Positions 1 to 64,000 of a DNA stretch of 64,000 nt are shown piece after piece. The position numbers and the translations under genes were made by a program. The stretch is taken from NCBI RefSeq assembly GCF_000381825.1, contig NZ_KB907123.1, positions 148,021-212,020 on the forward strand, given 5' to 3'. Source of the DNA: Thioalkalivibrio sp. ALJT. GTDB taxonomy: Bacteria > Pseudomonadota > Gammaproteobacteria > Ectothiorhodospirales > Ectothiorhodospiraceae. The notes under the pieces are model-generated. The model did not search any database. It saw only the letters and a program-made list of their open reading frames with translations, and was not told the origin of the DNA. Each line of letters starts with the position of its first letter. Within the stretch, counting starts at the first letter, position 1.

Positions 1-517
1 CCTGGTGACTGGCCAGACGGTAGACCAGTAACGTGGTGACCAGCCCCCCGAGGAACGCCGCCACGGGCAGCGCCGCCATGCCCAGCCACCCTACCAGCGG
101 CGCCAGCACCGTGCCCCCGAGCACAATCACCGCCACCGCTGCGAACGCGGCTCCCGCGGCGACCCCGATTAATCCGGGGTCGGCGAGCGGGTTCCGAAAC
201 AGCCCCTGCAGCGCTGCACCGCTGGCGCCCAGCGCCGCTCCCACGAGGGCACCCAGCACCACACGCGGCAGTCTCACTTCGAGCAGCACGTAGCGGGTCC
301 ACTCGTCGCCTCCGGCCCCCGGCAGCAGGACGAGAAGATCCCGCGGGGAGGTCGCCACGGCGCCGGTGAGCAGACCGATTATCATGACCAGCCCCAGCGC
401 CGGGATCAGTGCCAGGGTCACATAGCGCGCGCGAGTCTGGCGTGATCCCGGGTGCTCGCTCCCGGTCGGCGCTTGACCTTCGACCGCGAGTCCCGCGCGT
501 TCGAGGACGGCGCTCAT
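1..517 (-). CDS. hmuU: Haem ABC transporter permease HmuU (FecCD family), 3' end beyond window
   Basis: Inner-membrane permease that would move haem from the periplasmic binding protein into the cytoplasm. Read from the minus strand, the first 172 codons show a cytoplasmic N-terminus, a first hydrophobic helix near residues 32-52, then the FecCD/BtuC signature RLPRVVLGALVGAALG followed by GAALQGLFRNPLADPGLIG and two more helices. Its ATG overlaps the stop of hmuT by 4 bp (ATGA), so the two are probably translationally coupled. The gene leaves the window at its left edge; the remaining permease part and presumably the ATPase (HmuV) lie outside. The family call is firm and the haem substrate comes from the neighbours. 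Confidence 0.88.
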   Translation of the reverse strand, partial: MSAVLERAGLAVEGQAPTGSEHPGSRQTRARYVTLALIPALGLVMIIGLLTGAVATSPRDLLVLLPGAGGDEWTRYVLLEVRLPRVVLGALVGAALGASGAALQGLFRNPLADPGLIGVAAGAAFAAVAVIVLGGTVLAPLVGWLGMAALPVAAFLGGLVTTLLVYRLASHQ

Positions 518-1347
518 GCGATCGGCGAGCGATGGCCGGTGTCGTGGGCCACCGCACGCTGCAGGAACGTCGCGACCTCGGACACGGCCTGGCCCAGACG
601 CGGCCCGAAGCCCAGCCAGAACAAGGTATCGCCCTGCAGTGTCGGGACGCCCCGCAAGGCCGCGTCGGTCGCGGCGGCCCCGGTGGTGAGAACGGCATCG
701 GGATGCTTCTGCATGAGTGCCTCCACCGATACGGGCCGATAGCCTTCAAACTCGGAAAACACGTTGCGGCCCCCGGCGAGCTGCAGCAGTGCATCTGCCT
801 TGGTTGCACGCCCGGCCGCGACCGTTGCGCCTTCCCCGTGCGACATCAGAAACACCGCGCGAGGTGCCTCGGACGGGGTCTTGCGGCGGACCGCTTCCAG
901 TTCGGTCGCGACTGAGTCGATGATCTTCTGCGCCTCGTCCCGGCGTCCGAACAGGTCGCCCAGGCTCAGGGTGCGGGCACGAAACCCCTCGAAGCCTGGC
1001 TCTCCGGGCAGTACGATCTCGTCGATGCCCATTCGCTCGAGTCTCCGCAGGGTGCGCTCCGGTCCGGCCGAGCCGTCATGCAGCAGGGCACTGGGCCGGA
1101 GCGCTGCAATCCCCTCCAGCGGCAACGTGTGCTGGTACCCGACGGTCGGTAGCGCGCGAGCGGTCTCCGGGTAGGTGCTGGTCGTGTCCACACCGACCAG
1201 GCGACCGCCTTCTCCGAGTGCAAAGATCGTCTCGGTTACGCCCCCGCCAATCGACACCAGGCGTTGATCCGGCGGTCCGGCCGTGGCACCGGTCGCCGGC
1301 AGGGCCAGCAGCGCGAGCAGGGAGCGCAGGATCTCACGACGCGACAT
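514..1347 (-). CDS. hmuT: Periplasmic haem-binding protein HmuT
   Basis: Substrate-binding component of the haem ABC importer, 277 aa. The chosen start gives MSRREILRSLLALLALPATGATAG, a short signal peptide with a twin-arginine-free hydrophobic core; a longer open frame to 1440 exists but would lie deep inside hmuS. After the signal come RLVSIGGGVTETIFALG and LVGVDTTSTYPETARALPTVGY, typical of the class III (BtuF/HmuT) binding fold with two lobes joined by a long helix. It overlaps the hmuS end by 14 bp and hmuU by 4 bp. Haem rather than cobalamin is inferred from the adjacent HmuS and receptor. Confidence 0.88.
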   Translation of the reverse strand: MSRREILRSLLALLALPATGATAGPPDQRLVSIGGGVTETIFALGEGGRLVGVDTTSTYPETARALPTVGYQHTLPLEGIAALRPSALLHDGSAGPERTLRRLERMGIDEIVLPGEPGFEGFRARTLSLGDLFGRRDEAQKIIDSVATELEAVRRKTPSEAPRAVFLMSHGEGATVAAGRATKADALLQLAGGRNVFSEFEGYRPVSVEALMQKHPDAVLTTGAAATDAALRGVPTLQGDTLFWLGFGPRLGQAVSEVATFLQRAVAHDTGHRSPIA

Positions 1348-2449
1348 GATGGCTTGCCTCGGCCGAGTTGCAGGGCTCAAGGACGCCCAGCAAGGCCCGC
1401 CAGCGCGGGTCCTGGGGGCGCCCCGGCTTGCGTTCGCCAAATACCTGCATCAGCAGCGTTCCCTGCTCGTCAAACAATTCCAGCGAGTGAACCGGCCCAT
1501 CCACCGTCGGTTTCGCGACGACCCACGCGGAATGGATGGCGCTCACGCGCACATGCAGGTTGAACTGGGGATCGAGGACGTTGAACCAGTCCCCGGCAGG
1601 TACCAGTTTCGATACCGGTCCCGTGTGAATCTGAACCAGGCCACGGTTGCCCACAAACACCATGATGGGCAATGCGTCGTCGCGGGCGTACTCCAGGACG
1701 ATACGGCCTGCATCCTGCTGTACCGGATAGGCGCGTTCCGAGCCCGCCAGACGGAGCGATTGCAGGCGACCGACTCCAAACTGCCGCAGCAGATCGACGA
1801 AGTCATGCGTGTCCTTCAGTGCATCCCAGCGCGCCCGCATGGCCCCCACATCCACGAACGAGTCGGGTGGATCCGCGGGAATCGCATGGGGCGCCGACAC
1901 GCGAATGCCGGGTGACTGATCCGCTGCACGAAACCGGCCGACCAATCGTGACCACGCGGCATCATCCGTTTGCTGCGTGGCGTAGATCTTGTGTAACGCG
2001 AGGCCGTCATCACAAAACACCTGCAGGCTGTGACGCACTCCGCTGCGGGTCTCCTCGGTGACGGCGAATACATGATCCCACTGGCTCAGGAACAGGCGCA
2101 GATCGATGTCCGGGTTCACCAGCAAGCCCATGTTTCCGAATACCTTTGCCCCAAGGTACTTGCCGTGCTTTTCGTGTACGACATGCTCGTTGCGCGTGAG
2201 GGCCATCACCGATCCCAGGGACTCGAGTTCCGCCAACAGGTCCGCCCAGGCAGGGCGCAGACGCACGATCGTCAACCCGTCACAGCGGGCGGCCACCAGC
2301 TGCGCCTCGGATACCCCCAGGCGATCGGCCGCATCGCGCGCACGAATCTGAGGTTCGGCGTCCTTCAGGCTCTGCCAGCGTTGTACGATCTCGCGCGTGG
2401 ATTCGGGGGTGGGTTCCTGCAGTGGAGACAAAAGGGTCATGGCGTTCAT
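1334..2449 (-). CDS. hmuS: Haem-degrading/haem-trafficking factor HmuS (HemS/ChuS family)
   Basis: Cytoplasmic protein of 371 aa that accepts imported haem and releases or transfers it; family members are haem oxygenase-like or haem chaperones. The sequence has the two-fold repeated architecture of HemS, with an N-terminal half containing VMALTRNEHVVHEKHGKY and a second half containing GRLQSLRLAGSERAYPV and VGNRGLVQIHTGPV. A strong ribosome-binding site (GGGAGGATTGCC) precedes the ATG. It sits 16 bp downstream of the receptor gene and overlaps hmuT, so it is in the same Fur-controlled operon. Confidence 0.9.
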   Translation of the reverse strand: MNAMTLLSPLQEPTPESTREIVQRWQSLKDAEPQIRARDAADRLGVSEAQLVAARCDGLTIVRLRPAWADLLAELESLGSVMALTRNEHVVHEKHGKYLGAKVFGNMGLLVNPDIDLRLFLSQWDHVFAVTEETRSGVRHSLQVFCDDGLALHKIYATQQTDDAAWSRLVGRFRAADQSPGIRVSAPHAIPADPPDSFVDVGAMRARWDALKDTHDFVDLLRQFGVGRLQSLRLAGSERAYPVQQDAGRIVLEYARDDALPIMVFVGNRGLVQIHTGPVSKLVPAGDWFNVLDPQFNLHVRVSAIHSAWVVAKPTVDGPVHSLELFDEQGTLLMQVFGERKPGRPQDPRWRALLGVLEPCNSAEASHHVAS

Positions 2450-2465
2450 GGCAATCCTCCCGGGA

Positions 2466-4472
2466 TCAGAAGCGGTATGTGGCCTGGAGACGCAGGTTGC
2501 GTCCCGGGCTGTTGAGAGCTGACAGATGATTGCGGTAGGTGCGGTCGGTCAGGTTGTCGACACCGAGATCAACCCGCAGCGCGTCGTCGAAATGCTGCGG
2601 GTGCCAGCTGAGGAAGAGATCGAACAGGGTGTAGCCCGGCGTGGCGGTGCCATCCTCCGGCACGCGATCCTGGTCGCGCACGGCCGTCATCCGACCGCCC
2701 AGGAGCCACGCTGGCGACAACGCCCGGGTGCCCGCCTCCAGGGACACCTGGTCGGCCGGCATGCCTCCCAGCGGGGTGCCCTGGGCGCGGTCCACCCCGC
2801 GCAGACGCGAGCCCGCGAGCTTCAGATAGCCGGAACGGGTCTGGTAGCCCACTTCCAGTTCCTGCCCGCGAATGCGCGCCTCCCGCACGTTTTCGTTCAG
2901 AGTTCGACCGGTCGGCACGGGAAAGAACGAATCAAACACCACGCGCTGTTCGATGAAGTCGCTCAGACGGTTCTCGTACGCGGAGACCCGCACGTTCAGA
3001 CGATCCCCGTCGCGCAGGATGCCGTCTGTCTCGTACGTGGCGCCGACTTCGACGTTGCGCGCGGTTTCCGGGCGCAGGTTCGGGTTAGGCTCGAAAAGGT
3101 TGCCGGGAAAGTGCTGACCGCCGACATACAGCTCCGTCAGCGAAGGGGCGCGAAACGCCTCGGCATAGCTCGCGTAGGCATCGAGGTTCTGGCTGAGTGC
3201 GTAACGCGCCGCCAGTTGCCACGAGGTCTCGGACTCGCTGCGTGAAGGTTGCCCCGCAGCCTCCTGCCTGAACCGGTCCATGCGTACGCCGGGCGTGAGC
3301 TCGATGCGTTCGCCGAAAAACATCCTGTGGTGTGCGAACGCGGAGGCCACGGTTTGTTCGGCGTCGGGGAACTGCGGTCGATCCAGGCCATTGCGGGTGC
3401 CGGACTGATCATCCCGATACAGTTCACCGCCCAGGATCAGCAGATGATCGACCGATCCTGTCGCAAACCCCTGACGAAACGTCGTATCGAGGCCGAGTGT
3501 GGTCAGCGCGGTTTCGTCATGCCGACCGTCTTCGAGGCGGGTCTCGTCCAGATCGACGCGCGTGCGGTACACAACCACATCCAGCTCGCGCACGTTGGCC
3601 GTGTCCGGGCGCCATTCGTAGCCGAGCGTTTGGGTGTCGCTGCGGGTATTGCGGTCAACAATGTTGTCTGTGCTGGCGGTGTTCGCCGCCGAGGGGATCT
3701 CGTGGTCGTTGCGATAGGCGCTCAGGCCCAGTTCGAACCGGTGGTGTTCGTGCGGCTGAAAGGATGCGTTGACCAGCCCCGAGAGGACAGCGTCGGCGGT
3801 GTTCGGCACATCCTCGCCGCGGCCATCGGCGAAGTCGCTGGCGTTGCGCCGTGCCACGCTTCCGAGCAGGCCCCAGCGCTCGCCCCGGGTCGCTGCGGTA
3901 CCCGCCAGCAGGGTTTCCTGCCCCTGGTCCCGGTAACCGCCCGTGACCCTCCCGCCCTGTGTTTCACCCGGGTGCAGAAAGTCATCTGCGCGCTGGGTCC
4001 GCAGGCTCATCACCCCGCCCAGCGCACCGCTACCGTGCTGGGTCGAGGCAGGGCCTCGTAGCACCTCGACCTGTTGCAGGATCTCGGGATCGAAGAATAC
4101 CCGGCCGCGGTGCCCGGAACGAAAGTTCTGGCGCGCACCGTCCTGGCGTATGACCACGCGCTCGTCCCCCAGACCGCGGATGACCGGCTGCAGCGCCGTC
4201 GTGCGGGGGCCACCGCTGGTGGTGACACCGGGCATGTCTTGCAGAACGTCATCCAGAGAACGCGCCTGCTGTTGCTGCAGCGTCTCGCGGTTCTTGACCG
4301 AGGCCTGCGAGGGACCGTCCTGGCTCGTGGTTCCGAAACGGTCGGCATAGACGCGAACCGGCTCGAGTTGCAGCGGACCTTCCGGCGTGCCCCCGGTCGC
4401 AGGCGAGGCCAGGCCAAGGCCCAGCAGGGCGAGGCCCGCGGAACGGTACAGTGTGGTTTGCTTGCGATGCAT
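2466..4472 (-). CDS. TonB-dependent haem/haemoglobin outer-membrane receptor
   Basis: Outer-membrane gated channel of 668 aa. A signal peptide (residues 1 to about 27) is followed by a plug domain containing RSLDDVLQDMPGVTTSGG, QPVIRGLGDERVVIRQDGAR and VEVLRGPASTQHGSGALGGV, and then a 22-strand barrel. The SYAEAFRAPSLTELY segment is typical of haemoglobin/transferrin/lactoferrin-type receptors. The C-terminus ends in aromatic Phe (LQATYRF), as needed for barrel assembly. It is the first gene of the haem operon, with ribosome-binding site AGGTAAGG, and a Fur-like promoter lies about 110-140 bp upstream. The exact ligand (haem, haemoglobin) is not determined by sequence alone. Confidence 0.92.
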   Translation of the reverse strand: MHRKQTTLYRSAGLALLGLGLASPATGGTPEGPLQLEPVRVYADRFGTTSQDGPSQASVKNRETLQQQQARSLDDVLQDMPGVTTSGGPRTTALQPVIRGLGDERVVIRQDGARQNFRSGHRGRVFFDPEILQQVEVLRGPASTQHGSGALGGVMSLRTQRADDFLHPGETQGGRVTGGYRDQGQETLLAGTAATRGERWGLLGSVARRNASDFADGRGEDVPNTADAVLSGLVNASFQPHEHHRFELGLSAYRNDHEIPSAANTASTDNIVDRNTRSDTQTLGYEWRPDTANVRELDVVVYRTRVDLDETRLEDGRHDETALTTLGLDTTFRQGFATGSVDHLLILGGELYRDDQSGTRNGLDRPQFPDAEQTVASAFAHHRMFFGERIELTPGVRMDRFRQEAAGQPSRSESETSWQLAARYALSQNLDAYASYAEAFRAPSLTELYVGGQHFPGNLFEPNPNLRPETARNVEVGATYETDGILRDGDRLNVRVSAYENRLSDFIEQRVVFDSFFPVPTGRTLNENVREARIRGQELEVGYQTRSGYLKLAGSRLRGVDRAQGTPLGGMPADQVSLEAGTRALSPAWLLGGRMTAVRDQDRVPEDGTATPGYTLFDLFLSWHPQHFDDALRVDLGVDNLTDRTYRNHLSALNSPGRNLRLQATYRF

Positions 4473-4580
4473 CAGCCCTTACCTCTGAATCAAGGCGGTC
4501 TGGCTGGCATGCAGAAGCGGCTGGCTAGACAACAGTGCGAAAGTGGAGATACGTCGCCGCAGCGCCCGTGTCTCGTATTT

Positions 4581-4614
4581 ATGCGAATAATACTGATTCG
4601 CATTTGCATGTCAA
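4581..4614 (-). promoter_or_regulatory. Fur-overlapped promoter of the haem operon
   Basis: On the minus strand a TTGACA -35 (4609-4614) and TATTAT -10 (4587-4592) are separated by exactly 16 nt. A perfect 8-7-8 inverted repeat, ATGCGAAT-N7-ATTCGCAT (4581-4603), covers the -10, which resembles the Fur-box layout. It faces the haem receptor gene. Seen: promoter hexamers and palindrome. Inferred: iron-dependent repression by Fur. Confidence 0.72.
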
Positions 4615-4659
4615 GCACGATCAGCGTGCGCATTCAGGAAACATTCGAGCCGAGAACAT

Positions 4660-4690
4660 AAAAAAGCCGCCGGATGCGCAATCCGGCGGC
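4660..4690 (-). terminator. Rho-independent terminator (minus strand)
   Basis: A perfect 10-bp GC-rich stem, GCCGCCGGAT with its complement (4666-4675 and 4681-4690) around a 5-nt loop, is followed on the minus strand by six U (4660-4665). It ends whatever is transcribed leftward from the promoter at 4781-4808, before the haem operon promoter begins. Confidence 0.85.
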
Positions 4691-4774
4691 AATGCTTACG
4701 GAGGTTGGAGAGACCAAAGGCAGGGAGTCGCCTTTCGTCCTGGCGACACACAGCTGTCCAGGCCGTGTATCTAA
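4660..4774 (-). ncRNA. Candidate Fur-repressed small RNA between metE and the haem operon
   Basis: A minus-strand promoter (TTGACG-N16-TATCAT) overlapped by a Fur-like palindrome lies just upstream, and a strong intrinsic terminator closes the unit at 4660. The predicted transcript is about 115 nt. No credible open reading frame with a ribosome-binding site is visible inside. Promoter, Fur site, short non-coding body and terminator next to an iron-uptake operon are the layout of RyhB/PrrF-type iron-sparing RNAs, although I see no sequence similarity to those. Alternatives: a leader with attenuator for the haem operon, or an independent read-out of metE. The start site is inferred from the -10 position. 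Confidence 0.55.
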
Positions 4775-4776
4775 GT

Positions 4777-4808
4777 GAGAATGATACTCATCTCTGTTTT
4801 TGCGTCAA
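4777..4808 (-). promoter_or_regulatory. Fur-overlapped promoter upstream of the candidate small RNA
   Basis: On the minus strand -35 TTGACG (4803-4808) and -10 TATCAT (4781-4786) are spaced by 16 nt, and the -35 overlaps the metE stop codon. GAGAATGATACTCATCTC (4777-4794) is an interrupted palindrome close to the classical Fur consensus GATAATGATAATCATTATC and covers the -10. The same geometry occurs at the haem promoter about 190 bp further on. Confidence 0.7.
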
Positions 4809-7123
4809 GCCCCGGAACGGGCTTTTTGGCCGGCCTCGGAATGGCGACTCCGCATCTCGCGCGCAGCATGGACCATCGCCTCCAGCGATGGACGGACCTC
4901 GTCCCAGTTGCGGGTCTTGAGTCCGCAGTCGGGGTTGACCCACAGCCGTTCGGCCGGGACTCCGCGTGCGGCCTTTTCCAGCAGCGCGACCATCTCCTCG
5001 ACCTGCGGGATGCGCGGAGAGTGGATGTCATAGACGCCCGGTCCGATCTCGTTCGGGTAGGTGGAGCGCTCGAAGGCATCCAGCAGTTCCATATCCGAGC
5101 GTGCGGTCTCGATGGTGATGACGTCGGCATCCAGTGATGCGATGGCATCGATGATGTCGTTGAACTCCGAGTAGCACATGTGGGTATGGATCTGGGTGAC
5201 ATCGGACACACCGGAGGTCGCGACACGGAAGGAACGGGCGGCCCACTCCAGGTAGTCATTCCATTCGCCTCGACGCAGCGGCAGGCCCTCCCGGAACGCG
5301 GGTTCGTCGACCTGGATCACGCCGATCCCGGCGCTTTCGAGATCGGCGATCTCGTCGCGCAGCGCCAGCGCGATCTGCATGGCAATGGCCTCGCGCGGCA
5401 GGTCGTCGCGTTCGAAGGCCCATTGCAGCATGGTGACCGGGCCGGTCAGCATGGCCTTGGTCGGCTTGTCGGTCAGGGACTGGGCATAACGCATCCACTC
5501 GATGGTCATGGGTGTGCTGCGCTGCACATCGCCGTAGATGATCGGGGGTTTCACACAGCGGGAGCCGTAACTCTGTACCCAGCCATGCCGGGTGAAGGCA
5601 TAACCGTCGAGTTGCTCGCCGAAATACTCCACCATGTCATTGCGTTCCGGTTCGCCGTGAACCAGCACGTCCATGCCGATCGTTTCCTGGAAGCGGATCA
5701 CACGCGCGATCTCCTGGCGCATGGTGCGCTCGTAGTCTTCCCGGGATACTTCGCCGCGGCGGTAGTCTCGACGTACCCGCCGAATGGTCCGGGTCTGCGG
5801 GAAGGAGCCGATGCTGGTCGTCGGGAACAGCGGGAGGTTGAGTGCGCGTTGTTGCAGCGGTGCACGTTGTTCATAGGCCGAGCCGCGGCAGTCATCGTGC
5901 GGTGCCAGTGCCTCCACCCGTTTCCGCACCAGTGGCTGGTGTGTACGCGCGGCATTCTGGCGGCTGTTGCGCGCGCGGCGGCTGCGCTCCAGCTCTGCGG
6001 CGATGGCTGCACGGCCCGCGGTCAGGCCACGCTTGAGGGCCGCCAGCTCGGCGAGTTTCTGCCTTGCGAAGGCCATCCAGCCGTGCAGTTTCGTATCCAG
6101 CCCGGTCTCCTGTTCCAGGTCCACCGGCACATGCAGCAAGGGGCAGGAGGGTGCCAGCCACAGGCGGTCGGCACCCAGGCTGCTCGCGGCCGGCTCCAGG
6201 GTGTCCATGCAGGCCTCCAGGTCGGCAGCCCACACGTTGCGACCGTCGATGACGCCGAGCGACAGGATCTTGTCCTGCGGCACTCGCGCAATCAGGGTGG
6301 ATACTTCGCTCGCGCCGCGCACGGCATCCACATGAAGCCCGGCGACCGGCAGTTCCATGGCGAGATCGCGCTGGCTGCCAAGGGTGCCGAAGTAGGTTGC
6401 GAGCAGGATGCGTGGCCCACCCCGATGGAGGCGGTCGTAAGCGGTCTGCAATGCCGATTGCCATTCGACCGGGAGATCCGTTGCGAGGATGGGTTCGTCC
6501 ATCTGGACCCAGCCAGCCCCCTCGTCTCCGAGCCATTCAAGGAGCTCTTGATAGATCGGGACGAGCCGGTCCAGCAATTCGAGGGGCTCCCCGTCATCCT
6601 TCATTTTCGCCAGATACAGGAAGCTGACGGGGCCGAGCAGCACCGGCTTGGGTTGCAGCCCCATTGCGCGCGCCTCGCGGATCTCGGTCTGCAGGCGGCT
6701 CGGATCGGCCGCGAAGGTTTGCTGGAGCGTCAGTTCCGGGACCAGATAGTGGTAGTTCGTATCGAACCACTTGGTCATCTCGAGGGCCGGCACATCCGGC
6801 AGCCGGGCGTTTCGCGAACGCCCGCGGGCCATGTAGAAGGCCAGATCCAGCGGGTCTTCGCTCGCCGCCGCGTGGAAGCGCTGCGGCAGAACCCCCAGGG
6901 TGAGCATCATGTCCAGCACGTGATCGTAGAAACTGAAGTCGCCGACCGGGACTTGCTCGATGCCCGCCTCGCGCTGCCAGCTCCAGTGCCGTCGGCGCAG
7001 TTCGCGCCCCGTTGCTTCCAGTTCTTCGCGGTTGCTGTCGCCGCGCCAGTAATGCTCGAGCGCGGTCTTCAGCTCGCGTCGGGCACCGATACGGGGAAAG
7101 CCAAGGTTATGCGTGGTGATCAT
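4805..7123 (-). CDS. metE: Cobalamin-independent methionine synthase MetE
   Basis: Transfers the methyl group of 5-methyltetrahydropteroyl-glutamate to homocysteine in the cytoplasm. The protein is 772 aa, the usual family length, starting [19 protein letters not shown]; an upstream extension of the open frame to 7336 overlaps the divergent metR and is not used. Zinc ligands are visible: His648 and Cys650 in [10 protein letters not shown], and Cys733 in [30 protein letters not shown] marks the start of the second barrel. Divergent metR, 81 bp away, is its usual activator. The genome also has metH (35898-39689), so MetE is probably the back-up enzyme when cobalamin is short or methionine demand is high. 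Confidence 0.97.
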
Positions 7124-7192
7124 GGATGGGTCTCCGGGTTGAACACGCGGCCCAGTCTCCGCAAGCTGTAGGCATGAGTAAAACGATATTTC

Positions 7193-7209
7193 TTCATTGT
7201 TTTTATGAA
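7193..7209. promoter_or_regulatory. Possible MetR binding site
   Basis: TTCAT-N7-ATGAA is an inverted repeat in the AT-rich metE/metR divergent region, and its right half is the metR start codon region. LysR-type proteins bind such sites and MetR recognises TGAA/TTCA half sites. The spacing is not the E. coli one, so this is only a candidate. Confidence 0.3.
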
Positions 7210-8167
7210 TATTGATCATGACCTGGCGATCACCCTGGACGTTCGCCACCTGCGGGCGATTCGGGAGATCGTGCGCCTGGGCAGCGTGACGGCCGCAGCC
7301 GAAAGCCTCTGCGTGACGCAGTCGGCGCTGTCGCATCAGTTGCGTCAGTTGGAGGAACGGTTGGGCGTTACCCTGTTTGAACGCCGTACGCGGCCTGTGC
7401 GGCTGTCGGGTGCGGGCGAGCGATTGTTACAGGCGGCCGACCGGGTGTTGCCCGAGATCACTGCCGCCCAGCGCGATGTGGTGCAGATCCGCGACGGGGG
7501 GCGTGGCCGTCTCTTCCTGGTGCTGGAGTGTCACAGTTGCTTTCAGTGGTTGATGCCCGCGGTCGGGGCCTTTCGGCGGCACTGGCCGGAGGTGGAACTG
7601 GATCTGACCCTCAGCCATGGTTTCACGGCCCTGGACGCCTTGCGCAACGGTGATGTGGATGCCGCCGTTGCAGTCGATCCGGTGGATGATCCCGACCTGG
7701 AATCGGTCCACCTGATGGACTACGAAAATCTCCTGGTGGTGCCGGCCGGACACCGGCTGGCCGAGCGGCCTTGCGCGGCGCCGGAGGATCTACATGGGGA
7801 GACGTTGATCACGTATCCGGTCAGCGAGGAGCGTCTGGATATTTATCGGCGCTTTCTGCATCCGGCGGGGCTTTCGGTCCCGCGGCGGACCACGGAGGTC
7901 AGCGCCATGCTCCTGCAACTCGTGGCCAGTCGCCGCGGGGTTGCGGTCCTGCCGGACTGGGCCCTTCCGGAGCTGGAGGCCGGGCTCGACGGCGGGGCCG
8001 CCGGACCGCCTGCGACCCGGCGTGTGCGGCTTGGCCCGGAGGGCCTTTGGAGCCAGCTGGCGATCACCGTTCGTCGTGCCGACCGGGAGCGTCCGTACAT
8101 CCTGGATTTCGTCGCAACCGCGCGCGACATTCTGCGCGAGGCCAGGGGCCAGGGAGACGCTGATTGA
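7205..8167 (+). CDS. metR: LysR-type regulator MetR
   Basis: Transcriptional activator of metE that uses homocysteine as co-inducer. 320 aa: an N-terminal winged helix-turn-helix (about residues 15-70, [20 protein letters not shown]) and a LysR substrate domain with the MetR-type segment [21 protein letters not shown]. It is divergent from metE, the standard arrangement. The last four sense codons and the stop (G-D-A-D-stop) lie within the repeat terminus that begins at 8153, so the native C-terminus appears to have been replaced or extended by repeat sequence. Function is unlikely to be affected because the tail is beyond the effector domain. Confidence 0.93.
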
Positions 8168-8268
8168 ATCGCGCGTCCGCGCTCGAGTCGCTTTTGCGTG
8201 CGTTTAATGCGCGGTGACGGCCGTGCAGTCACTCTGCTACAGGTGAACCGCAACGCTGTGCGTGCGCG
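8153..8268. repeat. Half copy of the MITE-like repeat (right half, inverted)
   Basis: This stretch matches the reverse complement of the right half of the full copy at 45902-46252, beginning with the terminal GGAGACGCTGATTGAATCGC and continuing through the conserved hairpin GTGAC...GTCAC (about 8214-8233) and the CAGGTGAACCGCAACGCTGTGCG block. Similarity stops near 8268. It starts inside the last codons of metR and contributes its stop codon. Confidence 0.8.
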
Positions 8269-8333
8269 ACGATCGCGCAAACCCGGCCGGCTTCTGCCCC
8301 AGTTGATGGTTTCCAATACCCGGTATTACAGGG

Positions 8334-9200
8334 TCATGCGGCGTTTCCCCGGGAGCCGGCTGCGGAGGCCTGCGGGGGTTGTGCGGGATCGGGCAGGCCG
8401 CGATGGCGTTCGGCCATGGGTTCGGCGGTAATCAGGTAGTCCGCGCCGTGTTTTAGCCCTTCCTGGCTGCGGGCCAGTGGCAGGGCACGTTTGCGCAGGG
8501 CCTCGATCTGGTGATGCATGGCCTTGGCCAGGCCGGCGTCGCTGAAATGCGGCAGTTGCCGCAGGCACAGGTCGAGCTGGCCGTTGACGAAGCGTTCGCG
8601 GTACTGAATGGGGAAATAGCGCACATTCAGAACCCGAAATCCGGCGCTGCCGAGATGGCGCATGACCCAGGATGACGGGTATTCGCGATAGGGCCGGTTG
8701 CCGGCGATCAACAGGCAGGCGTCGCGCAGGCGCCCAATCTCGCGCACGATCGCGGCTGCCTCGTCTTTGGGTTCGATCAGCACATAGGGTTCGACCCCGA
8801 CCAGATAGAGGCGCTCGCCCACATGGGGACGCACTCGGTGCAGCGCGCGGTCCTGCCAGTAGGGCGCGAACCCCTCGATCGCGCCGATGAAGTAGTCCAG
8901 CAGGACGGTGTCGAAGCGTTCACCGAACAGGAGCTGATCGGACATCCAGTTGCCGACCAGGATGCGGTCCTGTCGGCGCAGGCCGGGCCCGGAGGCCTTG
9001 CGTGTGGCTTGGGCCATCTCCTGCGTGGCGGTGACAGCTGTCCAGCGTTCGGTGTCCAGACTGCAGATCCACTCGATGGATTTGCGCCCGGTCCCGGCAT
9101 CCAGAAAGCTGCCCCAGGGCAGGTCGCCCTGTGCCTTCTCGATGGCCTGAAAAATGGGCGACGTGCTGGTGGATGGTGAATTCGAGATTCTGGATGTCAT
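8334..9200 (-). CDS. Predicted class I SAM-dependent methyltransferase
   Basis: 288 aa. Motif I-like FLDAGTGRKSIEW near residues 38-50 and a downstream acidic block DTVLLDYFIGAIEGF suggest a Rossmann-fold methyltransferase; the substrate is not known. It starts 33 bp after the znuB stop on the same strand, with no promoter or terminator seen between, so it is probably the last gene of the zinc operon. No clear ribosome-binding site is visible at the chosen ATG, so the start could be internal. The C-terminal 30 residues are low-complexity Ala/Pro/Gly. Confidence 0.6.
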   Translation of the reverse strand: MTSRISNSPSTSTSPIFQAIEKAQGDLPWGSFLDAGTGRKSIEWICSLDTERWTAVTATQEMAQATRKASGPGLRRQDRILVGNWMSDQLLFGERFDTVLLDYFIGAIEGFAPYWQDRALHRVRPHVGERLYLVGVEPYVLIEPKDEAAAIVREIGRLRDACLLIAGNRPYREYPSSWVMRHLGSAGFRVLNVRYFPIQYRERFVNGQLDLCLRQLPHFSDAGLAKAMHHQIEALRKRALPLARSQEGLKHGADYLITAEPMAERHRGLPDPAQPPQASAAGSRGNAA

Positions 9201-9233
9201 GGTACGGCTCGTGGGTTGTGAGTGCGGTCGGGG

Positions 9234-10004
9234 TCAGCGCAGCATGGCGGCGATCCGGGCGCCGAGCGCCAGGACGACATTCACCAGCACCAGCACCGGA
9301 GCGAAGGGCTGATCCAGCGGCAGGCTGATGGCCCAGGCGGTCAGGAACCCGACCATGGCGATGCCCTGTGTCCAGAGGAGCAGACCGGTCAAGTTGCGCG
9401 CCAGCCAGGCCGCGCCCCATGCCGGGAGCAGCAGCGTGGCCAGGGCGGCCGGCAGGCCCAGCACCATGCTGCCCAGCACGATGGCCGCGACCAGCCAGAC
9501 AATCTCGCCGAGCCGCTGCCACAGCACCGGGGTGCTTGCGGCGGCTACATCCGGTGCGATTTGGGCATGCAGCCAGATGCGGCGCAGCACCGGGATCATC
9601 AGCACGGTCAGCAGGGCCAGCCCCACTGCCGCCTGGAGCTCGCCGGGGCCGGCAAAGTAGAGCTGCCCTTCGGCCCATGCGGCCGCAGCCAGGCTGGCCT
9701 GCGCGAAATTGGCCGCCAGCAACGTGACCGCCGCCAGGCCGGCGAGAAATACGGCCAGTGGCAGGCGCTCGCGTTCGCGGCTGCGTTGCAGCAGCGCCAT
9801 GACCCCGCCCCCCAGCAGCAGGGCAACCGGCAGTACCGGCCAGTGCAGGATGGAGGCGAACACGCCGCCGACGGCGGCCCATTGCCCCAGTGCGAGGGCT
9901 TGCCAGACCGATCCGCGCAGGAACAGACCGGCGCCGGCCAGTGCCAGGAGTATGGTGATCAGTACGCCGGCGAGGAACGGTATCAGCAGCAGATCACCGG
10001 GCAT
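9234..10004 (-). CDS. znuB: Zinc ABC transporter permease ZnuB
   Basis: Inner-membrane permease of the ABC-3 (ZnuB/MntB) family, 256 aa from the start MPGDLLLIPFLAGVLIT. Seven or more hydrophobic segments are visible, including GSMVLGLPAALATLLLPAWG, the conserved late-helix region. The open frame extends upstream to 10061, but the chosen ATG gives an 11-bp overlap with the ATPase gene and a proper N-terminal helix. Zinc is inferred from the neighbouring ZnuA, His-rich porin and Zur. Confidence 0.87.
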   Translation of the reverse strand: MPGDLLLIPFLAGVLITILLALAGAGLFLRGSVWQALALGQWAAVGGVFASILHWPVLPVALLLGGGVMALLQRSRERERLPLAVFLAGLAAVTLLAANFAQASLAAAAWAEGQLYFAGPGELQAAVGLALLTVLMIPVLRRIWLHAQIAPDVAAASTPVLWQRLGEIVWLVAAIVLGSMVLGLPAALATLLLPAWGAAWLARNLTGLLLWTQGIAMVGFLTAWAISLPLDQPFAPVLVLVNVVLALGARIAAMLR

Positions 10005-10602
10005 CGAGATACTCCGCGAGGGGATGGATTTCCAGCTCGAGCGCCCGCAGGAACGCATCATCGTGGCTGGTGATCAGCAACGTTGTCTGGGTCGGGACGG
10101 TCTTGATCAGTTCGATGGCGTCGGAGCGAACTTCGGCATCCAGGTGATTGGCGGGTTCGTCCAGCAGAATCAGTCGCTGCGATGATGCGTCGTCCGCGTG
10201 GCTGTTCAGCACGGCGGCCAGGCGCAGCAGTTGCCACTGACCGCCGCTGAGCCGGTCCAGGCGTCGATCCAGCAGGGCGCGAACGCCCGCATGTGCGGGT
10301 GTCGTGGCGCCCATTGCGCGAAACCAGTCATGCCCCGACAGGGGCCAGGGCTGCGGGCGGTGGTGGTCCTGTGCCAGCAGGCTGATACGGGCCGCAGGGG
10401 CGGGCTGGAAAAGCCCGCCATGGACCCGGGCCTGGCCGGTGATGGCCTTCAGCAACAGCGACTTGCCCGCTCCGTTGGGGCCGGTCAGCGCCCAGCGGGC
10501 GCCGGCGGGTATCTCCAGAGTCAGCGGGCCGATCACCGGCCGGTCAAATCCCAGCCGGGCCGAGCGTGCGCTCAAGATGGGGGGAAGGGCTTCGGGCGGC
10601 AT
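9994..10602 (-). CDS. znuC: Zinc ABC transporter ATP-binding protein ZnuC
   Basis: Cytoplasmic ATPase of the zinc importer. Walker A GPNGAGKS (residues 41-48), Q-loop LLAQDH, signature LSGGQ (118-122), Walker B LILLDEP (144-150) and a switch His in ITSHDDAF are all present. At 202 aa it is shorter than most ZnuC proteins (about 230-250 aa) and lacks the extended C-terminal tail. Overlaps znuB by 11 bp; a long hairpin separates it from znuA. Confidence 0.88.
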   Translation of the reverse strand: MPPEALPPILSARSARLGFDRPVIGPLTLEIPAGARWALTGPNGAGKSLLLKAITGQARVHGGLFQPAPAARISLLAQDHHRPQPWPLSGHDWFRAMGATTPAHAGVRALLDRRLDRLSGGQWQLLRLAAVLNSHADDASSQRLILLDEPANHLDAEVRSDAIELIKTVPTQTTLLITSHDDAFLRALELEIHPLAEYLDAR

Positions 10603-10636
10603 GCAGGCTCGCAGAAAGAGGGGGATGCAAATGATA

Positions 10637-10667
10637 ACGGACCCGGAAAGGGGCTTTCCGGGTCCGT
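10637..10667. terminator. 14-bp hairpin between znuA and znuC
   Basis: A perfect 14-bp stem (10637-10650 with 10654-10667) and a 3-nt loop. On the minus strand it is followed by TTATCATTT, a weak U-rich stretch. It may terminate part of the znuA transcript or stabilise the processed znuA mRNA so that the binding protein is made in excess over ZnuC and ZnuB. Confidence 0.6.
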
Positions 10668-10691
10668 GGATACGGCTGGCCTTGCCAACCG

Positions 10692-11618
10692 TTAGCGTTG
10701 CGGAAGGGTTTGCGCCCAGGTGCTCATCAGCTCCAGGTACCCGTCCAGGCCGGCGTCGGCCGGCGGGTCCAGCGGGACGGCATGCGTCGGCCAGCCCAGG
10801 TTGCGTTCAAGGAACTCGGCCCCGCGCGGCGGCTGGAACTCGGCATAGAGGACAGTGCCTTCGGTGCCTTCGAGATCACCGACCAGTCGGCGCAGGTGGC
10901 GGGCGGTGGGCGGGATACCCGGGGCCGGTTCCAGATAGCCGACGACCTCCACCGGCAGCCACTCTTCCAGATAGTCCAGATCCTCGTGGTAGACCACGAT
11001 GCGCTGGTCCGGCGCGACTTGCTCGGCCAGTGCCTCGGCGTGCGCGCGCAGGCGTTCGGCGGTGTGCTCCGCGCGTTCCATGAAGGTATCGGCGTGCTCC
11101 GGGCGCAGTTCGCCCATGCGCTGGCCCAGGGCCAGGGCCAGCTCGGCCAGACGCAGCGGGTCGCTATTGAAGTGGGGGTTCCCCTCGGCATGCACGTGCC
11201 CCATGTTTGGGCCATCCATGGTGATGGAGCGGCGCAGCTCGACCTGATCCGCGCCGCGGAAGTGGCCCGGCTGGCCGGAGTTGATGGCGCGGTTGTTGGC
11301 GCCGCGCTGGGCGGCCGGCAGCCAGCCTTCTTCGAGGCCGGCGCCCAGTTCCAGCAGCATGTCGGCGCGACGCAGCGCGGCCATGAAGCTGGGGCGGGCA
11401 TCCAGGTAGTGCGCGTCGCGGTCCGGCGGCGCGAGTACGCGCACTTCGGCCTGGTCAGCGCCGATTTCGCGGGCCAGCACGCCCAGGCTGGAGGTGGTGG
11501 CCACAATGTTCAGCCCGGCGGCGGCCTGTGCCGGCAGCAGGGCGAGGGTGAGCAGGGTGGCGGCGACAACGGCCGCGAATGTGCGGGTGAGGTGACGACG
11601 AGTCTTGCGTGGAAACAT
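10692..11618 (-). CDS. znuA: Zinc-binding periplasmic protein ZnuA
   Basis: Cluster A-I metal-binding protein of the zinc importer, 308 aa. The start is set by AAGGAG eight bases before ATG; a longer frame to 11681 lacks this. A signal peptide ends near QAAAG, followed by LNIVATTSSLGVLAREIG and ADQAEVRVLAPPDRDAHYLDARPS, which carries the first metal-binding His. A second cluster, GHVHAEGNPHFNSDP, follows near residue 150. The His-rich loop of classical ZnuA is short here. Its upstream neighbour is a His-rich outer-membrane protein. Confidence 0.9.
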   Translation of the reverse strand: MFPRKTRRHLTRTFAAVVAATLLTLALLPAQAAAGLNIVATTSSLGVLAREIGADQAEVRVLAPPDRDAHYLDARPSFMAALRRADMLLELGAGLEEGWLPAAQRGANNRAINSGQPGHFRGADQVELRRSITMDGPNMGHVHAEGNPHFNSDPLRLAELALALGQRMGELRPEHADTFMERAEHTAERLRAHAEALAEQVAPDQRIVVYHEDLDYLEEWLPVEVVGYLEPAPGIPPTARHLRRLVGDLEGTEGTVLYAEFQPPRGAEFLERNLGWPTHAVPLDPPADAGLDGYLELMSTWAQTLPQR

Positions 11619-11690
11619 GCGGGACTCCTTGGCAATGTAGTGTGGAATCAGGGGGCCGATGCTGGCGGGAGTGGCGGACACAGGATCGGG

Positions 11691-11714
11691 GCGCGGGCCC
11701 GACCGGACCCGCGC
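11691..11714. terminator. GC hairpin between the His-rich porin and znuA
   Basis: GCGCGGG (11691-11697) pairs with CCCGCGC (11708-11714) immediately after the porin stop. There is no U-tract, so it is either a weak attenuator or an mRNA stability element. Confidence 0.4.
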
Positions 11715-11723
11715 GGGTGAAAA

Positions 11724-13046
11724 TCAGAAGCGATGGGCGCCATGGGCACCGAGGGCGACGTTCAGCTGCAGCAGGAACTCCAGCCCGCGGTCGCGGTGGC
11801 CATGGTCATCGATGAAATCATTCTGCGACAGCTGGGCGCGCAGGAACACCGGCTCCACCGGACGGAAGGTGACCTGGGCGCTGTGGCGATACGAGGTGCC
11901 GAAGGACGGGACGGTCGTATCGAGGCCATCGCGCTCGATCCGGCCTCGATTGGTCAGGCCCAGCGCCTCGGCACGCAGGCCGGCCTCCCAGCGGGGGGCA
12001 AAGCCGTATACGCCCTGGATGTAGAGGCCGTCCTGTTTGGAGGTTCCGCTACCCGTGATGCCATGGCGTTCATGGTTGGTATCAAACTGCCGGCGCTGAT
12101 AATCGAGGTCGACTTCGCGGTAGAAGTACTCGCCCTGCAGCCGCCAGTCGCCGTGGCCGTAGGCGCGGCCGGAGCTGTACTTATAGACGGCGTCGATGCC
12201 GGCGAACCAGGCATCACCATCCCATTCCTCGAGCCCCGAACCATGTTCGGTTTGCTGCTGCCAGGTATCGGCATAGCCGCCGGAAATGCCGAACTGAGCC
12301 GCATGATCCGGGCCCAGGTCCGGCCCGAATTTGGCAAAGGCGGTGATCAGGCGGGGCCCGGACACATCGGAGAATGACGAGTGGATCGTGTCCCCGTCGC
12401 GGGAGTGCGAACCGCCCGCGCCTTCGTAGGGGATGAAGCTGTTGTCGCCCTGCAGGAGCTCGATGCCCAGCTGGGTGTAGGTCTCGGTCGGGGCGACCCA
12501 GGTGGCCTGGACGCCGGTCTCCTGCAGACCGTGGTCACCGAACAGGAATTCGTTCACCAGCGGGCGATCGACGAAGTCCCAGTCGTGCACATGGCGGCTG
12601 TTGATGTAGCCGATGTCCGACAGGAACCGGCCGGCCTTGACCTGAAAGCCGGCGGGCAGCCCGCGGGTGACCAGGTAGGCCTCTTCGACCTCAAGGTGGT
12701 CTTCGTCGAAGCCGATCATCACCACGCCGTCGAACAGGTCACCCAGGTTGGCCTCGAATACCAGTTCGCTGTGGCCGAGGTTGAAACCGTCGTCGAAGCC
12801 ATGGTCATGACCATGGTCGTGGCCATGGCTGTGGCCATGATCATGGCCGTCGTCGAAGCCCGCCGGGTCGCTGATGCCCTCGGACAATTCGTTGAAATAG
12901 ACGCCTTCCAGGATCAGCGAGATATCCAGGTCCCAGGCTGAGTCGTCGCCAGGGGCGGCCCATTGCGCGGCAGCAGCTCCGGGGGCGGCGAGGGTGAGGG
13001 CGGTCAGTCCGGCGAGTACGGGCCGGGTGTAGTGGGTGCGCGGCAT
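11724..13046 (-). CDS. Zinc-regulated outer-membrane protein with His-rich loop
   Basis: 440 aa with an N-terminal signal peptide (LAGLTALTLAAPGAAAAQ) and a barrel-like body that ends in Phe (GAHGAHRF). Residues 66-92 form a loop of alternating His, Gly and Asp (GHDHGHSHGHDHGHDHG), a probable surface or periplasmic zinc trap. The body resembles TonB-independent porin-like proteins found with znu genes. AGGAG precedes the ATG; an upstream Met at 13100 is not used. It is the first gene of the zinc uptake operon and a Zur-like palindrome lies about 90 bp upstream. Zinc passage is inferred from location and His content. Confidence 0.75.
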   Translation of the reverse strand: MPRTHYTRPVLAGLTALTLAAPGAAAAQWAAPGDDSAWDLDISLILEGVYFNELSEGISDPAGFDDGHDHGHSHGHDHGHDHGFDDGFNLGHSELVFEANLGDLFDGVVMIGFDEDHLEVEEAYLVTRGLPAGFQVKAGRFLSDIGYINSRHVHDWDFVDRPLVNEFLFGDHGLQETGVQATWVAPTETYTQLGIELLQGDNSFIPYEGAGGSHSRDGDTIHSSFSDVSGPRLITAFAKFGPDLGPDHAAQFGISGGYADTWQQQTEHGSGLEEWDGDAWFAGIDAVYKYSSGRAYGHGDWRLQGEYFYREVDLDYQRRQFDTNHERHGITGSGTSKQDGLYIQGVYGFAPRWEAGLRAEALGLTNRGRIERDGLDTTVPSFGTSYRHSAQVTFRPVEPVFLRAQLSQNDFIDDHGHRDRGLEFLLQLNVALGAHGAHRF

Positions 13047-13120
13047 TTCGGGCTCCTGGTTGGGGGCAACCCTCTGCACGGGGCAGTGAGTGCCGGTCAA
13101 CGTGGGGTGAATCGTTATAG

Positions 13121-13157
13121 CGTTACAATATGGTAATGAACGTTATACAATAACGTT
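13121..13157. promoter_or_regulatory. Zur box and adjacent degenerate second site
   Basis: AACGTTAT-N3-ATAACGTT (13139-13157) is a perfect 8-3-8 palindrome that matches the gammaproteobacterial Zur consensus core GTTATANNATAAC. Just beside it CGTTAC-N6-GTAATG (13121-13138) is a looser copy. Both lie in the AT-rich gap upstream of the His-rich porin and znu genes, with a possible TTGAAA / TATAAC promoter overlapping. The zur gene itself lies on the far side of the small glycosylase gene. Confidence 0.78.
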
Positions 13158-13195
13158 CCGCTTTTCAACCCGCAAAATCGAGTCCGGGACGGGGA

Positions 13196-13699
13196 TTAGT
13201 CGCGGGGCAGGCCCGCGCGGGCAAAGGCTTCGGCCCAGGCTTCCCGCTTGGCGGCCAGACTCGTGCGCGCATTGGCCGGGCTGGTGGAAGGCAGGCGCAG
13301 CGCCTCGACGCCCAGGGCGCGGCTCTCGCGGATACGGCGCGCGCTCTCGGCGCCGTTGTGGAGGATCATGCGCAGGCCCGGCGCTTCGCGGGTCAGGCGT
13401 GCGAGATCGTTGGGGACGGCGTTGCGGATGGCGCTATCCAGGCTCCCTTTGCGCGTACAGGCGCCGTAGACATCCCACAGCCCGACGCCGTGATCGAGCA
13501 GGCGCTCGCAACGGCCGGGGTAGTCCAGTTCGGTGAGGGGTTCGCCCAGGATCTGGCCGACAATGAGCCAGAACTGGTTGCGGGGATGGGCGTAGTAGCC
13601 CCGGGCCTGCAGTGACGCGATGCCGGGAAAGCTGCCCAGGACCACCAGCCGGGTGTCCTCACGCAACAGCGGCGGGAAGGACTCCAGGGGGGGCGTCAT
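13196..13699 (-). CDS. DNA-deoxyinosine (hypoxanthine) glycosylase, UDG superfamily
   Basis: Small DNA-repair glycosylase of 167 aa. The N-terminus LVVLGSFPGIASLQARGYYAHPRNQFW matches family 6 of the uracil-DNA glycosylase fold, in which GSFPG and the YY-HP-NxFW segment form the active site that removes deaminated adenine. The C-terminal LRLPSTSPANART corresponds to the DNA-intercalation loop. It lies 12 bp after zur in the same direction and is probably the last gene of the retropepsin-to-zur operon. Confidence 0.85.
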   Translation of the reverse strand: MTPPLESFPPLLREDTRLVVLGSFPGIASLQARGYYAHPRNQFWLIVGQILGEPLTELDYPGRCERLLDHGVGLWDVYGACTRKGSLDSAIRNAVPNDLARLTREAPGLRMILHNGAESARRIRESRALGVEALRLPSTSPANARTSLAAKREAWAEAFARAGLPRD

Positions 13700-13711
13700 C
13701 AGGGATGGTCC

Positions 13712-14194
13712 TCAGGTCGAATCCCGTGGCTGGCGGCGGCATTCTCCGCACTGGCCGTGCAGTTCCACCGTGCGCGACTGGATAGCGAAATCCTGTTCTG
13801 CCGCTGCGCTGTCGAGGGCACGGCTGACCGGTTCCGGGATGTGGAATTCGGTGATGCGGCCGCAGCCATCGCAGATCATCAATGCCGATTCGTGGCGCTC
13901 GCCCGGATGCGAGCAGGCAACGAATCCGTTCAGGCTCTCGATGCGATGGATCAGGCCCTGCTCCAGCAGGAAGGCGAGTGTGCGGTAGACGGTGGGCGGT
14001 TTGATGCTGTGATCGTCGGAGGACAGGGCGCGAATGAGGTCGTAGGCCTTGATCACGCCTTCGGTCCGCAGGATCTGCTCCAGGATGCGTCGACGCTGTT
14101 CGGTCAGGCGTGCCCCATGGCGGGCACACACGCGCTCGGCGTTGGCCAGGGCTTGTTCGATGTCCAGTGTCGGGGCGGCGGCTGCAATCGTCAT
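13712..14194 (-). CDS. zur: Zinc uptake regulator Zur (Fur family)
   Basis: 160-aa zinc-sensing repressor, start MTIAAAAPTLDIEQALANAE; the longer frame to 14329 overlaps the ATP-grasp gene and is not used. A winged helix (LTEQRRRILEQILRTEGVIKAYDLI, then KPPTVYRTLAFLLEQGLI) is followed by a dimer/metal domain with SHPGERHESALMICDGCGRITEF and a C-terminal CxxC (HGQCGECRR). The two CxxC pairs form the structural zinc site. A Zur box stands upstream of the zinc uptake operon 0.6 kb away, which supports the Zur call over Fur. Confidence 0.9.
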   Translation of the reverse strand: MTIAAAAPTLDIEQALANAERVCARHGARLTEQRRRILEQILRTEGVIKAYDLIRALSSDDHSIKPPTVYRTLAFLLEQGLIHRIESLNGFVACSHPGERHESALMICDGCGRITEFHIPEPVSRALDSAAAEQDFAIQSRTVELHGQCGECRRQPRDST

Positions 14195-14198
14195 GCGC

Positions 14199-15221
14199 CT
14201 AGGATAGCCCAAACTGCGTGCGTGTCGCGGCCGCGGGATCGCCGCTTGCGGCGGGACGGGCGAAGGTCGTGCCGGACCAGCGGGCGCGTTCCGTCGCCGC
14301 TTCGGTCGTACCGGCTTCCAGATGGGCATCCACGGTGCGGATGCGGTGGTCCAGGCCTTCGCCGTTGGCGATCTGGATGGCCAGTCCCGGGCGCGCGTTC
14401 AGCTCCAGGATCAGCGGGCCCCGTTCGGCATCAATGACCACGTCCACCCCCAGATAACCCAGCTGACTCAGCTCGAAACAACCGGCGGCCAGCTCCATCA
14501 GCGCCTCCCAGCCGGGTATTTGCAGACCGACGAGGCTGTGCTCGCTGTCCGGGTGGTTGCGGCAGGGCTGATTGTGGTGGACCCCGCCAGTCGTGCGTCC
14601 CGAAGCGAGATCGATCCCGGTACCCACTGCACCCTGATGCAGGTTGGCCTTGCCATCGGACTCATGGGTAGGCAGTCGGATCATCGCCATGACCGGGTAG
14701 CCGCGGTAGACCACGGTGCGGATGTCCGGTACACCCTGGTGCGCCACGGCATCGAACACCGACGAAAAGCGCACCCGCTGCTCAATCATGGCGACATCCG
14801 GATGCCCGCCCAGACTGTACATCCCGGACAGGATGTTGGAGATGTGATCGTCCAGCTCGGAGAGTTCCAGGGTGCGGCTGCCGGCACGCCGCGGTCGGTC
14901 GCCGCGCCAGCCGTCGATCACCAGGATGCCGTCGCCTGCGGCCCCGTGGGCGGGCTTGATCACGAAGCCCTGCTCGTGCTGGCGCAGTTCGCGCCGGATC
15001 TCGCGGATCTGGCGGTGGGTGCGCACGACCCCGTAGAGCTCGGGGACCGACAGGCCGGCATCCAGTGCGAGCTGCTTGGTCTGCAGCTTGTTGTCCACGC
15101 GCGGGTAAAAGCGCCGCGCGTTCCAGGCGGCAATGTAGCGGGCGTTGCGCGCATTCATGCCCACGATGCCCTGTTCCTTCAGCACGCGCGGGCGGACAAA
15201 CCGGGGCAGCCAGCCGGGCAT
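14199..15221 (-). CDS. RimK-related ATP-grasp ligase (alpha-L-glutamate ligase-like)
   Basis: 340 aa. ATP-grasp features: FVIKPAHGAAGDGILV (nucleotide-binding Lys and Gly-rich loop) and a C-terminal metal-binding segment GPLILELNARPGLAIQIAN. The family forms amide or peptide bonds by acyl-phosphate chemistry; the acceptor of this subgroup is not established. Its ATG shares one base with the stop of the 7TM gene (TGATG), and zur begins 4 bp after its stop. The set of ATP-grasp ligase, 7TM inactive transglutaminase and retropepsin is a recurring gammaproteobacterial module. Confidence 0.85.
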   Translation of the reverse strand: MPGWLPRFVRPRVLKEQGIVGMNARNARYIAAWNARRFYPRVDNKLQTKQLALDAGLSVPELYGVVRTHRQIREIRRELRQHEQGFVIKPAHGAAGDGILVIDGWRGDRPRRAGSRTLELSELDDHISNILSGMYSLGGHPDVAMIEQRVRFSSVFDAVAHQGVPDIRTVVYRGYPVMAMIRLPTHESDGKANLHQGAVGTGIDLASGRTTGGVHHNQPCRNHPDSEHSLVGLQIPGWEALMELAAGCFELSQLGYLGVDVVIDAERGPLILELNARPGLAIQIANGEGLDHRIRTVDAHLEAGTTEAATERARWSGTTFARPAASGDPAAATRTQFGLS

Positions 15222-16756
15222 CAGCTGTCCCTCCGCATCGCGTCCTGGATGCGGCCGAAGCGGAACAGTTCGGTCAGGCGGTAGCCGGTGTAGCGTCCGA
15301 GCAGCAGGGTCATGGCCAGCAGTACCAGCAGCAGTTCCGGGAACACGAACAGCAAGTGCTCCAGCTGGCGGTTTGCCATCAGCCCGTAGGCGGCGGCCGC
15401 GACCACGAGGCTGCCGATGCCCTGGGTGATCGCGTCCGACGGGCCGTGTTCCTCCCAGACCACCGACATGCGCTCGATGGTCATGGCCAGGATCACCATG
15501 GGGAACAGCGACAGCGCCAGGGCCCGTTCGAACCCGAGGTGATGCGACAGGATGCTGATGCCCAGCATCAGCATGATCACCACGCTGACGACGGCCGCCA
15601 GTCGCGGTACCAGCAGCAGGCGCAGGTGTTCCAGATAGAATCGTACGCCCAGCCCAAGTGCCACGATCAGCGTGAACAGGATAATTCCCGCCAGCAGCTG
15701 GGTCTCACGGAAGGACAGCGCGATCAGTACCGGCATGAAGGTCCCGAAGGTCTGGATGCCGATCACGTTGCGCAGGAAGACGATGATCATGGCCCCCAGC
15801 GGCACCATCAGCAGTACGCGGTAGGTGTTCTGAGTGCCCAGCGGCAGGGCCAGTGTGGAGAAGTCGAGGATGCGGGCGTTGACCGTCTCGCCAAAGCGTT
15901 CCGCGGTGGCGAGCGCATCCTGCACGCTGCGCGACACGGCGAAGCGGATCTCGGCCTCGCGACCATTGCTGACCTCGAGCACGGGGTCGGTCCCGTGCGC
16001 CCATACGACCACGTCCTGCGGGTATTCGATCTTGCCGCTGAGCGGATGGATCGGCACCCAGCGGCGAGTGTTGTGGACCTCCAGCCAGACCTCGGGGCTG
16101 ATATCGCGGCGGCCGTCACGCAGTGGCAGGGTGGTGACGATGCGCGCCGGGATGCGCGCTGTGGCCAGGAGGTCGATCAGGGTCTCGGCGCGGGCGCGCG
16201 GGTCGCCATTGTCCGCGACAAAGACCGCGGCATTGGAGGCGCGGGGCGCCTCCGCCAGGTCGTTCACCAGCACCGAGGCAAAGGTCTGAATGTCCGAGGA
16301 ACGGGCGCGCACGTCCTCGATCAGGGCCTCGGCCGCGGAGCGGTGGGGTTCCGTCCATTCGGGCACGGATACCGGCCCCGGGTATTCGGCCTCGGAGCCG
16401 TCATCGCCCATCCGATAAAGCGTGGCGCGGTAGTACAGCACCTGCTCGCCGCGCGGCTGGCGGGTGGTCCACTGGGCAATGCGGTCATCACCGGCGCCGA
16501 GCGTGTTCAGGCCGTAGCCGCGCGAGACGAAGCCCTCGTCCAGCAGGGCGAAGTTGGGCAGGCGTTCGGGGATGCGCAGCTGGACATTGGTGGCGCCGCC
16601 GCTGGGCTGGTAGCGCACCCGTGCCTCGACCAGCCAGGTCTCGGCTGCCGCGCCCGGCGCGAGCGGCATGTTCAGCGCAAGCACCTTGTAGGCGAAGACT
16701 CCGAGCCCGATCGTGCTCAGCAGCACGATCAGGATCGGCAGGTGGAAGCGCTTCAC
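15221..16756 (-). CDS. Inactive transglutaminase-like protein fused to seven transmembrane helices
   Basis: 511 aa, GTG start overlapping the previous stop by 4 bp. An N-terminal anchor (about residues 5-28) leads to a periplasmic region of about 220 aa with a transglutaminase-like part (TARIPARIVTTLPLRDG, WLEVHNTRRWVPIHPLSGK) that lacks a catalytic Cys. From about residue 290 seven hydrophobic helices follow, including NVIGIQTFGTFMPVLIALSF. This matches the family named inactive transglutaminase fused to 7 transmembrane helices. A sensor or scaffold role for the flanking ligase and protease is plausible but not shown by sequence. Confidence 0.85.
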   Translation of the reverse strand: MKRFHLPILIVLLSTIGLGVFAYKVLALNMPLAPGAAAETWLVEARVRYQPSGGATNVQLRIPERLPNFALLDEGFVSRGYGLNTLGAGDDRIAQWTTRQPRGEQVLYYRATLYRMGDDGSEAEYPGPVSVPEWTEPHRSAAEALIEDVRARSSDIQTFASVLVNDLAEAPRASNAAVFVADNGDPRARAETLIDLLATARIPARIVTTLPLRDGRRDISPEVWLEVHNTRRWVPIHPLSGKIEYPQDVVVWAHGTDPVLEVSNGREAEIRFAVSRSVQDALATAERFGETVNARILDFSTLALPLGTQNTYRVLLMVPLGAMIIVFLRNVIGIQTFGTFMPVLIALSFRETQLLAGIILFTLIVALGLGVRFYLEHLRLLLVPRLAAVVSVVIMLMLGISILSHHLGFERALALSLFPMVILAMTIERMSVVWEEHGPSDAITQGIGSLVVAAAAYGLMANRQLEHLLFVFPELLLVLLAMTLLLGRYTGYRLTELFRFGRIQDAMRRDS

Positions 16757-17301
16757 TGTGTATTCGCCGGGCAGTCGGGCGCCAGCAGATGCTCGGCGCC
16801 GGAGTCCACCAGGATGTGGCCCGCCATGTGGCTGCGCCCGATCAGGGCCTGGTAGGTCAGGGCGGTACGGTCGATCAGGCTGGTATCCGCGGCCAGGCGC
16901 AGGCCGCCCATGCAGAACTCCATGCGCACGACGGGACGCTCCTGTGATTCCCCGCTGTGGCGGCGGATGCGTACGATACGTTCGATCGGTCGCTCCAGGG
17001 TAATGCGTGCGGTCTCATCGTCCGGGTCGATGATCTCGAAGCGGATCCAGTCCTCGCCATCCTTTTTGAAGCGCTCCTTGTTCAGCGCGTTCAGAGAGGA
17101 AGAGGTCGCGCCGGTATCCATGCGCGCCTCCAGCACGACATCTTCCTGGACGATACGGACGTTCTCCACCGCGCCCAGGATGCTCATGGAGGCCGCGGCC
17201 GCGTGGGCCGCGGCCGCTTGCGTCAGTAACGCAATGCCCAGCAGCATGGTGGACAGAAGCGGACGGAACAGGCTGAAACGAGGGGGAGCAGCGGTGGTCA
17301 C
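16753..17301 (-). CDS. Retropepsin-like aspartic protease (ATP-dependent zinc protease family)
   Basis: 182 aa with a signal peptide (LLSTMLLGIALLTQAAAAHA), so it acts in the periplasm. The retropepsin catalytic motif is visible as ARMDTGATSSSLNA, with the single Asp per chain expected for a homodimeric aspartyl protease; QALIGRSHMAGHILVD resembles the family's second conserved block. The start is GTG at 17301. It is the first gene of the five-gene operon that ends with zur and the deoxyinosine glycosylase. The historical family name implies ATP and zinc dependence, which the sequence does not support. Confidence 0.85.
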   Translation of the reverse strand: MTTAAPPRFSLFRPLLSTMLLGIALLTQAAAAHAAAASMSILGAVENVRIVQEDVVLEARMDTGATSSSLNALNKERFKKDGEDWIRFEIIDPDDETARITLERPIERIVRIRRHSGESQERPVVRMEFCMGGLRLAADTSLIDRTALTYQALIGRSHMAGHILVDSGAEHLLAPDCPANTQ

Positions 17302-17411
17302 ACAATCTCTCTAGTATGCAAGTTGGGAAAGTTTAGCCGACCACGGTGGTTACCTCTTGTTAAGAGGGTCACAAAGCCGGTGGGCGGGGCCACATCCAAA
17401 CAGGAGTTGCA

Positions 17412-19790
17412 ATGCGCTGGGTAGTCGATCTTGCCGACCTGACCATGAACGATGTCGCGAAGGTGGGCGGCAAGAATGCGTCCCTGGGGGAGCTGCTCGG
17501 ACAGATGGGCGCGGCCGGGGTGCGCGTGCCGGGCGGGTTCGCCACCACCGCGGATGCCTACCGCGCCCTGCTCGCCAGGGACGGGCTGGACGCGCGTATC
17601 AAGGCGCGCCTGGCGGATCTGGACATCGACGACATCGAGGCCCTGCGGGCTGCGGGGCACGAGGTCCGGGGATGGATCGAGCAGGCCGAGCTGCCGCCGG
17701 AACTGGAACAGGCCGTGCGCGAGCACTATGCGCAACTGGGCGCGGATGTCCCGGTTGCCGTGCGGTCCTCCGCGACCGCCGAGGATTTGCCCGAGGCCTC
17801 CTTCGCCGGGCAGCAGGAGACCTTTCTGAACGTGCGCGGTATCGACGCCCTGCTGCAGCGCCTGCGCGAGTGCTTCGCCAGCCTGTACAACGACCGCGCC
17901 ATCGCCTATCGCGTGCACAACGGTTTCGCCCATGACGAGGTCGCGCTGTCCGCCGGTATCCAGCGCATGGTGCGCTCCGACGTCGGCGCCAGCGGCGTGA
18001 TCTTTACGCTGGATACCGAAAGCGGGTTTCGCGATGCGGTGTTCATCACCGGGGCCTGGGGGCTGGGCGAGACGGTGGTGCAGGGCGCGGTGAACCCCGA
18101 CGAGTATCAGGTCTACAAGCCGGCGCTGGCGGCGGGCAAGCGCGCCATCATTGGCCGCACCCTCGGCACCAAGGCGGTGCGCATGGTGTTGACCGGGGAG
18201 GGTACCCGCACCGAGGAGACCCCGGAGGACCTGCGCCAGCGCTTCTGCCTGTCGGATGCCGATGCCGAGCAGCTCGGGCGCTTTGCGGTGGCGATCGAGC
18301 AGCACTACGGGCGGCCCATGGATATCGAGTGGGCGCAGGACGGCGAGACCGGCGAGCTGTTCATCGTGCAGGCGCGCCCGGAGACCGTGGAGAGCCGCGT
18401 CGAGCTGGGCGCGGGCGAGCGCTACGAACTGGCGCCGCACGAGGCGGAGCCCCTGGTTACGGGCCGGGCGATCGGCGCGAAGATCGGGGCCGGTGTCGTG
18501 CGCGTGCTGGACTCCCCGGATGCCATGCACACCATGGAGGAGGGCGACATCCTGGTCGCGGATATGACCGACCCGGACTGGGAGCCGATCATGAAGCGCT
18601 CCGCCGCGATCGTGACCAACCGCGGCGGGCGTACCTGCCATGCGGCGATTATCGCCCGCGAAATGGGCATCCCGGCGGTGGTGGGCTGCGGCAATGCAAC
18701 CGAGGTGTTGAGCGACGGGATGCAGGCGACCGTCTCCTGCGCCGAGGGCGACGACGGTCACGTGTATCCGGGCAAGCTGGAATATCAGGTCAGGAAGACC
18801 GACATCGGCGAACTGCCGGAGCTGCCGGTCAAGCTGATGCTCAATGTGGCCAACCCCGGCCGCGCCTACGCGTTCTCGCAACTGCCACACGCGGGCATCG
18901 GTCTGGCGCGGCTGGAGTTTATCATCAACGGCACCATCGGGGTGCACCCGCTGGCGCTGCTGGACTACGCCGAGGACCCAGGCCGGCTGGATGCCGAGGT
19001 ACAGGAGCGCATTGCCGAGCGGCTGCATGGATTCGACGACGGCCCGCGCGAGTTCTTCGTGCGCAAGCTCGCCGAGGGCATCGCGACGCTGGCGGCGGCC
19101 TTCGCGCCAGAGCCGGTGATCGTGCGCCTGTCCGACTTCAAGTCCAACGAATACGCGCATTTGATCGGGGGCGCGGGCTACGAGCCGCAGGAAGAAAACC
19201 CCATGCTCGGCTTTCGCGGGGCCTCGCGCTACCGCTCGAAGACCTTCCGTCCCGCCTTCGCGATGGAGTGCGAGGCCCTGCGGCGGGTGCGCGACGAGAT
19301 GGGCCTGGACAACGTGCAGATTATGGTGCCCTTCGTGCGCACGCTGGCCGAGGCCGCTGACGTGATCCATGTGCTGGGCGAGGAGGGCCTGCGCCGCGGC
19401 GAGAACGGCCTGAAGGTCGTGATGATGTGCGAAATCCCCTCCAATGCGCTGCTGGCGGCGCGGTTCCTCGAATATTTCGATGGCTTCTCCATCGGGTCCA
19501 ATGACCTGACCCAGCTGACGCTGGGCGTGGATCGCGATTCGGGGCTGGTGGCCGATTCCTTCGACGAGCGCAACGATGCGGTCAAGGCGCTCCTGAGCAT
19601 GGCCATCCGGGCTGCACGGCGAGCCGACAAGTATGTCGGGATCTGCGGCCAGGCCCCGTCGGATTACCCGGAGCTGGCTGCCTGGCTGATGGGCGAGGGC
19701 ATCGATTCGCTGTCGTTGAACCCCGACTCTCTGCTGTCGACCTGGGAGCAGCTCGCGCGGGTGCATGATCCGGATGACGGGCTGCGGTGA
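17412..19790 (+). CDS. ppsA: Phosphoenolpyruvate synthase
   Basis: Converts pyruvate and ATP to phosphoenolpyruvate, AMP and phosphate, the gluconeogenic entry. 792 aa, full length: an N-terminal ATP-binding domain ([11 protein letters not shown], then [20 protein letters not shown]), a swivelling phosphohistidine domain with [15 protein letters not shown] (catalytic His410), and a C-terminal PEP-binding barrel containing [20 protein letters not shown] stands before the ATG. The stop overlaps the start of the regulator gene, so the pair is co-translated. Confidence 0.97.
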
Positions 19791-20614
19791 TGGTGAACTA
19801 CACCGCCCAGTGTCCGCAGGTCTATCTGGTCTCGGACGGAACCGGGATTACCGCGGAGACCCTGGCGCGGTCGTTGTTGACCCAGTTCCCGGAGGTCGAC
19901 CCCGCCTGGCACCGATTGCCTTTTGTGCAGACCCCGGGGCGTCTGGCCGGGGTCTTTGCGCGGGCGGAGGCCGGGCCGCAACCGGCGCTGCTGGTGGCCA
20001 CACTGGCCAATGCCGATCTGCGCGCCGAATTGCGGCACTGCCCGGTGCCGGTCATCGACGTCTTTGGCGAGCAGATCGAGCGTCTGGAGGGAACGTTGGG
20101 GTTGTCGGCGCAGTCGGTTTCCGGGCGCGCCCACGGCATGGGCGATGTCAGCCTCTACGATCGCCGCATCGAGGCACTGAACTACAGCCTGGCCCATGAC
20201 GACGGCCTGACAGTACAGGACCTGTCGGTGGCCGATGTGGTGCTGCTGGGGGCCTCGCGTTCGGGCAAGACGCCGACCAGCCTCTATCTCGCGATGACCT
20301 TCGGGATGTTCGCGGCGAATTACCCGCTGGTTCCGGAGGACCTGAATCAGGGGGATGTCCCGCACATGCCAGAGGGGCTGCGGGGGCTGGGCGGGCGCCT
20401 GGTCGGATTGACGATCGCCCCGCAGCGTCTGGCGCAGATCCGCGAAGGCCGCCGGCCCGACAGCCGTTACGCCAGTCTGGCCCAGTGCCGGGCCGAGTGT
20501 GGCGCCATCCAGGACTTCTTCGATAGCTGGCAGATCCCGCATCTGGACGTGACCGAGCTGTCGATCGAGGAGATCGCCACCCGGGTGCGCGACTGCATGG
20601 ATGTCCGGCGCTGA
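19787..20614 (+). CDS. ppsR: PEP synthase regulatory kinase/phosphorylase PpsR (DUF299)
   Basis: Bifunctional protein that inactivates PEP synthase by ADP-dependent threonine phosphorylation and reactivates it by phosphorolysis. 275 aa: N-terminal [20 protein letters not shown] and a P-loop [15 protein letters not shown] near residues 154-168. Starts GTG at 19787 or ATG at 19790; both overlap the ppsA stop. The ppsA-ppsR operon is the usual arrangement. Confidence 0.94.
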
Positions 20615-20718
20615 GATGCCATCGTGCTTGGAATCCCGCCGGGCTTGCTCGAGAATACGCGGGCTGAGCGGTCGGACCGCACGGGGCGCCCGTCCCGGGA
20701 AGTCCGGCCCTTGATGAG

Positions 20719-20768
20719 GCCCGACCACCCCGGTGCCCCCAACCCGGGCGGCACCGGGGTGGTCGGGC
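20719..20768. terminator. 19-bp perfect hairpin after ppsR
   Basis: GCCCGACCACCCCGGTGCC (20719-20737) pairs perfectly with 20750-20768 around a 12-nt loop. It has no U-tract on the plus strand, so it may be a terminator of the rho-assisted type or an mRNA 3'-end stabiliser for ppsA-ppsR. It sits 43 bp before the yggT start. Confidence 0.6.
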
Positions 20769-20810
20769 GTTGAGACGTCCAACGTATTCAGTGTCACCCG
20801 AGGAGTTCGC

Positions 20811-21374
20811 ATGCCCGCCGCAGGAACCGGTCAAGAGATCGCCATCTTTCTCGTCAGCGTTGTCTTCGGGATCTATATCATCCTGTTGATCCTGCGTACG
20901 ATCTTCGGCCTGGTTCGGGCCGATTACTACAACCCGCTTTCGCAGACCATCGTGATGCTGACCGATCCGCCGCTGCGGCTGCTGCGGCCGCTGATCCCGT
21001 CGCTGGGTCGGGTCGATCTGGCGGCGATCGTGCTGATGATTGCGCTCAAATGCATCGAGATCTGGCTGCGTGTGCTGATCGTCGGTCTTGACGCGGGGTT
21101 TGGTGTCATCTTCGTGGTGGCGATTCGCGAACTGCTCACCAGCGTGATCTGGGTATTCATCATCGCGCTGATCGTGGAGGTGGTGATGAGCTGGATCCAG
21201 GCCGGTGGTGGCGGGGCCGCAAACAATCCGATCATGCGCCTCGCTGGCGCCGTGAACCGCCCGCTTCTGGGTCCGCTGCGCCGTGCCCTGCCCAATACCG
21301 GCGCCATTGATTTCTCGCCGATGATCGCCCTGGTCGGGCTCTATATCCTGCTGATTATCGTGCGCTCTTTCTGA
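20811..21374 (+). CDS. yggT: YggT family membrane protein
   Basis: 187-aa integral membrane protein with two repeated YggT units: the first covers IAIFLVSVVFGIYIILLILR to LRLLRPLIPSLGRVDL, the second VIWVFIIALIVEVVMSWIQ to ANNPIMRLAGAVNRPLLGPL. This repeat and the PLLGPLRRALPNTGAIDFSP segment are diagnostic. Homologues are linked to osmotic tolerance or cell division in other phyla; the role here is unknown. GAGGAG precedes the ATG; the frame upstream to 20733 runs through the hairpin and is not used. Confidence 0.92.
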   Translation: MPAAGTGQEIAIFLVSVVFGIYIILLILRTIFGLVRADYYNPLSQTIVMLTDPPLRLLRPLIPSLGRVDLAAIVLMIALKCIEIWLRVLIVGLDAGFGVIFVVAIRELLTSVIWVFIIALIVEVVMSWIQAGGGGAANNPIMRLAGAVNRPLLGPLRRALPNTGAIDFSPMIALVGLYILLIIVRSF

Positions 21375-21511
21375 TCCTGTCAGGGTCGGGCGGGGTGGTG
21401 CCCCGGGTTCCCGGTTCCATCGGCCGCAAAAATGGCTAGACTCGCAGGAGGGGTTCCTGGACACGAGCCGTCGCAGGGCCCCGCTTTCCCAATCAGGCAA
21501 AGGAGTCATCC

Positions 21512-21964
21512 ATGGCAAGAATGCATCGGGTCTTTACCGGCCTCCTCGTCGCTCTGGCGGCGGTTGCTTTCGGCAGCTCGATCGCATCCGCCAACGAGGC
21601 GGAGTTCGACAATTATGTTGTCCACTACAACGTGATCAACACGACCTTCCTGTCCCCCGAGGTGGCGCGGGCCTATGACGTGCGGCGCAGTTCCAATCGG
21701 GCGATGGTCAATATCAGCGTGATGGAGCGTGGCGAGGAAGGCATGCAGGCGGTCTCCGCCGACGTGAGCGGCACCACCACCAACATGAATGACCAGATGC
21801 GCAGCCTGCGTTTCCGCGAGGTGCGGGATGGCGATGCCATCTACTTCCTCTCCGAGGTCACGGTGCGCAGCGGTGAGACGCTCGACTTCGTGATCGATAT
21901 CCTTCCGGCGGGCAGCGAGCGTGAACTGCCGGTGCGTTTCTCGCGCGACTTCTTCGCGGACTGA
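21512..21964 (+). CDS. DUF4426 periplasmic protein
   Basis: 150 aa with a cleavable signal peptide (GLLVALAAVAFGSSIASA) and one DUF4426 domain (FDNYVVHYNVINTTFLSPEVARAYDV near the N-terminus). Ribosome-binding site AAAGGAG. In pseudomonads this family lies between metW and rdgB, downstream of yggT; here the metX/metW genes are missing from between, so the cluster has been trimmed. Function unknown. A terminator follows at 21994-22013. Confidence 0.85.
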   Translation: MARMHRVFTGLLVALAAVAFGSSIASANEAEFDNYVVHYNVINTTFLSPEVARAYDVRRSSNRAMVNISVMERGEEGMQAVSADVSGTTTNMNDQMRSLRFREVRDGDAIYFLSEVTVRSGETLDFVIDILPAGSERELPVRFSRDFFAD

Positions 21965-21993
21965 CCCGCGTTCTTCACCCCCCCTGAACGCTG

Positions 21994-22013
21994 CCCCGCC
22001 CGGACGGGCGGGG
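21994..22013. terminator. Bidirectional terminator between convergent genes
   Basis: CCCCGCCC-ggac-GGGCGGGG forms an 8-bp stem with a 4-nt loop between the DUF4426 gene (plus) and the SafE gene (minus). Confidence 0.7.
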
Positions 22014-22015
22014 TA

Positions 22016-22678
22016 TCACATCCATACGCCCAGCAGCATCCACAGGCCGTACAGGGCCACCCCGCCGCCGGCAATCCGGCGGACCCAGGGGCGGCGTACG
22101 AAGGCCGCCAGACGTGCGGCAAAGACCCCCATCAACAGGAGATTGGGTAGTGTACCCAGGGCGAAGGCACCCATCAGGGCGGCGCCTTCCAGCGCCCCGC
22201 CGGCCCCCAGGGACCAGGCCAGCACGCTGTACACCAGCCCGCACGGCAGCCAGCCCCATAGCCCGCCGACGACCAGGGCCTGCCCCGCATGGCGTACCGG
22301 AAGGAAACGACGGCCCAGGGGCTCTATGCGCCGCCACAGCACCCCGCCGGCCTGTTCCAGACGCGCCAGGATCGGCCACCAGCCCGCGAGATAGAACCCG
22401 AGCAGGATCAGGAATATCGCGGCGAAGCCCTGCAGGATGGCCTGGCCGGCCGGCAGTCCGCCCAGCAGGCTGGCCCCCAGCCACCCGGCCAGGGCCCCGG
22501 CGGCGACATAGCTCGCCATGCGCCCCAGGTTGTAGGCCAGCAACAGGTCCAGCCCCGGCCCGCGCCGGCCGTGGCCCATGGAAATCGCCCCGACGATACC
22601 GCCGCACATCCCCAGGCAGTGCACACCGCCGAGGATGCCCACCGCCAGTGCTGCCAGCAGAGTGCCCGGGTCACCCAT
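22016..22678 (-). CDS. Sulfite exporter TauE/SafE-like membrane protein
   Basis: 220 aa, start MGDPGTLLAALAVGILGGVHCLGMCGGIVGA. The GGVHCLGMCGG motif in the first helix is typical of the SafE/DsbD-like group that co-occurs with cytochrome oxidase assembly and metal handling (the CcoI/H-type neighbourhood). Later GLWGWLPCGLVYSVLAWSLGAG repeats the pattern with a third Cys. About six transmembrane helices. The long upstream open frame to 22849 overlaps the terB gene and is not used. The substrate is uncertain. Confidence 0.8.
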   Translation of the reverse strand: MGDPGTLLAALAVGILGGVHCLGMCGGIVGAISMGHGRRGPGLDLLLAYNLGRMASYVAAGALAGWLGASLLGGLPAGQAILQGFAAIFLILLGFYLAGWWPILARLEQAGGVLWRRIEPLGRRFLPVRHAGQALVVGGLWGWLPCGLVYSVLAWSLGAGGALEGAALMGAFALGTLPNLLLMGVFAARLAAFVRRPWVRRIAGGGVALYGLWMLLGVWM

Positions 22679-22704
22679 GGGCGCGGCCCCGCAGACTTGC
22701 GAAC

Positions 22705-23178
22705 TCAGTGCGGTTCGGCGGCATTGTTCAGCACCTCGTGCTTGGTTCGGATAAAGGTGGCATGCGGGACATAGAGCAGGTCCGCAAGATGCCGGATGAC
22801 GGCCTCCTGACGCTTGTGCAGCTCCCGGTTCGCCCAGGCGGCACGCCACAGGGCGCGCATGATCGCGGCCTTCTGATCGGCATCGAAGGCCGCGTTGACC
22901 TCTCGCACCATGGGGTGGATGGAGATCAGCTCGTCGCTTTCCTCACGGGCGATCTCCAGCATTGCATCGGCGGTCTCGGTATCCAGCCGGAACAGGTCAA
23001 TGAGACTGGTGCGCAGGGACTCGAGCTCCTGCTCGTGTAGCTGGAAATCGGCCCGGCAGACCTCCATGATCAGCGCCGCGGCGGCGCGCTGCAGGCGTTC
23101 CTCGGGTGCGCCCTCGGCATGATCACTGCGTTCGGCGCCCAGCAGGCGTTGCCAGTGGCTGCGTAGTTGTTCGATCAC
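22705..23178 (-). CDS. TerB family tellurite-resistance-like protein
   Basis: 157 aa from a GTG at 23178 (GGAGA seven bases upstream); a longer frame to 23283 would overlap the divergent QueC-like gene. All-helical TerB core: ALIMEVCRADFQLHEQELESL, IAREESDELISIHPMVREVN and LYVPHATFIRTKHEVL. Acidic and polar residues in the first helical pair suggest metal binding. Despite the family name there is no tellurite cluster nearby. It ends 27 bp before the SafE gene and may be co-transcribed with it. Confidence 0.82.
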   Translation of the reverse strand: MIEQLRSHWQRLLGAERSDHAEGAPEERLQRAAAALIMEVCRADFQLHEQELESLRTSLIDLFRLDTETADAMLEIAREESDELISIHPMVREVNAAFDADQKAAIMRALWRAAWANRELHKRQEAVIRHLADLLYVPHATFIRTKHEVLNNAAEPH

Positions 23179-23230
23179 GTCCCGGTCTCCGTGGTTTTGC
23201 GCGGCGCGGGGGATTGCGTATGGTGCCCGA

Positions 23231-23872
23231 ATGGAAACCATCCGGTCCGAATCCCCCGATTTGCTCCTGCTCTCCGGTGGCATTGAGAGCAGTGCCCTGC
23301 TGGCGCAGCGTCATGCCGCCGGCCAGGTGCCGCGCGCCGTATGGGTAGATTATGGTCAGCGCAATGCGGCCCGCGAGTGGGCGGCGGTGGAGCAGCTGGC
23401 CGGGGTGTACGGCACGGCGCCCATTGCCCTGAACTTGCGGTCCCTGCGTTCGGCCTTCACCCGGCGCAACGACTGGGTCGGACATGTACCGCTGCCCCAG
23501 CGCAATCTGCTGGTGCTGGCGCTGGCGGTCAACCTTGCGCAACACCACGGCGCCGGGCGCATCCTGCTGGCGCTCAACCGCGAGGATCAGGGGCACGGCC
23601 CGGGTTCGCGCGCGGATTTCGTAGAGCAGGTTTCGGCGCTGGCGGCGACCCTGGTGCCGGGGCTGCGGGTGGCGGCCCCGCTGATCGGGCAGTCCAAGGC
23701 GGAGATCATCGCGGCCACGGACCCGTTGGGGATCGACTGGTGCCGCACCTGGAGCTGCCTTCTGGCACAATCCCGTCAGTGCGGGCGCTGCCCGCAGTGT
23801 CAGGCGCGGCGGGCGGCCTTCGCCAGCGCCGGCATTCCCGATCCTACCGACTACCGCGAAGCGCCCCGATGA
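23231..23872 (+). CDS. QueC-like 7-cyano-7-deazaguanine synthase family protein
   Basis: 213 aa. An N-terminal PP-loop SGGIESSALLA, VDYGQRNAAREWAAVEQLA (QueC hallmark) and a C-terminal zinc cluster with Cys in TWSCLLAQSRQCGRCPQCQ fit QueC, which makes preQ0 for queuosine. The canonical PP-loop is SGGxDS; here Asp is replaced by Glu (SGGIES), which is unusual and may alter activity. Its stop overlaps a small downstream gene by 4 bp. No queD/queE is in the window. Either a divergent QueC or a related PP-loop enzyme on another substrate. Confidence 0.72.
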   Translation: METIRSESPDLLLLSGGIESSALLAQRHAAGQVPRAVWVDYGQRNAAREWAAVEQLAGVYGTAPIALNLRSLRSAFTRRNDWVGHVPLPQRNLLVLALAVNLAQHHGAGRILLALNREDQGHGPGSRADFVEQVSALAATLVPGLRVAAPLIGQSKAEIIAATDPLGIDWCRTWSCLLAQSRQCGRCPQCQARRAAFASAGIPDPTDYREAPR

Positions 23873-24108
23873 CCGATTCCGCCATTCCCCGTCATGTATC
23901 CGAGCGTCTGGAGATCGCCATTCTCACCGGCGAGACCCTGCAGTTGAACTGGGCCGAGCCGGACTCGAATCAGGCCTGGTGGGGCAAGGTCGTCCCGCAT
24001 GCGCTGCGTGAGGCCGATGGCCATTCCTGGCTGGATGGCGAGTGCGAGGGGCGGCCGGTGCAGATTCGTCTGGACTGCATCCGCAATCTGCCGACGCCGG
24101 TCAAGTAG
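23869..24108 (+). CDS. Small Rof-like protein, translationally coupled to QueC-like gene
   Basis: 79 aa, ATG overlapping the previous stop by 4 bp. The layout (HVSERLEIAILTGETLQLNW, a central G.VV turn, then PVQIRLDCIRNL) recalls the Rof/YaeO Rho-binding antiterminator fold, an OB-like small beta barrel that ends in IRLD-x-I. The match is by pattern only. Its 3' end overlaps the end of the convergent HAD gene by 8 bp. Confidence 0.5.
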   Translation: MTDSAIPRHVSERLEIAILTGETLQLNWAEPDSNQAWWGKVVPHALREADGHSWLDGECEGRPVQIRLDCIRNLPTPVK

Positions 24109-24832
24109 CGGTCGGGGCTGCGTCGGGCAGGCCGGGGAGCAGGTCGGCCAGCGACTCCAGCAGCACGAAGCGCTCCGAGGTCATCGCCGCGCCGCGTTCA
24201 TCCGGGTAGCGCATGCCGCGCAGTTCGTTCAGTCCGGCCCGGGCCGCACTGGCCAGGGCCAGCAGATTGTCGTCGACCAGCAGAGTGCGAGCGCGGTCGT
24301 AAGGGGCGACGCGCTGCAACCGCTCCCAGAACGCCGCGTCCTCCTTGGCACAGTCCAGGTCATGGGCGGAGATGATGGTGTCCAGGTGATCGCCGATGCG
24401 GGTGATCCGGTGCTTGAAGGCGTAGACCTGCGGATGCGCGTTGGTGACCAGTACGCGCTGGCGTCCGGCGCGCTGTAGCCGATCCAGCAGGGTTACGGCG
24501 TGGGGCTTGATGGCGATGTGGTGTGCCAGTTCGCGTTTGAGACCGAGGATGTCGAGGCCGGTAAAGTGGGTCCAGTGATCCACGCAGTACCATTCCAGCT
24601 TGCCGCGTACCCGCTGCATCTCGTCCTCCAGCCGGCGCCGGGCGCATTCCGGGTCGTCCGGCTGACAGCGGATGTATTCTTCCGGGATCAGTTCGCGCCA
24701 GAAGCGGTTGTCGAAGTGCAGGTCCAGCAGCGTGCCGTCCATGTCGAACAGCACCGTGTCGATCCCGGCCCAGTCGACTGCGGGTGTGCCCGGACGGGCG
24801 GACGGATTTTTTTCGGAGTTTTGCAGGTCCAC
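24101..24832 (-). CDS. yrfG: GMP/IMP nucleotidase YrfG (HAD superfamily)
   Basis: HAD-type phosphatase that hydrolyses purine nucleoside monophosphates. Motif I VLFDMDGTLLDLHFDN, a cap region EEYIRCQPDDPECARRRLEDEM, motif II LVTNAHP, motif III and IV in CAKEDAAFW and TLLVDDN. About 243 aa from the GTG at 24832; a GTG at 24889 gives a longer form that overlaps the divergent gene. No clear ribosome-binding site is seen for either. yrfG adjacent to nudE is a conserved enterobacterial-type pairing, and here one gene lies between. Confidence 0.88.
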   Translation of the reverse strand: MDLQNSEKNPSARPGTPAVDWAGIDTVLFDMDGTLLDLHFDNRFWRELIPEEYIRCQPDDPECARRRLEDEMQRVRGKLEWYCVDHWTHFTGLDILGLKRELAHHIAIKPHAVTLLDRLQRAGRQRVLVTNAHPQVYAFKHRITRIGDHLDTIISAHDLDCAKEDAAFWERLQRVAPYDRARTLLVDDNLLALASAARAGLNELRGMRYPDERGAAMTSERFVLLESLADLLPGLPDAAPTAT

Positions 24833-24864
24833 AGCAGAGCGCAACAGGAAAGAGGGTGAATACG

Positions 24865-25587
24865 ATGGCGCCCATGATAACGCAACCACGGTTTCTTCCC
24901 TTGCCGCTGCTGCTGGCGCTGTGGGCCCTGCCGCTGGCGGCGCAGGGTCCGGAGCCGGGCGATCCCGACTACGACCCGCTCGAAGATGACCGGCTGTGGG
25001 GCGAGGCGGCGACCGTCTCTCCCGAGGATGCCCAGACGACCAGTCCGGAGCTGACCTTTCTGCTGCAGGAGCCCGAGCGTACCCCGCACCACCATCAGAA
25101 TCAGATCCGGCTGTCGGCCTCCTCGCTGGAGGACGGCTGGGCCGACCTGCGCCAGTGCCATAATGATGTGGCCGCCATTCGTCGCATGGTCATTGTGTAC
25201 AACGAACAGACCATTGATGATCTCGAGATCGAGTCCACCCGTAATATCGATTCCGCGCAGGTGCTGGACGGTGACCGCGTGGACCTGCGCGGGGTCACGC
25301 GGGATGCCGAGGTCTGCGTGACCGCCCGCATGCAGCTTGTCGAGTCCGAAGGCGATGGCGTCTATCGGCTGGATAATGGACCGTTTGTGCGCCGTTTCCT
25401 GGACGGGTACTTTCCGATGCGGGTCACCATGGCGGTGAACTGGGGCGATCTCGGCCTGCAGCTGGAGGCTACCGAACCGGCGGAGCAGGAAGGTTTTCGG
25501 GTGGTCAGCTCCGATCATGGCCTGATGTTCGATACCCTGTTCGAGGGTGAGTTGCGTACCCGGATTCGTCTGCGCAACAGTCCGTAG
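24865..25587 (+). CDS. Secreted protein of unknown function
   Basis: 240 aa with a signal peptide (FLPLPLLLALWALPLAAQG), then an acidic linker (EPGDPDYDPLEDDRLWGEA) and a folded C-terminal region with repeated beta-type segments (EVCVTARMQLVESEGDGVYRL, YFPMRVTMAVNWGDLGLQLE). No family recognised. AGAGGGTGA precedes the ATG. Divergent from yrfG and upstream of nudE; a shared promoter region is squeezed into about 35 bp, so part of the regulatory region must lie inside one gene. Confidence 0.7.
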   Translation: MAPMITQPRFLPLPLLLALWALPLAAQGPEPGDPDYDPLEDDRLWGEAATVSPEDAQTTSPELTFLLQEPERTPHHHQNQIRLSASSLEDGWADLRQCHNDVAAIRRMVIVYNEQTIDDLEIESTRNIDSAQVLDGDRVDLRGVTRDAEVCVTARMQLVESEGDGVYRLDNGPFVRRFLDGYFPMRVTMAVNWGDLGLQLEATEPAEQEGFRVVSSDHGLMFDTLFEGELRTRIRLRNSP

Positions 25588-25692
25588 GAAGCGCTGATCC
25601 ATGTTGACATTCCTGATGACCACTCCGGATGTACCGCGGCCCGGCGCGTTATGCGATGACATCGATGGGTGGAGTCCCGGGAGGCTACAGGC

Positions 25693-26238
25693 ATGAGTCG
25701 TGACAAGCCGGATGTCCAGGGACGGCGTACGGTGGCCAGCAGTCGCCTGTTCGAGGTGGAAGAGCTGGATCTGGAGTTCAGTAACGGGGCGCGGACCTGT
25801 TACGAGCGTCTGGTCAGCCGTGGCAATGGTGCGGTCATCATTGCGCCGGTACAGACGGACCGCACCGTACTGCTGATCCGTGAATATGCCGCCGGCACCC
25901 ATCGCTATGAGCTGGGCCTGCCCAAGGGGCGGATCGAGGCGGGCGAGGAGATTCTGGCCGCCGCCAATCGCGAGATCATGGAAGAGGTCGGCCATGGCGG
26001 CCAGCGCCTGACCCATCTCGGGGCGCTGACGGTGGCCCCGGGGTACATGGCGCACCAGACCCACCTGGTGCTGGCCGAGGAGCTCTACCCGCAGGTTGCC
26101 GAGGGCGACGAGCCCGAGGCGATCGAGGTGGTGCCGTGGTCGCTGGATCGCCTGACCGAGCTGGTGGCCCGCGATGACCTGACCGAGGCGCGCTCCATCG
26201 CCGCCCTGTACATGGTGCGCGACCACCTCGACGCCTGA
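25693..26238 (+). CDS. nudE: ADP compounds hydrolase NudE (Nudix)
   Basis: 181 aa. Hydrolyses ADP-ribose, NADH and related ADP compounds. The Nudix box is intact: GRIEAGEEILAAANREIMEEVG (G-x5-E-x7-R-E-U-x-E-E-x-G-U). Upstream strand GNGAVIIAPVQTDRTVLLIREY and GLPKGR fit NudE. The start is set by GGAGG eight bases before the ATG. A MITE-like repeat begins 18 bp after its stop and separates it from cysQ. Confidence 0.93.
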   Translation: MSRDKPDVQGRRTVASSRLFEVEELDLEFSNGARTCYERLVSRGNGAVIIAPVQTDRTVLLIREYAAGTHRYELGLPKGRIEAGEEILAAANREIMEEVGHGGQRLTHLGALTVAPGYMAHQTHLVLAEELYPQVAEGDEPEAIEVVPWSLDRLTELVARDDLTEARSIAALYMVRDHLDA

Positions 26239-26256
26239 GCCCAACCCTGCCAAGCT

Positions 26257-26568
26257 AAGGAAATGCTGCTTTAATCGTACGTCCGCGCGGGTGCCCCTGT
26301 GTTCCGGGACAAGGCGCGTTAGTGCAGTGGGTAGAGGTTCTACCCGCCCGTTTCTGATGGATTCGGGGCGCAAAGCAGGATCGGGAACAGCGGGCACCAA
26401 CCCCGCGAGCGATTGAACACAGGGCCTGGCCGCCCGTTGTTGTCAAAATTGGGCATGCGCACGGCGTTGCGCTTCCTTTGTGCAGAATGACCGCACGGCA
26501 GTCACCGCGCCTTGTTCACACGCAAAAGCGACTCGAGCGCGGGCGTGCGATTAAGGCAGTGTCTCTCC
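26257..26568. repeat. MITE-like repeat, full copy B
   Basis: About 312 bp, collinear with the copy at 45902-46252. Its left end (AAGGAAATGCTGCTTTAATCG) and right end (GTGCGATTAAGGCAGTGTCTC) are degenerate forms of the terminal inverted repeat. Conserved internal hairpins: GGGTAG-N5-CTACCC (26329-26345) and TGAC..GTCA near 26497. It sits between nudE and cysQ without breaking either. There is no open frame with coding character inside. Confidence 0.85.
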
Positions 26569-26595
26569 AAACACCCGGGAAAACGGGAGTTCCCC

Positions 26596-27429
26596 ATGCA
26601 TGTTCCGCCGAAGGATGCGGCCCTCACCGCCCTGATGCACGAGGTATCCTCCCTGGCCGAGCAGGCGGGGCACGCGATTCTCGACATCTACGCGACGCGC
26701 TTTGCGGTGACCGAGAAGGCCGATCACTCCCCCGTCACCGAGGCCGATCTCGCCGCGCACCGCATCCTCAGCCAGGGCCTGGCGGATATCGACCCGGACT
26801 GGCCGGTGCTGTCCGAGGAGGGGCAGGGGGTGCCCTTCGAGCGTCGCATCCACTGGCGAACCTACTGGTTGATTGACCCCCTTGACGGTACCCGTGAATT
26901 CGTCAGGCGCAGTGGCGAATTCACCGTCAACGTGGCGCTGATCCACGATCACCAGCCGGTCCTCGGGGTGGTCTGGTGCCCGGTGCTCGGGCGCCTGTAT
27001 GCCGGGCACCGAGACGGTGTGGCGCTGCGCCGGGATGCCGGTCAGGCTGCGCGGGAGATCGCGGTCGCGCGGGAGCGCATCGGGACGGCGCGCCCGCTGG
27101 TCGCAGGCAGCCGTTCATTCGGGGCCGGGCGGCTGCAGTCTGCGCTCGAGCGGCTGGGTCCGCACGAGCTGGTCAGCATGGGGAGCTCGCTGAAGCTGTG
27201 CCTGGTGGCCGAGGGGGCGGCCGATATCTACCCCCGTCTGGGGCCGACCAGTGAATGGGATACCGCCGCCGCACACGCGGTAGTGCGGGCCGCCGGCGGG
27301 CGGGTGACGGACCTGCACGGCTGCGAGCTGCGTTACAACACGCGTGAAGGCCTGCTCAACCCGGAGTTCCTGGTGTGCGCCGGCAGCCCGGATGGCTGGC
27401 TGCGCCGGCTGGGTCTGCCGGAGGCCTGA
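26596..27429 (+). CDS. cysQ: 3'(2'),5'-bisphosphate nucleotidase CysQ
   Basis: 277 aa. Removes the 3' phosphate of PAP/PAPS produced in sulfate assimilation. Inositol monophosphatase-fold motifs: LSEEG, then YWLIDPLDGTREFVRRSGEF (motif with catalytic metal ligands), and WDTAAAHAVVRAAGG. CGGGAG stands eight bases before the ATG, just outside the repeat; the longer frame from 26512 reads through the repeat and is not used. The cysQ-nudE neighbourhood is common in gammaproteobacteria. Confidence 0.94.
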   Translation: MHVPPKDAALTALMHEVSSLAEQAGHAILDIYATRFAVTEKADHSPVTEADLAAHRILSQGLADIDPDWPVLSEEGQGVPFERRIHWRTYWLIDPLDGTREFVRRSGEFTVNVALIHDHQPVLGVVWCPVLGRLYAGHRDGVALRRDAGQAAREIAVARERIGTARPLVAGSRSFGAGRLQSALERLGPHELVSMGSSLKLCLVAEGAADIYPRLGPTSEWDTAAAHAVVRAAGGRVTDLHGCELRYNTREGLLNPEFLVCAGSPDGWLRRLGLPEA

Positions 27430-27449
27430 GCCCCCGGCAGGGGCGCCGC

Positions 27450-29936
27450 TCAGGCGGCGCCGTTGGTGTGCGATGGTGCCACCGGTTCCGGCGTAATGGC
27501 CCAGATATTGTCGGCGTAGTCACGCACCGTGCGGTCGATCGAGAAGTAGCCCATGCGGGCGACGTTCAGGATCGCGGCCTCGGCCCAGGCGCTGCGGTCC
27601 GCATACAGGCTGTCTGCGCGCGCGCAGGCCTCGGCGTAGGCCGCGTAGTCGGCGAGTACGAAGAACGGGTCTTCCTGGCGCAGGTAGCGACCAAGCTCGG
27701 CGTGTGTCCCCGGGTCGTTGCAGGTAAAGAAGCCGGATTCGATCATCTCGACCGCCGCTTTCAGGCCTGGCTGCCCGGCCAGGATGGCCTCGGGGCTCGG
27801 GCCGTGGCGGCGGTGTTCGACGACCTCGTCGGTGGTCATGCCGAAGATGAAGATCGCGTCCTCGCCCACGGCGTCGCGGATCTCGATGTTGGCGCCGTCC
27901 AGGGTGCCGATGGTCAGCGCCCCGTTCAGGGCCAGCTTCATGTTGCCGGTGCCGGAGGCCTCGAATCCAGCCGTGGAGATCTGCTCGGAGATGTCCGCAG
28001 CAGGGATGATGACGCTGGCGGAGCTGACCTCGTAGTTCGGGAAGAACACGCATTTCAGGCGGTCGCCAATGGTCGGGTCGTGGTTCACGATATCCGCCAC
28101 TTCGTTGATGACCTGAATGATGCCCTTGGCACGCGCATAGCCCGGTGCGGCCTTGCCGCCGAACAGCACCACGCGCGGCGGGATGTCTTCGCCGGCGCGG
28201 ATGCGGCGGTAGAGATCCACCACGTGCAGGAGCTTCAGCAGCTGACGCTTGTATTCGTGGATGCGCTTGATCTGGACGTCGAACAGGACATCCGGATTCA
28301 GTTCCACGCCGGTGCGCGCACGTACCAGCTCGGCCAGGCGCTTCTTGTTGGCGTGTTTCACGTCCATGAAGGCCTGCTGCAGTCCGGCATCCCGGGCGTG
28401 AGGTTCCAGCGCACGCAGGCCGTCCAGGTTGTACTGCCAGTCGTCGCCGATGTACTGGCCCAGCAGGGTGGTGAGGGCGGGGTTGGACTGGATCATCCAC
28501 AGGCGCGGGGTCACGCCGTTGGTGACATTGATAAAGCGTTCCGGCCACAGGCTGTAGAAGTCCTCGAACAGGGTCTCCTGCAGCAGCTGGGTGTGCAGCG
28601 CCGCCACGCCATTGACGTGGTGCGATCCGACCACGGCCAGGTGGGCCATGCGTACACGGCGGCCGTTGGCCTCGTCGATGATCGACATGCGTGCCAGGCG
28701 GTCGTGGTCACCCGGGTAGCGGTGCCGGACCTCCTCGAGAAACAGGTGGTTGATCTGATAGATGATCCCCATATGGCGCGGCAGTACCTGCTCCATCAGT
28801 TCGACCGGCCAGGTCTCCAGTGCCTCGGGCATCAGGGTGTGATTGGTATAGGCAAAGGTGCGCAGGGTCAGGTCCCAGGCGTGGTCCCAGCTCAGCTCGT
28901 GGTGATCGACCAGCAGGCGCATCAGCTCGGCCACCGCGATCGCCGGGTGGGTGTCGTTCAGCTGAATAGCGACCTTGTCGGGCAGCGCATCGAGGTCGTA
29001 GCCCAGGGCCAGGTGCCGCTCCATGATGTCCTGCAGCGACGCGGATACGAAGAAGTACTCCTGCTTCAGGCGCAGTTCCTTGCCGATCGCCGTGGCATCG
29101 TTCGGGTACAGCACCATGGAGATCGTCTCGGACTCGGCCTTGTCCGCCACCGCCCGGATGTAGTCGCCCTCGTTGAAGTAGCGCAGGTCGAAGTCACGGG
29201 TGGCCTTGGCGGCCCACAGGCGCAGGTTGTTCACGTTGCGCCGCCCATACCCCGCCGTTGGGTAGTCGTAGGCCATGGCCAGGACTTCCTCGCCGTCCTC
29301 CCAGGTGTGGCGGATGGAGCCGTCGGGGTGGTGGTGTTCGACCACGTAGCCGTAGAAGTGGATGGGATAGCTGCGGTCCGAGCGCGGGAACTCCCAGGGA
29401 TTGCCGAAGCGCAGCCAGTTATCCGGGTGTTCCACCTGGTGATAGGGCTCGAACTGCTGACGGAACATGCCGAATTCGTAGCGGATGCCGTAGCCGTACC
29501 CCGGGTAACCCTGGGTGGCCAGCGACTCCAGGATGCAGGCCGCCAGGCGCCCGAGGCCGCCATTGCCCAGTGACGCGTCGTCCTCGAGATCGAGGATGCT
29601 ATTGAGGTCCTGGCCGAGATCGGACAGCGCCTGGCGGGCCGCGTCGAGGATGCCCATGTTGCGCAGGTTTGCCTCGAGCATGCGCCCGATCAGGTACTCC
29701 ATGGACAGGTAGTAGACGCGCTTGACGTCTTCATCGGCGAACTGACGACGGGTCAGCAGGCGCCGCTCTACCACGCGTTCGCGGATCGCAAACGAGAGGG
29801 CCTCCAGCCAGTCGCGCTGGGTGGCCTCTTGTGGATCTTCGCCGACCACGCGGACCATGGCATCACGGATGGATTGCCGCAGGCCCTCGACGTCGTTCGG
29901 GAGGTTGGGCAGTTGCGTGACTTCGGGGGCGGCCAT
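27450..29936 (-). CDS. glgP: Glycogen/maltodextrin phosphorylase
   Basis: 828 aa, full length. Releases glucose-1-phosphate from alpha-1,4-glucan. YYLSMEYLIGRMLEANLRNMG near the N-terminus, DPTIGDRLKCVFFPNYEVS and the pyridoxal-phosphate region EASGTGNMKLALNGALTIG (Schiff-base Lys in GTGNMK) are all present, and TLDGANIEI follows. Convergent with cysQ, downstream of purH-purD on the same strand with 42 bp between. It implies glycogen or maltodextrin storage; no other glg gene is in the window. Confidence 0.97.
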   Translation of the reverse strand: MAAPEVTQLPNLPNDVEGLRQSIRDAMVRVVGEDPQEATQRDWLEALSFAIRERVVERRLLTRRQFADEDVKRVYYLSMEYLIGRMLEANLRNMGILDAARQALSDLGQDLNSILDLEDDASLGNGGLGRLAACILESLATQGYPGYGYGIRYEFGMFRQQFEPYHQVEHPDNWLRFGNPWEFPRSDRSYPIHFYGYVVEHHHPDGSIRHTWEDGEEVLAMAYDYPTAGYGRRNVNNLRLWAAKATRDFDLRYFNEGDYIRAVADKAESETISMVLYPNDATAIGKELRLKQEYFFVSASLQDIMERHLALGYDLDALPDKVAIQLNDTHPAIAVAELMRLLVDHHELSWDHAWDLTLRTFAYTNHTLMPEALETWPVELMEQVLPRHMGIIYQINHLFLEEVRHRYPGDHDRLARMSIIDEANGRRVRMAHLAVVGSHHVNGVAALHTQLLQETLFEDFYSLWPERFINVTNGVTPRLWMIQSNPALTTLLGQYIGDDWQYNLDGLRALEPHARDAGLQQAFMDVKHANKKRLAELVRARTGVELNPDVLFDVQIKRIHEYKRQLLKLLHVVDLYRRIRAGEDIPPRVVLFGGKAAPGYARAKGIIQVINEVADIVNHDPTIGDRLKCVFFPNYEVSSASVIIPAADISEQISTAGFEASGTGNMKLALNGALTIGTLDGANIEIRDAVGEDAIFIFGMTTDEVVEHRRHGPSPEAILAGQPGLKAAVEMIESGFFTCNDPGTHAELGRYLRQEDPFFVLADYAAYAEACARADSLYADRSAWAEAAILNVARMGYFSIDRTVRDYADNIWAITPEPVAPSHTNGAA

Positions 29937-29978
29937 CAGGCGATCTCCAGGGGTTGGCAGGGGCCGCCGCCGAGAGGG

Positions 29979-31274
29979 TTATCTGTCCTCGCGGGCGACG
30001 GCGCGATAGCCGATATCGGACCTGCAGTATATATCCTCGAAGTGAATCGTTTGTACGGCCTCGTAGGCCTTTTTTTGCGCCGATTTCACGTCGTGGCCCA
30101 GGCCCACTACGCACAATACGCGGCCTCCGGCGGTGATCACCGCACCGTCTTCGCGGGTTGCGGTCCCGGCATGGAAGACATGCGCCTCGGCGTCGCGTTC
30201 GACCGTGTCCAGGCCGGTGATGACGTCGCCCTTGCGGTAGGCCTCCGGGTAGCCGCCGGCGGCCAGGACCACGCCCAGGGCCACGCGCGGGTCCCAGTGC
30301 GCCTCGATCCGGTCCAGGCGTCCGTCCAGTGCGGCCTCGACCAGGTCGGTCAGGTCCGACTCCAGACGGCTCAGGATCGGCTGCGTCTCCGGGTCGCCGA
30401 AGCGGCAGTTGAATTCCAGTACCTTTGGATTGCCCGCAGCGTCGATCATCACGCCGGCATAGAGAAAGCCGGTGTAGCGTTCGCCGTCGGCGGCCATGCC
30501 GCGCACGGTCGGTTCGATGACCTCGCGCAGGATGCGCGCGTGCAGCGCGTCGGTGACCACCGGGGCCGGCGAATAGGCACCCATGCCGCCGGTATTCGGG
30601 CCCTGGTCGCCGTCGTCGCGCGCCTTGTGGTCCTGCGAGGAGGCCAGTGGCAGCACATGCTCGCCGTCCACCATGCAGATGAAGCTCGCCTCCTCGCCGC
30701 GCAGGAATTCCTCGATCACCACGCGGTGTCCGGCCGCGCCGAAGGCATTGCCGGCCAGCATGTCGCGCACCGCGGCGCAGGCCTCGTCCTCGGTCTGCGC
30801 CAGGATCACGCCCTTGCCCGCGGCCAGACCGTCGGCCTTGACCACGATCGGGGCCCCGTGGGCACGGATGAAGTCGAGCGCGGCGGATTCATCCTCGAAA
30901 CTGCCGTAGGCCGCGGTGGGGATGCCGTGACGTTGCATGAAGTCCTTGGCGAAGCTCTTGGAACCCTCGAGCTGCGCGGCCTGCGCCGTGGGGCCGAAGC
31001 AGCGGCGGCCGGCGGCGCGGAAGGCATCCACGATGCCCGCGACCAGCGGTGCCTCCGGGCCGACCACGGTGAACGTGATGTCTTCGCGTTCGGCCAGGGC
31101 CAGCAGGCCATCGATGTCGGTGGCGCCGATGTTGACGTTTTCGCACTTGGCGGTATGCGCGGTGCCGGCATTGCCGGGCGCGACCAGCACGCGCTGCACG
31201 CGCGGGGACCGGGCCAGTTTCCAGGCCAGGGCGTGTTCGCGGCCGCCGTTCCCGATAACGAGTACGTTCATCAT
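29979..31274 (-). CDS. purD: Phosphoribosylamine-glycine ligase PurD
   Basis: 431 aa. ATP-grasp enzyme of purine biosynthesis joining glycine to phosphoribosylamine. The N-terminus MNVLVIGNGGREHALAWKL, VVGPEAPLVAGIVD and the ATP-grasp loop IVVKADGLAAGKGV are diagnostic. GAGG precedes ATG-ATG; either of the two Met codons could start. purH ends 5 bp upstream, making a purHD operon as in E. coli. Confidence 0.97.
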   Translation of the reverse strand: MMNVLVIGNGGREHALAWKLARSPRVQRVLVAPGNAGTAHTAKCENVNIGATDIDGLLALAEREDITFTVVGPEAPLVAGIVDAFRAAGRRCFGPTAQAAQLEGSKSFAKDFMQRHGIPTAAYGSFEDESAALDFIRAHGAPIVVKADGLAAGKGVILAQTEDEACAAVRDMLAGNAFGAAGHRVVIEEFLRGEEASFICMVDGEHVLPLASSQDHKARDDGDQGPNTGGMGAYSPAPVVTDALHARILREVIEPTVRGMAADGERYTGFLYAGVMIDAAGNPKVLEFNCRFGDPETQPILSRLESDLTDLVEAALDGRLDRIEAHWDPRVALGVVLAAGGYPEAYRKGDVITGLDTVERDAEAHVFHAGTATREDGAVITAGGRVLCVVGLGHDVKSAQKKAYEAVQTIHFEDIYCRSDIGYRAVAREDR

Positions 31275-31279
31275 GGACC

Positions 31280-32845
31280 TCAGTGGCGGAAGTGGCGCAT
31301 GCCGGTGAACAGCATCGCGATCCCGTGTTCATCGGCGGCGGCGATCACCTCGTCGTCGCGCATTGAGCCCCCGGGCTGGATCACGGCGGTGATGCCGGCC
31401 TCGGCGGCTGCGTCGATGCCGTCGCGGAACGGGAAGAAGGCATCCGAGGCCATCACCGACCCGGCCACCTGCAGACCCTCGTCGGCCGCCTTGATGCCGG
31501 CGATGCGGGCGGAGTACACACGGCTCATCTGCCCGGCGCCGACGCCGATGGTCTGTTCGTCGCGGGCGTACACGATCGCGTTGGACTTCACATACTTGGC
31601 GACCTGCCAGGCGAACTGCAAGTCTTTCCGTTCCTGCTCCGAGGGCGTGCGTGTGGTCACGGTCTTGAGTTCCACGTCAGCCAGCGAGCCGCGGTCGGCA
31701 TCCTGCACCAGCAGCCCGCCGCCGATGCGCTTGTAGTCGAGCCCCGGGGCGGTGGCGGCCGGCGGGATCTCCAGCACGCGAACGTTCTTCTTGGTGGCCA
31801 GGGCGCGCAGGGCGCCGGGAGTGATCTCGGGGGCGATCACGACTTCGACGAACTGGCGGCTGACGATCGCATGGGCGGTGTCACCGTCCAGTGGGTGGTT
31901 GAAGGCAATGATGCCGCCGAAGGCCGATGTCGGATCGGTCTGGAAGGCGCGTTCGTAGGCCATCAGCTGGGTTGGCGCGACGGCGACTCCGCAGGGATTG
32001 GCGTGTTTGACGATCACACAGGCCCCGGTCTCGAACTGGCGCACGCATTCCCAGGCGGCATCGGCGTCCGCCAGGTTGTTGTAGGACAGGGCCTTGCCCT
32101 GATGCTGGCGGTAGCTGGCCAGGCTCCCGGGCGCCGGTTGCGGGTCGCGATAGAACGCCGCGCGCTGGTGGGGATTCTCGCCGTAGCGCAGCGACTCGAC
32201 GCGCTGGAAGGTCGCATTGAGCTGGCCGGGGAACGGCTCGGCTGCGCCATCTGCGGTCAGCGCCGACAGGTAATTGCTGATGGCGGCGTCGTAGCGCGCC
32301 ACGTGGTCGAACGCCGCGACCGCCAGACGAAAGCGCAGGGACTGCGGCACCTCGCCGGCCGCGGCGATTGCGTCCAGCAATTCAGTGTACTGGTCGGGGC
32401 TGGTGGCCACGGCCACGTCGCGGTAGTTCTTGGCTGCGGCGCGCAGCATGGCCGGCCCGCCGATGTCGATGTTTTCGATGGCGTCCTCCAGGCTGCAGCC
32501 CGGGCGCGCGACCGTGGCCTCGAACGGGTAGAGGTTGACCACCAGCAGGTCGATCGGCGGGATGTCCTGCTCGGCCATGACGTCGGCGTCGATGTCACGT
32601 CGTCCCAGGAGCCCCCCGTGGATGCGCGGATGCAGGGTCTTGACCCGGCCGTCCATGATCTCGGGGAAGCCCGTGTGCGCGGAAACCTCGATCACCGGAA
32701 GGTTGTTTTCGGCCAGCAGGCGGGCAGTCCCGCCGGTGGACAGAAGCTCTACGCCGCGCTCGTGCAGGGCGCGGGCGAGCTCCACAACGCCGGTCTTCTC
32801 GGAGACCGACAAAAGGGCGCGCTGAAGGGGTCGGCTGGGGGTCAT
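31280..32845 (-). CDS. purH: Bifunctional AICAR transformylase/IMP cyclohydrolase PurH
   Basis: 521 aa. Catalyses the last two steps to IMP, using 10-formyl-tetrahydrofolate. The N-terminal MGS-like cyclohydrolase domain shows [38 protein letters not shown] and [18 protein letters not shown]; the C-terminal transformylase domain has [14 protein letters not shown] and [17 protein letters not shown]. The start [11 protein letters not shown] is chosen; the open frame up to 33073 has no family support. First gene of purHD, divergent from the betaine genes. Confidence 0.97.
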
Positions 32846-33318
32846 TCGGGGCCTCGGAATCGCATCAAAACGGACATTATATCGAACGTTCGGGGGCGGT
32901 GGCCCGGCCCGGGTCAGGGGCGCCGGGCATGGTCTCAGCTTGTAATTTTTGCGCAAAACCTTCAGGGTATAAAAACAAATTCGGACACAACGCCCGCGTT
33001 CAGATGCAGCGCGAGGCGCCGTAAACGATCCCCGAGCCAGGCGGGATGGGCCCGCCAAACCACGGCTTGGCATCCGGGTAACGATTGACCCCCCGGATGT
33101 TCAGGATAAACCGCCTACGCCGATGCCGGGCGCCACTGCGACGCGCCCGCTGCATTGCGACTCGGGCACCAGGCAGCGTCTGGACGGCCGGAGCCAATGG
33201 CGAGACCTCCGCAACATGAAGGGGGCGCGGTTGAGTGCGTTTGCGGGTGTTGTGCCGACAGGCCGCCGCGGGCGGTCGGGTCAAGCTAACAACAGCAGCA
33301 AAGCCAAGAGGAACCAGC
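32846..33318 (+). promoter_or_regulatory. 473-bp purH/betaine divergent region with structured leader
   Basis: The left part is AT-rich (32940-32990) and holds a possible plus-strand -10 TATAAA near 32969 without a good -35. Then comes a nested RNA-like fold: CCGAGCC (33032-33038) pairs with GGCTTGG (33064-33070), enclosing GGCGGG/CCCGCC (33040-33045 and 33051-33056). Directly after, CATCCGGG (33071-33078) pairs with CCCGGATG (33092-33099). The remaining 220 bp to the methyltransferase start hold no gene that I can support. A known riboswitch class (glycine, SAM, SAH) was not recognised. A regulatory leader is inferred from position and stems. Confidence 0.45.
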
Positions 33319-34134
33319 ATGGCAGCGAATATCAAGAATGATCAGGATTTCGGCGAGAAGCCGATCGAACGCCGCGATACCGAGAACTACCGCAACGAGT
33401 ACACCACCGGTTTCGTGGACAAGTGGGACGACCTGATCGATTGGGACAGCCGTGCCAAGAGCGAGGGCACCTTCTTCATCGAGGAACTGAAGAAGCGTGG
33501 CGCCAAGCGCGTGCTGGACGTGGCCGCCGGTACCGGTTTCCATTCCGTGCAGCTGATCGAGGCCGGGTTTGACGTGGTCACCGCCGACGGCAGCCCGGAG
33601 ATGCTGGCCAAGGCCTTCGAGAACGGTCGCAAGCGCGGCCACATCCTGCGCACCGTGCAGGCCGACTGGCGCATGCTGAACCGCGACATCTACGGCCGCT
33701 ACGACGCCGTGGTCTGCCTGGGCAACTCGTTCACCCACCTGTTCAAGGAGCGTGATCGTCGCAAGGCCCTGGCCGAGTTCTACTCCGCGCTGAACCACGA
33801 TGGCGTGCTGATCCTCGACCAGCGCAACTACGACACCATCATGGACCACGGTTACTCGTCCAAGCACACCTACTACTACTGCGGCGACAACGTCCAGGTG
33901 CAGCCGGCCCACGTCGATGAAGGCCTGGCCCGCTTCCAGTACCGTTTCCCGGACAACTCCGAGTACTTCCTGAACATGTTCCCGCTGCGCAAGGCCTATG
34001 TGCGTCGCCTGATGCGTGAAGTCGGTTTCCAGCAGATCGAGACCTACGGTGATTTCCAGGAAACCTACCGCGAGACCGATCCGGACTTCTTCATCCACGT
34101 TGCGGACAAGCGTTACATCGAGGACGAATCCTGA
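33319..34134 (+). CDS. gsmt: Glycine/sarcosine N-methyltransferase
   Basis: 271 aa. Uses SAM to methylate glycine to sarcosine and then dimethylglycine, the first half of de novo betaine synthesis. SAM motif I VLDVAAGTGFHSVQLIEAGFDV, then TADGSPEMLAKAFENGRKRG, LGNSFTHLF and ILDQRNYD match the Halorhodospira-type enzyme. The N-terminus YTTGFVDKWDDLIDWDSRAK is nearly invariant in this group. AAGAGGAACC precedes the ATG. Codons are strongly biased to C-ending forms, a sign of high expression. Forms an operon with the next gene (1-bp overlap). Confidence 0.95.
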   Translation: MAANIKNDQDFGEKPIERRDTENYRNEYTTGFVDKWDDLIDWDSRAKSEGTFFIEELKKRGAKRVLDVAAGTGFHSVQLIEAGFDVVTADGSPEMLAKAFENGRKRGHILRTVQADWRMLNRDIYGRYDAVVCLGNSFTHLFKERDRRKALAEFYSALNHDGVLILDQRNYDTIMDHGYSSKHTYYYCGDNVQVQPAHVDEGLARFQYRFPDNSEYFLNMFPLRKAYVRRLMREVGFQQIETYGDFQETYRETDPDFFIHVADKRYIEDES

Positions 34135-34982
34135 TGAGCACTCAGTACTCCGACGTCGTCGAGACGGCGCGCGACTACTACAACAGTGAAGACGCCGACA
34201 CCTTCTACAAGCTGGTGTGGGGGGGGGAAGACCTCCACATCGGCATGTACGAATACCAGGGCGAGCCGATCGCGGACGCCAGCCGCCGCACCGTGGCGCA
34301 CATGTCCGACCTGCTGGGCGAGCCGCAGCCGGAATGGCGCGTGCTCGACATGGGCGCCGGTTATGGCGGCGTGGCCCGCTACCTGGTCGAGAACTACGGC
34401 TGCGAGGTCACTGCGCTCAATCTCTCCGAGAAGGAAAATGAGCGCGATCGCGAGATCAACAAGGCGCGCCACCTGGATCACAAGATCAACGTGGTCGACG
34501 GCTCCTTCGAAAAGGTCGACGAGCCGGATGCCTCCTACGATGTCGTCTGGTCGGAGGACTCGTTCCTGCACAGCGAGAACGCGAAGAAGAAAGAGGTGAT
34601 CAAGGAGGCCGCGCGCCTGCTGAAGCCGGGTGGCTGGCTGATCTTCACCGACCCGATGCAGACCGACGACTGCCCGGAGGGGGTGCTGGATCCGATCCTG
34701 GCCCGCATCCATCTGAACTCGCTGGCCAGCCCCGCGCTGTATCGCGAGGCTGCGGAGGCCGCCGGTCTGTACGAGGTCTCCTTCGAGGAACACTCCGATC
34801 AGATCGCGACCCATTACGGCCGTGTGAAGCAGGAGCTGGAGTCGCGCGAAGAAGAGCTGCGCCCGCACATCTCGCAGGACTACATCGACCGCATGAAGCA
34901 GGGCCTGCAGCACTGGGTGGATGGCGGTCACTCCGGGTATCTGACCTGGGGAATCTTCCGCTTCCGCAAGCCGGCCGAATAA
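34134..34982 (+). CDS. sdmt: Sarcosine/dimethylglycine N-methyltransferase
   Basis: 282 aa. Completes betaine synthesis by methylating sarcosine and dimethylglycine with SAM. Motif I VLDMGAGYGGVARYLVENYG, TALNLSEKEN, VVWSEDSFLH and IFTDPMQTDD are diagnostic. Its ATG shares a base with the previous stop (TGATG). Three SAM are used per betaine made by the pair. The VWGGED motif is encoded by an unusual G9 run at 34219-34227. High-expression codon use as in the partner gene. Confidence 0.95.
   Translation: MSTQYSDVVETARDYYNSEDADTFYKLVWGGEDLHIGMYEYQGEPIADASRRTVAHMSDLLGEPQPEWRVLDMGAGYGGVARYLVENYGCEVTALNLSEKENERDREINKARHLDHKINVVDGSFEKVDEPDASYDVVWSEDSFLHSENAKKKEVIKEAARLLKPGGWLIFTDPMQTDDCPEGVLDPILARIHLNSLASPALYREAAEAAGLYEVSFEEHSDQIATHYGRVKQELESREEELRPHISQDYIDRMKQGLQHWVDGGHSGYLTWGIFRFRKPAE
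34219..34227 (+). repeat. G9 homopolymer inside the sarcosine/dimethylglycine methyltransferase gene
   Basis: Nine consecutive G encode the end of Trp, Gly, Gly and the start of Glu near codon 29. Elsewhere the gene uses mainly GGC/GGT for glycine. A tract this long is prone to one-base slippage, which would truncate the protein early. Confidence 0.8.
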
Positions 34983-34999
34983 GCCGGTCGGGGATACGG

Positions 35000-35028
35000 C
35001 TGGCGGCCGGCTACCGGTTGGCCGCCAG
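35000..35028. terminator. Hairpin between convergent sdmt and bpt
   Basis: CTGGCGGCC (35000-35008) pairs with GGCCGCCAG (35020-35028). The stem includes the bpt stop region and lies 18 bp after the methyltransferase stop; it may act for both directions. Confidence 0.45.
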
Positions 35029-35751
35029 TTGCTCCCAGGTCCCGTTCACGCGACCTTCGAGTAGCTGGAACCGGGTCTTGTATTCCATCTTCGGTGACTG
35101 GGCGATCCAGTAACCGAGGTAGACATAATGCAGACCCAGGCGGCGCGCATGCACGACCTGGGTCAGGATCGCGAGGGTGCCAAGGCCGCGCCGCGGCTGG
35201 TCGGGATCGAAGAAGCTGTATACCGCCGACAGCCCCTGTGGTGTGCGGTCGGTGACCGCCACCGCAATGAGCCGGTCGGCGTGACGGAATTCGATCAGAT
35301 CGACCGGGCCGTTGCGATGGGTCAGCATCCCCGCGTAATCCTCGCGACCCATCTGTTCCATGCCGCCGCCAGTGTGGCGACTGGACAGGTAGCGCGAAAA
35401 CAACGGCATGTGCTCGTCCAGATCTGCGGTCGGACCGGGCCCGGCCTGGTCGGGCGGTCGCGTCAGCGTGACCGTGACGTCGTGGTTGCGACTCAGGCAG
35501 CGGCGCTGACTGCGGTTCGGCCGAAAGGCCCGGACCGGGATGCGGACCGGTACGCAGGCGTTGCAGCACGCGCAATGATGCCGGTAGACAAACTGGCCAC
35601 TGCGGCGGAAGCCTTCGGCCAGGAGCTGACCGAAACGGCGGCCGCCCAGGCTGACTGCGGGGTCGACCAGCAGGCTCTGCATCTCGCGGTCGTCCAGATA
35701 GGGACAGGCCTGCGGGGCAGTGATGAACCAGCGGATCGGGTGTTCCTGCAT
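35011..35751 (-). CDS. bpt: Leucyl/arginyl-protein transferase Bpt (ATE-like)
   Basis: 246 aa. Transfers leucine from aminoacyl-tRNA to N-terminal Asp/Glu, marking proteins for ClpAP degradation. Cysteine-rich N-terminal pattern HHCACCNACVPVRIPV, SRNHDVTV, then YVYLGYWIAQSPKMEYKTRF, the conserved C-terminal block. The start MQEHPIRWFITAPQACPYLDDRE is chosen; the upstream open frame runs across the metH promoter region. Convergent with the betaine genes and divergent from metH. It is often next to aat/clpA, but neither is here. Confidence 0.92.
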   Translation of the reverse strand: MQEHPIRWFITAPQACPYLDDREMQSLLVDPAVSLGGRRFGQLLAEGFRRSGQFVYRHHCACCNACVPVRIPVRAFRPNRSQRRCLSRNHDVTVTLTRPPDQAGPGPTADLDEHMPLFSRYLSSRHTGGGMEQMGREDYAGMLTHRNGPVDLIEFRHADRLIAVAVTDRTPQGLSAVYSFFDPDQPRRGLGTLAILTQVVHARRLGLHYVYLGYWIAQSPKMEYKTRFQLLEGRVNGTWEQLAANR

Positions 35752-35897
35752 GGCGTTATCGTGACACGGCTCGCGAGCGACGCAAACCGGGTACCCGAAC
35801 AGCATAATCCGGGACGCGCCCTGCGGGGCGGGTTCCCCGCCGGGCGCGGACGCCCGGCGATGACCATGAATCGATTCAACACAATGGTGTACCGCAC

Positions 35898-39689
<3,792 letters not shown>

Positions 39690-39704
39690 CCCGCGACCCC
39701 GGCC

Positions 39705-39775
39705 CCGGACGGAACGGCGCTGCGGTTCCGTCCGGCAAACTGCGAGCCCCGCCTGGTGCGGGGCTCGATTTGTTT
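39705..39775 (+). terminator. Double hairpin terminator after metH
   Basis: A first stem (39705-39715 with 39725-39735, 11 bp) is followed by CGAGCCCCGC (39743-39752) pairing with 39758-39767 and then ATTTGTTT. The second is a standard intrinsic terminator for metH. Confidence 0.85.
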
Positions 39776-39823
39776 GGGGTATCGCGCCACACTGGTCGGG
39801 ACCGCTTTCATGGGAGCCCGTGC

Positions 39824-40216
39824 ATGTCCAGTCCTGTTACCGCGATTGACGCCCGACCGGCGATGTTCCGCAATCACCCGATTGGTTTTATCCTGAGCCT
39901 GCTGCTGATCCCGGCCCTTGGCCTGGGGATTCTGATTTTGTTGTGGTGGTATCTGCAGACGCGCTCGGTGCGCCTGCGGATCGATGCCGACCAGGTGCAT
40001 CTGGAGCGGGGGCTGTTGTCGAAATCGCATGTGGACCTCGATATCGCTCAGATCCGCACGGTGAAGGTGGAGCAGAGCTTTACTGACCGGATCTTCCGGG
40101 TCGGGCGCATTGCCGTGTACACCACCGGTGACAACCCGGAATTCCGGATTACCGGCATCCCCGACCCCAATCGTGTGCGCGAGTATGTGCGCGCGCGCCG
40201 CGAGGCCGTGGCATGA
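39824..40216 (+). CDS. PH domain-containing (bPH2-like) membrane protein
   Basis: 130 aa. Two hydrophobic segments fused into one hairpin (IGFILSLLLIPALGLGILILLWWYL, residues about 20-44) are followed by a bacterial PH-like domain (SVRLRIDADQVHLERGLLSKSHVDLDIAQIRTVKVEQSF). Family members occur in inner-membrane complexes of unknown role. Its stop overlaps the next gene by 4 bp. Function unknown beyond family. Confidence 0.8.
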   Translation: MSSPVTAIDARPAMFRNHPIGFILSLLLIPALGLGILILLWWYLQTRSVRLRIDADQVHLERGLLSKSHVDLDIAQIRTVKVEQSFTDRIFRVGRIAVYTTGDNPEFRITGIPDPNRVREYVRARREAVA

Positions 40217-40536
40217 GCCAGGAGGACCGCCGCGACAGCCGCCTGGCGTTGCGACTCTTGTTCGGCATATCGGCGCTGACGGCCCTGCTGGTGGCGCTGC
40301 TGGTGCTCGCCGCAGCAGTCTCCCTGCCGGGGCTGTCCGACTGGGTGGCGGTCACCTTCGACGACGGCATGGGGCTGAAAAACGCGGCCCTGGTGGCGGC
40401 TATCGTCTCGGTCGTGCTGTCCATCGTCTTCGCCCTGGCCGCAGGCGAGGGCCTGATCGGGGAGCTGCAGTTCATGATCCCCGGTTTTTTCCTGTTCTTC
40501 GTGTTCTTCTGGCTGATGCTTGCCTGGATCTTTTGA
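40213..40536 (+). CDS. Small membrane protein, three predicted helices
   Basis: 107 aa, ATG overlapping the PH-domain gene by 4 bp (ATGA). Helices near residues 15-38, 56-77 and 86-106; the last is almost entirely aromatic/aliphatic (FMIPGFFLFFVFFWLMLAWIF). No family recognised. The tight coupling suggests that it works with the PH-domain protein. Confidence 0.7.
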   Translation: MSQEDRRDSRLALRLLFGISALTALLVALLVLAAAVSLPGLSDWVAVTFDDGMGLKNAALVAAIVSVVLSIVFALAAGEGLIGELQFMIPGFFLFFVFFWLMLAWIF

Positions 40537-40593
40537 TCCGGCGGTGTTCGCCATGCGTCCTTCCTGTCCCCGACCCGACCCGGAGCCCCCAGC

Positions 40594-42162
40594 GTGACCA
40601 CTGACGTCGATAACGAACCCGGTGCCGAGAAGCCCAATCCGTCGCACCTCCTGACCCTGCGCCAGACCCGGATGGAGGACTATGAAGACATCCGCGAGAT
40701 CATGGAGCGGGTGTACCACGACCTCGATGGTGCCTGGAGCGAGGCCCAGTTCCGGTCGCAGGTCACGCGCTTCCCCGAGGGCCAGATCTGCATCGAGGAT
40801 AACGGCAAGGTGGTGGCCGCGGCGATCAGCGTGATCGTCGAATACAAGCGCTTCGGCGATCACCACAATTACTGGCAGATCACCGGCAACGGTTTTCTGA
40901 CCACGCATAATCCGGACGGGGATACCCTGTACGGCGTGGACATCTTCGTGCACCCGGATTACCGCGGTCTGCGCCTGGGGCGGCGGCTGTACGATGCCCG
41001 CAAGGAGCTGTGCGAGAAGTTGAACCTGCGGGCGATCGTGGCCGGCGGGCGCATCCCCGGTTACGAGGCCCACCGCGACGAGCTGACCCCGCAGCAATAC
41101 GTGCGCAAGGTCAAGAATCACGAGATCACCGATCCGATTCTGACCTTCCAGCTTGCCAACGACTTCCACGTCCGCAAGATCATCACCAACTACCTGCCGG
41201 ACGACGAGAAGTCGGGTGCCTATGCCACGCTTATCGAGTGGCTGAACATCTACTACGAGGAAAAGGAAAAGCTGATCGGTGGCCGGCGTTCGGACGTGCG
41301 TATCGGCGTGGTCCAGTGGCAGATGCGCCCGACAATCGACCTGGATGCCCTGTTCCAGCAGGTCGAGTACTTTGTCGATGCGGTGTCCGGCTACCGCTCC
41401 GATTGCGTGCTGTTCCCCGAGTTCTTCAACGGGCCACTGATGGGGGCCTTTAATCAGGATTACCCGGCCGAGGCCGTGCGCCGGCTGGCGGAATACACCG
41501 AGGCGATCCGTGACGAGATGGTACGCCTGGCGCTGGCCTACAACATCAATATCGTCGCGGGTTCGATGCCGGAGTACGACAACGAGGTCCTGCACAACGT
41601 GTCCTATCTGTGTCGCCGCGATGGCACCTGGGACCGCCAGTACAAGATCCACGTGACCCCCGACGAGGTCTCCTACTGGGGCCTGCAGGGCGGTGATGAA
41701 GTGCACGTGTTCGACACCGACTTCGGCAAGATCGGCATCCTGATCTGCTACGACGTGGAGTTCCCGGAGTTGCCCCGCGTGATGGCCGATCACGGCCTGC
41801 AGATCCTGTTCGTGCCGTTCTGGACCGACACCAAGAATGCCTACCTGCGGGTGCGGCGCTGCGCCCAGGCGCGCGCGATCGAGAACGAGTGCTATGTAGT
41901 GATGTCCGGTTCGGTCGGCAACCTGCCCAAGGTCGAGAACATGGACATGCAGTACTCCCAGGCTGCGGTGTTTACCCCGTCCGACTTCGCCTTCCCGCAT
42001 GATGCGGTGGCCGCCGAGGCGACCCCGAACACCGAGATGACCCTGATCGTCGATCTCGATCTGGACAACCTGAAGGAACTGCGCAGCCACGGTTCTGTGC
42101 GCAACCTGCGCGATCGCCGCCGCGACCTCTACTCGGTCCAGTGGAAATCCAAACCGGTGTAG
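40594..42162 (+). CDS. GNAT acetyltransferase fused to carbon-nitrogen hydrolase
   Basis: 522 aa, GTG start with CGGAG upstream. The N-terminal GNAT domain (about residues 20-200) shows VHPDYRGLRLGRRLYDARKELCEKL. The C-terminal nitrilase-superfamily domain (about 228-505) has the catalytic triad Glu276 (LFPEFFNGP), Lys351 (RQYKIHVTP) and Cys385 (LICYDVEFPE). This fusion is a known but biochemically uncharacterised family, probably an amidase paired with an acyltransferase. Substrate unknown. It stands alone between two small operons. Confidence 0.92.
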   Translation: MTTDVDNEPGAEKPNPSHLLTLRQTRMEDYEDIREIMERVYHDLDGAWSEAQFRSQVTRFPEGQICIEDNGKVVAAAISVIVEYKRFGDHHNYWQITGNGFLTTHNPDGDTLYGVDIFVHPDYRGLRLGRRLYDARKELCEKLNLRAIVAGGRIPGYEAHRDELTPQQYVRKVKNHEITDPILTFQLANDFHVRKIITNYLPDDEKSGAYATLIEWLNIYYEEKEKLIGGRRSDVRIGVVQWQMRPTIDLDALFQQVEYFVDAVSGYRSDCVLFPEFFNGPLMGAFNQDYPAEAVRRLAEYTEAIRDEMVRLALAYNINIVAGSMPEYDNEVLHNVSYLCRRDGTWDRQYKIHVTPDEVSYWGLQGGDEVHVFDTDFGKIGILICYDVEFPELPRVMADHGLQILFVPFWTDTKNAYLRVRRCAQARAIENECYVVMSGSVGNLPKVENMDMQYSQAAVFTPSDFAFPHDAVAAEATPNTEMTLIVDLDLDNLKELRSHGSVRNLRDRRRDLYSVQWKSKPV

Positions 42163-42337
42163 CGGCGGATTCGGACGCCACGACGATGTCAACCGCCGCC
42201 ATCTGTCTCGCGTGTTGCTGGCATCCGTGCGTCAGGCCCCGTAGTCTTGACAGACTCAGGGCGAACGTTACGTGGTGGTCCGCGAAGTCCATGACCACCC
42301 GGTTGCCCGGGCATACGGGTGTCCGCCAGGGGGACGC

Positions 42338-43576
42338 ATGAACACGCAGATACCGGACCCGCGCCGCAGCACCATCCTCGTGGTGGATGACTCCAAGGTC
42401 ATCCGGGTTGCGTTGCAGCGCATCCTGCAGGGTCAGAACTCGGTCTACGAGGCCTCCGATGGCGAGCAGGCCCTGGAATTGCTGCAACAGCACCCCGACA
42501 TCGGCCTGGTCCTGACCGATCTCTCCATGCCCGGCATCGACGGCCAGGATCTCCTGCTGCGCGTGCGCGACGGCCTCGACGGTGTACCCGCCGACCTCCC
42601 GGTGGTCATCGTGACCGGCCAGGAGGGTGACGAGGCTGCGTCCGACGAATGGCGCTCGCTGGGGGCCAATGCGGTCCTGATGAAGCCGTTTGTTCCCGCC
42701 CGCGTGCGCGAGGTCGTGGCCGAGCTGCTGCCGTCGCCCCCGCCCGAACCCCAACCCGATCCGGCCGCCGCCGAGATCGATAGCCCCGCCGTCCAGGCGT
42801 TGCGTGACGAGGTGGAGCGCCTGCGCCGCGAATTGATGCTGCGTCAGCAGTCCACCAACGAACGCGCGGCGCAGAAGGAGCTGGAGCGTTTGCGTATCGC
42901 CCTGGGCGTGGCCCGTGACGAGTCTACGGCTGCCTTCCAGCGCATTGACGAGCACGAACGCGAGGTCGAGCAGCTGCGGGCACGCCTGCAGGAGCTGGAA
43001 GCCGAGCCAACGCCGACGGACCCGGAGGCCGACGCGCTGCGCGCCCGTCTGCGTGAGCTTGAGGGCGAGAACGTGCGCCTGGACCACGACCTGGTGGACG
43101 TGGAACGCCAGCGCGAGGCGGTGCAGCAGGAGCTGGCGCAGGTGCGGGCCGAAGCCGAGCGCCTGCGCGGTGAGCGCAACCAGCAGTGCGATCGTGCGGC
43201 CGCCGCCGAGAAGGCCCTGACAGATACGGAAAGCCGTTACAACGAGAGTCAGGCGGCGGCCGCCGAGGCGAGCCAGCGTCTGGCAATGCGCGAACGCGAA
43301 CTGGAGTCGGCGCAACAGCGTATCCAGGACTTGCGTGGGCGCGTCCGAGATCTCGAACAGGCGGTGAACGGACACCCTAACCAGGCTGCTGCAGCGTCTG
43401 CGCGTCCCTCGGTCGGCAGTGCGCCGGCTCGTGCGCGGCCGGCAGAGCATCCACCGGGCGTTCGTGGCCGGACGCCGCTGTTGCTATGGCGGCGGCGCTG
43501 GTTCCGGTTGCTGTTTGTTGCCGTGCTGGCCGTGATCGCGACGCTCGCGGTGGCACTCTATCAGCGCGGCTTCTGA
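42338..43576 (+). CDS. Response regulator with long coiled coil and C-terminal membrane anchor
   Basis: 412 aa. A receiver domain at residues 11-130 has Asp17-Asp18, phosphoacceptor Asp61 (LTDLSMPG), Thr93 and Lys116 (LMKPF). From about 150 to 355 the protein is a continuous Glu/Arg/Leu coiled coil (EVERLRRELMLRQQ, ELERLRIALGVARDE). After a Pro/Ala-rich spacer a single hydrophobic helix near 391-408 (WFRLLFVAVLAVIATLAVAL) would anchor the C-terminus in the membrane. No DNA-binding or enzymatic output domain. The start is set by CAGGGGGAC. A TTGACA -35-like element lies at 42247-42252. No partner kinase is in the window. Confidence 0.85.
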   Translation: MNTQIPDPRRSTILVVDDSKVIRVALQRILQGQNSVYEASDGEQALELLQQHPDIGLVLTDLSMPGIDGQDLLLRVRDGLDGVPADLPVVIVTGQEGDEAASDEWRSLGANAVLMKPFVPARVREVVAELLPSPPPEPQPDPAAAEIDSPAVQALRDEVERLRRELMLRQQSTNERAAQKELERLRIALGVARDESTAAFQRIDEHEREVEQLRARLQELEAEPTPTDPEADALRARLRELEGENVRLDHDLVDVERQREAVQQELAQVRAEAERLRGERNQQCDRAAAAEKALTDTESRYNESQAAAAEASQRLAMRERELESAQQRIQDLRGRVRDLEQAVNGHPNQAAAASARPSVGSAPARARPAEHPPGVRGRTPLLLWRRRWFRLLFVAVLAVIATLAVALYQRGF

Positions 43577-43854
43577 CTCCGCGGTTCCCCGGCGGTGCCC
43601 GGACGCCGTCGTCGGATTCACGGCGGGCCGGGTTACATCAACACGGTCAGCGGCTACAGTAGAGTCGCACGGGTGGAGGCGGTGCTCGATACCGGAGATC
43701 GCCGAGCCCCTCGGCCACATGCAGGCGGCGGGCGACCCGGATTCCGCCGCGTCCGTGTAACCTGTAGGTGTCGGGGGCAGTGCCACTGCCGACCCTGACG
43801 CAGCACCAATGAGGCGGCGCCATGCCGGCCTGCCTCGGGCAAGAGGATTGAGCA

Positions 43855-44745
43855 ATGTCCGAAAACCCTGCCGCAGATTCCCTCGAGGCTCAGGTCCGGT
43901 CGGCCGACAAGCTCCTGGCCATGCCCCAGGTGGTGTTCGAGGTGGCGCGCCTGCTGGAAGACGACAATGCCAGCGCCGCGCAGATTGCTGCGAGTCTCAG
44001 TCAGGACCCGGGGCTGGTCGCTCTTGTGCTGCGAATCGCGAACAGTCCGGCTTATGCCCCGGCCCGGACCGTGGATTCGGTGGAGCGGGCAATCACCATG
44101 CTCGGCCGCGATGCCCTGCAGCGGCTGGTCGTGGCGAGTGCCATCACCCGTGCCACGGCCTCCGTTCCCGACCAGGAGCGCCTGCCGCTGGAGGTGTTCT
44201 GGCGGCATTCCGCCTACTGTGCGGTGATCGCGCGCCAGCTGGCCATACGGCTGTTGCCGCGGCAGGTCGGCGGGATCTTCCTCGCGGGGCTGCTGCACGA
44301 CCTCGGCAAATTGCTCTTGTTCACGCAATCGCCGGAGTCCGCACACCGGGCCTTTCTCTCCAGTCTGGATGCCAGCGATGGCCTGAGTCCACACGCAGCG
44401 GAGCGTGCCCAGCTCGGTTTCGATCATGCGCAACTGGGGGGTGCGCTGGCCGAACACTGGGGGCTGCCGGAGCTCCTGGTCGACTGCCTGGCCGGCCACC
44501 ATCAGCCGATGCAGGCCCCCGAGCGCAACCGTACCGCCGTGATGCTGGTCCACCTGGCCAATACCGGTGCCCATCTCGCCGAAATCGACTCGCGCGACTG
44601 GGCGGATGCCCCGCCGGTGGACCCGGCTGTCTGGGAGGCCTTGCACCTGGACCCGGGGGTTCTGCTGACGGCGGTCGAGGAGGCACAGCACGAGGTGCTG
44701 GCGGTCCAGGGTTTCTGTGACCCCACGCATGAGCCGGTGTCGTAG
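43855..44745 (+). CDS. HDOD domain signalling protein
   Basis: 296 aa. One HDOD domain (an HD-related fold without full catalytic residues): LLAMPQVVFEVARLLEDDNASA, then SLSQDPGLVALVLRIANSPAYA, a conserved LLHDLGKLLLF and LAGHHQP. Such proteins take part in two-component, type IV pilus or cyclic-di-GMP outputs. AGAGGATTGAGCA precedes the ATG. A hairpin resembling a terminator (about 44773-44802) follows the stop. It lies next to the membrane-anchored response regulator with a 278-bp gap that holds no recognisable gene. Confidence 0.88.
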   Translation: MSENPAADSLEAQVRSADKLLAMPQVVFEVARLLEDDNASAAQIAASLSQDPGLVALVLRIANSPAYAPARTVDSVERAITMLGRDALQRLVVASAITRATASVPDQERLPLEVFWRHSAYCAVIARQLAIRLLPRQVGGIFLAGLLHDLGKLLLFTQSPESAHRAFLSSLDASDGLSPHAAERAQLGFDHAQLGGALAEHWGLPELLVDCLAGHHQPMQAPERNRTAVMLVHLANTGAHLAEIDSRDWADAPPVDPAVWEALHLDPGVLLTAVEEAQHEVLAVQGFCDPTHEPVS

Positions 44746-44841
44746 GGAAGGCCATGGTCAAGGAGACGCGGACCCATTCAATCCGTGTTTCCTCAGGGGC
44801 CTCGTAGCGAACCACGGGATGTTCCCGCGGTCTACTCACAC

Positions 44842-45408
44842 ATGAAAACGCACATGTTCACGATTGCCTTGCGCGGACTGCTGGCCGCCGGGGTGTTGTG
44901 GTTGCTGGCGGGCTGCGCCGGTTTGCCGGCCGACCTGGCCCCGCTGCCCGACGCGGCGCCGGACCGCGAACAGGTGCTGGCAGACCCCGCCGCAGTCCGA
45001 GGCGAGACCGTGGTATGGGGCGGGGTGATCGCGGACATCGAGAACACCTCCGGGGGGACTCGACTGGAGGTGGTCGCCCGCGAACTCGACCGTGAAGGTC
45101 GGCCACGGGAGTCGGACGGCTCACCCGGTCGTTTCCGGGCGTTCAGCACTGGTTTTCTCGATCCGCAGATCTACAGCCAGGGGCGCGAGATCACCGTGCG
45201 CGGCTCGATTCAGGGCACCGAGGAGGGCCACATCGGCGACTACGCCTACACCTTCGTCTCGCTGCAGGCCGATGCCGTACACCTCTGGCCGCGACGGCCG
45301 CCGTTGACGGATCGTCGCCTGCATGACCCGTTTTACGATCCATTCTATCGCCCGTGGGGACCGCGCTTTGGCCCGCCCGGACGGATTAACGCCTATTCGT
45401 GGTTCTGA
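44842..45408 (+). CDS. Slp family outer-membrane lipoprotein, first copy
   Basis: 188 aa. The lipobox LLAGCAG gives the lipidated Cys near residue 24. Slp domain: VVWGGVIADIENTSGGTRLEVVARELDREGRP, then GRFRAFSTGFLDPQIYSQGREITVRG, and SLQADAVHLWP. Proline/Phe/Tyr-rich tail (DPFYDPFYRPWGPRFGPPG). The stop overlaps the start of a second, related lipoprotein gene by one base. Slp proteins are starvation- or stress-linked outer-membrane lipoproteins; the function is not known. Confidence 0.88.
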   Translation: MKTHMFTIALRGLLAAGVLWLLAGCAGLPADLAPLPDAAPDREQVLADPAAVRGETVVWGGVIADIENTSGGTRLEVVARELDREGRPRESDGSPGRFRAFSTGFLDPQIYSQGREITVRGSIQGTEEGHIGDYAYTFVSLQADAVHLWPRRPPLTDRRLHDPFYDPFYRPWGPRFGPPGRINAYSWF

Positions 45409-45905
45409 TGAAACGCTCCCGTGTCCTGATCCCCTGGTTGGCCATTTTCCTGCCGTTCGTGCTCGCGGCCTGTGCATCGGGGCCGCTGGAGGCTCCGGCG
45501 GATGCCGCTGCACAGATCGAGCCGCGTGCCGTGACCGCGGAGCGCCTGCCGGTTGACGAGCAGGTGTGGGGTGGCGTGATCGCGCGGGTGGATAATCGCG
45601 CCGAGGCGACCGTGATCGAGGTCGTGGGTTATCCGCTCAGCCGACAGGAGCCCCAGACCCGGCAGTCCACGACGGGCCGCTTCCGCCTGCGCGTGGAGGG
45701 GTTTGCCGATCCGGTCGACTACCGCAGCGGCCGCCGGGTGACTGCGGTGGGTACGGTCAGTGGTGTCGAGGCAGGGCAGATCGGCCAGTCCGACTACAGC
45801 TTCCCGGTGCTGGAGGCCCGCTCCGTGCATCTGTGGCCCGAGCGCGAGCCGTCACATCCCTCCGGTGGCGTGCGCTTCGGCATCGGTATCGGCATCGGGC
45901 TTTAA
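45408..45905 (+). CDS. Slp family outer-membrane lipoprotein, second copy
   Basis: 165 aa, ATG sharing a base with the previous stop (TGATG). Lipobox VLAACAS. The same Slp layout as the upstream gene (VWGGVIARVDNRAEATVIEVVGYPLSRQ, GRFRLRVEGFADPVDYRSGRRVTAVG, LEARSVHLWPE), so the pair is a tandem duplication that has diverged strongly. The stop codon TAA consists of bases that begin the terminal inverted repeat of MITE copy A at 45902, so the repeat abuts or created the end of the gene. Confidence 0.88.
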   Translation: MKRSRVLIPWLAIFLPFVLAACASGPLEAPADAAAQIEPRAVTAERLPVDEQVWGGVIARVDNRAEATVIEVVGYPLSRQEPQTRQSTTGRFRLRVEGFADPVDYRSGRRVTAVGTVSGVEAGQIGQSDYSFPVLEARSVHLWPEREPSHPSGGVRFGIGIGIGL

Positions 45906-46252
45906 GGAGACGCTGATTGAATCGCACGTCCGCGTGGGTGCCCCCCAGTTTCTGGAGACAAGCGTTCCGAGACAAGGCGCCTCAAACAGCGGGTAGTGGT
46001 TCTACCCGACCGTTTCTAATGGATTCGGGGCGCAACGCAGGATCGGGCCATATTCATTCAGAATCGGGGGGAGGCACCAACCCCACAAGTCATGGAAAGG
46101 AGGGGCTCGGCCGCCCGTTGTTATCAAAAACGGGCGCGCGCACAGCGTTGCGGTTCACCTGTAGCAGAGTGACTGCATGGCAGTCACCGCGCATTAAACG
46201 CACGCAAAAGCGACTCGAGCGCGCACGTGCGATTCAATCAGCGTCTCCTTAA
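45902..46252. repeat. MITE-like repeat, full copy A with perfect terminal inverted repeats
   Basis: 351 bp. The ends at 45902-45929 and 46225-46252 are perfect 28-bp inverted repeats beginning TTAAGGAGACGCTGATTGAA. Inside are three stem-loops: CGGGTAG/CTACCCG (45990-46008), CGCCCGTT/AACGGGCG (46111-46135) and GTGACTGC/GCAGTCAC (46169-46187). There is no transposase. TTAA at both tips is compatible with TA-targeting elements of the IS630/Tc1 type (inference). Related copies are at 26257-26568 and 8153-8268 (half). Confidence 0.88.
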
Positions 46253-46312
46253 GGCGGGGCGGGACGTCGTTCCCCGGCGCGCCCGCCCGTTCTCCGCAAC
46301 CCTGGAGTTGCC

Positions 46313-47311
46313 ATGCGAGCAGTGGTGTTCGACCAACCCGGTGATCCCGATGTACTGCGCCTGGAGGATGTGCCCGAGCCGTCCCTGGTCGTCGCCGATC
46401 AGGTCCGTATCCGAATGCTGGCCGCGGGCGTCAATCCAGTGGACACCAAGGTGCGCACTGGCGGGATGATCGTCCCCGGCGCGCCGCGCAACACGCCCGG
46501 CTGCGATGGTGTAGGCGTGATCGAAGCCTGCGGCAGCGACGTGCATCATGTGCGGCCCGGCCAGCGGGTAGCGTTCTGCTTTGGCGGGGTCGGGGCCGAC
46601 CCCGGCACCTATGCGGAACAGGTGGTTGTGCCCGAGGCGGCTGTGGTGCCGGTACCGGCCGCGGTGACGGACCTGCAGGCGGCAGCCCTTCCGTTGGCCT
46701 GGTTGACTGCCTGGGAGTCCCTGTTCGAGCGGGCTGATCTGCAGCGCGGCCAGAGCGTGCTGGTGCATGCCGCCGCCGGCGGGGTAGGGCAGATGGCCGT
46801 GCAGATCGCGCGCATGGCCGGGGCTCGGGTCCTGGGGCTGGTCCGACGCGAGGAGGCGCGGCGCCTGGTGACCGGTCTCGGCGGCGACGTGGTCGACCTG
46901 ACCCAACCCGATGCCGAGGCGTTGATCCGGGCCTACACCGACGGTCGTGGTTTCGACATCGTGCTCGACACCGTCGGTGGCGATGTCTTCCGCGAGGGAC
47001 TGTCCCGGTTGGCCTATGGCGGGGACCTGGTGACCCTGCTCGCGCCCCCGGCGGACACCGACTGGAATCCGGCACGCCTGCGCAACCCGAGTATCAGCCT
47101 GGAGCTGATGCTGACCCCGATGCTGGAAGGCGACCGCCGGCGCTCGAGGCATCAGGCCACGCTGGTGGCCGAAGGTCTTGCGCGGCTGGCCAGTGGGCGC
47201 CTGCAGGTCAACGTCGAGGACAGCCTGCCACTGGCCGCAGCAGCCGAGGCGCACCGCCGCATCGAGGCCGGCGGCCGCAGCGGCAAGCTCGTGCTGCGCA
47301 TCCCCGAATAG
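46313..47311 (+). CDS. NADPH:quinone oxidoreductase (zeta-crystallin-like MDR family)
   Basis: 332 aa. Medium-chain dehydrogenase/reductase without the structural zinc Cys cluster. AAGVNPVDTKVRTGG near the N-terminus, the cofactor loop VLVHAAAGGVGQMAVQIARMAGARV and VLDTVGGDVFREGL are typical. It would reduce quinones or enones with NADPH. CTGGAG precedes the ATG. It stands alone between MITE copy A and a repeat-rich 195-bp gap. Confidence 0.88.
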   Translation: MRAVVFDQPGDPDVLRLEDVPEPSLVVADQVRIRMLAAGVNPVDTKVRTGGMIVPGAPRNTPGCDGVGVIEACGSDVHHVRPGQRVAFCFGGVGADPGTYAEQVVVPEAAVVPVPAAVTDLQAAALPLAWLTAWESLFERADLQRGQSVLVHAAAGGVGQMAVQIARMAGARVLGLVRREEARRLVTGLGGDVVDLTQPDAEALIRAYTDGRGFDIVLDTVGGDVFREGLSRLAYGGDLVTLLAPPADTDWNPARLRNPSISLELMLTPMLEGDRRRSRHQATLVAEGLARLASGRLQVNVEDSLPLAAAAEAHRRIEAGGRSGKLVLRIPE

Positions 47312-47331
47312 CGTCAGGGTCGGGGAATATC

Positions 47332-47461
47332 CACAGGAAGACACGAAGGGCGGAAGGGGGCTGGGCGGGGCAGCGCTGTAACGTGACAGGCCGTAGAGTC
47401 AGCCCCGGCCTTCTTGCGTGTCCTCACCCGAAAAAGCTTCGAGTCTCCGATCCTTCCTGTG
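47332..47461. repeat. Imperfect long inverted repeat after the quinone oxidoreductase gene
   Basis: CACAGGAAG (47332-47340) is mirrored by CTTCCTGTG (47453-47461); inside, GACACGAAGG faces CCTTCTTGCGTGTC (47409-47422) with a small bulge, and GC-rich blocks near 47356 and 47401 also face each other. The roughly 130-bp palindrome differs from the MITE family and may be a terminator or a separate palindromic repeat. Confidence 0.5.
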
Positions 47462-47485
47462 AAACCGCCCCTGCCCTGCTGCGTG

Positions 47486-47507
47486 GTGCGATTCACTCAG
47501 CGTCTCC
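47486..47507. repeat. Solitary MITE terminus next to traB stop
   Basis: GTGCGATTCACTCAGCGTCTCC matches the right terminal repeat of copy A with a single mismatch. It directly abuts the stop codon of the TraB gene (TAG then GGAGACGC on the minus strand). Confidence 0.72.
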
Positions 47508-48722
47508 CTAGCCGCCGAAGAGGTGGCTGAAGACGCGGGCGCCACCGATATAGGTGCCGGCCGCAGACCCGAGTGTGGTGAGGATAAACACGAGCAAAAC
47601 GCGGGAGACTCGATTGCGCCACCAGCCTTGCGGGGTCGTGGTGTCCTGACGCAGGCGGGCAAAGTCGTCCACGCGCGGTTTGCGCAGGAACAGCTCGGCT
47701 GCGGCCGCGACAAAGCCCACGCCGATGGTCGGGTTCAGCGAGGTCAGCGGCGCGGCCAGTGCGGCGGTCAGCACGGTCAGCGGGTGCGCCAGAGCGATGA
47801 TCGCGCCAATCGCGGCCAGGCCACCGTTGATCATTACCCAGTCCATGACCATCTGCAGGCCGATGTCCGGGTTGCGCAGGAAGCCGATGACGAAGCCGGT
47901 CAGGATCACGCCGACGATCACCCAGGGCAGGATCTTCGGCCAGCGGGCCTTCGGCGGCGGCTGATCGAGGGAGTCCAGGATGGCGTCGGGCGGAGTCAGC
48001 TCGTCTTCAGTCTGGGTTGCGATCCCGGGCAGGTGCCCGGCGCCCACCACGGCCAGGATGCGGCGATGCTGGCCGGATTCGGCCAGACGCCGCAGGTGAG
48101 CCGCCATGTACTGGTCGCGTTCGTGGATCAGGGTGCGGTAGAGATCCTCGGACTGTTCGGCAAACTCGCTGAAGGTGGACTCCAGCATGTCGCCTTCCTT
48201 CAGCCGTTCGATCTCGGACTCGTCGATCTTCTCGCGCGACAGGACCGAGCCAAACAGCCCGCCAACAAGACCCATGCGCTGCCACCAGGGGACGGCGCGA
48301 TAGGTTCGGCGCAGCGTCAAACCGAGGTCGCGGTCGATCAGGGCCAGCGGCAGACCGCGATCCAGGGCTGCATCCATTGCCGCGCGCATCTCGGCCCCCG
48401 GCTCGATCCCGTACTGGTCGGCCAGCCGCTGTTGATAGGCGCCCAGCGCGAGGCTCGCAGCGATCATCGGGGCCTGGCCCTGGCGCATCACGCTGAACAG
48501 GTCCATGCGGCCGACCGCATCCGGGTCGAGCATTGCGCGCTGGCGGCTCTCGCACAGCTCGATGGCCACGGTATCGAACGCGCCGGTGTCCACCAGGGCG
48601 CGCACCTTCTCGGCGCTGGCGCGGGATACGTGGGCGGTGCCCAGCACCACGACCTCCGTATCGCCCAGTTGCAGGACGCGGTGGGGTTCGTTGGTGATCA
48701 GTTCCTGTACGGCTGGATTCAT
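47508..48722 (-). CDS. TraB/PrgY family membrane protein
   Basis: 404 aa. The N-terminal TraB domain (TEVVVLGTAHVSRASAEKVRALVD, AIELCESRQRAM) carries the conserved His and ExC-like pattern proposed to form a metal-dependent protease-like site. From about residue 255 four or five helices follow (WPKILPWVIVGVILTGFVIGFL, AAIGAIIALAHPLTVLTAALAAPLTSLNPTIGVGF). The family includes pheromone-shutdown PrgY and TraB of plasmids; the role in gammaproteobacteria is unknown. Last gene of an operon with the lipoprotein, cyclase and phosphatase genes. Its stop touches a solitary MITE end. Confidence 0.88.
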   Translation of the reverse strand: MNPAVQELITNEPHRVLQLGDTEVVVLGTAHVSRASAEKVRALVDTGAFDTVAIELCESRQRAMLDPDAVGRMDLFSVMRQGQAPMIAASLALGAYQQRLADQYGIEPGAEMRAAMDAALDRGLPLALIDRDLGLTLRRTYRAVPWWQRMGLVGGLFGSVLSREKIDESEIERLKEGDMLESTFSEFAEQSEDLYRTLIHERDQYMAAHLRRLAESGQHRRILAVVGAGHLPGIATQTEDELTPPDAILDSLDQPPPKARWPKILPWVIVGVILTGFVIGFLRNPDIGLQMVMDWVMINGGLAAIGAIIALAHPLTVLTAALAAPLTSLNPTIGVGFVAAAAELFLRKPRVDDFARLRQDTTTPQGWWRNRVSRVLLVFILTTLGSAAGTYIGGARVFSHLFGG

Positions 48723-48805
48723 CTGTGGTGGCTCTTGCTCCGGAGCGGCGGCGCTATTCTACGGTGAATGGCCGGGCCTCGCAGCGCCGGCCCGGCCAGG
48801 GCGGG

Positions 48806-49963
48806 TCACGGGGCGTGCGGTTCGCCCCGGGGGGCATCCTCCGGCAGGCCGTCCGTCTGCAGCCGCGGTTCCGGCACGCGCAGGGTCTCCAGGCGTTCGA
48901 TTACGCGCAGGGCGCGTTGGTGGGCGGCGATCAGGCCGGCGTGATCGGGTTTCAGTTCGAGCCCTTCTGCCCATTGCCCCAGGGCCTCTTCAATGCGCCC
49001 GGCGGAGTAGTGGTGCCGGCCTTCCTCCAGCAGACGCTCGACGCGGATGTCGCGTCGCTCGTGCCACTCCGCGCACAGCGCACGGTGGGTGCGTTGGGCC
49101 GCCTGGTCGGGTCCGGAGGCGTCGGCATCGGGGATAAGCTCGCTGTGGCACCAGCGTGCGGCTGCGGTCAGATCGTCGGCCTCCAGGGCCTCGCGCAGAC
49201 GGGCATTCATGGTCGCGCGCGGGAGCTCGTCCGCGATCGCGGCGGGGGCCTCTGCTTGTTGTTCGCGTTCCAGTGCTGCGATCTGCTCTGCGCGCTCCGG
49301 GCCGGGGTTCAGGCCCTGGGCCAGTCGCAGCAGCTGCAGGCGCTCCTCGCCCTCGGCACGTTCGGCATAGGCATCCATGGTGGCGGCCAGAGGCTTGCTG
49401 CGGGCCGCGAGGCGGTCGGGGTCATCGGGGAGCTGTTCGCCATGGTGGACCAGCGGACGCATGACCTCCAGCAGCCGCAGTTGCTGGACCAGCGTCCGGG
49501 CCTCGAGGATATGGTGGCGTTGTCCCAGGGTGTGCAGTGCCACTTGTCGCTGGCGCTCGATCTGCTCCAGGAACTGGCGCCGTTCGTCGTCGGCCGGCAG
49601 CCGTTGTTCGGCCTGTTCCAGGATCTCCAGGGCCTGTGCGACTGCACCCTCGGCGGATGCGGCGCGAGCCTGGCGCATGGCGTCTGCCGCGGCCGTCTCC
49701 GCACGCGCTGTGATGGCCACGCGGCGTTCGTCCCACTCGGCCCGGGGGGCGGGGTCATGGAGGTCGATCAGTTCGAGTGCGTGCTGGTAGTCGCCGTCTG
49801 CGACCGCGCGTTCGATGCGCAGTTCCGGGGGTGCCAGTGGGTCGAGGATGGCGCAGCCCTGGACCAGTAGGGCCAGCATTAGCGCCGCCAGCAGGGCGCT
49901 TGGGCCGCGCCTGGCGCAGCGCAGCAGATGCGTTCCCGATCCGACAGGCTCCCGGGGAAACAC
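48806..49963 (-). CDS. Helical repeat lipoprotein of unknown function
   Basis: 385 aa. Signal peptide with lipobox LLVQGCAI (Cys near residue 37). The mature part is all helical, with TPR-like units (ADGDYQHALELIDLHDPAPRAEWDERR, YSAGRIEEALGQWAEGLELKPDHAGLIAA) and a coiled-coil centre. Starts with GTG at 49963, which lies inside a perfect hairpin 3 bp from the cyclase stop. No other in-frame start with a usable ribosome-binding site precedes the lipobox. It probably assembles or scaffolds at the outer membrane. Confidence 0.75.
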   Translation of the reverse strand: MFPREPVGSGTHLLRCARRGPSALLAALMLALLVQGCAILDPLAPPELRIERAVADGDYQHALELIDLHDPAPRAEWDERRVAITARAETAAADAMRQARAASAEGAVAQALEILEQAEQRLPADDERRQFLEQIERQRQVALHTLGQRHHILEARTLVQQLRLLEVMRPLVHHGEQLPDDPDRLAARSKPLAATMDAYAERAEGEERLQLLRLAQGLNPGPERAEQIAALEREQQAEAPAAIADELPRATMNARLREALEADDLTAAARWCHSELIPDADASGPDQAAQRTHRALCAEWHERRDIRVERLLEEGRHHYSAGRIEEALGQWAEGLELKPDHAGLIAAHQRALRVIERLETLRVPEPRLQTDGLPEDAPRGEPHAP

Positions 49964-49978
49964 GGATCAGTGTTTCCC
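49955..49978. promoter_or_regulatory. Hairpin enclosing the cyclase stop and lipoprotein start
   Basis: GGGAAACAC (49955-49963) pairs perfectly with GTGTTTCCC (49970-49978). The 6-nt loop contains the cyclase stop codon, and the GTG start of the lipoprotein is at the stem base. Ribosomes finishing the cyclase would open the stem, so translational coupling is plausible. Confidence 0.5.
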
Positions 49979-51361
49979 GGCCACTCGGCTGACCGGCACG
50001 GCGGCGCTGACGCCGTGCAGTTCGTGGGTGCCCCAGTCTTCGGTGTGGAACTGCCCCTTCACCTGTTCGTGCTCCATGAATGCGCGGGTGGTGACCAGTC
50101 CGCCCGGTGGCGCGATCGTGACCAGGCGGGCGGCCAGGTTGACGGTGTCGCCCACCACGGTGAACTGCATGCGGTCCTCTGCCCCCATGTTGCCGGCCAG
50201 CATCTCGCCGGCATTCAGGCCGATGCGGAATTCCACCCGTGGTTCGCCGCGGCGCTCGCGTTCCGCGTTGATGGTGGCCACGGTCTCGAGCAGGGCGAGG
50301 CCTGTCTGCACGGCAGCGAGGCGGTGAGCACCCGGTTCGGTCCCGAGCCCGAAAACGGCCATGGTACAGTCGCCCATGTACTTGTCCACCATGCCGCCGT
50401 GGCGGGCGATGCACTCCGCCATCGGACCGAAGAATTCGTTGAGCATCTGCCCCAGCGCCTCCGGGGTACAGCGCTCGGACAGGGCGGTGTAGCCCTGGAT
50501 GTCGGCGAACAGTACCGAGCCTTCCACCGCGCGGCCCCCCAGTTCCACTCGGTCCAGGTTCTCCAGGATGTCCTGGGCAATGGCGTCCGACACGTAGCGG
50601 CGCAGGGCGGCCTCGACCTGGTCCTTGCGCAGCAGGTCGCGCGCCATGTCGTTGAAGGCATCGGTGAGCTGGGCGATCTCGTCCTGGCGCACCATCGGCA
50701 ATGGCTGACCCGGGTCAGCCGTCGGCTGGATACGGGCGCGCATGCTCTCCGCCAGGCGCTCCAGCGGACGCACCAGGCGCTTGCTGATGTCGATGGCGAG
50801 CACAAGGCTCAGCAGGAACACCCCGATGGCGGTGGCAATCCCGGCATTGAGCGTGTTGCGGATCAACTCCTGCATGGGCGAGGTGTCGATGTACGCCTCG
50901 ATGTGGCCCACCTGCACATCCTGGAAGCGCACGTTGCGCCGATAGGGCTCGACGCTGGGGGCCAGTGGCCACACGCCCTCCGTGAGGGACTGATCCGGGG
51001 GGGTCCCGGCGCGGGCCACTTGCCCGCGGTCGATCGCGTAGGCGGCGATGGACTCGACCCGGCCCTCTTCCACCAGCGAGTTCAGCAGGGTCTCCAGGGT
51101 CAGGTAGTCCTCGGCCAGGATCAGTTCGGCCGATGTGCTCGCCACTGGCGCAATGGTGCTCTCGGCCTGGGCGCGGATCTGGTTGTCCAGCACGTTATTG
51201 ACCTGATTCAGGACCACGGCGGACAGGGTTACGATCCCTGCCAGGGTCAGCCCGGCGATCGCGGCGACGATCTTCCACGCGATCGGGAGATAGCGGGGGG
51301 TGAAGTCGCTGCCGGTGAGGTGCAGGCGGGTGCCGCGCCCCGGCTGACGGCGGCCTGTCAC
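49967..51361 (-). CDS. Membrane-bound class III adenylate/guanylate cyclase with HAMP domain
   Basis: 464 aa from a GTG overlapping the phosphatase stop by 4 bp. First transmembrane helix near 30-52 (KIVAAIAGLTLAGIVTLSAVVL), a periplasmic sensing region of about 115 aa, a second helix (IATAIGVFLLSLVLAIDIS), a HAMP linker (LVRPLERLAESMRARI) and a C-terminal cyclase domain with metal-binding Asp (VLFADIQGYTALSE), DKYMGDCTMAVFG and FTVVGDTVNLAARL. It makes cAMP or cGMP on a periplasmic signal; the base specificity cannot be set here. Confidence 0.9.
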   Translation of the reverse strand: MTGRRQPGRGTRLHLTGSDFTPRYLPIAWKIVAAIAGLTLAGIVTLSAVVLNQVNNVLDNQIRAQAESTIAPVASTSAELILAEDYLTLETLLNSLVEEGRVESIAAYAIDRGQVARAGTPPDQSLTEGVWPLAPSVEPYRRNVRFQDVQVGHIEAYIDTSPMQELIRNTLNAGIATAIGVFLLSLVLAIDISKRLVRPLERLAESMRARIQPTADPGQPLPMVRQDEIAQLTDAFNDMARDLLRKDQVEAALRRYVSDAIAQDILENLDRVELGGRAVEGSVLFADIQGYTALSERCTPEALGQMLNEFFGPMAECIARHGGMVDKYMGDCTMAVFGLGTEPGAHRLAAVQTGLALLETVATINAERERRGEPRVEFRIGLNAGEMLAGNMGAEDRMQFTVVGDTVNLAARLVTIAPPGGLVTTRAFMEHEQVKGQFHTEDWGTHELHGVSAAVPVSRVAGKH

Positions 51362-52188
51362 GGGGCCGCACCCGCGGGGGCGAGCCAGGGGGCCAGCCAC
51401 TGGCGCCAGTCCGCGAGCAGAGTGTCGGAGCGGGCTGCCACGGCGGAGCGCTTGGCCAGGGAGCGTGCGAACACCGGACCGCCATCAAGGCTGCACATCG
51501 CCCCCCCGGCTTGCGCCAGGAGCAGGCCGCCGGCGGCGCTGTCCCACGGGGCCTGGCCGCCATGCAGGTAGAGATCGGCCCGCCCGGCGGCCAGCCAGGC
51601 CCATTCCAGTGCGCAGGCCCCGAGGTTGCGTTGCGAGCGGAACGGGGCGGCGCTGGCGAGCTGTTGTGCCAGCGGTGTGCGCAGGCGCTTGTAGTCCACC
51701 AGTGCGATCGCGTGCCCGAGTTCCTCGACCGGCGGGCGGCGGCTCGCGGCAGGCGGGGCGCCGTTGAGTTCCAGTGCGGTCGTTGCGGTGGCGCTGAACA
51801 GCTCGTCGCGTACGGGGTCGTAGGTCGCCCCGTGGGTGACCCGGTTGCCCTCGATACGCGCGATGGAGATGGCGAAGAACGGCATGCCGCCGGCAAAGTT
51901 GGAGGTCCCGTCCAGCGGGTCTACCAGCCAGAACGCCGGGGCGGACTCCAGGACCCGTGTCTGCTCGCCCCGGGTCTGCTCCTCGCTCAGGATCGGTTCG
52001 TGCTGGCCGTGCGCGGGCAGCAGCTGGCGTACCCGTGCATCCACTGCATGGTCGGCCGGGGTGATTACGCTGCCATCGGCCTTGTAGTCCACCGCGATGT
52101 TGGCCTCGAAGCGGGGCAGCAATTCCTGCTGGCCGATCTCGCGCAGATCCTGGGCGAGATCGGAAAATGGGATGCGGGTGGCGGTCAT
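51358..52188 (-). CDS. Inositol monophosphatase family protein (HisN-like)
   Basis: 276 aa. Metal-binding motifs PILSEEQ, FWLVDPLDGTSNFAGGMPFFA and a C-terminal WDSAAGGLLLAQAGG. Candidates are histidinol-phosphate or inositol-phosphate phosphatase. The start MTATRIPFSDLAQDLREIGQQ is chosen; an upstream extension lacks support. First gene of the cyclase operon (GTGA overlap), divergent from the DUF3301 gene. The ORF is similar in fold to cysQ at 26596 but clearly different in sequence. Confidence 0.85.
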   Translation of the reverse strand: MTATRIPFSDLAQDLREIGQQELLPRFEANIAVDYKADGSVITPADHAVDARVRQLLPAHGQHEPILSEEQTRGEQTRVLESAPAFWLVDPLDGTSNFAGGMPFFAISIARIEGNRVTHGATYDPVRDELFSATATTALELNGAPPAASRRPPVEELGHAIALVDYKRLRTPLAQQLASAAPFRSQRNLGACALEWAWLAAGRADLYLHGGQAPWDSAAGGLLLAQAGGAMCSLDGGPVFARSLAKRSAVAARSDTLLADWRQWLAPWLAPAGAAP

Positions 52189-52300
52189 GGGGGGGCCTGG
52201 GGGATAGGGTGGCGGGTTGACTGGATCGGTTCGGGGCGGAGCGGCGTTGGCGTCGGCGCACAGGCGAATTCGAGCCCGGATCGCCGTATCATACCGGGCC

Positions 52301-52657
52301 ATGACGGGCTTGATGATAATCCTTTCCCTTGCGTTGGTGGCGTTTTACGTGAATGACACCTGGCGTGCCAATGAACGTGCCCGGCGGGTGGGGCGTCAGG
52401 CTTGTGAGCGCGCCGGCGTGCAGTTACTGGATGCGACCGTGGTGCGTATCGGACAGCGTCCGGTGTGGGGCGCGCGGGGGTTCGCGCTACAGCGGCGTTA
52501 CCGCTTCGAGTTTTCTGCCGACGGCGCCGGGCGGCATCCCGGCGAGATCTCGCTGGAGGGACAACAGCTAAAACGGGTGACCCTGGACTGGCCGGACGGC
52601 GGGCGCGAGTTTCAGGGACCGGACCCGGACGATCGCAGGGGAGGGCCGGCAGGGTGA
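52301..52657 (+). CDS. DUF3301 protein
   Basis: 118 aa. N-terminal membrane anchor (LMIILSLALVAFYVNDTWRANERAR), then the DUF3301 core ACERAGVQLLDATVVRIGQRPVWGARGFALQRRYRFEFSADG. Family known in gammaproteobacteria, with no assigned function. Its stop overlaps the oxyR GTG by 4 bp, which suggests co-translation. Confidence 0.85.
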   Translation: MTGLMIILSLALVAFYVNDTWRANERARRVGRQACERAGVQLLDATVVRIGQRPVWGARGFALQRRYRFEFSADGAGRHPGEISLEGQQLKRVTLDWPDGGREFQGPDPDDRRGGPAG

Positions 52658-53592
52658 CGCTCGCCGAGCTGCGCTATGTGGTGGCGGTGGCCGATGCCCG
52701 TCATTTTGGTCGGGCGGCGGAGGCCTGCAATGTCAGCCAGCCGTCGCTGTCGGTGGCGGTGCGCAAGTTCGAGGACGAGCTGGGGGTTACGCTGTTCGAG
52801 CGCGGCCGCGGGGAGGTGAGTGTGACGCCCGCAGGGGAGCAGATCATCGCGCAGGCGCGGCGGGTGCTGGCCGAGGTCGAGCAACTGCGCTCGGTGGCGG
52901 TGCAAAGCCAGGATCAGCTTTCCGGACCCCTGCGGTTGGGTGCGATCTACACCATCGGGCCGTACCTGTTGCCGGAGCTGATCCCGGCGTTGCGCGACCG
53001 GGCTCCGAACATGCCGCTGGTGATCGAGGAGAATTACACCGGTCGCTTGCGCGAACGGCTCAAGCAGGGTGAGCTGGATGCGATCATCATTTCGCTGCCG
53101 TTCGAGGAACCGGGTGTGGTCACCCTGCCGTTGTACGACGAGCCTTTCATGGCCGTGCTGCCCGCGGCGCACCCGCTCAAGGACAAGACGCCGCTGCGCC
53201 TGGAGGACATGGCCGATGCGACCCTGCTGATGCTGGGTGCCGGGCACTGCTTTCGCGACCAGGTGCTGGAGCGCTGCGCGGACTGTCAGCGTACCGTGAC
53301 CGCCGATGGCAGTACGCCGCGCAATCTGGAGGGGTCTTCACTGGAGACTATCCGCCATATGGTGGCTTCCGGTATGGGGGTCACCATCCTGCCGTGCACG
53401 GCGGTGGGTGCAGACCGCTATGCGCAGCGTCTGCTGGCGGTGCGGCGGTTTAAGGACCCGGCCCCCAGCCGCCGTGTGGCGCTGGCCTGGCGTACCAGCT
53501 TCCCGCGTCCGGAGGCGATCGAGGCGCTGCGTCAGGCGGTGCTGTCCACCCCGCTGACCTGCGTGGACTTCGTGCAGCCCGGGGCGGGGTGA
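52654..53592 (+). CDS. oxyR: Hydrogen peroxide-sensing regulator OxyR
   Basis: 312 aa, GTG start. LysR helix-turn-helix (HFGRAAEACNVSQPSLSVAVRKFE) and the redox pair Cys199 and Cys208 in GHCFRDQVLERC, the same positions as in E. coli. The C-terminal segment VASGMGVTILPCTAVGAD is also typical. Under peroxide stress the two Cys form a disulfide and the protein activates antioxidant genes. No catalase or ahpC is next to it; the operon partner is DUF3301. Confidence 0.95.
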   Translation: MTLAELRYVVAVADARHFGRAAEACNVSQPSLSVAVRKFEDELGVTLFERGRGEVSVTPAGEQIIAQARRVLAEVEQLRSVAVQSQDQLSGPLRLGAIYTIGPYLLPELIPALRDRAPNMPLVIEENYTGRLRERLKQGELDAIIISLPFEEPGVVTLPLYDEPFMAVLPAAHPLKDKTPLRLEDMADATLLMLGAGHCFRDQVLERCADCQRTVTADGSTPRNLEGSSLETIRHMVASGMGVTILPCTAVGADRYAQRLLAVRRFKDPAPSRRVALAWRTSFPRPEAIEALRQAVLSTPLTCVDFVQPGAG

Positions 53593-53613
53593 CCCCGCCG
53601 CCCGGTGGCGGCC

Positions 53614-53635
53614 GTGCGATTCAAGCCGCGTCTCC
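53614..53635. repeat. Solitary MITE terminus at the end of the diguanylate cyclase gene
   Basis: GTGCGATTCAAGCCGCGTCTCC matches the right terminal repeat of copy A except for about three bases. Read on the minus strand it supplies the codons G-D-A-A and the TGA stop of the diguanylate cyclase, in the same frame as the terminus that ends metR. Confidence 0.65.
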
Positions 53636-54565
53636 ACAGCCGTTTCCGGCCAGCACGCGGTTGCGACCGGTCTGCTTGGCGGCGTATAGGGCCTCGTCGG
53701 CGACCTGATAGGCCGCTTGCAGCGAGGAGCGGGGCCCGATAGCCGCCACGCCCACGCTGGCTGTTGCCCTGGCCACGCCGTCGCTCTCCAGTTCGGAATC
53801 ACCACTGGCGGTCGCCGGAATGCGCAGTGCGCCGATCGCGAGGCGGATGCGCTCGGCGCAGTCCATCGCGTACGTCAGATCGGCTCCCGGCAGCAGGACA
53901 AGAAACTCCTCGCCGCCCATGCGGATGCAGAGGTCGGATTCGCGGGTGGTGGTGCGCAGCGTATGCGCCACCTGACGCAGGAATTCGTCGCCCACGGGGT
54001 GGCCGTACCGGTCATTGATGCGCTTGAAGTGATCGATATCAATGGCCAGCACCGATATCGGGCGATTCTGGCGCCGGGAATCGGCCAGCCACTGAGCACC
54101 CTGTTTCTCGAATGCGCGGCGGTTGCCCAGCCCGGTCAGTTCGTCGGTCTCCAGGCGGTCCGTCAGCTGCCGGAAGCGCAGCGCGTTGGCCAGTGCCGGC
54201 GCCGCGAGTCCCAGCAGGGCTTCGATCCGTTGCTGCTCGTGATCGCCGAAACGACGACCGCGCATCAGGACCAGGGAGCCCAGTGGGCTGCCATTGAAGC
54301 TCATGCCGTATTCGATGCGGTGGCGGTCTTCCTTGCCTCCGGACCAGGTCGCGTCACTTTCCTGCAGGGTGAACAACCAGCCGCTGAGCCCGATTTGCGC
54401 GTTCAGGTGTTCCTGCAGGCGTTCCAGCACCGTGTCCAGGTCCAGACTGGCCGCGAGCGATTGCACGAATTCGAGGGCATCGAAGGGGGCTTCGGGCTGA
54501 CCGGTAGGGGCCTTGCCCTTGCTGGATACCAGTTGCAGATTGTGGGCGTTCCCGTCGCGGTTCAT
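53621..54565 (-). CDS. Diguanylate cyclase with N-terminal GAF-like domain
   Basis: 314 aa from ATG at 54565 (a TTG at 54604 would add 13 residues). The N-terminal part (LDLDTVLERLQEHLNAQIGLSGWLF) is GAF-like. The GGDEF domain is intact: ETDELTGLGNRRAFEKQ, DIDHFKRINDRYGH, the active site MGGEEFLVLLPGA and an I-site RESD five residues before GGEEF. It makes cyclic di-GMP with product inhibition. No EAL domain. The last four codons come from a solitary repeat terminus. Confidence 0.92.
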   Translation of the reverse strand: MNRDGNAHNLQLVSSKGKAPTGQPEAPFDALEFVQSLAASLDLDTVLERLQEHLNAQIGLSGWLFTLQESDATWSGGKEDRHRIEYGMSFNGSPLGSLVLMRGRRFGDHEQQRIEALLGLAAPALANALRFRQLTDRLETDELTGLGNRRAFEKQGAQWLADSRRQNRPISVLAIDIDHFKRINDRYGHPVGDEFLRQVAHTLRTTTRESDLCIRMGGEEFLVLLPGADLTYAMDCAERIRLAIGALRIPATASGDSELESDGVARATASVGVAAIGPRSSLQAAYQVADEALYAAKQTGRNRVLAGNGCGDAA

Positions 54566-54819
54566 GGCCGTTGCGCTCGCAAAGATCGTTGGGAGCAGGA
54601 TCAAGCGATAACTGTGCCAATTCGAAAAACAATAATCCGTTCAGTCTGTTGCAACAGGGTTTACGGCGCATTCCGCCGGAAAATCGGCATCTTTCGGCCG
54701 CAGGCGGCAGGTCCGGGCCGCCGCTGCCACCCCTCCCGGCAACTTTTTGACGCCGCCGGCTGCCCCGTCTTCGGCGGGCGACATGAGTCGGGTGGCCACG
54801 ATGGCCTACACTGCGCGCC

Positions 54820-56742
54820 ATGATTCGAATGCAAGACATCGAGCTGCGGCGTGGTCGCCAGATATTGCTGCAACACGCCAGCCTGACCGTCCATGCCGGC
54901 TGGCGGGTCGGCCTGACCGGCGCCAACGGGTCCGGCAAGTCCAGCCTCCTGGCGGCCTTGCAGGGTGAGCTCGCCCTGGACGCTGGCGAAATCGAGCAGC
55001 CGCCAGAATGGGTGGTCGCGCATCTGCCCCAGGAGGTCCCCGGTTCCGACCGGCGTGCAGTGGACTACGTCCTCGACGGTGATGCCGAGCTGCGTGATCT
55101 GCAGCGGCGCCTGGAACAGGCGAACGATGGCGCGGAGCAGGCGCGGCTGTACGCGGCGCTGGAGGCCATCGACGGCTGGTCCGCGGAAGCGCGCGCCCGC
55201 CGTCTGCTGGCGGGCCTCGGGTTCGCGCCCGCCGATGCGGAACGGCCGATGCGCGATTTCTCCGGGGGCTGGCGCATGCGCCTGGGTCTGGCGCGCACGC
55301 TGATGACCCGCTCCGATCTGTTGCTGCTGGACGAACCCACCAACCACCTGGACGTGGAGACCATCCTGTGGCTGGAGGACTGGCTGGCGCGGTATCCGGG
55401 CACGGTCATCGTGATCGCCCATGATCGCCGGTTCCTCGATTCGGTCTGTACCCATGTCGCGCATATCGAGCGCGGCACCATCGCGTTGTATGCCGGCAGT
55501 TACACCCATGCCGAGGCCAAACGTGCGGAGGCGATTGTCCAGAGCGAGGCCGCGGCGGCGCGGGTCGCGGCCGAGCGCGCGCATCTCGAGGATTTCGTGC
55601 GCCGCTTTCGTGCCAAGGCGAGCAAGGCGCGCCAGGCCCAGAGCCGACTGAAGCGCCTGGAACGGATGGACGAGGTCGCGGTGATCCGGGCTGCGCGGCC
55701 CATTCACCTCGAGATCCCGACACCGGGACGCCTGCCGGACCCGCTGCTGGCGCTGGACCATGCCGAGGTGTGCACGGGGGAGCGTGTGCGGCTGCAGCCG
55801 ACGACTTTACGACTGCGGCCCGAGGACCGGATCGGGATTCTGGGGCCGAACGGTGCCGGAAAGTCGACACTCCTGACGCTGCTGGCGGGGGAACTGCTGC
55901 CGACGGCGGGCGAGCGTCGGGTCGATCCGGCCCTGCAGGTGGGCTATTTCGCCCAGCACCAGCGCGAGCAACTGGACCTCGAGGCTTCGCCGCTGGTGCA
56001 TCTGCAGCGTCAGGACCCGCGTGCCGAGGAGCAGCGGCTGCGCAATTTCCTGGGGGGAATGGGCTTTCCCGGCGATAAGGCGGATGGTCCGGTGGGGCAG
56101 TGCTCGGGCGGCGAACGCGTGCGTCTGGTGCTGGCCCTGCTGATCTGGCAGGCGCCCTCCCTGTTGCTGCTGGACGAGCCCACCAACCACCTTGACCTCG
56201 ACATGCGCGAGGCCCTCGCCGAAGCGCTGGAGAACTACGCCGGGGGGCTGGTGGTGGTGGCCCACGATCGCGAATTGCTGGCGCGGGTCTGTGACCGTTT
56301 CTGGACGGTGGAGGCAGGGCGGCTGAGCCCGTTCGATGGCGATCTCGACGACTATGCCCGCGCGTTGCAGGCGCGTCAGCGCGAGGCCGCACGCTCGGCT
56401 GCGGAGACACCGCCGCAGGCCGCTTCGGATGCACCGGTCCGGTCCCAGAAGGAACGGCGGCAACAGGCCGCGCAGAAGCGTGCGGCACTGCGGCCTCTGC
56501 AGCAGCGCGCAGACCGGGCCGAACGCGACTGCAGTCAGACGCAGGAGCGCCTGCAGACGCTGGAGTCCGAATTGGCCGATCCGGACCTGTATGCTGGCGA
56601 TCACGCCGAGCGGCTGGCGGCCCTGACCCGCGAACAGGGCGAGCTGTGCGCGCGTCTGGAGGCCCTGGAGGCGGAATGGATGGAGGCATTGGAGGCCCTG
56701 GAGGCGGCGCGGGCGGATGCCACCGAACCGGACGCCGGCTAA
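54820..56742 (+). CDS. yheS: ABC-F family ATPase YheS
   Basis: 640 aa. Two ABC domains without membrane parts: first GANGSGKS, FSGGWRMRLGLART and LLLLDEPTNHLD; second GPNGAGKS, CSGGERVRLVLALL and LLLLDEPTNHLD. A linker (KRAEAIVQSEAAAARVAAERAHLEDF) and a C-terminal coiled-coil (residues about 540-635) are typical of YheS/Uup. ABC-F proteins act on the ribosome. Divergent from the diguanylate cyclase; about 215 bp between them holds no gene. Confidence 0.93.
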   Translation: MIRMQDIELRRGRQILLQHASLTVHAGWRVGLTGANGSGKSSLLAALQGELALDAGEIEQPPEWVVAHLPQEVPGSDRRAVDYVLDGDAELRDLQRRLEQANDGAEQARLYAALEAIDGWSAEARARRLLAGLGFAPADAERPMRDFSGGWRMRLGLARTLMTRSDLLLLDEPTNHLDVETILWLEDWLARYPGTVIVIAHDRRFLDSVCTHVAHIERGTIALYAGSYTHAEAKRAEAIVQSEAAAARVAAERAHLEDFVRRFRAKASKARQAQSRLKRLERMDEVAVIRAARPIHLEIPTPGRLPDPLLALDHAEVCTGERVRLQPTTLRLRPEDRIGILGPNGAGKSTLLTLLAGELLPTAGERRVDPALQVGYFAQHQREQLDLEASPLVHLQRQDPRAEEQRLRNFLGGMGFPGDKADGPVGQCSGGERVRLVLALLIWQAPSLLLLDEPTNHLDLDMREALAEALENYAGGLVVVAHDRELLARVCDRFWTVEAGRLSPFDGDLDDYARALQARQREAARSAAETPPQAASDAPVRSQKERRQQAAQKRAALRPLQQRADRAERDCSQTQERLQTLESELADPDLYAGDHAERLAALTREQGELCARLEALEAEWMEALEALEAARADATEPDAG

Positions 56743-56752
56743 AGCCCTACCC

Positions 56753-56781
56753 TTGCGCTCGGTTATTGTGGGGTCTATAGA
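56753..56781 (+). promoter_or_regulatory. Promoter of the small orphan gene
   Basis: -35 TTGCGC (56753-56758) and -10 TATAGA (56776-56781) are separated by 17 nt, 35 bp before the ATG of the orphan gene. Confidence 0.55.
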
Positions 56782-56815
56782 TTGCAGGTGAATGCACCGA
56801 AGAGGAGGTATTCAC

Positions 56816-57112
56816 ATGAACGCCCAGGAACTGAACCGCCGCTGTGTAGCGCTCTTCCAGCACCCGGATGCCAGGCTGCATTGCTGGCACCCGCGCATGT
56901 TCTGGGAGACCCACATGCTGGAAAATCCGAAACCGGAGGACCTGCAGGAGCCCAAGGTGGATCTGCGCGAGCTGGAGGTGATGCTGTCGGAGGCGGCGCA
57001 CCAGCCGTCCCGTTGCGCCGATGAGCTGGAGCAGGAGGAGCCGGGTCGGGCCACCCTGATCCGTCACATGATGGAACGCGGTGAGATGCCGCTGCTGCAT
57101 CGGCCCCACTGA
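56816..57112 (+). CDS. Small orphan protein
   Basis: 98 aa, with an excellent ribosome-binding site (AGAGGAGG) and its own promoter. Acidic and polar, no membrane helix. CWHPRMFWETHMLENPKPEDLQEPKVDLRELEVMLSEAAH is the core; Cys, His and Trp residues near the N-terminus (ARLHCWHPRMFW) might bind a metal. No family recognised. A GGGGCTCC/GGAGCCCC hairpin (57142-57163) follows. Expressed on its own between yheS and the convergent FliL-like gene. Confidence 0.65.
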   Translation: MNAQELNRRCVALFQHPDARLHCWHPRMFWETHMLENPKPEDLQEPKVDLRELEVMLSEAAHQPSRCADELEQEEPGRATLIRHMMERGEMPLLHRPH

Positions 57113-57141
57113 TGATCGCGCCCTGACCGGCTCCAGGTTCC

Positions 57142-57163
57142 GGGGCTCCTGACGCGGAGCCCC
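57142..57163 (+). terminator. Hairpin after the orphan gene
   Basis: GGGGCTCC (57142-57149) pairs with GGAGCCCC (57156-57163), loop of 6 nt, no strong U-tract. The remaining 120 bp to the FliL-like gene are GC-rich and hold nothing else that I recognise. Confidence 0.5.
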
Positions 57164-57285
57164 CTTGCGGGCCCCGGCGGTCACGGCTGCCGGGGTCTTT
57201 CCGTCCGGGGTGCTTGCAGCCTCTGCGGGGGGGCGCTGTCCGGTGCTGGGCGCTCGTGCCGGGGCCGTTTTGCCCCGCCCGGGGG

Positions 57286-57693
57286 CTACTGGCGGATGAA
57301 ATCGGAGAAGTACAGCGCCATGATGCGCGGGGCGCCGGTGATCTCCGCCAGGAGTTCGTTGAGTTCGTCCGTCGCCTGGCTGCGCAGATCTTCGCGGGCG
57401 CTGCTGCCGCTCAGGCTGTCCGGGCTGCGGCCGCCAAGGATGTGGATCAGTCGGTCGCGCACCGCGGGGGTGTGCTCGCGGATCGCACGCGCGTCCTCCG
57501 GGTTGTTGCCTTCCAGCTGGATCGAGGCCTGCAGGTAGCGGCCACGGTCGCTGGATTCCATGTTCACGATGATCGGTTCCAGCGTTACGTAATGGCTGTC
57601 GAGGTCGTCCACTGCCGCCGCGATGGACGTGACGAACAGCAGGGTCAGGCCCAGCAGGGCGCCGCTCAGGGTGGGCTGGTGACAGAATCTCAT
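57286..57693 (-). CDS. FliL-like secreted protein
   Basis: 135 aa. The body YVTLEPIIVNMESSDRGRYLQASIQLEG, AIREHTPAVRDRLIHILGGRSPDSLSGSSAREDLRSQATDELN and a C-terminal FSDFIRQ match the FliL fold. The N-terminus (ALLGLTLLFVTSIAAAVDD) looks like a cleavable signal or single anchor. It overlaps the mtfA stop by 4 bp. There are no flagellar genes in the window, so this is likely a non-flagellar FliL paralogue. Confidence 0.82.
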   Translation of the reverse strand: MRFCHQPTLSGALLGLTLLFVTSIAAAVDDLDSHYVTLEPIIVNMESSDRGRYLQASIQLEGNNPEDARAIREHTPAVRDRLIHILGGRSPDSLSGSSAREDLRSQATDELNELLAEITGAPRIMALYFSDFIRQ

Positions 57694-58529
57694 GGCATGT
57701 GCTCCGGGGCTGGTTGCGTGCTGGAGGCGATCAGGCCGCCACGACGATGGGGCTCCTGGCCGAAGTATGCCACCAGCTGGGCATAGATTTTCGGCATGGC
57801 CGCGCGCAGCCGGGCGGGTTCGAAGAAGAAGGCCTCCACCGCGACCGCCAGGAATTCTTCCGGGGCGGTGGCGGCGTACGGGTCCAGCGGCAGCGCCTCC
57901 AGGTCTTCCTCGGCGGTCGCCTCTACCGCAGCCACGAATGCCTCGTAGGCCCGGGAGAAGTCGCGCGTCCACTCCCGGGCGGACAGGTTCCGGGGCAGGA
58001 GCGGGAAGCCATTGACCCCGCCGTTGCCGGCATCCAGCACATGGGTCATCTCGTGCACGACCACTGCACCGTCGCGTTCGACATCGTTCCACGACAGGAT
58101 CACCGGTCCTCGCTCCCAGGCCTCGCCGGACTGCGGGATCGCACCCTGGTGCACGATGCCGGCCTCGTCGATCCACTCGTGCTCGGGCACAAAGGTGTCG
58201 GGGTACAGGATCAGCGTGCGCCAGTCCCGGTAAGGTTCCAGGCCCAGATCGAGGACTGGCAGGGCGGCATAGGCGGCGATGACCTGGCATTGCCAGGGTG
58301 CCGGCTCCGCCTCAATCCCGATGAACTCCCGGCTCGCGAGGATCTGGCCGATCAGTTCGCGCAGTCGTGAGCGTTCCTCCGGTGTCAGGGTCGCGATGAA
58401 CGGCACTCGCTGGCGCAGGGTCTCCCATTCTGCGTTGTTCAGAGGCACGCTCTCGGGCTCAAGCCCGGCAAAGGGCCCCAGCAGGCGCCGGAACAGGCCG
58501 CGCAGAGGAAAATCGGGGGATGAATGCAT
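57690..58529 (-). CDS. mtfA: Zinc-dependent peptidase MtfA (M90)
   Basis: 279 aa. MtfA binds Mlc in enterobacteria and has aminopeptidase activity. Zinc site HEMTH in VVVHEMTHVLDAGNGG with the third ligand expected in EEFLAVAVEAFFFEP. LYPDTFVPEHEWIDEAGIVHQGAI is the conserved family block. Its stop overlaps the FliL-like gene. The upstream 114 bp contain a short TIR-like GGAGAC but no recognised gene. Confidence 0.9.
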   Translation of the reverse strand: MHSSPDFPLRGLFRRLLGPFAGLEPESVPLNNAEWETLRQRVPFIATLTPEERSRLRELIGQILASREFIGIEAEPAPWQCQVIAAYAALPVLDLGLEPYRDWRTLILYPDTFVPEHEWIDEAGIVHQGAIPQSGEAWERGPVILSWNDVERDGAVVVHEMTHVLDAGNGGVNGFPLLPRNLSAREWTRDFSRAYEAFVAAVEATAEEDLEALPLDPYAATAPEEFLAVAVEAFFFEPARLRAAMPKIYAQLVAYFGQEPHRRGGLIASSTQPAPEHMP

Positions 58530-58643
58530 GCGGCAATCGTCGCATGTTTTCCGCGTCCATGCCCGATCACGGGGGCTGTGCGGGACAGCAGAGGGGACGC
58601 TCTCCTGCGCCGTGCGCAGCAGATCCGTCCGCGACCCGTCTCC

Positions 58644-60329
58644 CTAGTCGGCGAGGTGGCGTTTCAGCCTGGCGATCGCGTCTTCCGACCACTCGGCGGC
58701 GGTCACCACCCGCCAGGCGTCTATGTAGTGCTCGGCGGCGTATACGTGCCCGTAGCCGCGCGGGGCGTCGTCGCCGATCGCCAGGTCCACCAGGAGCTGC
58801 AACATGGTGATGACCGGGTACCAGGTCAGGTCCGGCGAGACATCCGGTCCGCGTGGTGCCTGCATCCATTCCGGTTGGCGGTACAGCGCTTGCGGTTCGA
58901 AGAAGGTGATCGGGTCGCTTGCGTATTGCAGGTAGACGATGCGCATCGGGCCCCAGGCGGCGCCGGGGATGTCCAGTTGGTTTTCCTGGTTGGTAAAGCG
59001 CACCACCGAGCTGTCGCGAAAGCGTGGCAGCCAGGCCGGGGAGTCCGGCTGACGCTGGCGCACGATATCGCGCCAGGTCTCGCTCCGGAACGGGGGGCCT
59101 GCCCACAGTGCGCCGGTGAATGGATCCCCGATCACGTCGTACAGGTCGGCCGCGCGTTCGGAGTTCAGCGCGCCCAGGCTCAGGCCATAGAGATAAAGCT
59201 CTGGCCGCGCATCCGCGGGCAGCTGTTTCCAGTGGCCGTAGATCTCCGCAAACACGGCCTGGGCGGTTTCACGGCCGTATTCCGACTCCGCCATCAGCGA
59301 CAGCCAGCTCGGCAGGTAGGAATACTGCACGGCCACGGTGGCGACATCCCCGCCGTGCAGGAACTCCACCGGCTGGATGGCGCGATTGTCCACCCAGCCG
59401 CGACCGGTGGGTGTGGCCAGCACCAGCACCGAGCGTTCGAAGGCCCCGACCCGCAGCATCTCCTGCAGCGCCAGGCGCGCGCGTTCCTCGATGGTCTCGG
59501 CGGCGTTCAGACCCACATACACGCGCAGCGGCGCCTGTGCCGTGTCGCCGACGAAATCGGCAACCGCCGCTCGGTCCGGCGCCTGCGCGACAAACCGTTG
59601 CCCCTGCCGCCCCAGCCCCTGGTCCCAGCTGACCAGAGAGGCCGGGCTGCCGGTGCGGAAGGCCTCGGTTGGCTGTTCCGCCCCGGGGTGCTCGCGCACG
59701 TCGAACTGCTGGAAGCTGCGATCCGCAGTGCGCAGGCCGTATTCCAGGATCACCCCGTCGATCACCGCCCAGAACACCCCGGCCGCGGCCAGCACGCCAA
59801 TGACGTTGGACAGACGGCGGGGCACAAAACGGCGCAGCCGGAGCGCGAGAAACCGGACCAGCAGCTGAAACAGCCGCCCGACCGCAAGCGTCGCGGCAAA
59901 CACCGCCGCCGCGATCAAGCCGAGCCGGATCGGGAAGCCGCCGTCCACCGGGTCCTGTTCCATCAGCTCGCGTATGTTGTTCTGCCACTCGGTGGCCTGC
60001 CACAGGAAGATCAGGACGATCAGCAAGGCCCCGCCGCCGGCAATCATCACCAGGGTGTTGTGCGTGCGTTCGCCAAACTCGGGCAGTTCAAGATACGACC
60101 ACAGCCAGTGGAAGAGCACGCCCAGTCCGTAGCCAGCCGCCAGCGAGAGTCCGGACAGGATGCCCTGCACGTCGTCGGTGCGCGGGATCAGGCTGGGCGT
60201 CAGCGACGCGGCAAAGAACAGCGTGGCCAGGATCAGCCCCGGGATCGACAGGGTCCCGAGGACACGGGTGGCCCAGCCGGGCCAGATGAAGCGCCGCAGG
60301 CGGGTTTGCAGGCGGGCGACGATGGACAT
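58644..60329 (-). CDS. Membrane alpha/beta hydrolase family protein
   Basis: 561 aa. Four or so N-terminal helices (residues about 20-190, IPGLILATLFFAASLTPSLIP, FIWPGWATRVLGTLS) precede a C-terminal alpha/beta hydrolase domain with the nucleophile elbow YLYGLSLGALNSE. This fits the Abhydrolase_9 family of uncharacterised membrane hydrolases. AAGGAAGTG stands before the ATG at 60329. The stop (TAG) is followed by GGAGACG, reminiscent of the MITE terminus but only 10 bp long. Substrate unknown. Confidence 0.82.
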   Translation of the reverse strand: MSIVARLQTRLRRFIWPGWATRVLGTLSIPGLILATLFFAASLTPSLIPRTDDVQGILSGLSLAAGYGLGVLFHWLWSYLELPEFGERTHNTLVMIAGGGALLIVLIFLWQATEWQNNIRELMEQDPVDGGFPIRLGLIAAAVFAATLAVGRLFQLLVRFLALRLRRFVPRRLSNVIGVLAAAGVFWAVIDGVILEYGLRTADRSFQQFDVREHPGAEQPTEAFRTGSPASLVSWDQGLGRQGQRFVAQAPDRAAVADFVGDTAQAPLRVYVGLNAAETIEERARLALQEMLRVGAFERSVLVLATPTGRGWVDNRAIQPVEFLHGGDVATVAVQYSYLPSWLSLMAESEYGRETAQAVFAEIYGHWKQLPADARPELYLYGLSLGALNSERAADLYDVIGDPFTGALWAGPPFRSETWRDIVRQRQPDSPAWLPRFRDSSVVRFTNQENQLDIPGAAWGPMRIVYLQYASDPITFFEPQALYRQPEWMQAPRGPDVSPDLTWYPVITMLQLLVDLAIGDDAPRGYGHVYAAEHYIDAWRVVTAAEWSEDAIARLKRHLAD

Positions 60330-60425
60330 CGCGAAAGCACTTCCTTGATGAACAGAAGGGCTTATCCTGTTCGCCCGCTCGGGCGGGTTCAAGTCTCCAC
60401 CGCGAGCGCCGGTCCGCTCTGGAGC

Positions 60426-60839
60426 CTACGGGGCGTTGTCGCCCGGGCCGGTAGCGTCGGTGTGGCGAAAGCGGAAGCAGCCCTCGACCATGCGCAGGGA
60501 CACGCCGAACAGCGCGACCTGCAGCAGCAGTCCGCCGGTCGCTGCACCGACTGCGAGCCCGGTAGCCAGTCCCAGGGCCATCAGCAGCATCAGCAGGGTG
60601 GCGGCGACCCGGCTGCGCAGCCAGCCGCCGACCAGCGCCAGCAATGCCACGAGTGTGCCTTCGAGCATCGTGGGCATGTGCTGAACCAGCACGCCCAGCA
60701 TCACCACGACGACCCCGGCGAAGATCAGGACCCAGCCGGCCACCCGCGCCAGGCGCCGGGCCTGTTCAGCGTTGTCCACGGATTGCAGCAGCAGGAGCAG
60801 GTCGGCCCCGGCCCAGTGGCGCGATCGCGATTCGTTCAT
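60426..60839 (-). CDS. Small membrane protein, about four helices
   Basis: 137 aa with an N-terminal soluble part (NESRSRHWAGADLLLLLQSVDNAEQARRLARVAG) then helices near 39-60, 62-72, 75-96 and 98-112. No family recognised. It is separated from the hydrolase gene by 96 bp and from the phosphoesterase by 53 bp, all on the same strand. Confidence 0.65.
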   Translation of the reverse strand: MNESRSRHWAGADLLLLLQSVDNAEQARRLARVAGWVLIFAGVVVVMLGVLVQHMPTMLEGTLVALLALVGGWLRSRVAATLLMLLMALGLATGLAVGAATGGLLLQVALFGVSLRMVEGCFRFRHTDATGPGDNAP

Positions 60840-60892
60840 GTGACCACGGTACTACAGGGTTATGACACCCGGGTGACAAGTGGGGCGCGCTG

Positions 60893-61711
60893 CTATCGCC
60901 GGGTCAGTATCGACTCGAGATCGAAGGCCTCGGCCGGGGTTGCTCCGGACTTGGCCTGTTGCACCGAGCCATGGTCCGACCAGTGCAGCAGGCTGAGGTG
61001 GCCCGAGCGATCTTCCACCAGGGCCGTGCAGTGCTCGACCCAGTCACCGTCGTTGCAGTAGAGGATGTCGCCGAACGCCTGGACGTTCGGCTTGTGGATA
61101 TGGCCACAGATGCAGCCATCGAAGCCGCCCTTGCGCGCGGCGGTGACGGCGGCATGCTCGAAACGCCGGATGTATTCCCGCGCCGCCCCGCTCACGCGGG
61201 TCTTGAGCCAGGCCGACAGGGACCAGTACGGATGCCCGAGGCGGCGTCGGATCGTGTTCAGGTAGCGGCTGCCGCGCAGCAGCAGGTTGTAGCCAAGATC
61301 ACCCAGGGCATGCACCAGGCGGCTGTGGCGTACGACCCCGTCGAACTCGTCGCCATGCGTTACGCGGAAGCGCCGGCCATCGGCGGTCCAGTGCACCAGT
61401 TCGCGTTCGATGCGCACGCCGCGGATCTCCGAACCGACAAAGCCGCGCACCAGTTCGTCGTGGTTGCCGGGGATGTAGATGACCTCGACCCCATGCAGGG
61501 CGAGCGACAGGACCTGCTCGACCACCGCCGCCTGGGTCGCGTCCCAGAAGATGCGCCGGCGCATGGCCCAGATGTCGAATACGTCGCCGACCAGTACCAG
61601 ACGATCGCAATTGACCTGGCGCAGCAGATCCAGCAGGTAGTCCGCGCGGCACTCTCGGGTGCCCAGGTGCAGGTCGGAGAGGAACAGGCTGCGGCAATCC
61701 AGGGTGGCCAT
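60893..61711 (-). CDS. PlcP/LpxH-like metallophosphoesterase (COG2908)
   Basis: 272 aa. Calcineurin-like motifs SLFLSDLHLGTRE, LVLVGDVFDIW, YIPGNHDELV, VTHGDEFDGVV and CGHIHKPNVQ with LYCNDGDWVEHCTALVE. Annotated generically as UDP-2,3-diacylglucosamine diphosphatase, but the SLSAWLKTRVSGAAREYIRRFE insert and the DWVE..TAL end are those of the PlcP group, a manganese-dependent phospholipase C. The gene is followed on the same strand by a membrane protein and preceded by dgkA and a GT4 glycosyltransferase, the gene set of phospholipid-to-glycolipid remodelling. GGGAG precedes the ATG. Lipid A synthesis is less likely here. Confidence 0.85.
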   Translation of the reverse strand: MATLDCRSLFLSDLHLGTRECRADYLLDLLRQVNCDRLVLVGDVFDIWAMRRRIFWDATQAAVVEQVLSLALHGVEVIYIPGNHDELVRGFVGSEIRGVRIERELVHWTADGRRFRVTHGDEFDGVVRHSRLVHALGDLGYNLLLRGSRYLNTIRRRLGHPYWSLSAWLKTRVSGAAREYIRRFEHAAVTAARKGGFDGCICGHIHKPNVQAFGDILYCNDGDWVEHCTALVEDRSGHLSLLHWSDHGSVQQAKSGATPAEAFDLESILTRR

Positions 61712-61807
61712 CGCGGGCTCCCGCTCGGGGTTTTGTCGAGCATCGCGCATCCGGGTGACGCCACCATGGCGCTACAGTGACCATTGCGTGATGACGGTGG
61801 CGGGTGG

Positions 61808-62170
61808 CTAAGGCCAGAGGATCAGGAGCCAGATCAGGGTGGCGTTGGCGAAGCCCAGTAGCACGGCGGCCGATCCCATGTCCTTGGCCCGCGCGGCCAG
61901 CTTGTGGCGTTCTGGCCCGAACCGATCCACGGTGGCCTCGATGCCCGAGTTCAGTACCTCGATGATCAGGATCAGGAACAGGCTGCCGAGCAGCAACGCG
62001 CGTTCCACTCCGGTGTTGCCAACCACCAGTGAGAGTGGCGCCAGGATGACCACCAGGATCAGTTCCTGACGAAAGGCCTCCTCGTGGCGAAAGGTGGCGC
62101 GCAGGCCTTTCCAGGAGTACCCAAAGGCCCGCAGGATGCGGGTGATGCCGGTGGCGCCGCCGTTGGCCAT
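61808..62170 (-). CDS. dgkA: Diacylglycerol kinase DgkA
   Basis: 120 aa, three helices. Phosphorylates diacylglycerol to phosphatidic acid at the inner membrane. The conserved ESO-type block EVLNSGIEATVDRFGPERHKLAARAKDMGSAAV is intact, with ARAKDMGSAAVLLG near the end. The longer open frame across this region up to 63013 is an out-of-frame shadow of the glycosyltransferase. Lies between the GT4 gene (33 bp) and the PlcP-like gene (96 bp). Confidence 0.93.
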   Translation of the reverse strand: MANGGATGITRILRAFGYSWKGLRATFRHEEAFRQELILVVILAPLSLVVGNTGVERALLLGSLFLILIIEVLNSGIEATVDRFGPERHKLAARAKDMGSAAVLLGFANATLIWLLILWP

Positions 62171-62202
62171 GGTCGCGTGGTCCGCTGGAGTGGGAAGGGC
62201 CG

Positions 62203-63417
62203 TCAGTGAGGACGGTCGGCCGCGGTATGCGGGGTGCCAGGCGCGTCGGTCTGGCTGAGCAGATCCTGATACACGGCCAGCAATTGTTCGGCCATAAGTC
62301 GCTCGCTCCATGCCCGCGCCCAAGCGGTGTGGGCTTCGCGCATGGCGCGCTGGCGTTCGGGGTCGTCCAGGACTCGGGCTACCCGCTCGGCAAAGACCGC
62401 GGGCTCTTCGGGAGCGACTTCGGCACCGGATGTGTCGGTGAGGATGTCGAGCGTGCCCAGACGCGCCGTGGAAACCACGGGTAGCCCGCAGGCCATGGCC
62501 TCCAGCAGGACCAGACCCTGCGTCTCCGTGGCGGAGGCAAACACGAAGGCATGCCCGGCGCGGTAGCAGTCGACAAGCGATGTCTCGCGGTCCAGGTATC
62601 CGCACCAGTGCAGGTTGTCCTCCAGACCCATTTGCGCGGCCTGGCGCTGAAGGGCAGCCCGGGCCGGTCCCTCGCCCGCGATCAGCAGCAGCACGCCGGG
62701 GCGACGCTCGCGCAGGTGCTGGAGCATCTGCAGCAAAAAGCCGATGTTTTTTTCGAAGGCGATGCGCGACACATGCACCAGCATCTCGCGGCCGGGTGCG
62801 ATGCCCCGCTCCGCCCGGAACAGGTGGCCGTCGCCTCCAGCCCAGGCCTGTGGGTCGATCCCGGTGGGCAGGCGTACGATGGGCGCCTTGATCCCGTACT
62901 CCAGCAGCGCCCGGTGCAGGGCGGTCGACGGGGCGATCACCCGGTCGACCGCGTTGCACTGAGCGCGCGAGATGCGCCGCGCCAGCCCCCGCAACCATTT
63001 GGCGGGCAGCCACGGCAGGTAATGCTGCAGGTACTCTTCGAAGAAGGTGTGGTAGGTCTCGATGACCGGGACCTGCCAGTCGCGCGCTAGCTTGAGCCCG
63101 CCGTAGTGCGCTACGAAGGGGGTGTGGATATGGATCACGTCGGCCCGCTCGATCCCGGCTTCCCGCAGGGAATGGCGAATGAGGCGAGGCTTCAGGATGC
63201 GATCCTCCGGATCCACTACCAGGTAGCGCGACGAGATGCGGATCAGGTCCGGGTCCTGCGGGTCGGGGCCGGGGTGCGCGCCCAGTCCAGGATAGGCCGG
63301 TACCACCAGCGTGACGCGATGGCCCAGTTGTCGGAGCTGTGCACGAAAACTGGCCAGCGAGGTGGATACCCCGTTGATCCGGGGGAAGTACACGTCGCTC
63401 AGCATCAGAATGTGCAC
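62203..63417 (-). CDS. GT4 family glycosyltransferase
   Basis: 404 aa. GT-B fold: N-terminal MLSDVYFPRINGVSTSLASFRAQLRQLGH, HIHTPFVAHYGGLKLAR, and C-terminal nucleotide-sugar site VHVSRIAFEKNIGFLLQML and EGPARAALQ, with EATETQGLVLLEAMACGLPVV (E-x7-E motif). Related enzymes glycosylate diacylglycerol or mannosylate lipids. Context (dgkA, PlcP-like) favours a diacylglycerol acceptor, but the sugar and acceptor are not shown by the sequence. Confidence 0.85.
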   Translation of the reverse strand: MHILMLSDVYFPRINGVSTSLASFRAQLRQLGHRVTLVVPAYPGLGAHPGPDPQDPDLIRISSRYLVVDPEDRILKPRLIRHSLREAGIERADVIHIHTPFVAHYGGLKLARDWQVPVIETYHTFFEEYLQHYLPWLPAKWLRGLARRISRAQCNAVDRVIAPSTALHRALLEYGIKAPIVRLPTGIDPQAWAGGDGHLFRAERGIAPGREMLVHVSRIAFEKNIGFLLQMLQHLRERRPGVLLLIAGEGPARAALQRQAAQMGLEDNLHWCGYLDRETSLVDCYRAGHAFVFASATETQGLVLLEAMACGLPVVSTARLGTLDILTDTSGAEVAPEEPAVFAERVARVLDDPERQRAMREAHTAWARAWSERLMAEQLLAVYQDLLSQTDAPGTPHTAADRPH

Positions 63418-63438
63418 GGCTGCACCTTGGGACGAGAC

Positions 63439-63807
63439 TCAGGTCCCGGAGTGTGGACCGGGCGTGTCACGATGTGATGACGACATTGCGACGCAATTGT
63501 TGCGTCCGCGGGTGAGTGACGGCGCCCCGTACACATTGCGGTAGACGCCGGGCGCCATGCCGAAGGCCTGGCGGAAGTGGTGGGCCAGTTGTTGCGGGGT
63601 GTAGCCGGTGGTGGTCGCGATCTCGCCGATACTCGCGTGCGAATCGGTCAGCAAGGCGCGCGCCCGCTCCAGACGCAGCTGCGTTAGGTAGCGGTGGGGT
63701 GGCTGGCCGTGGGTCTCACGGAAGGCGCGGGCGAAGTGCCAGGGGGAGAGGTCGCACAGCGCGGCGAGTTCGGCGAGACGGATCGGCGGGTCGAGGTGAG
63801 TCTGCAT
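63439..63807 (-). CDS. AraC-type transcriptional regulator (DNA-binding domain only)
   Basis: 122 aa from the ATG at 63807. Two helix-turn-helix units of the AraC/XylS family: IRLAELAALCDLSPWHFARAFRETHGQPPHRYLTQLRLERARALL and HASIGEIATTTGYTPQQLAHHFRQAFG. No effector domain precedes it; a frame up to 63945 overlaps the end of the upstream gene, so the protein is MarA/SoxS-sized or lacks a normal start. The tail is a low-complexity Ser/Arg/Asn/Pro stretch. Upstream of the GT4-dgkA-PlcP genes on the same strand, so it might control them. Confidence 0.72.
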   Translation of the reverse strand: MQTHLDPPIRLAELAALCDLSPWHFARAFRETHGQPPHRYLTQLRLERARALLTDSHASIGEIATTTGYTPQQLAHHFRQAFGMAPGVYRNVYGAPSLTRGRNNCVAMSSSHRDTPGPHSGT

Positions 63808-63877
63808 GTAGTCGATGACCTGTGCCGGGCGGGGCGAGGCCGCCCCGGCAATGGTCGGCCGGTGCCGTCTGCCAGGT

Positions 63878-64000
63878 TCAGCGGTAGACGCGAACCTCCT
63901 GGGCCCAGCCGTCCACGCCGCGGTTGGCGCAGAATTCCTGGACATGGCCGTCGGCGTAGCGGATCTCCACGTTGAAGCCGGCCCCGGGCGGGTGGTTCAG
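63878..64000 (-). CDS. C-terminal end of an unidentified protein, start beyond window
   Basis: The last 40 codons read NVEIRYADGHVQEFCANRGVDGWAQEVRVYR on the minus strand, ending at a TGA. Open to the window edge, with no competing frame. Aromatic and charged, with one Cys. Too short to assign. Its stop lies 70 bp before the AraC-type ATG. Confidence 0.6.
   Translation of the reverse strand: MNHPPGAGFNVEIRYADGHVQEFCANRGVDGWAQEVRVYR

Follow-up and report, generated by a model that had tools for sequence, protein, structure and literature searches.

A short repeated sequence in the genome of Thioalkalivibrio sp. ALJT (copy A) is a non-autonomous element inside a TTAA duplication, and the family to which it belongs is, judged by its sequences, an IS5-type, type II miniature inverted-repeat transposable element (MITE) rather than an IS630-type MITE. 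The family probably comprises non-autonomous elements that an IS5-family DDE transposase mobilises in trans, with a core kept between exchangeable ends. Copy A was found in the window (the whole 64,000-nucleotide stretch of DNA analysed, on contig C3 of the 2.66 Mb host genome, G000). Conservation of the body of the element far beyond the genus goes further than the claims of the original prediction, and is not visible from the window alone.

Copies in the window and in the genus Thioalkalivibrio

The features of copy A and of the other copies in the window are listed in Table 1. Copy A is bounded by an inverted repeat of 36 nt (45899-45934 and 46220-46255, 94% complementary) and its ends form 24 perfect terminal base pairs followed by one mismatch. 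The original prediction gave it perfect 28-bp terminal inverted repeats and three internal hairpins; the repeats were described correctly, but their first four bases, TTAA, belong to the target duplication, and all three hairpins are present. The longest ORF encodes 111 amino acids from a TTG start. Compared with the commonest form in the genus (280 nt), copy A is modified and longer: the place of its second hairpin is filled in the commonest form by GCTTTTGC, which pairs across arm 3.

Table 1. Element copies, their parts and their target duplications in the window (positions are those of the window)
Feature	Position	Strand	Remarks
Half copy	8153-8268	-	One terminus and most of arm 3
Copy B (L080), target duplication CTAA, left	26255-26258	.	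Right side reads CCAA, 26567-26570
Copy B, 308-nt relative	26259-26566	+	Genotype SLSLL; matches positions 1-280 of the family model (E=8.7e-32)
Copy A, target duplication TTAA, left	45902-45905	.	Supplies the TAA stop codon of ORF 45399-45905
Copy A, 343-nt element, long form	45906-46248	+	Genotype LLLLL; two arms between termini 45906-45933 and 46221-46248
Arm 1 distal hairpin GGGTAG...CTACCC	45991-46007	+	Conserved core hairpin
Local hairpin GCCCGTT...AACGGGC of the long module of copy A	46113-46135	+
Arm 3 distal hairpin GTGACTGC...GCAGTCAC	46169-46187	+
Copy A, target duplication TTAA, right	46249-46252	.
Solitary terminus	47490-47507	-	1 mismatch; adjoins CTAG 47508-47511
Solitary terminus-like match	53618-53635	-	2 mismatches; no clear duplication

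The predicted relationship of copy B to copy A is confirmed by its end-to-end alignment with the family model, and the half copy and the two solitary termini were recovered with the terminus pattern, which at up to three mismatches has five matches in the window (at 8153, both ends of copy A, 47490 and 53618) versus 0.04 expected. Stop codons were observed at two of the YTAR sites, TAA at 45902-45905 and TAG at 47508-47511, the latter ending a reverse ORF (47508-48722), and a rough test of ORFs points to stop codons at several more copies in the host genome.

When the host genome was searched with copy A, 41 matches longer than the bare terminus were found in 40 distinct places. This number is a lower bound, two further two-ended copies (L089 and L090) having been found only by a search for the terminus, which returned 74 terminus-like sites compared to none for a reversed-pattern control. 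The family predicted from the window, MITE-like, structured and without a transposase, is thus supported as genome-wide in its host, with at least 40 copies or pieces. Copy A has matches in 14 of the 40 genomes searched (the host included), all of them Thioalkalivibrio, and in none of the 15 from other families. The 135 oriented copies range in length from 223 to 347 nt, a set from which the 67-nt copy L088 was left out; the latter (301-367 of its locus in the host genome) is a miniature that consists of two termini and little else. Another unusual arrangement, L181 of genome G041, consists of an element, TTAA, and then a second terminus with no element body after it, as though the duplication made by the first copy had served a later one. 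In the left flank of L019 (approximately 869-935 of the query), a stretch of about 65 nt that matches dozens of places in several Thioalkalivibrio genomes is another dispersed repeat family.

The elements are shorter than 500 bp, have terminal inverted repeats and no transposase ORF, are multicopy and dispersed, and are associated with target-site duplications and empty sites. In the available text of PMC10969869, the type II MITEs of prokaryotes, exemplified by Correia, QMITE, Chunjie and ERIC, are similarly short sequences with terminal inverted repeats, target duplications, many copies and no transposase, mostly intergenic, with stable secondary structure and only the termini in common with an insertion sequence (IS).

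Target sites, termini and the putative mobiliser

The target was characterized in 136 two-ended copies from 12 genomes, copies that miss either terminus or have less than 25 nt of flank being left out. Perfect YTAR direct repeats bound 84 of the 136, and 211 of the 272 ends are YTAR (CTAG 134, TTAA 44, TTAG 22 and CTAA 11). Because CTAG is scarce in this DNA (seven occurrences in 63 kb of the window), the choice of target is strong. Non-palindromic direct repeats, TTAG/TTAG or CTAA/CTAA, at L011, L028, L089, L134, L171, L173 and L194 indicate that the duplication is 4 bp long. The TTAA tips of copy A had been taken as a hint of TA-targeted insertion; TA does lie within the target, but the duplication is the 4-bp YTAR and not the 2-bp TA. 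The flanks of several copies from outside Thioalkalivibrio (TTAG..CTAG, TTAG..CTAA) are compatible with a 2-bp TA duplication, and the carriers therefore may not be one IS subgroup.

Orthologous sites were empty in the relatives compared: copy A is missing from its place in seven aligned relatives and copy B from its site in 14 of 14, so that for these two copies the finding by which the original prediction would have been refuted, copies at one and the same place in all relatives, did not occur. At the site of copy B, several of the 12 junctions shown read CTAG, and the L018 site is empty in the nearest relative, where CTAG stands in its place. The seven relatives have no TTAA at the site of copy A, the nearest of them reading CTGA, and for this reason the empty site is not itself proof of duplication.

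At element ends in the host genome, the CTAG beside the GG of the element is changed to CCAG at 13 of 60 ends (for example, L002, L007, L017 and L019), versus 7 of 212 ends elsewhere. The mirror change to CTGG was not seen at element ends, and four copies have CCAG/CTGG flanks that thus look inverted. Very short patch repair (Vsr) was considered as the cause and rejected: the host genome has no Vsr match, and in the Vsr-positive genomes G005 and G021 CCAG occurs at only 1 of 34 and 0 of 8 ends, respectively.

The termini match one end of IS5-family insertion sequences of the genus, which terminate in GGAGACGCTGATTTAATCCG and similar sequences and mostly YTAR-type flanks. In one of these (L101), GGAGACGCTGATTTAATCCG follows TTTAG, and its outermost 18 bases are identical to the T-variant of the element terminus (18/18; copy A, 17/18). 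The transposase, with DUF772 and DDE domains, scored 319 bits versus a cut-off of 140 for NF033581 (IS5 family). The family resembles NF033581-type insertion sequences in its outer 18 bp and YTAR-type flanks, and differs from them in having no transposase and in carrying one and the same IS end at both sides, in inverted orientation, where the IS has distinct left and right ends. In a second subfamily of the host genome (L517-L520, four copies fetched), both sides carry the other end of the IS, GGGAAACACTGATC(A/C)ATG or a sequence close to it. In genome G040, a MITE and a putative mobilising IS5-family IS abut end to end and share one CTAG (L102, 446-1963).

Transposase matches were found in 8 of the 30 genomes of the genus, some of them only fragments. 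The host genome combines termini matching an IS5-family IS with zero matches to a transposase of this type, and none was found in other copy-rich genomes, among them G041, G005, G001 and G002; the mobiliser in these genomes has therefore been lost or is a different one.

Modules, folding and the core beyond the genus

Copy lengths differ in steps of about 15 nt because each of five sites has two alleles, short (S) and long (L). The commonest genotypes among the 135 copies are SSSLS (35), SSSLL (25), LLLLL (22) and SLSLL (20). All four allele combinations occur, over all copies, at 7 of the 10 pairs of sites, which indicates that recombination or recurrent change has shuffled the alleles. Outside Thioalkalivibrio the arms have the length of the short form, which therefore looks ancestral from these comparisons.

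The 280-nt SSSLS consensus pairs nearly throughout, in the shape of a cloverleaf, as a terminal stem, arm 1 (about 100 nt), a small hairpin and arm 3 (about 100 nt), with folding energies of -191.7 and -194.0 kcal/mol for the two strands; the z-score of the interior fold is -9.4 and weakens to -3.3 for LLLLL. In an alignment of 34 of the 35 SSSLS copies (L219 being left out for its length), 105 pairs were recognized with 98.7% of cells paired, and 18 of the 105 have changed on both sides, versus 4.5 +/- 1.3 in shuffled alignments (0/500) and 1-3 in slid controls. Private changes in the terminal stem are mainly uncompensated (47 versus 6 compensated); those common to five or more copies are mostly compensated, with the exceptions of A.C at position 21, present in 49 copies, and of a few minor groups such as AC at position 5, GT at position 7 and GA at position 14. 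This pattern suggests that spreading lineages tend to retain symmetric ends.

No strand preference is evident from GU and AC events (11 versus 16), and these balanced deviations do not favour RNA over DNA as the folded molecule. The arms fold on average 6.7 kcal/mol better in the motif sense (36/38). This bias was considered as evidence for RNA and rejected, GU pairs in the arm folds being balanced (102 sense versus 94 antisense). A search of the window with Rfam recognized no family, and among 17 loci searched at E<=1 there were four matches, all below the gathering score (the best, mir-214 in L316, with 26 versus 66.7 bits).

At E<=0.01, covariance model R1, built from the Thioalkalivibrio SSSLS copies (105 pairs, effective sequence number 0.55), had matches in 27 of 271 genera of Gammaproteobacteria (33 of 369 genomes), the host and its relative G023 included; the best match outside Thioalkalivibrio has E = 4.6e-34. 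With model R2, matches at E<=0.001 were obtained in 143 of 398 Pseudomonadota genomes (the host included), representing 75 of 213 genera, and by hand count about 90 of the 143 genomes reach E<=1e-20. Copy numbers from R2 are lower bounds, five candidates per genome having been scored. In the window, R2 matches copy A weakly (E=4.4e-7) and copy B well (E=3.8e-17). The 18 loci fetched with R1 have a stem of 26-32 nt, arms of 93-105 nt and usually a CCC-loop-GGG hairpin between the arms. Alignment of these with two plasmid and two Thioalkalivibrio copies gave a set of 22 elements with a mean identity of 48% and 15 invariant columns, of which 13 lie in a motif, C-AAGGCG and AACGC-G with their reverse complements. 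Pairing in 84.8% of cells, versus 54.3% when shuffled, is partly circular as the sequences were chosen by models, and selection of alignment A3 and of the fetched loci with structure models likewise inflates pair counts.

The motif is present once per arm, each arm being a hairpin with internal loops, and is inverted between the two arms. Taken as C(A/T)AGGC with AAC(G/A)... at set positions, it occurs in 51 of the 60 arms from the 30 R2 loci fetched, versus none of 1293 flanking windows; for the 18 R1 loci the count is 31 of 36 arms. It is not strict: 9 of the 60 arms miss even this looser pattern, and exact AAGGCG paired with CGCCTT together with a terminal repeat is found in only 4 of the 30 R2 loci, many having CTAGGC or CAAGGCA. 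Some of its bases are left unpaired by the fold and yet are nearly invariant, whereas the outer arm stems diverge between genera.

Carriers of the core include Azotobacter chroococcum (pAcX50f) and Halomonas sp. PA16-9, where it has another terminus with CTAG on each side, a Pseudomonas aeruginosa PA83 plasmid (81% identity over 97% of a related query), and a 200-nt copy on a plasmid of Candidatus Magnetococcus massalia that was missed by R1 and found by R2. The Azotobacter terminus matches IS5 weakly (H19 and H26; 18-20 nt, E 2-5), a lead only. BLAST gave no plasmid match for L327. For L323 it gave no match in E. coli genomes and, among plasmids, four records that all fell short of 80% coverage. 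In viral contigs at least 120 stretches match the exact pattern, with two short R1 matches among 80 loci; the pattern matches look like chance.

Accounts of MITEs usually treat them as IS remnants, one genus at a time. In the available text of PMC10969869, the type II MITEs come each from one genus or a few families; the body described here differs in occurring with varied termini across genera of Pseudomonadota at the threshold given above. In its inverted hairpin pairs, and in sub-families with alternative complementary stem bases, the core resembles the REP and REPIN sequences associated with RAYT in the available text of PMC3733652; unlike a REP of 20-40 bp, the element is several times longer, its hairpins do not have the size of REP hairpins, and it lies between DDE-type IS ends with target duplication. 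No description of a cross-genus family of this sort was found in the open-access literature, including the available text of PMC10969869, PMC3733652, PMC5756416, PMC4853749, PMC8618304 and PMC5552945, and single members may already be in ISfinder as MITEs. The two-hairpin core looks, from these sequence comparisons, like an overlooked and widely shared passenger between different mobile-element ends.

Explanations of the family and their implications

The element, which inserts at YTAR with a 4-bp duplication, would be mobilised by an IS5-family transposase acting in trans. This transposase may need only the outer ~18 bp, in which case the core could change its carrier by taking the ends of any resident IS5-like element; the two Thioalkalivibrio IS ends and the weak Azotobacter matches suggest such an exchange. 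The core may be retained for a predicted function as a folded nucleic acid. As the arms are inverted, each DNA strand, or a transcript in either direction, has one hairpin in the same sense, and this hairpin is most likely read by a putative host factor, widely shared, that would aid the persistence or spread of the element. The combination of varied ends with a conserved core suggests that selection acts on the core. A tentative proposal, its chances falling somewhat short of even, is that the core functions as a module of its own, dates far back in the Pseudomonadota and is re-clothed in resident IS5-like termini, its hairpins being read by a conserved cellular factor.

The main rival to a selected core is descent combined with the correction of palindromes. 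The family would then be an ordinary MITE with IS5 ends round an inert palindrome, its core widespread through descent and horizontal transfer, and its complementarity kept by hairpin-templated repair or template switching. The abundance of type II MITEs with stable secondary structure (available text of PMC10969869), the mainly uncompensated private changes of the terminal stem, which fit occasional templated correction, and the absence of strand preference all agree with this account, but palindrome correction does not keep unpaired bases constant, and the unpaired motif bases are nearly invariant while the outer arm stems diverge; terminal changes common to several copies are also mostly compensated, with few exceptions. 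An ordinary MITE is accordingly rated as unlikely, though far from negligible. Similarly doubtful is a cis-acting role as RNA, in which the element inserts at gene ends and its folded transcript sets mRNA end formation, processing or stability. Such action has been described for known MITEs (PMC10969869, section 4.1, in the available text), stop codons coincide with copy A, with the solitary terminus at 47490 and, as the rough ORF test suggests, with several other host copies, and the arms fold better in the motif sense; yet that bias has no matching GU excess, no Rfam model reached threshold, and stop codons may just be target places since YTAR includes TA and CTAG is rare.

The wide family might also be an artefact of covariance models that catch any large three-arm palindrome, R1 being dominated by pairs, both strands of the same element being matched and many R2 matches being weak (E near 1e-5). 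The fixed places of the motif in the arms and not in flank windows, the arms of 93-105 nt in all 19 elements folded, and the mere two short R1 matches in 684 kb of viral contigs picked for motif words make this highly improbable. Least probable of all is the class originally suggested, an IS630/mariner-type MITE that inserts at TA: every YTAR target contains TA, and palindromic TTAA and CTAG cannot separate a 2-bp from a 4-bp duplication, but this class is contradicted by the non-palindromic 4-bp repeats in Thioalkalivibrio and the match of the termini to IS5-family ends.

For the preferred reading, a core kept between exchangeable IS ends, the retention of the body with different ends in 75 of 213 sampled genera suggests that the interior of the element, not its ends, is the unit of selection. 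The core offers a defined motif (CAAGGC...AACGCnG), unpaired bases that are kept in each arm, and many natural variants with which its reader may be found.
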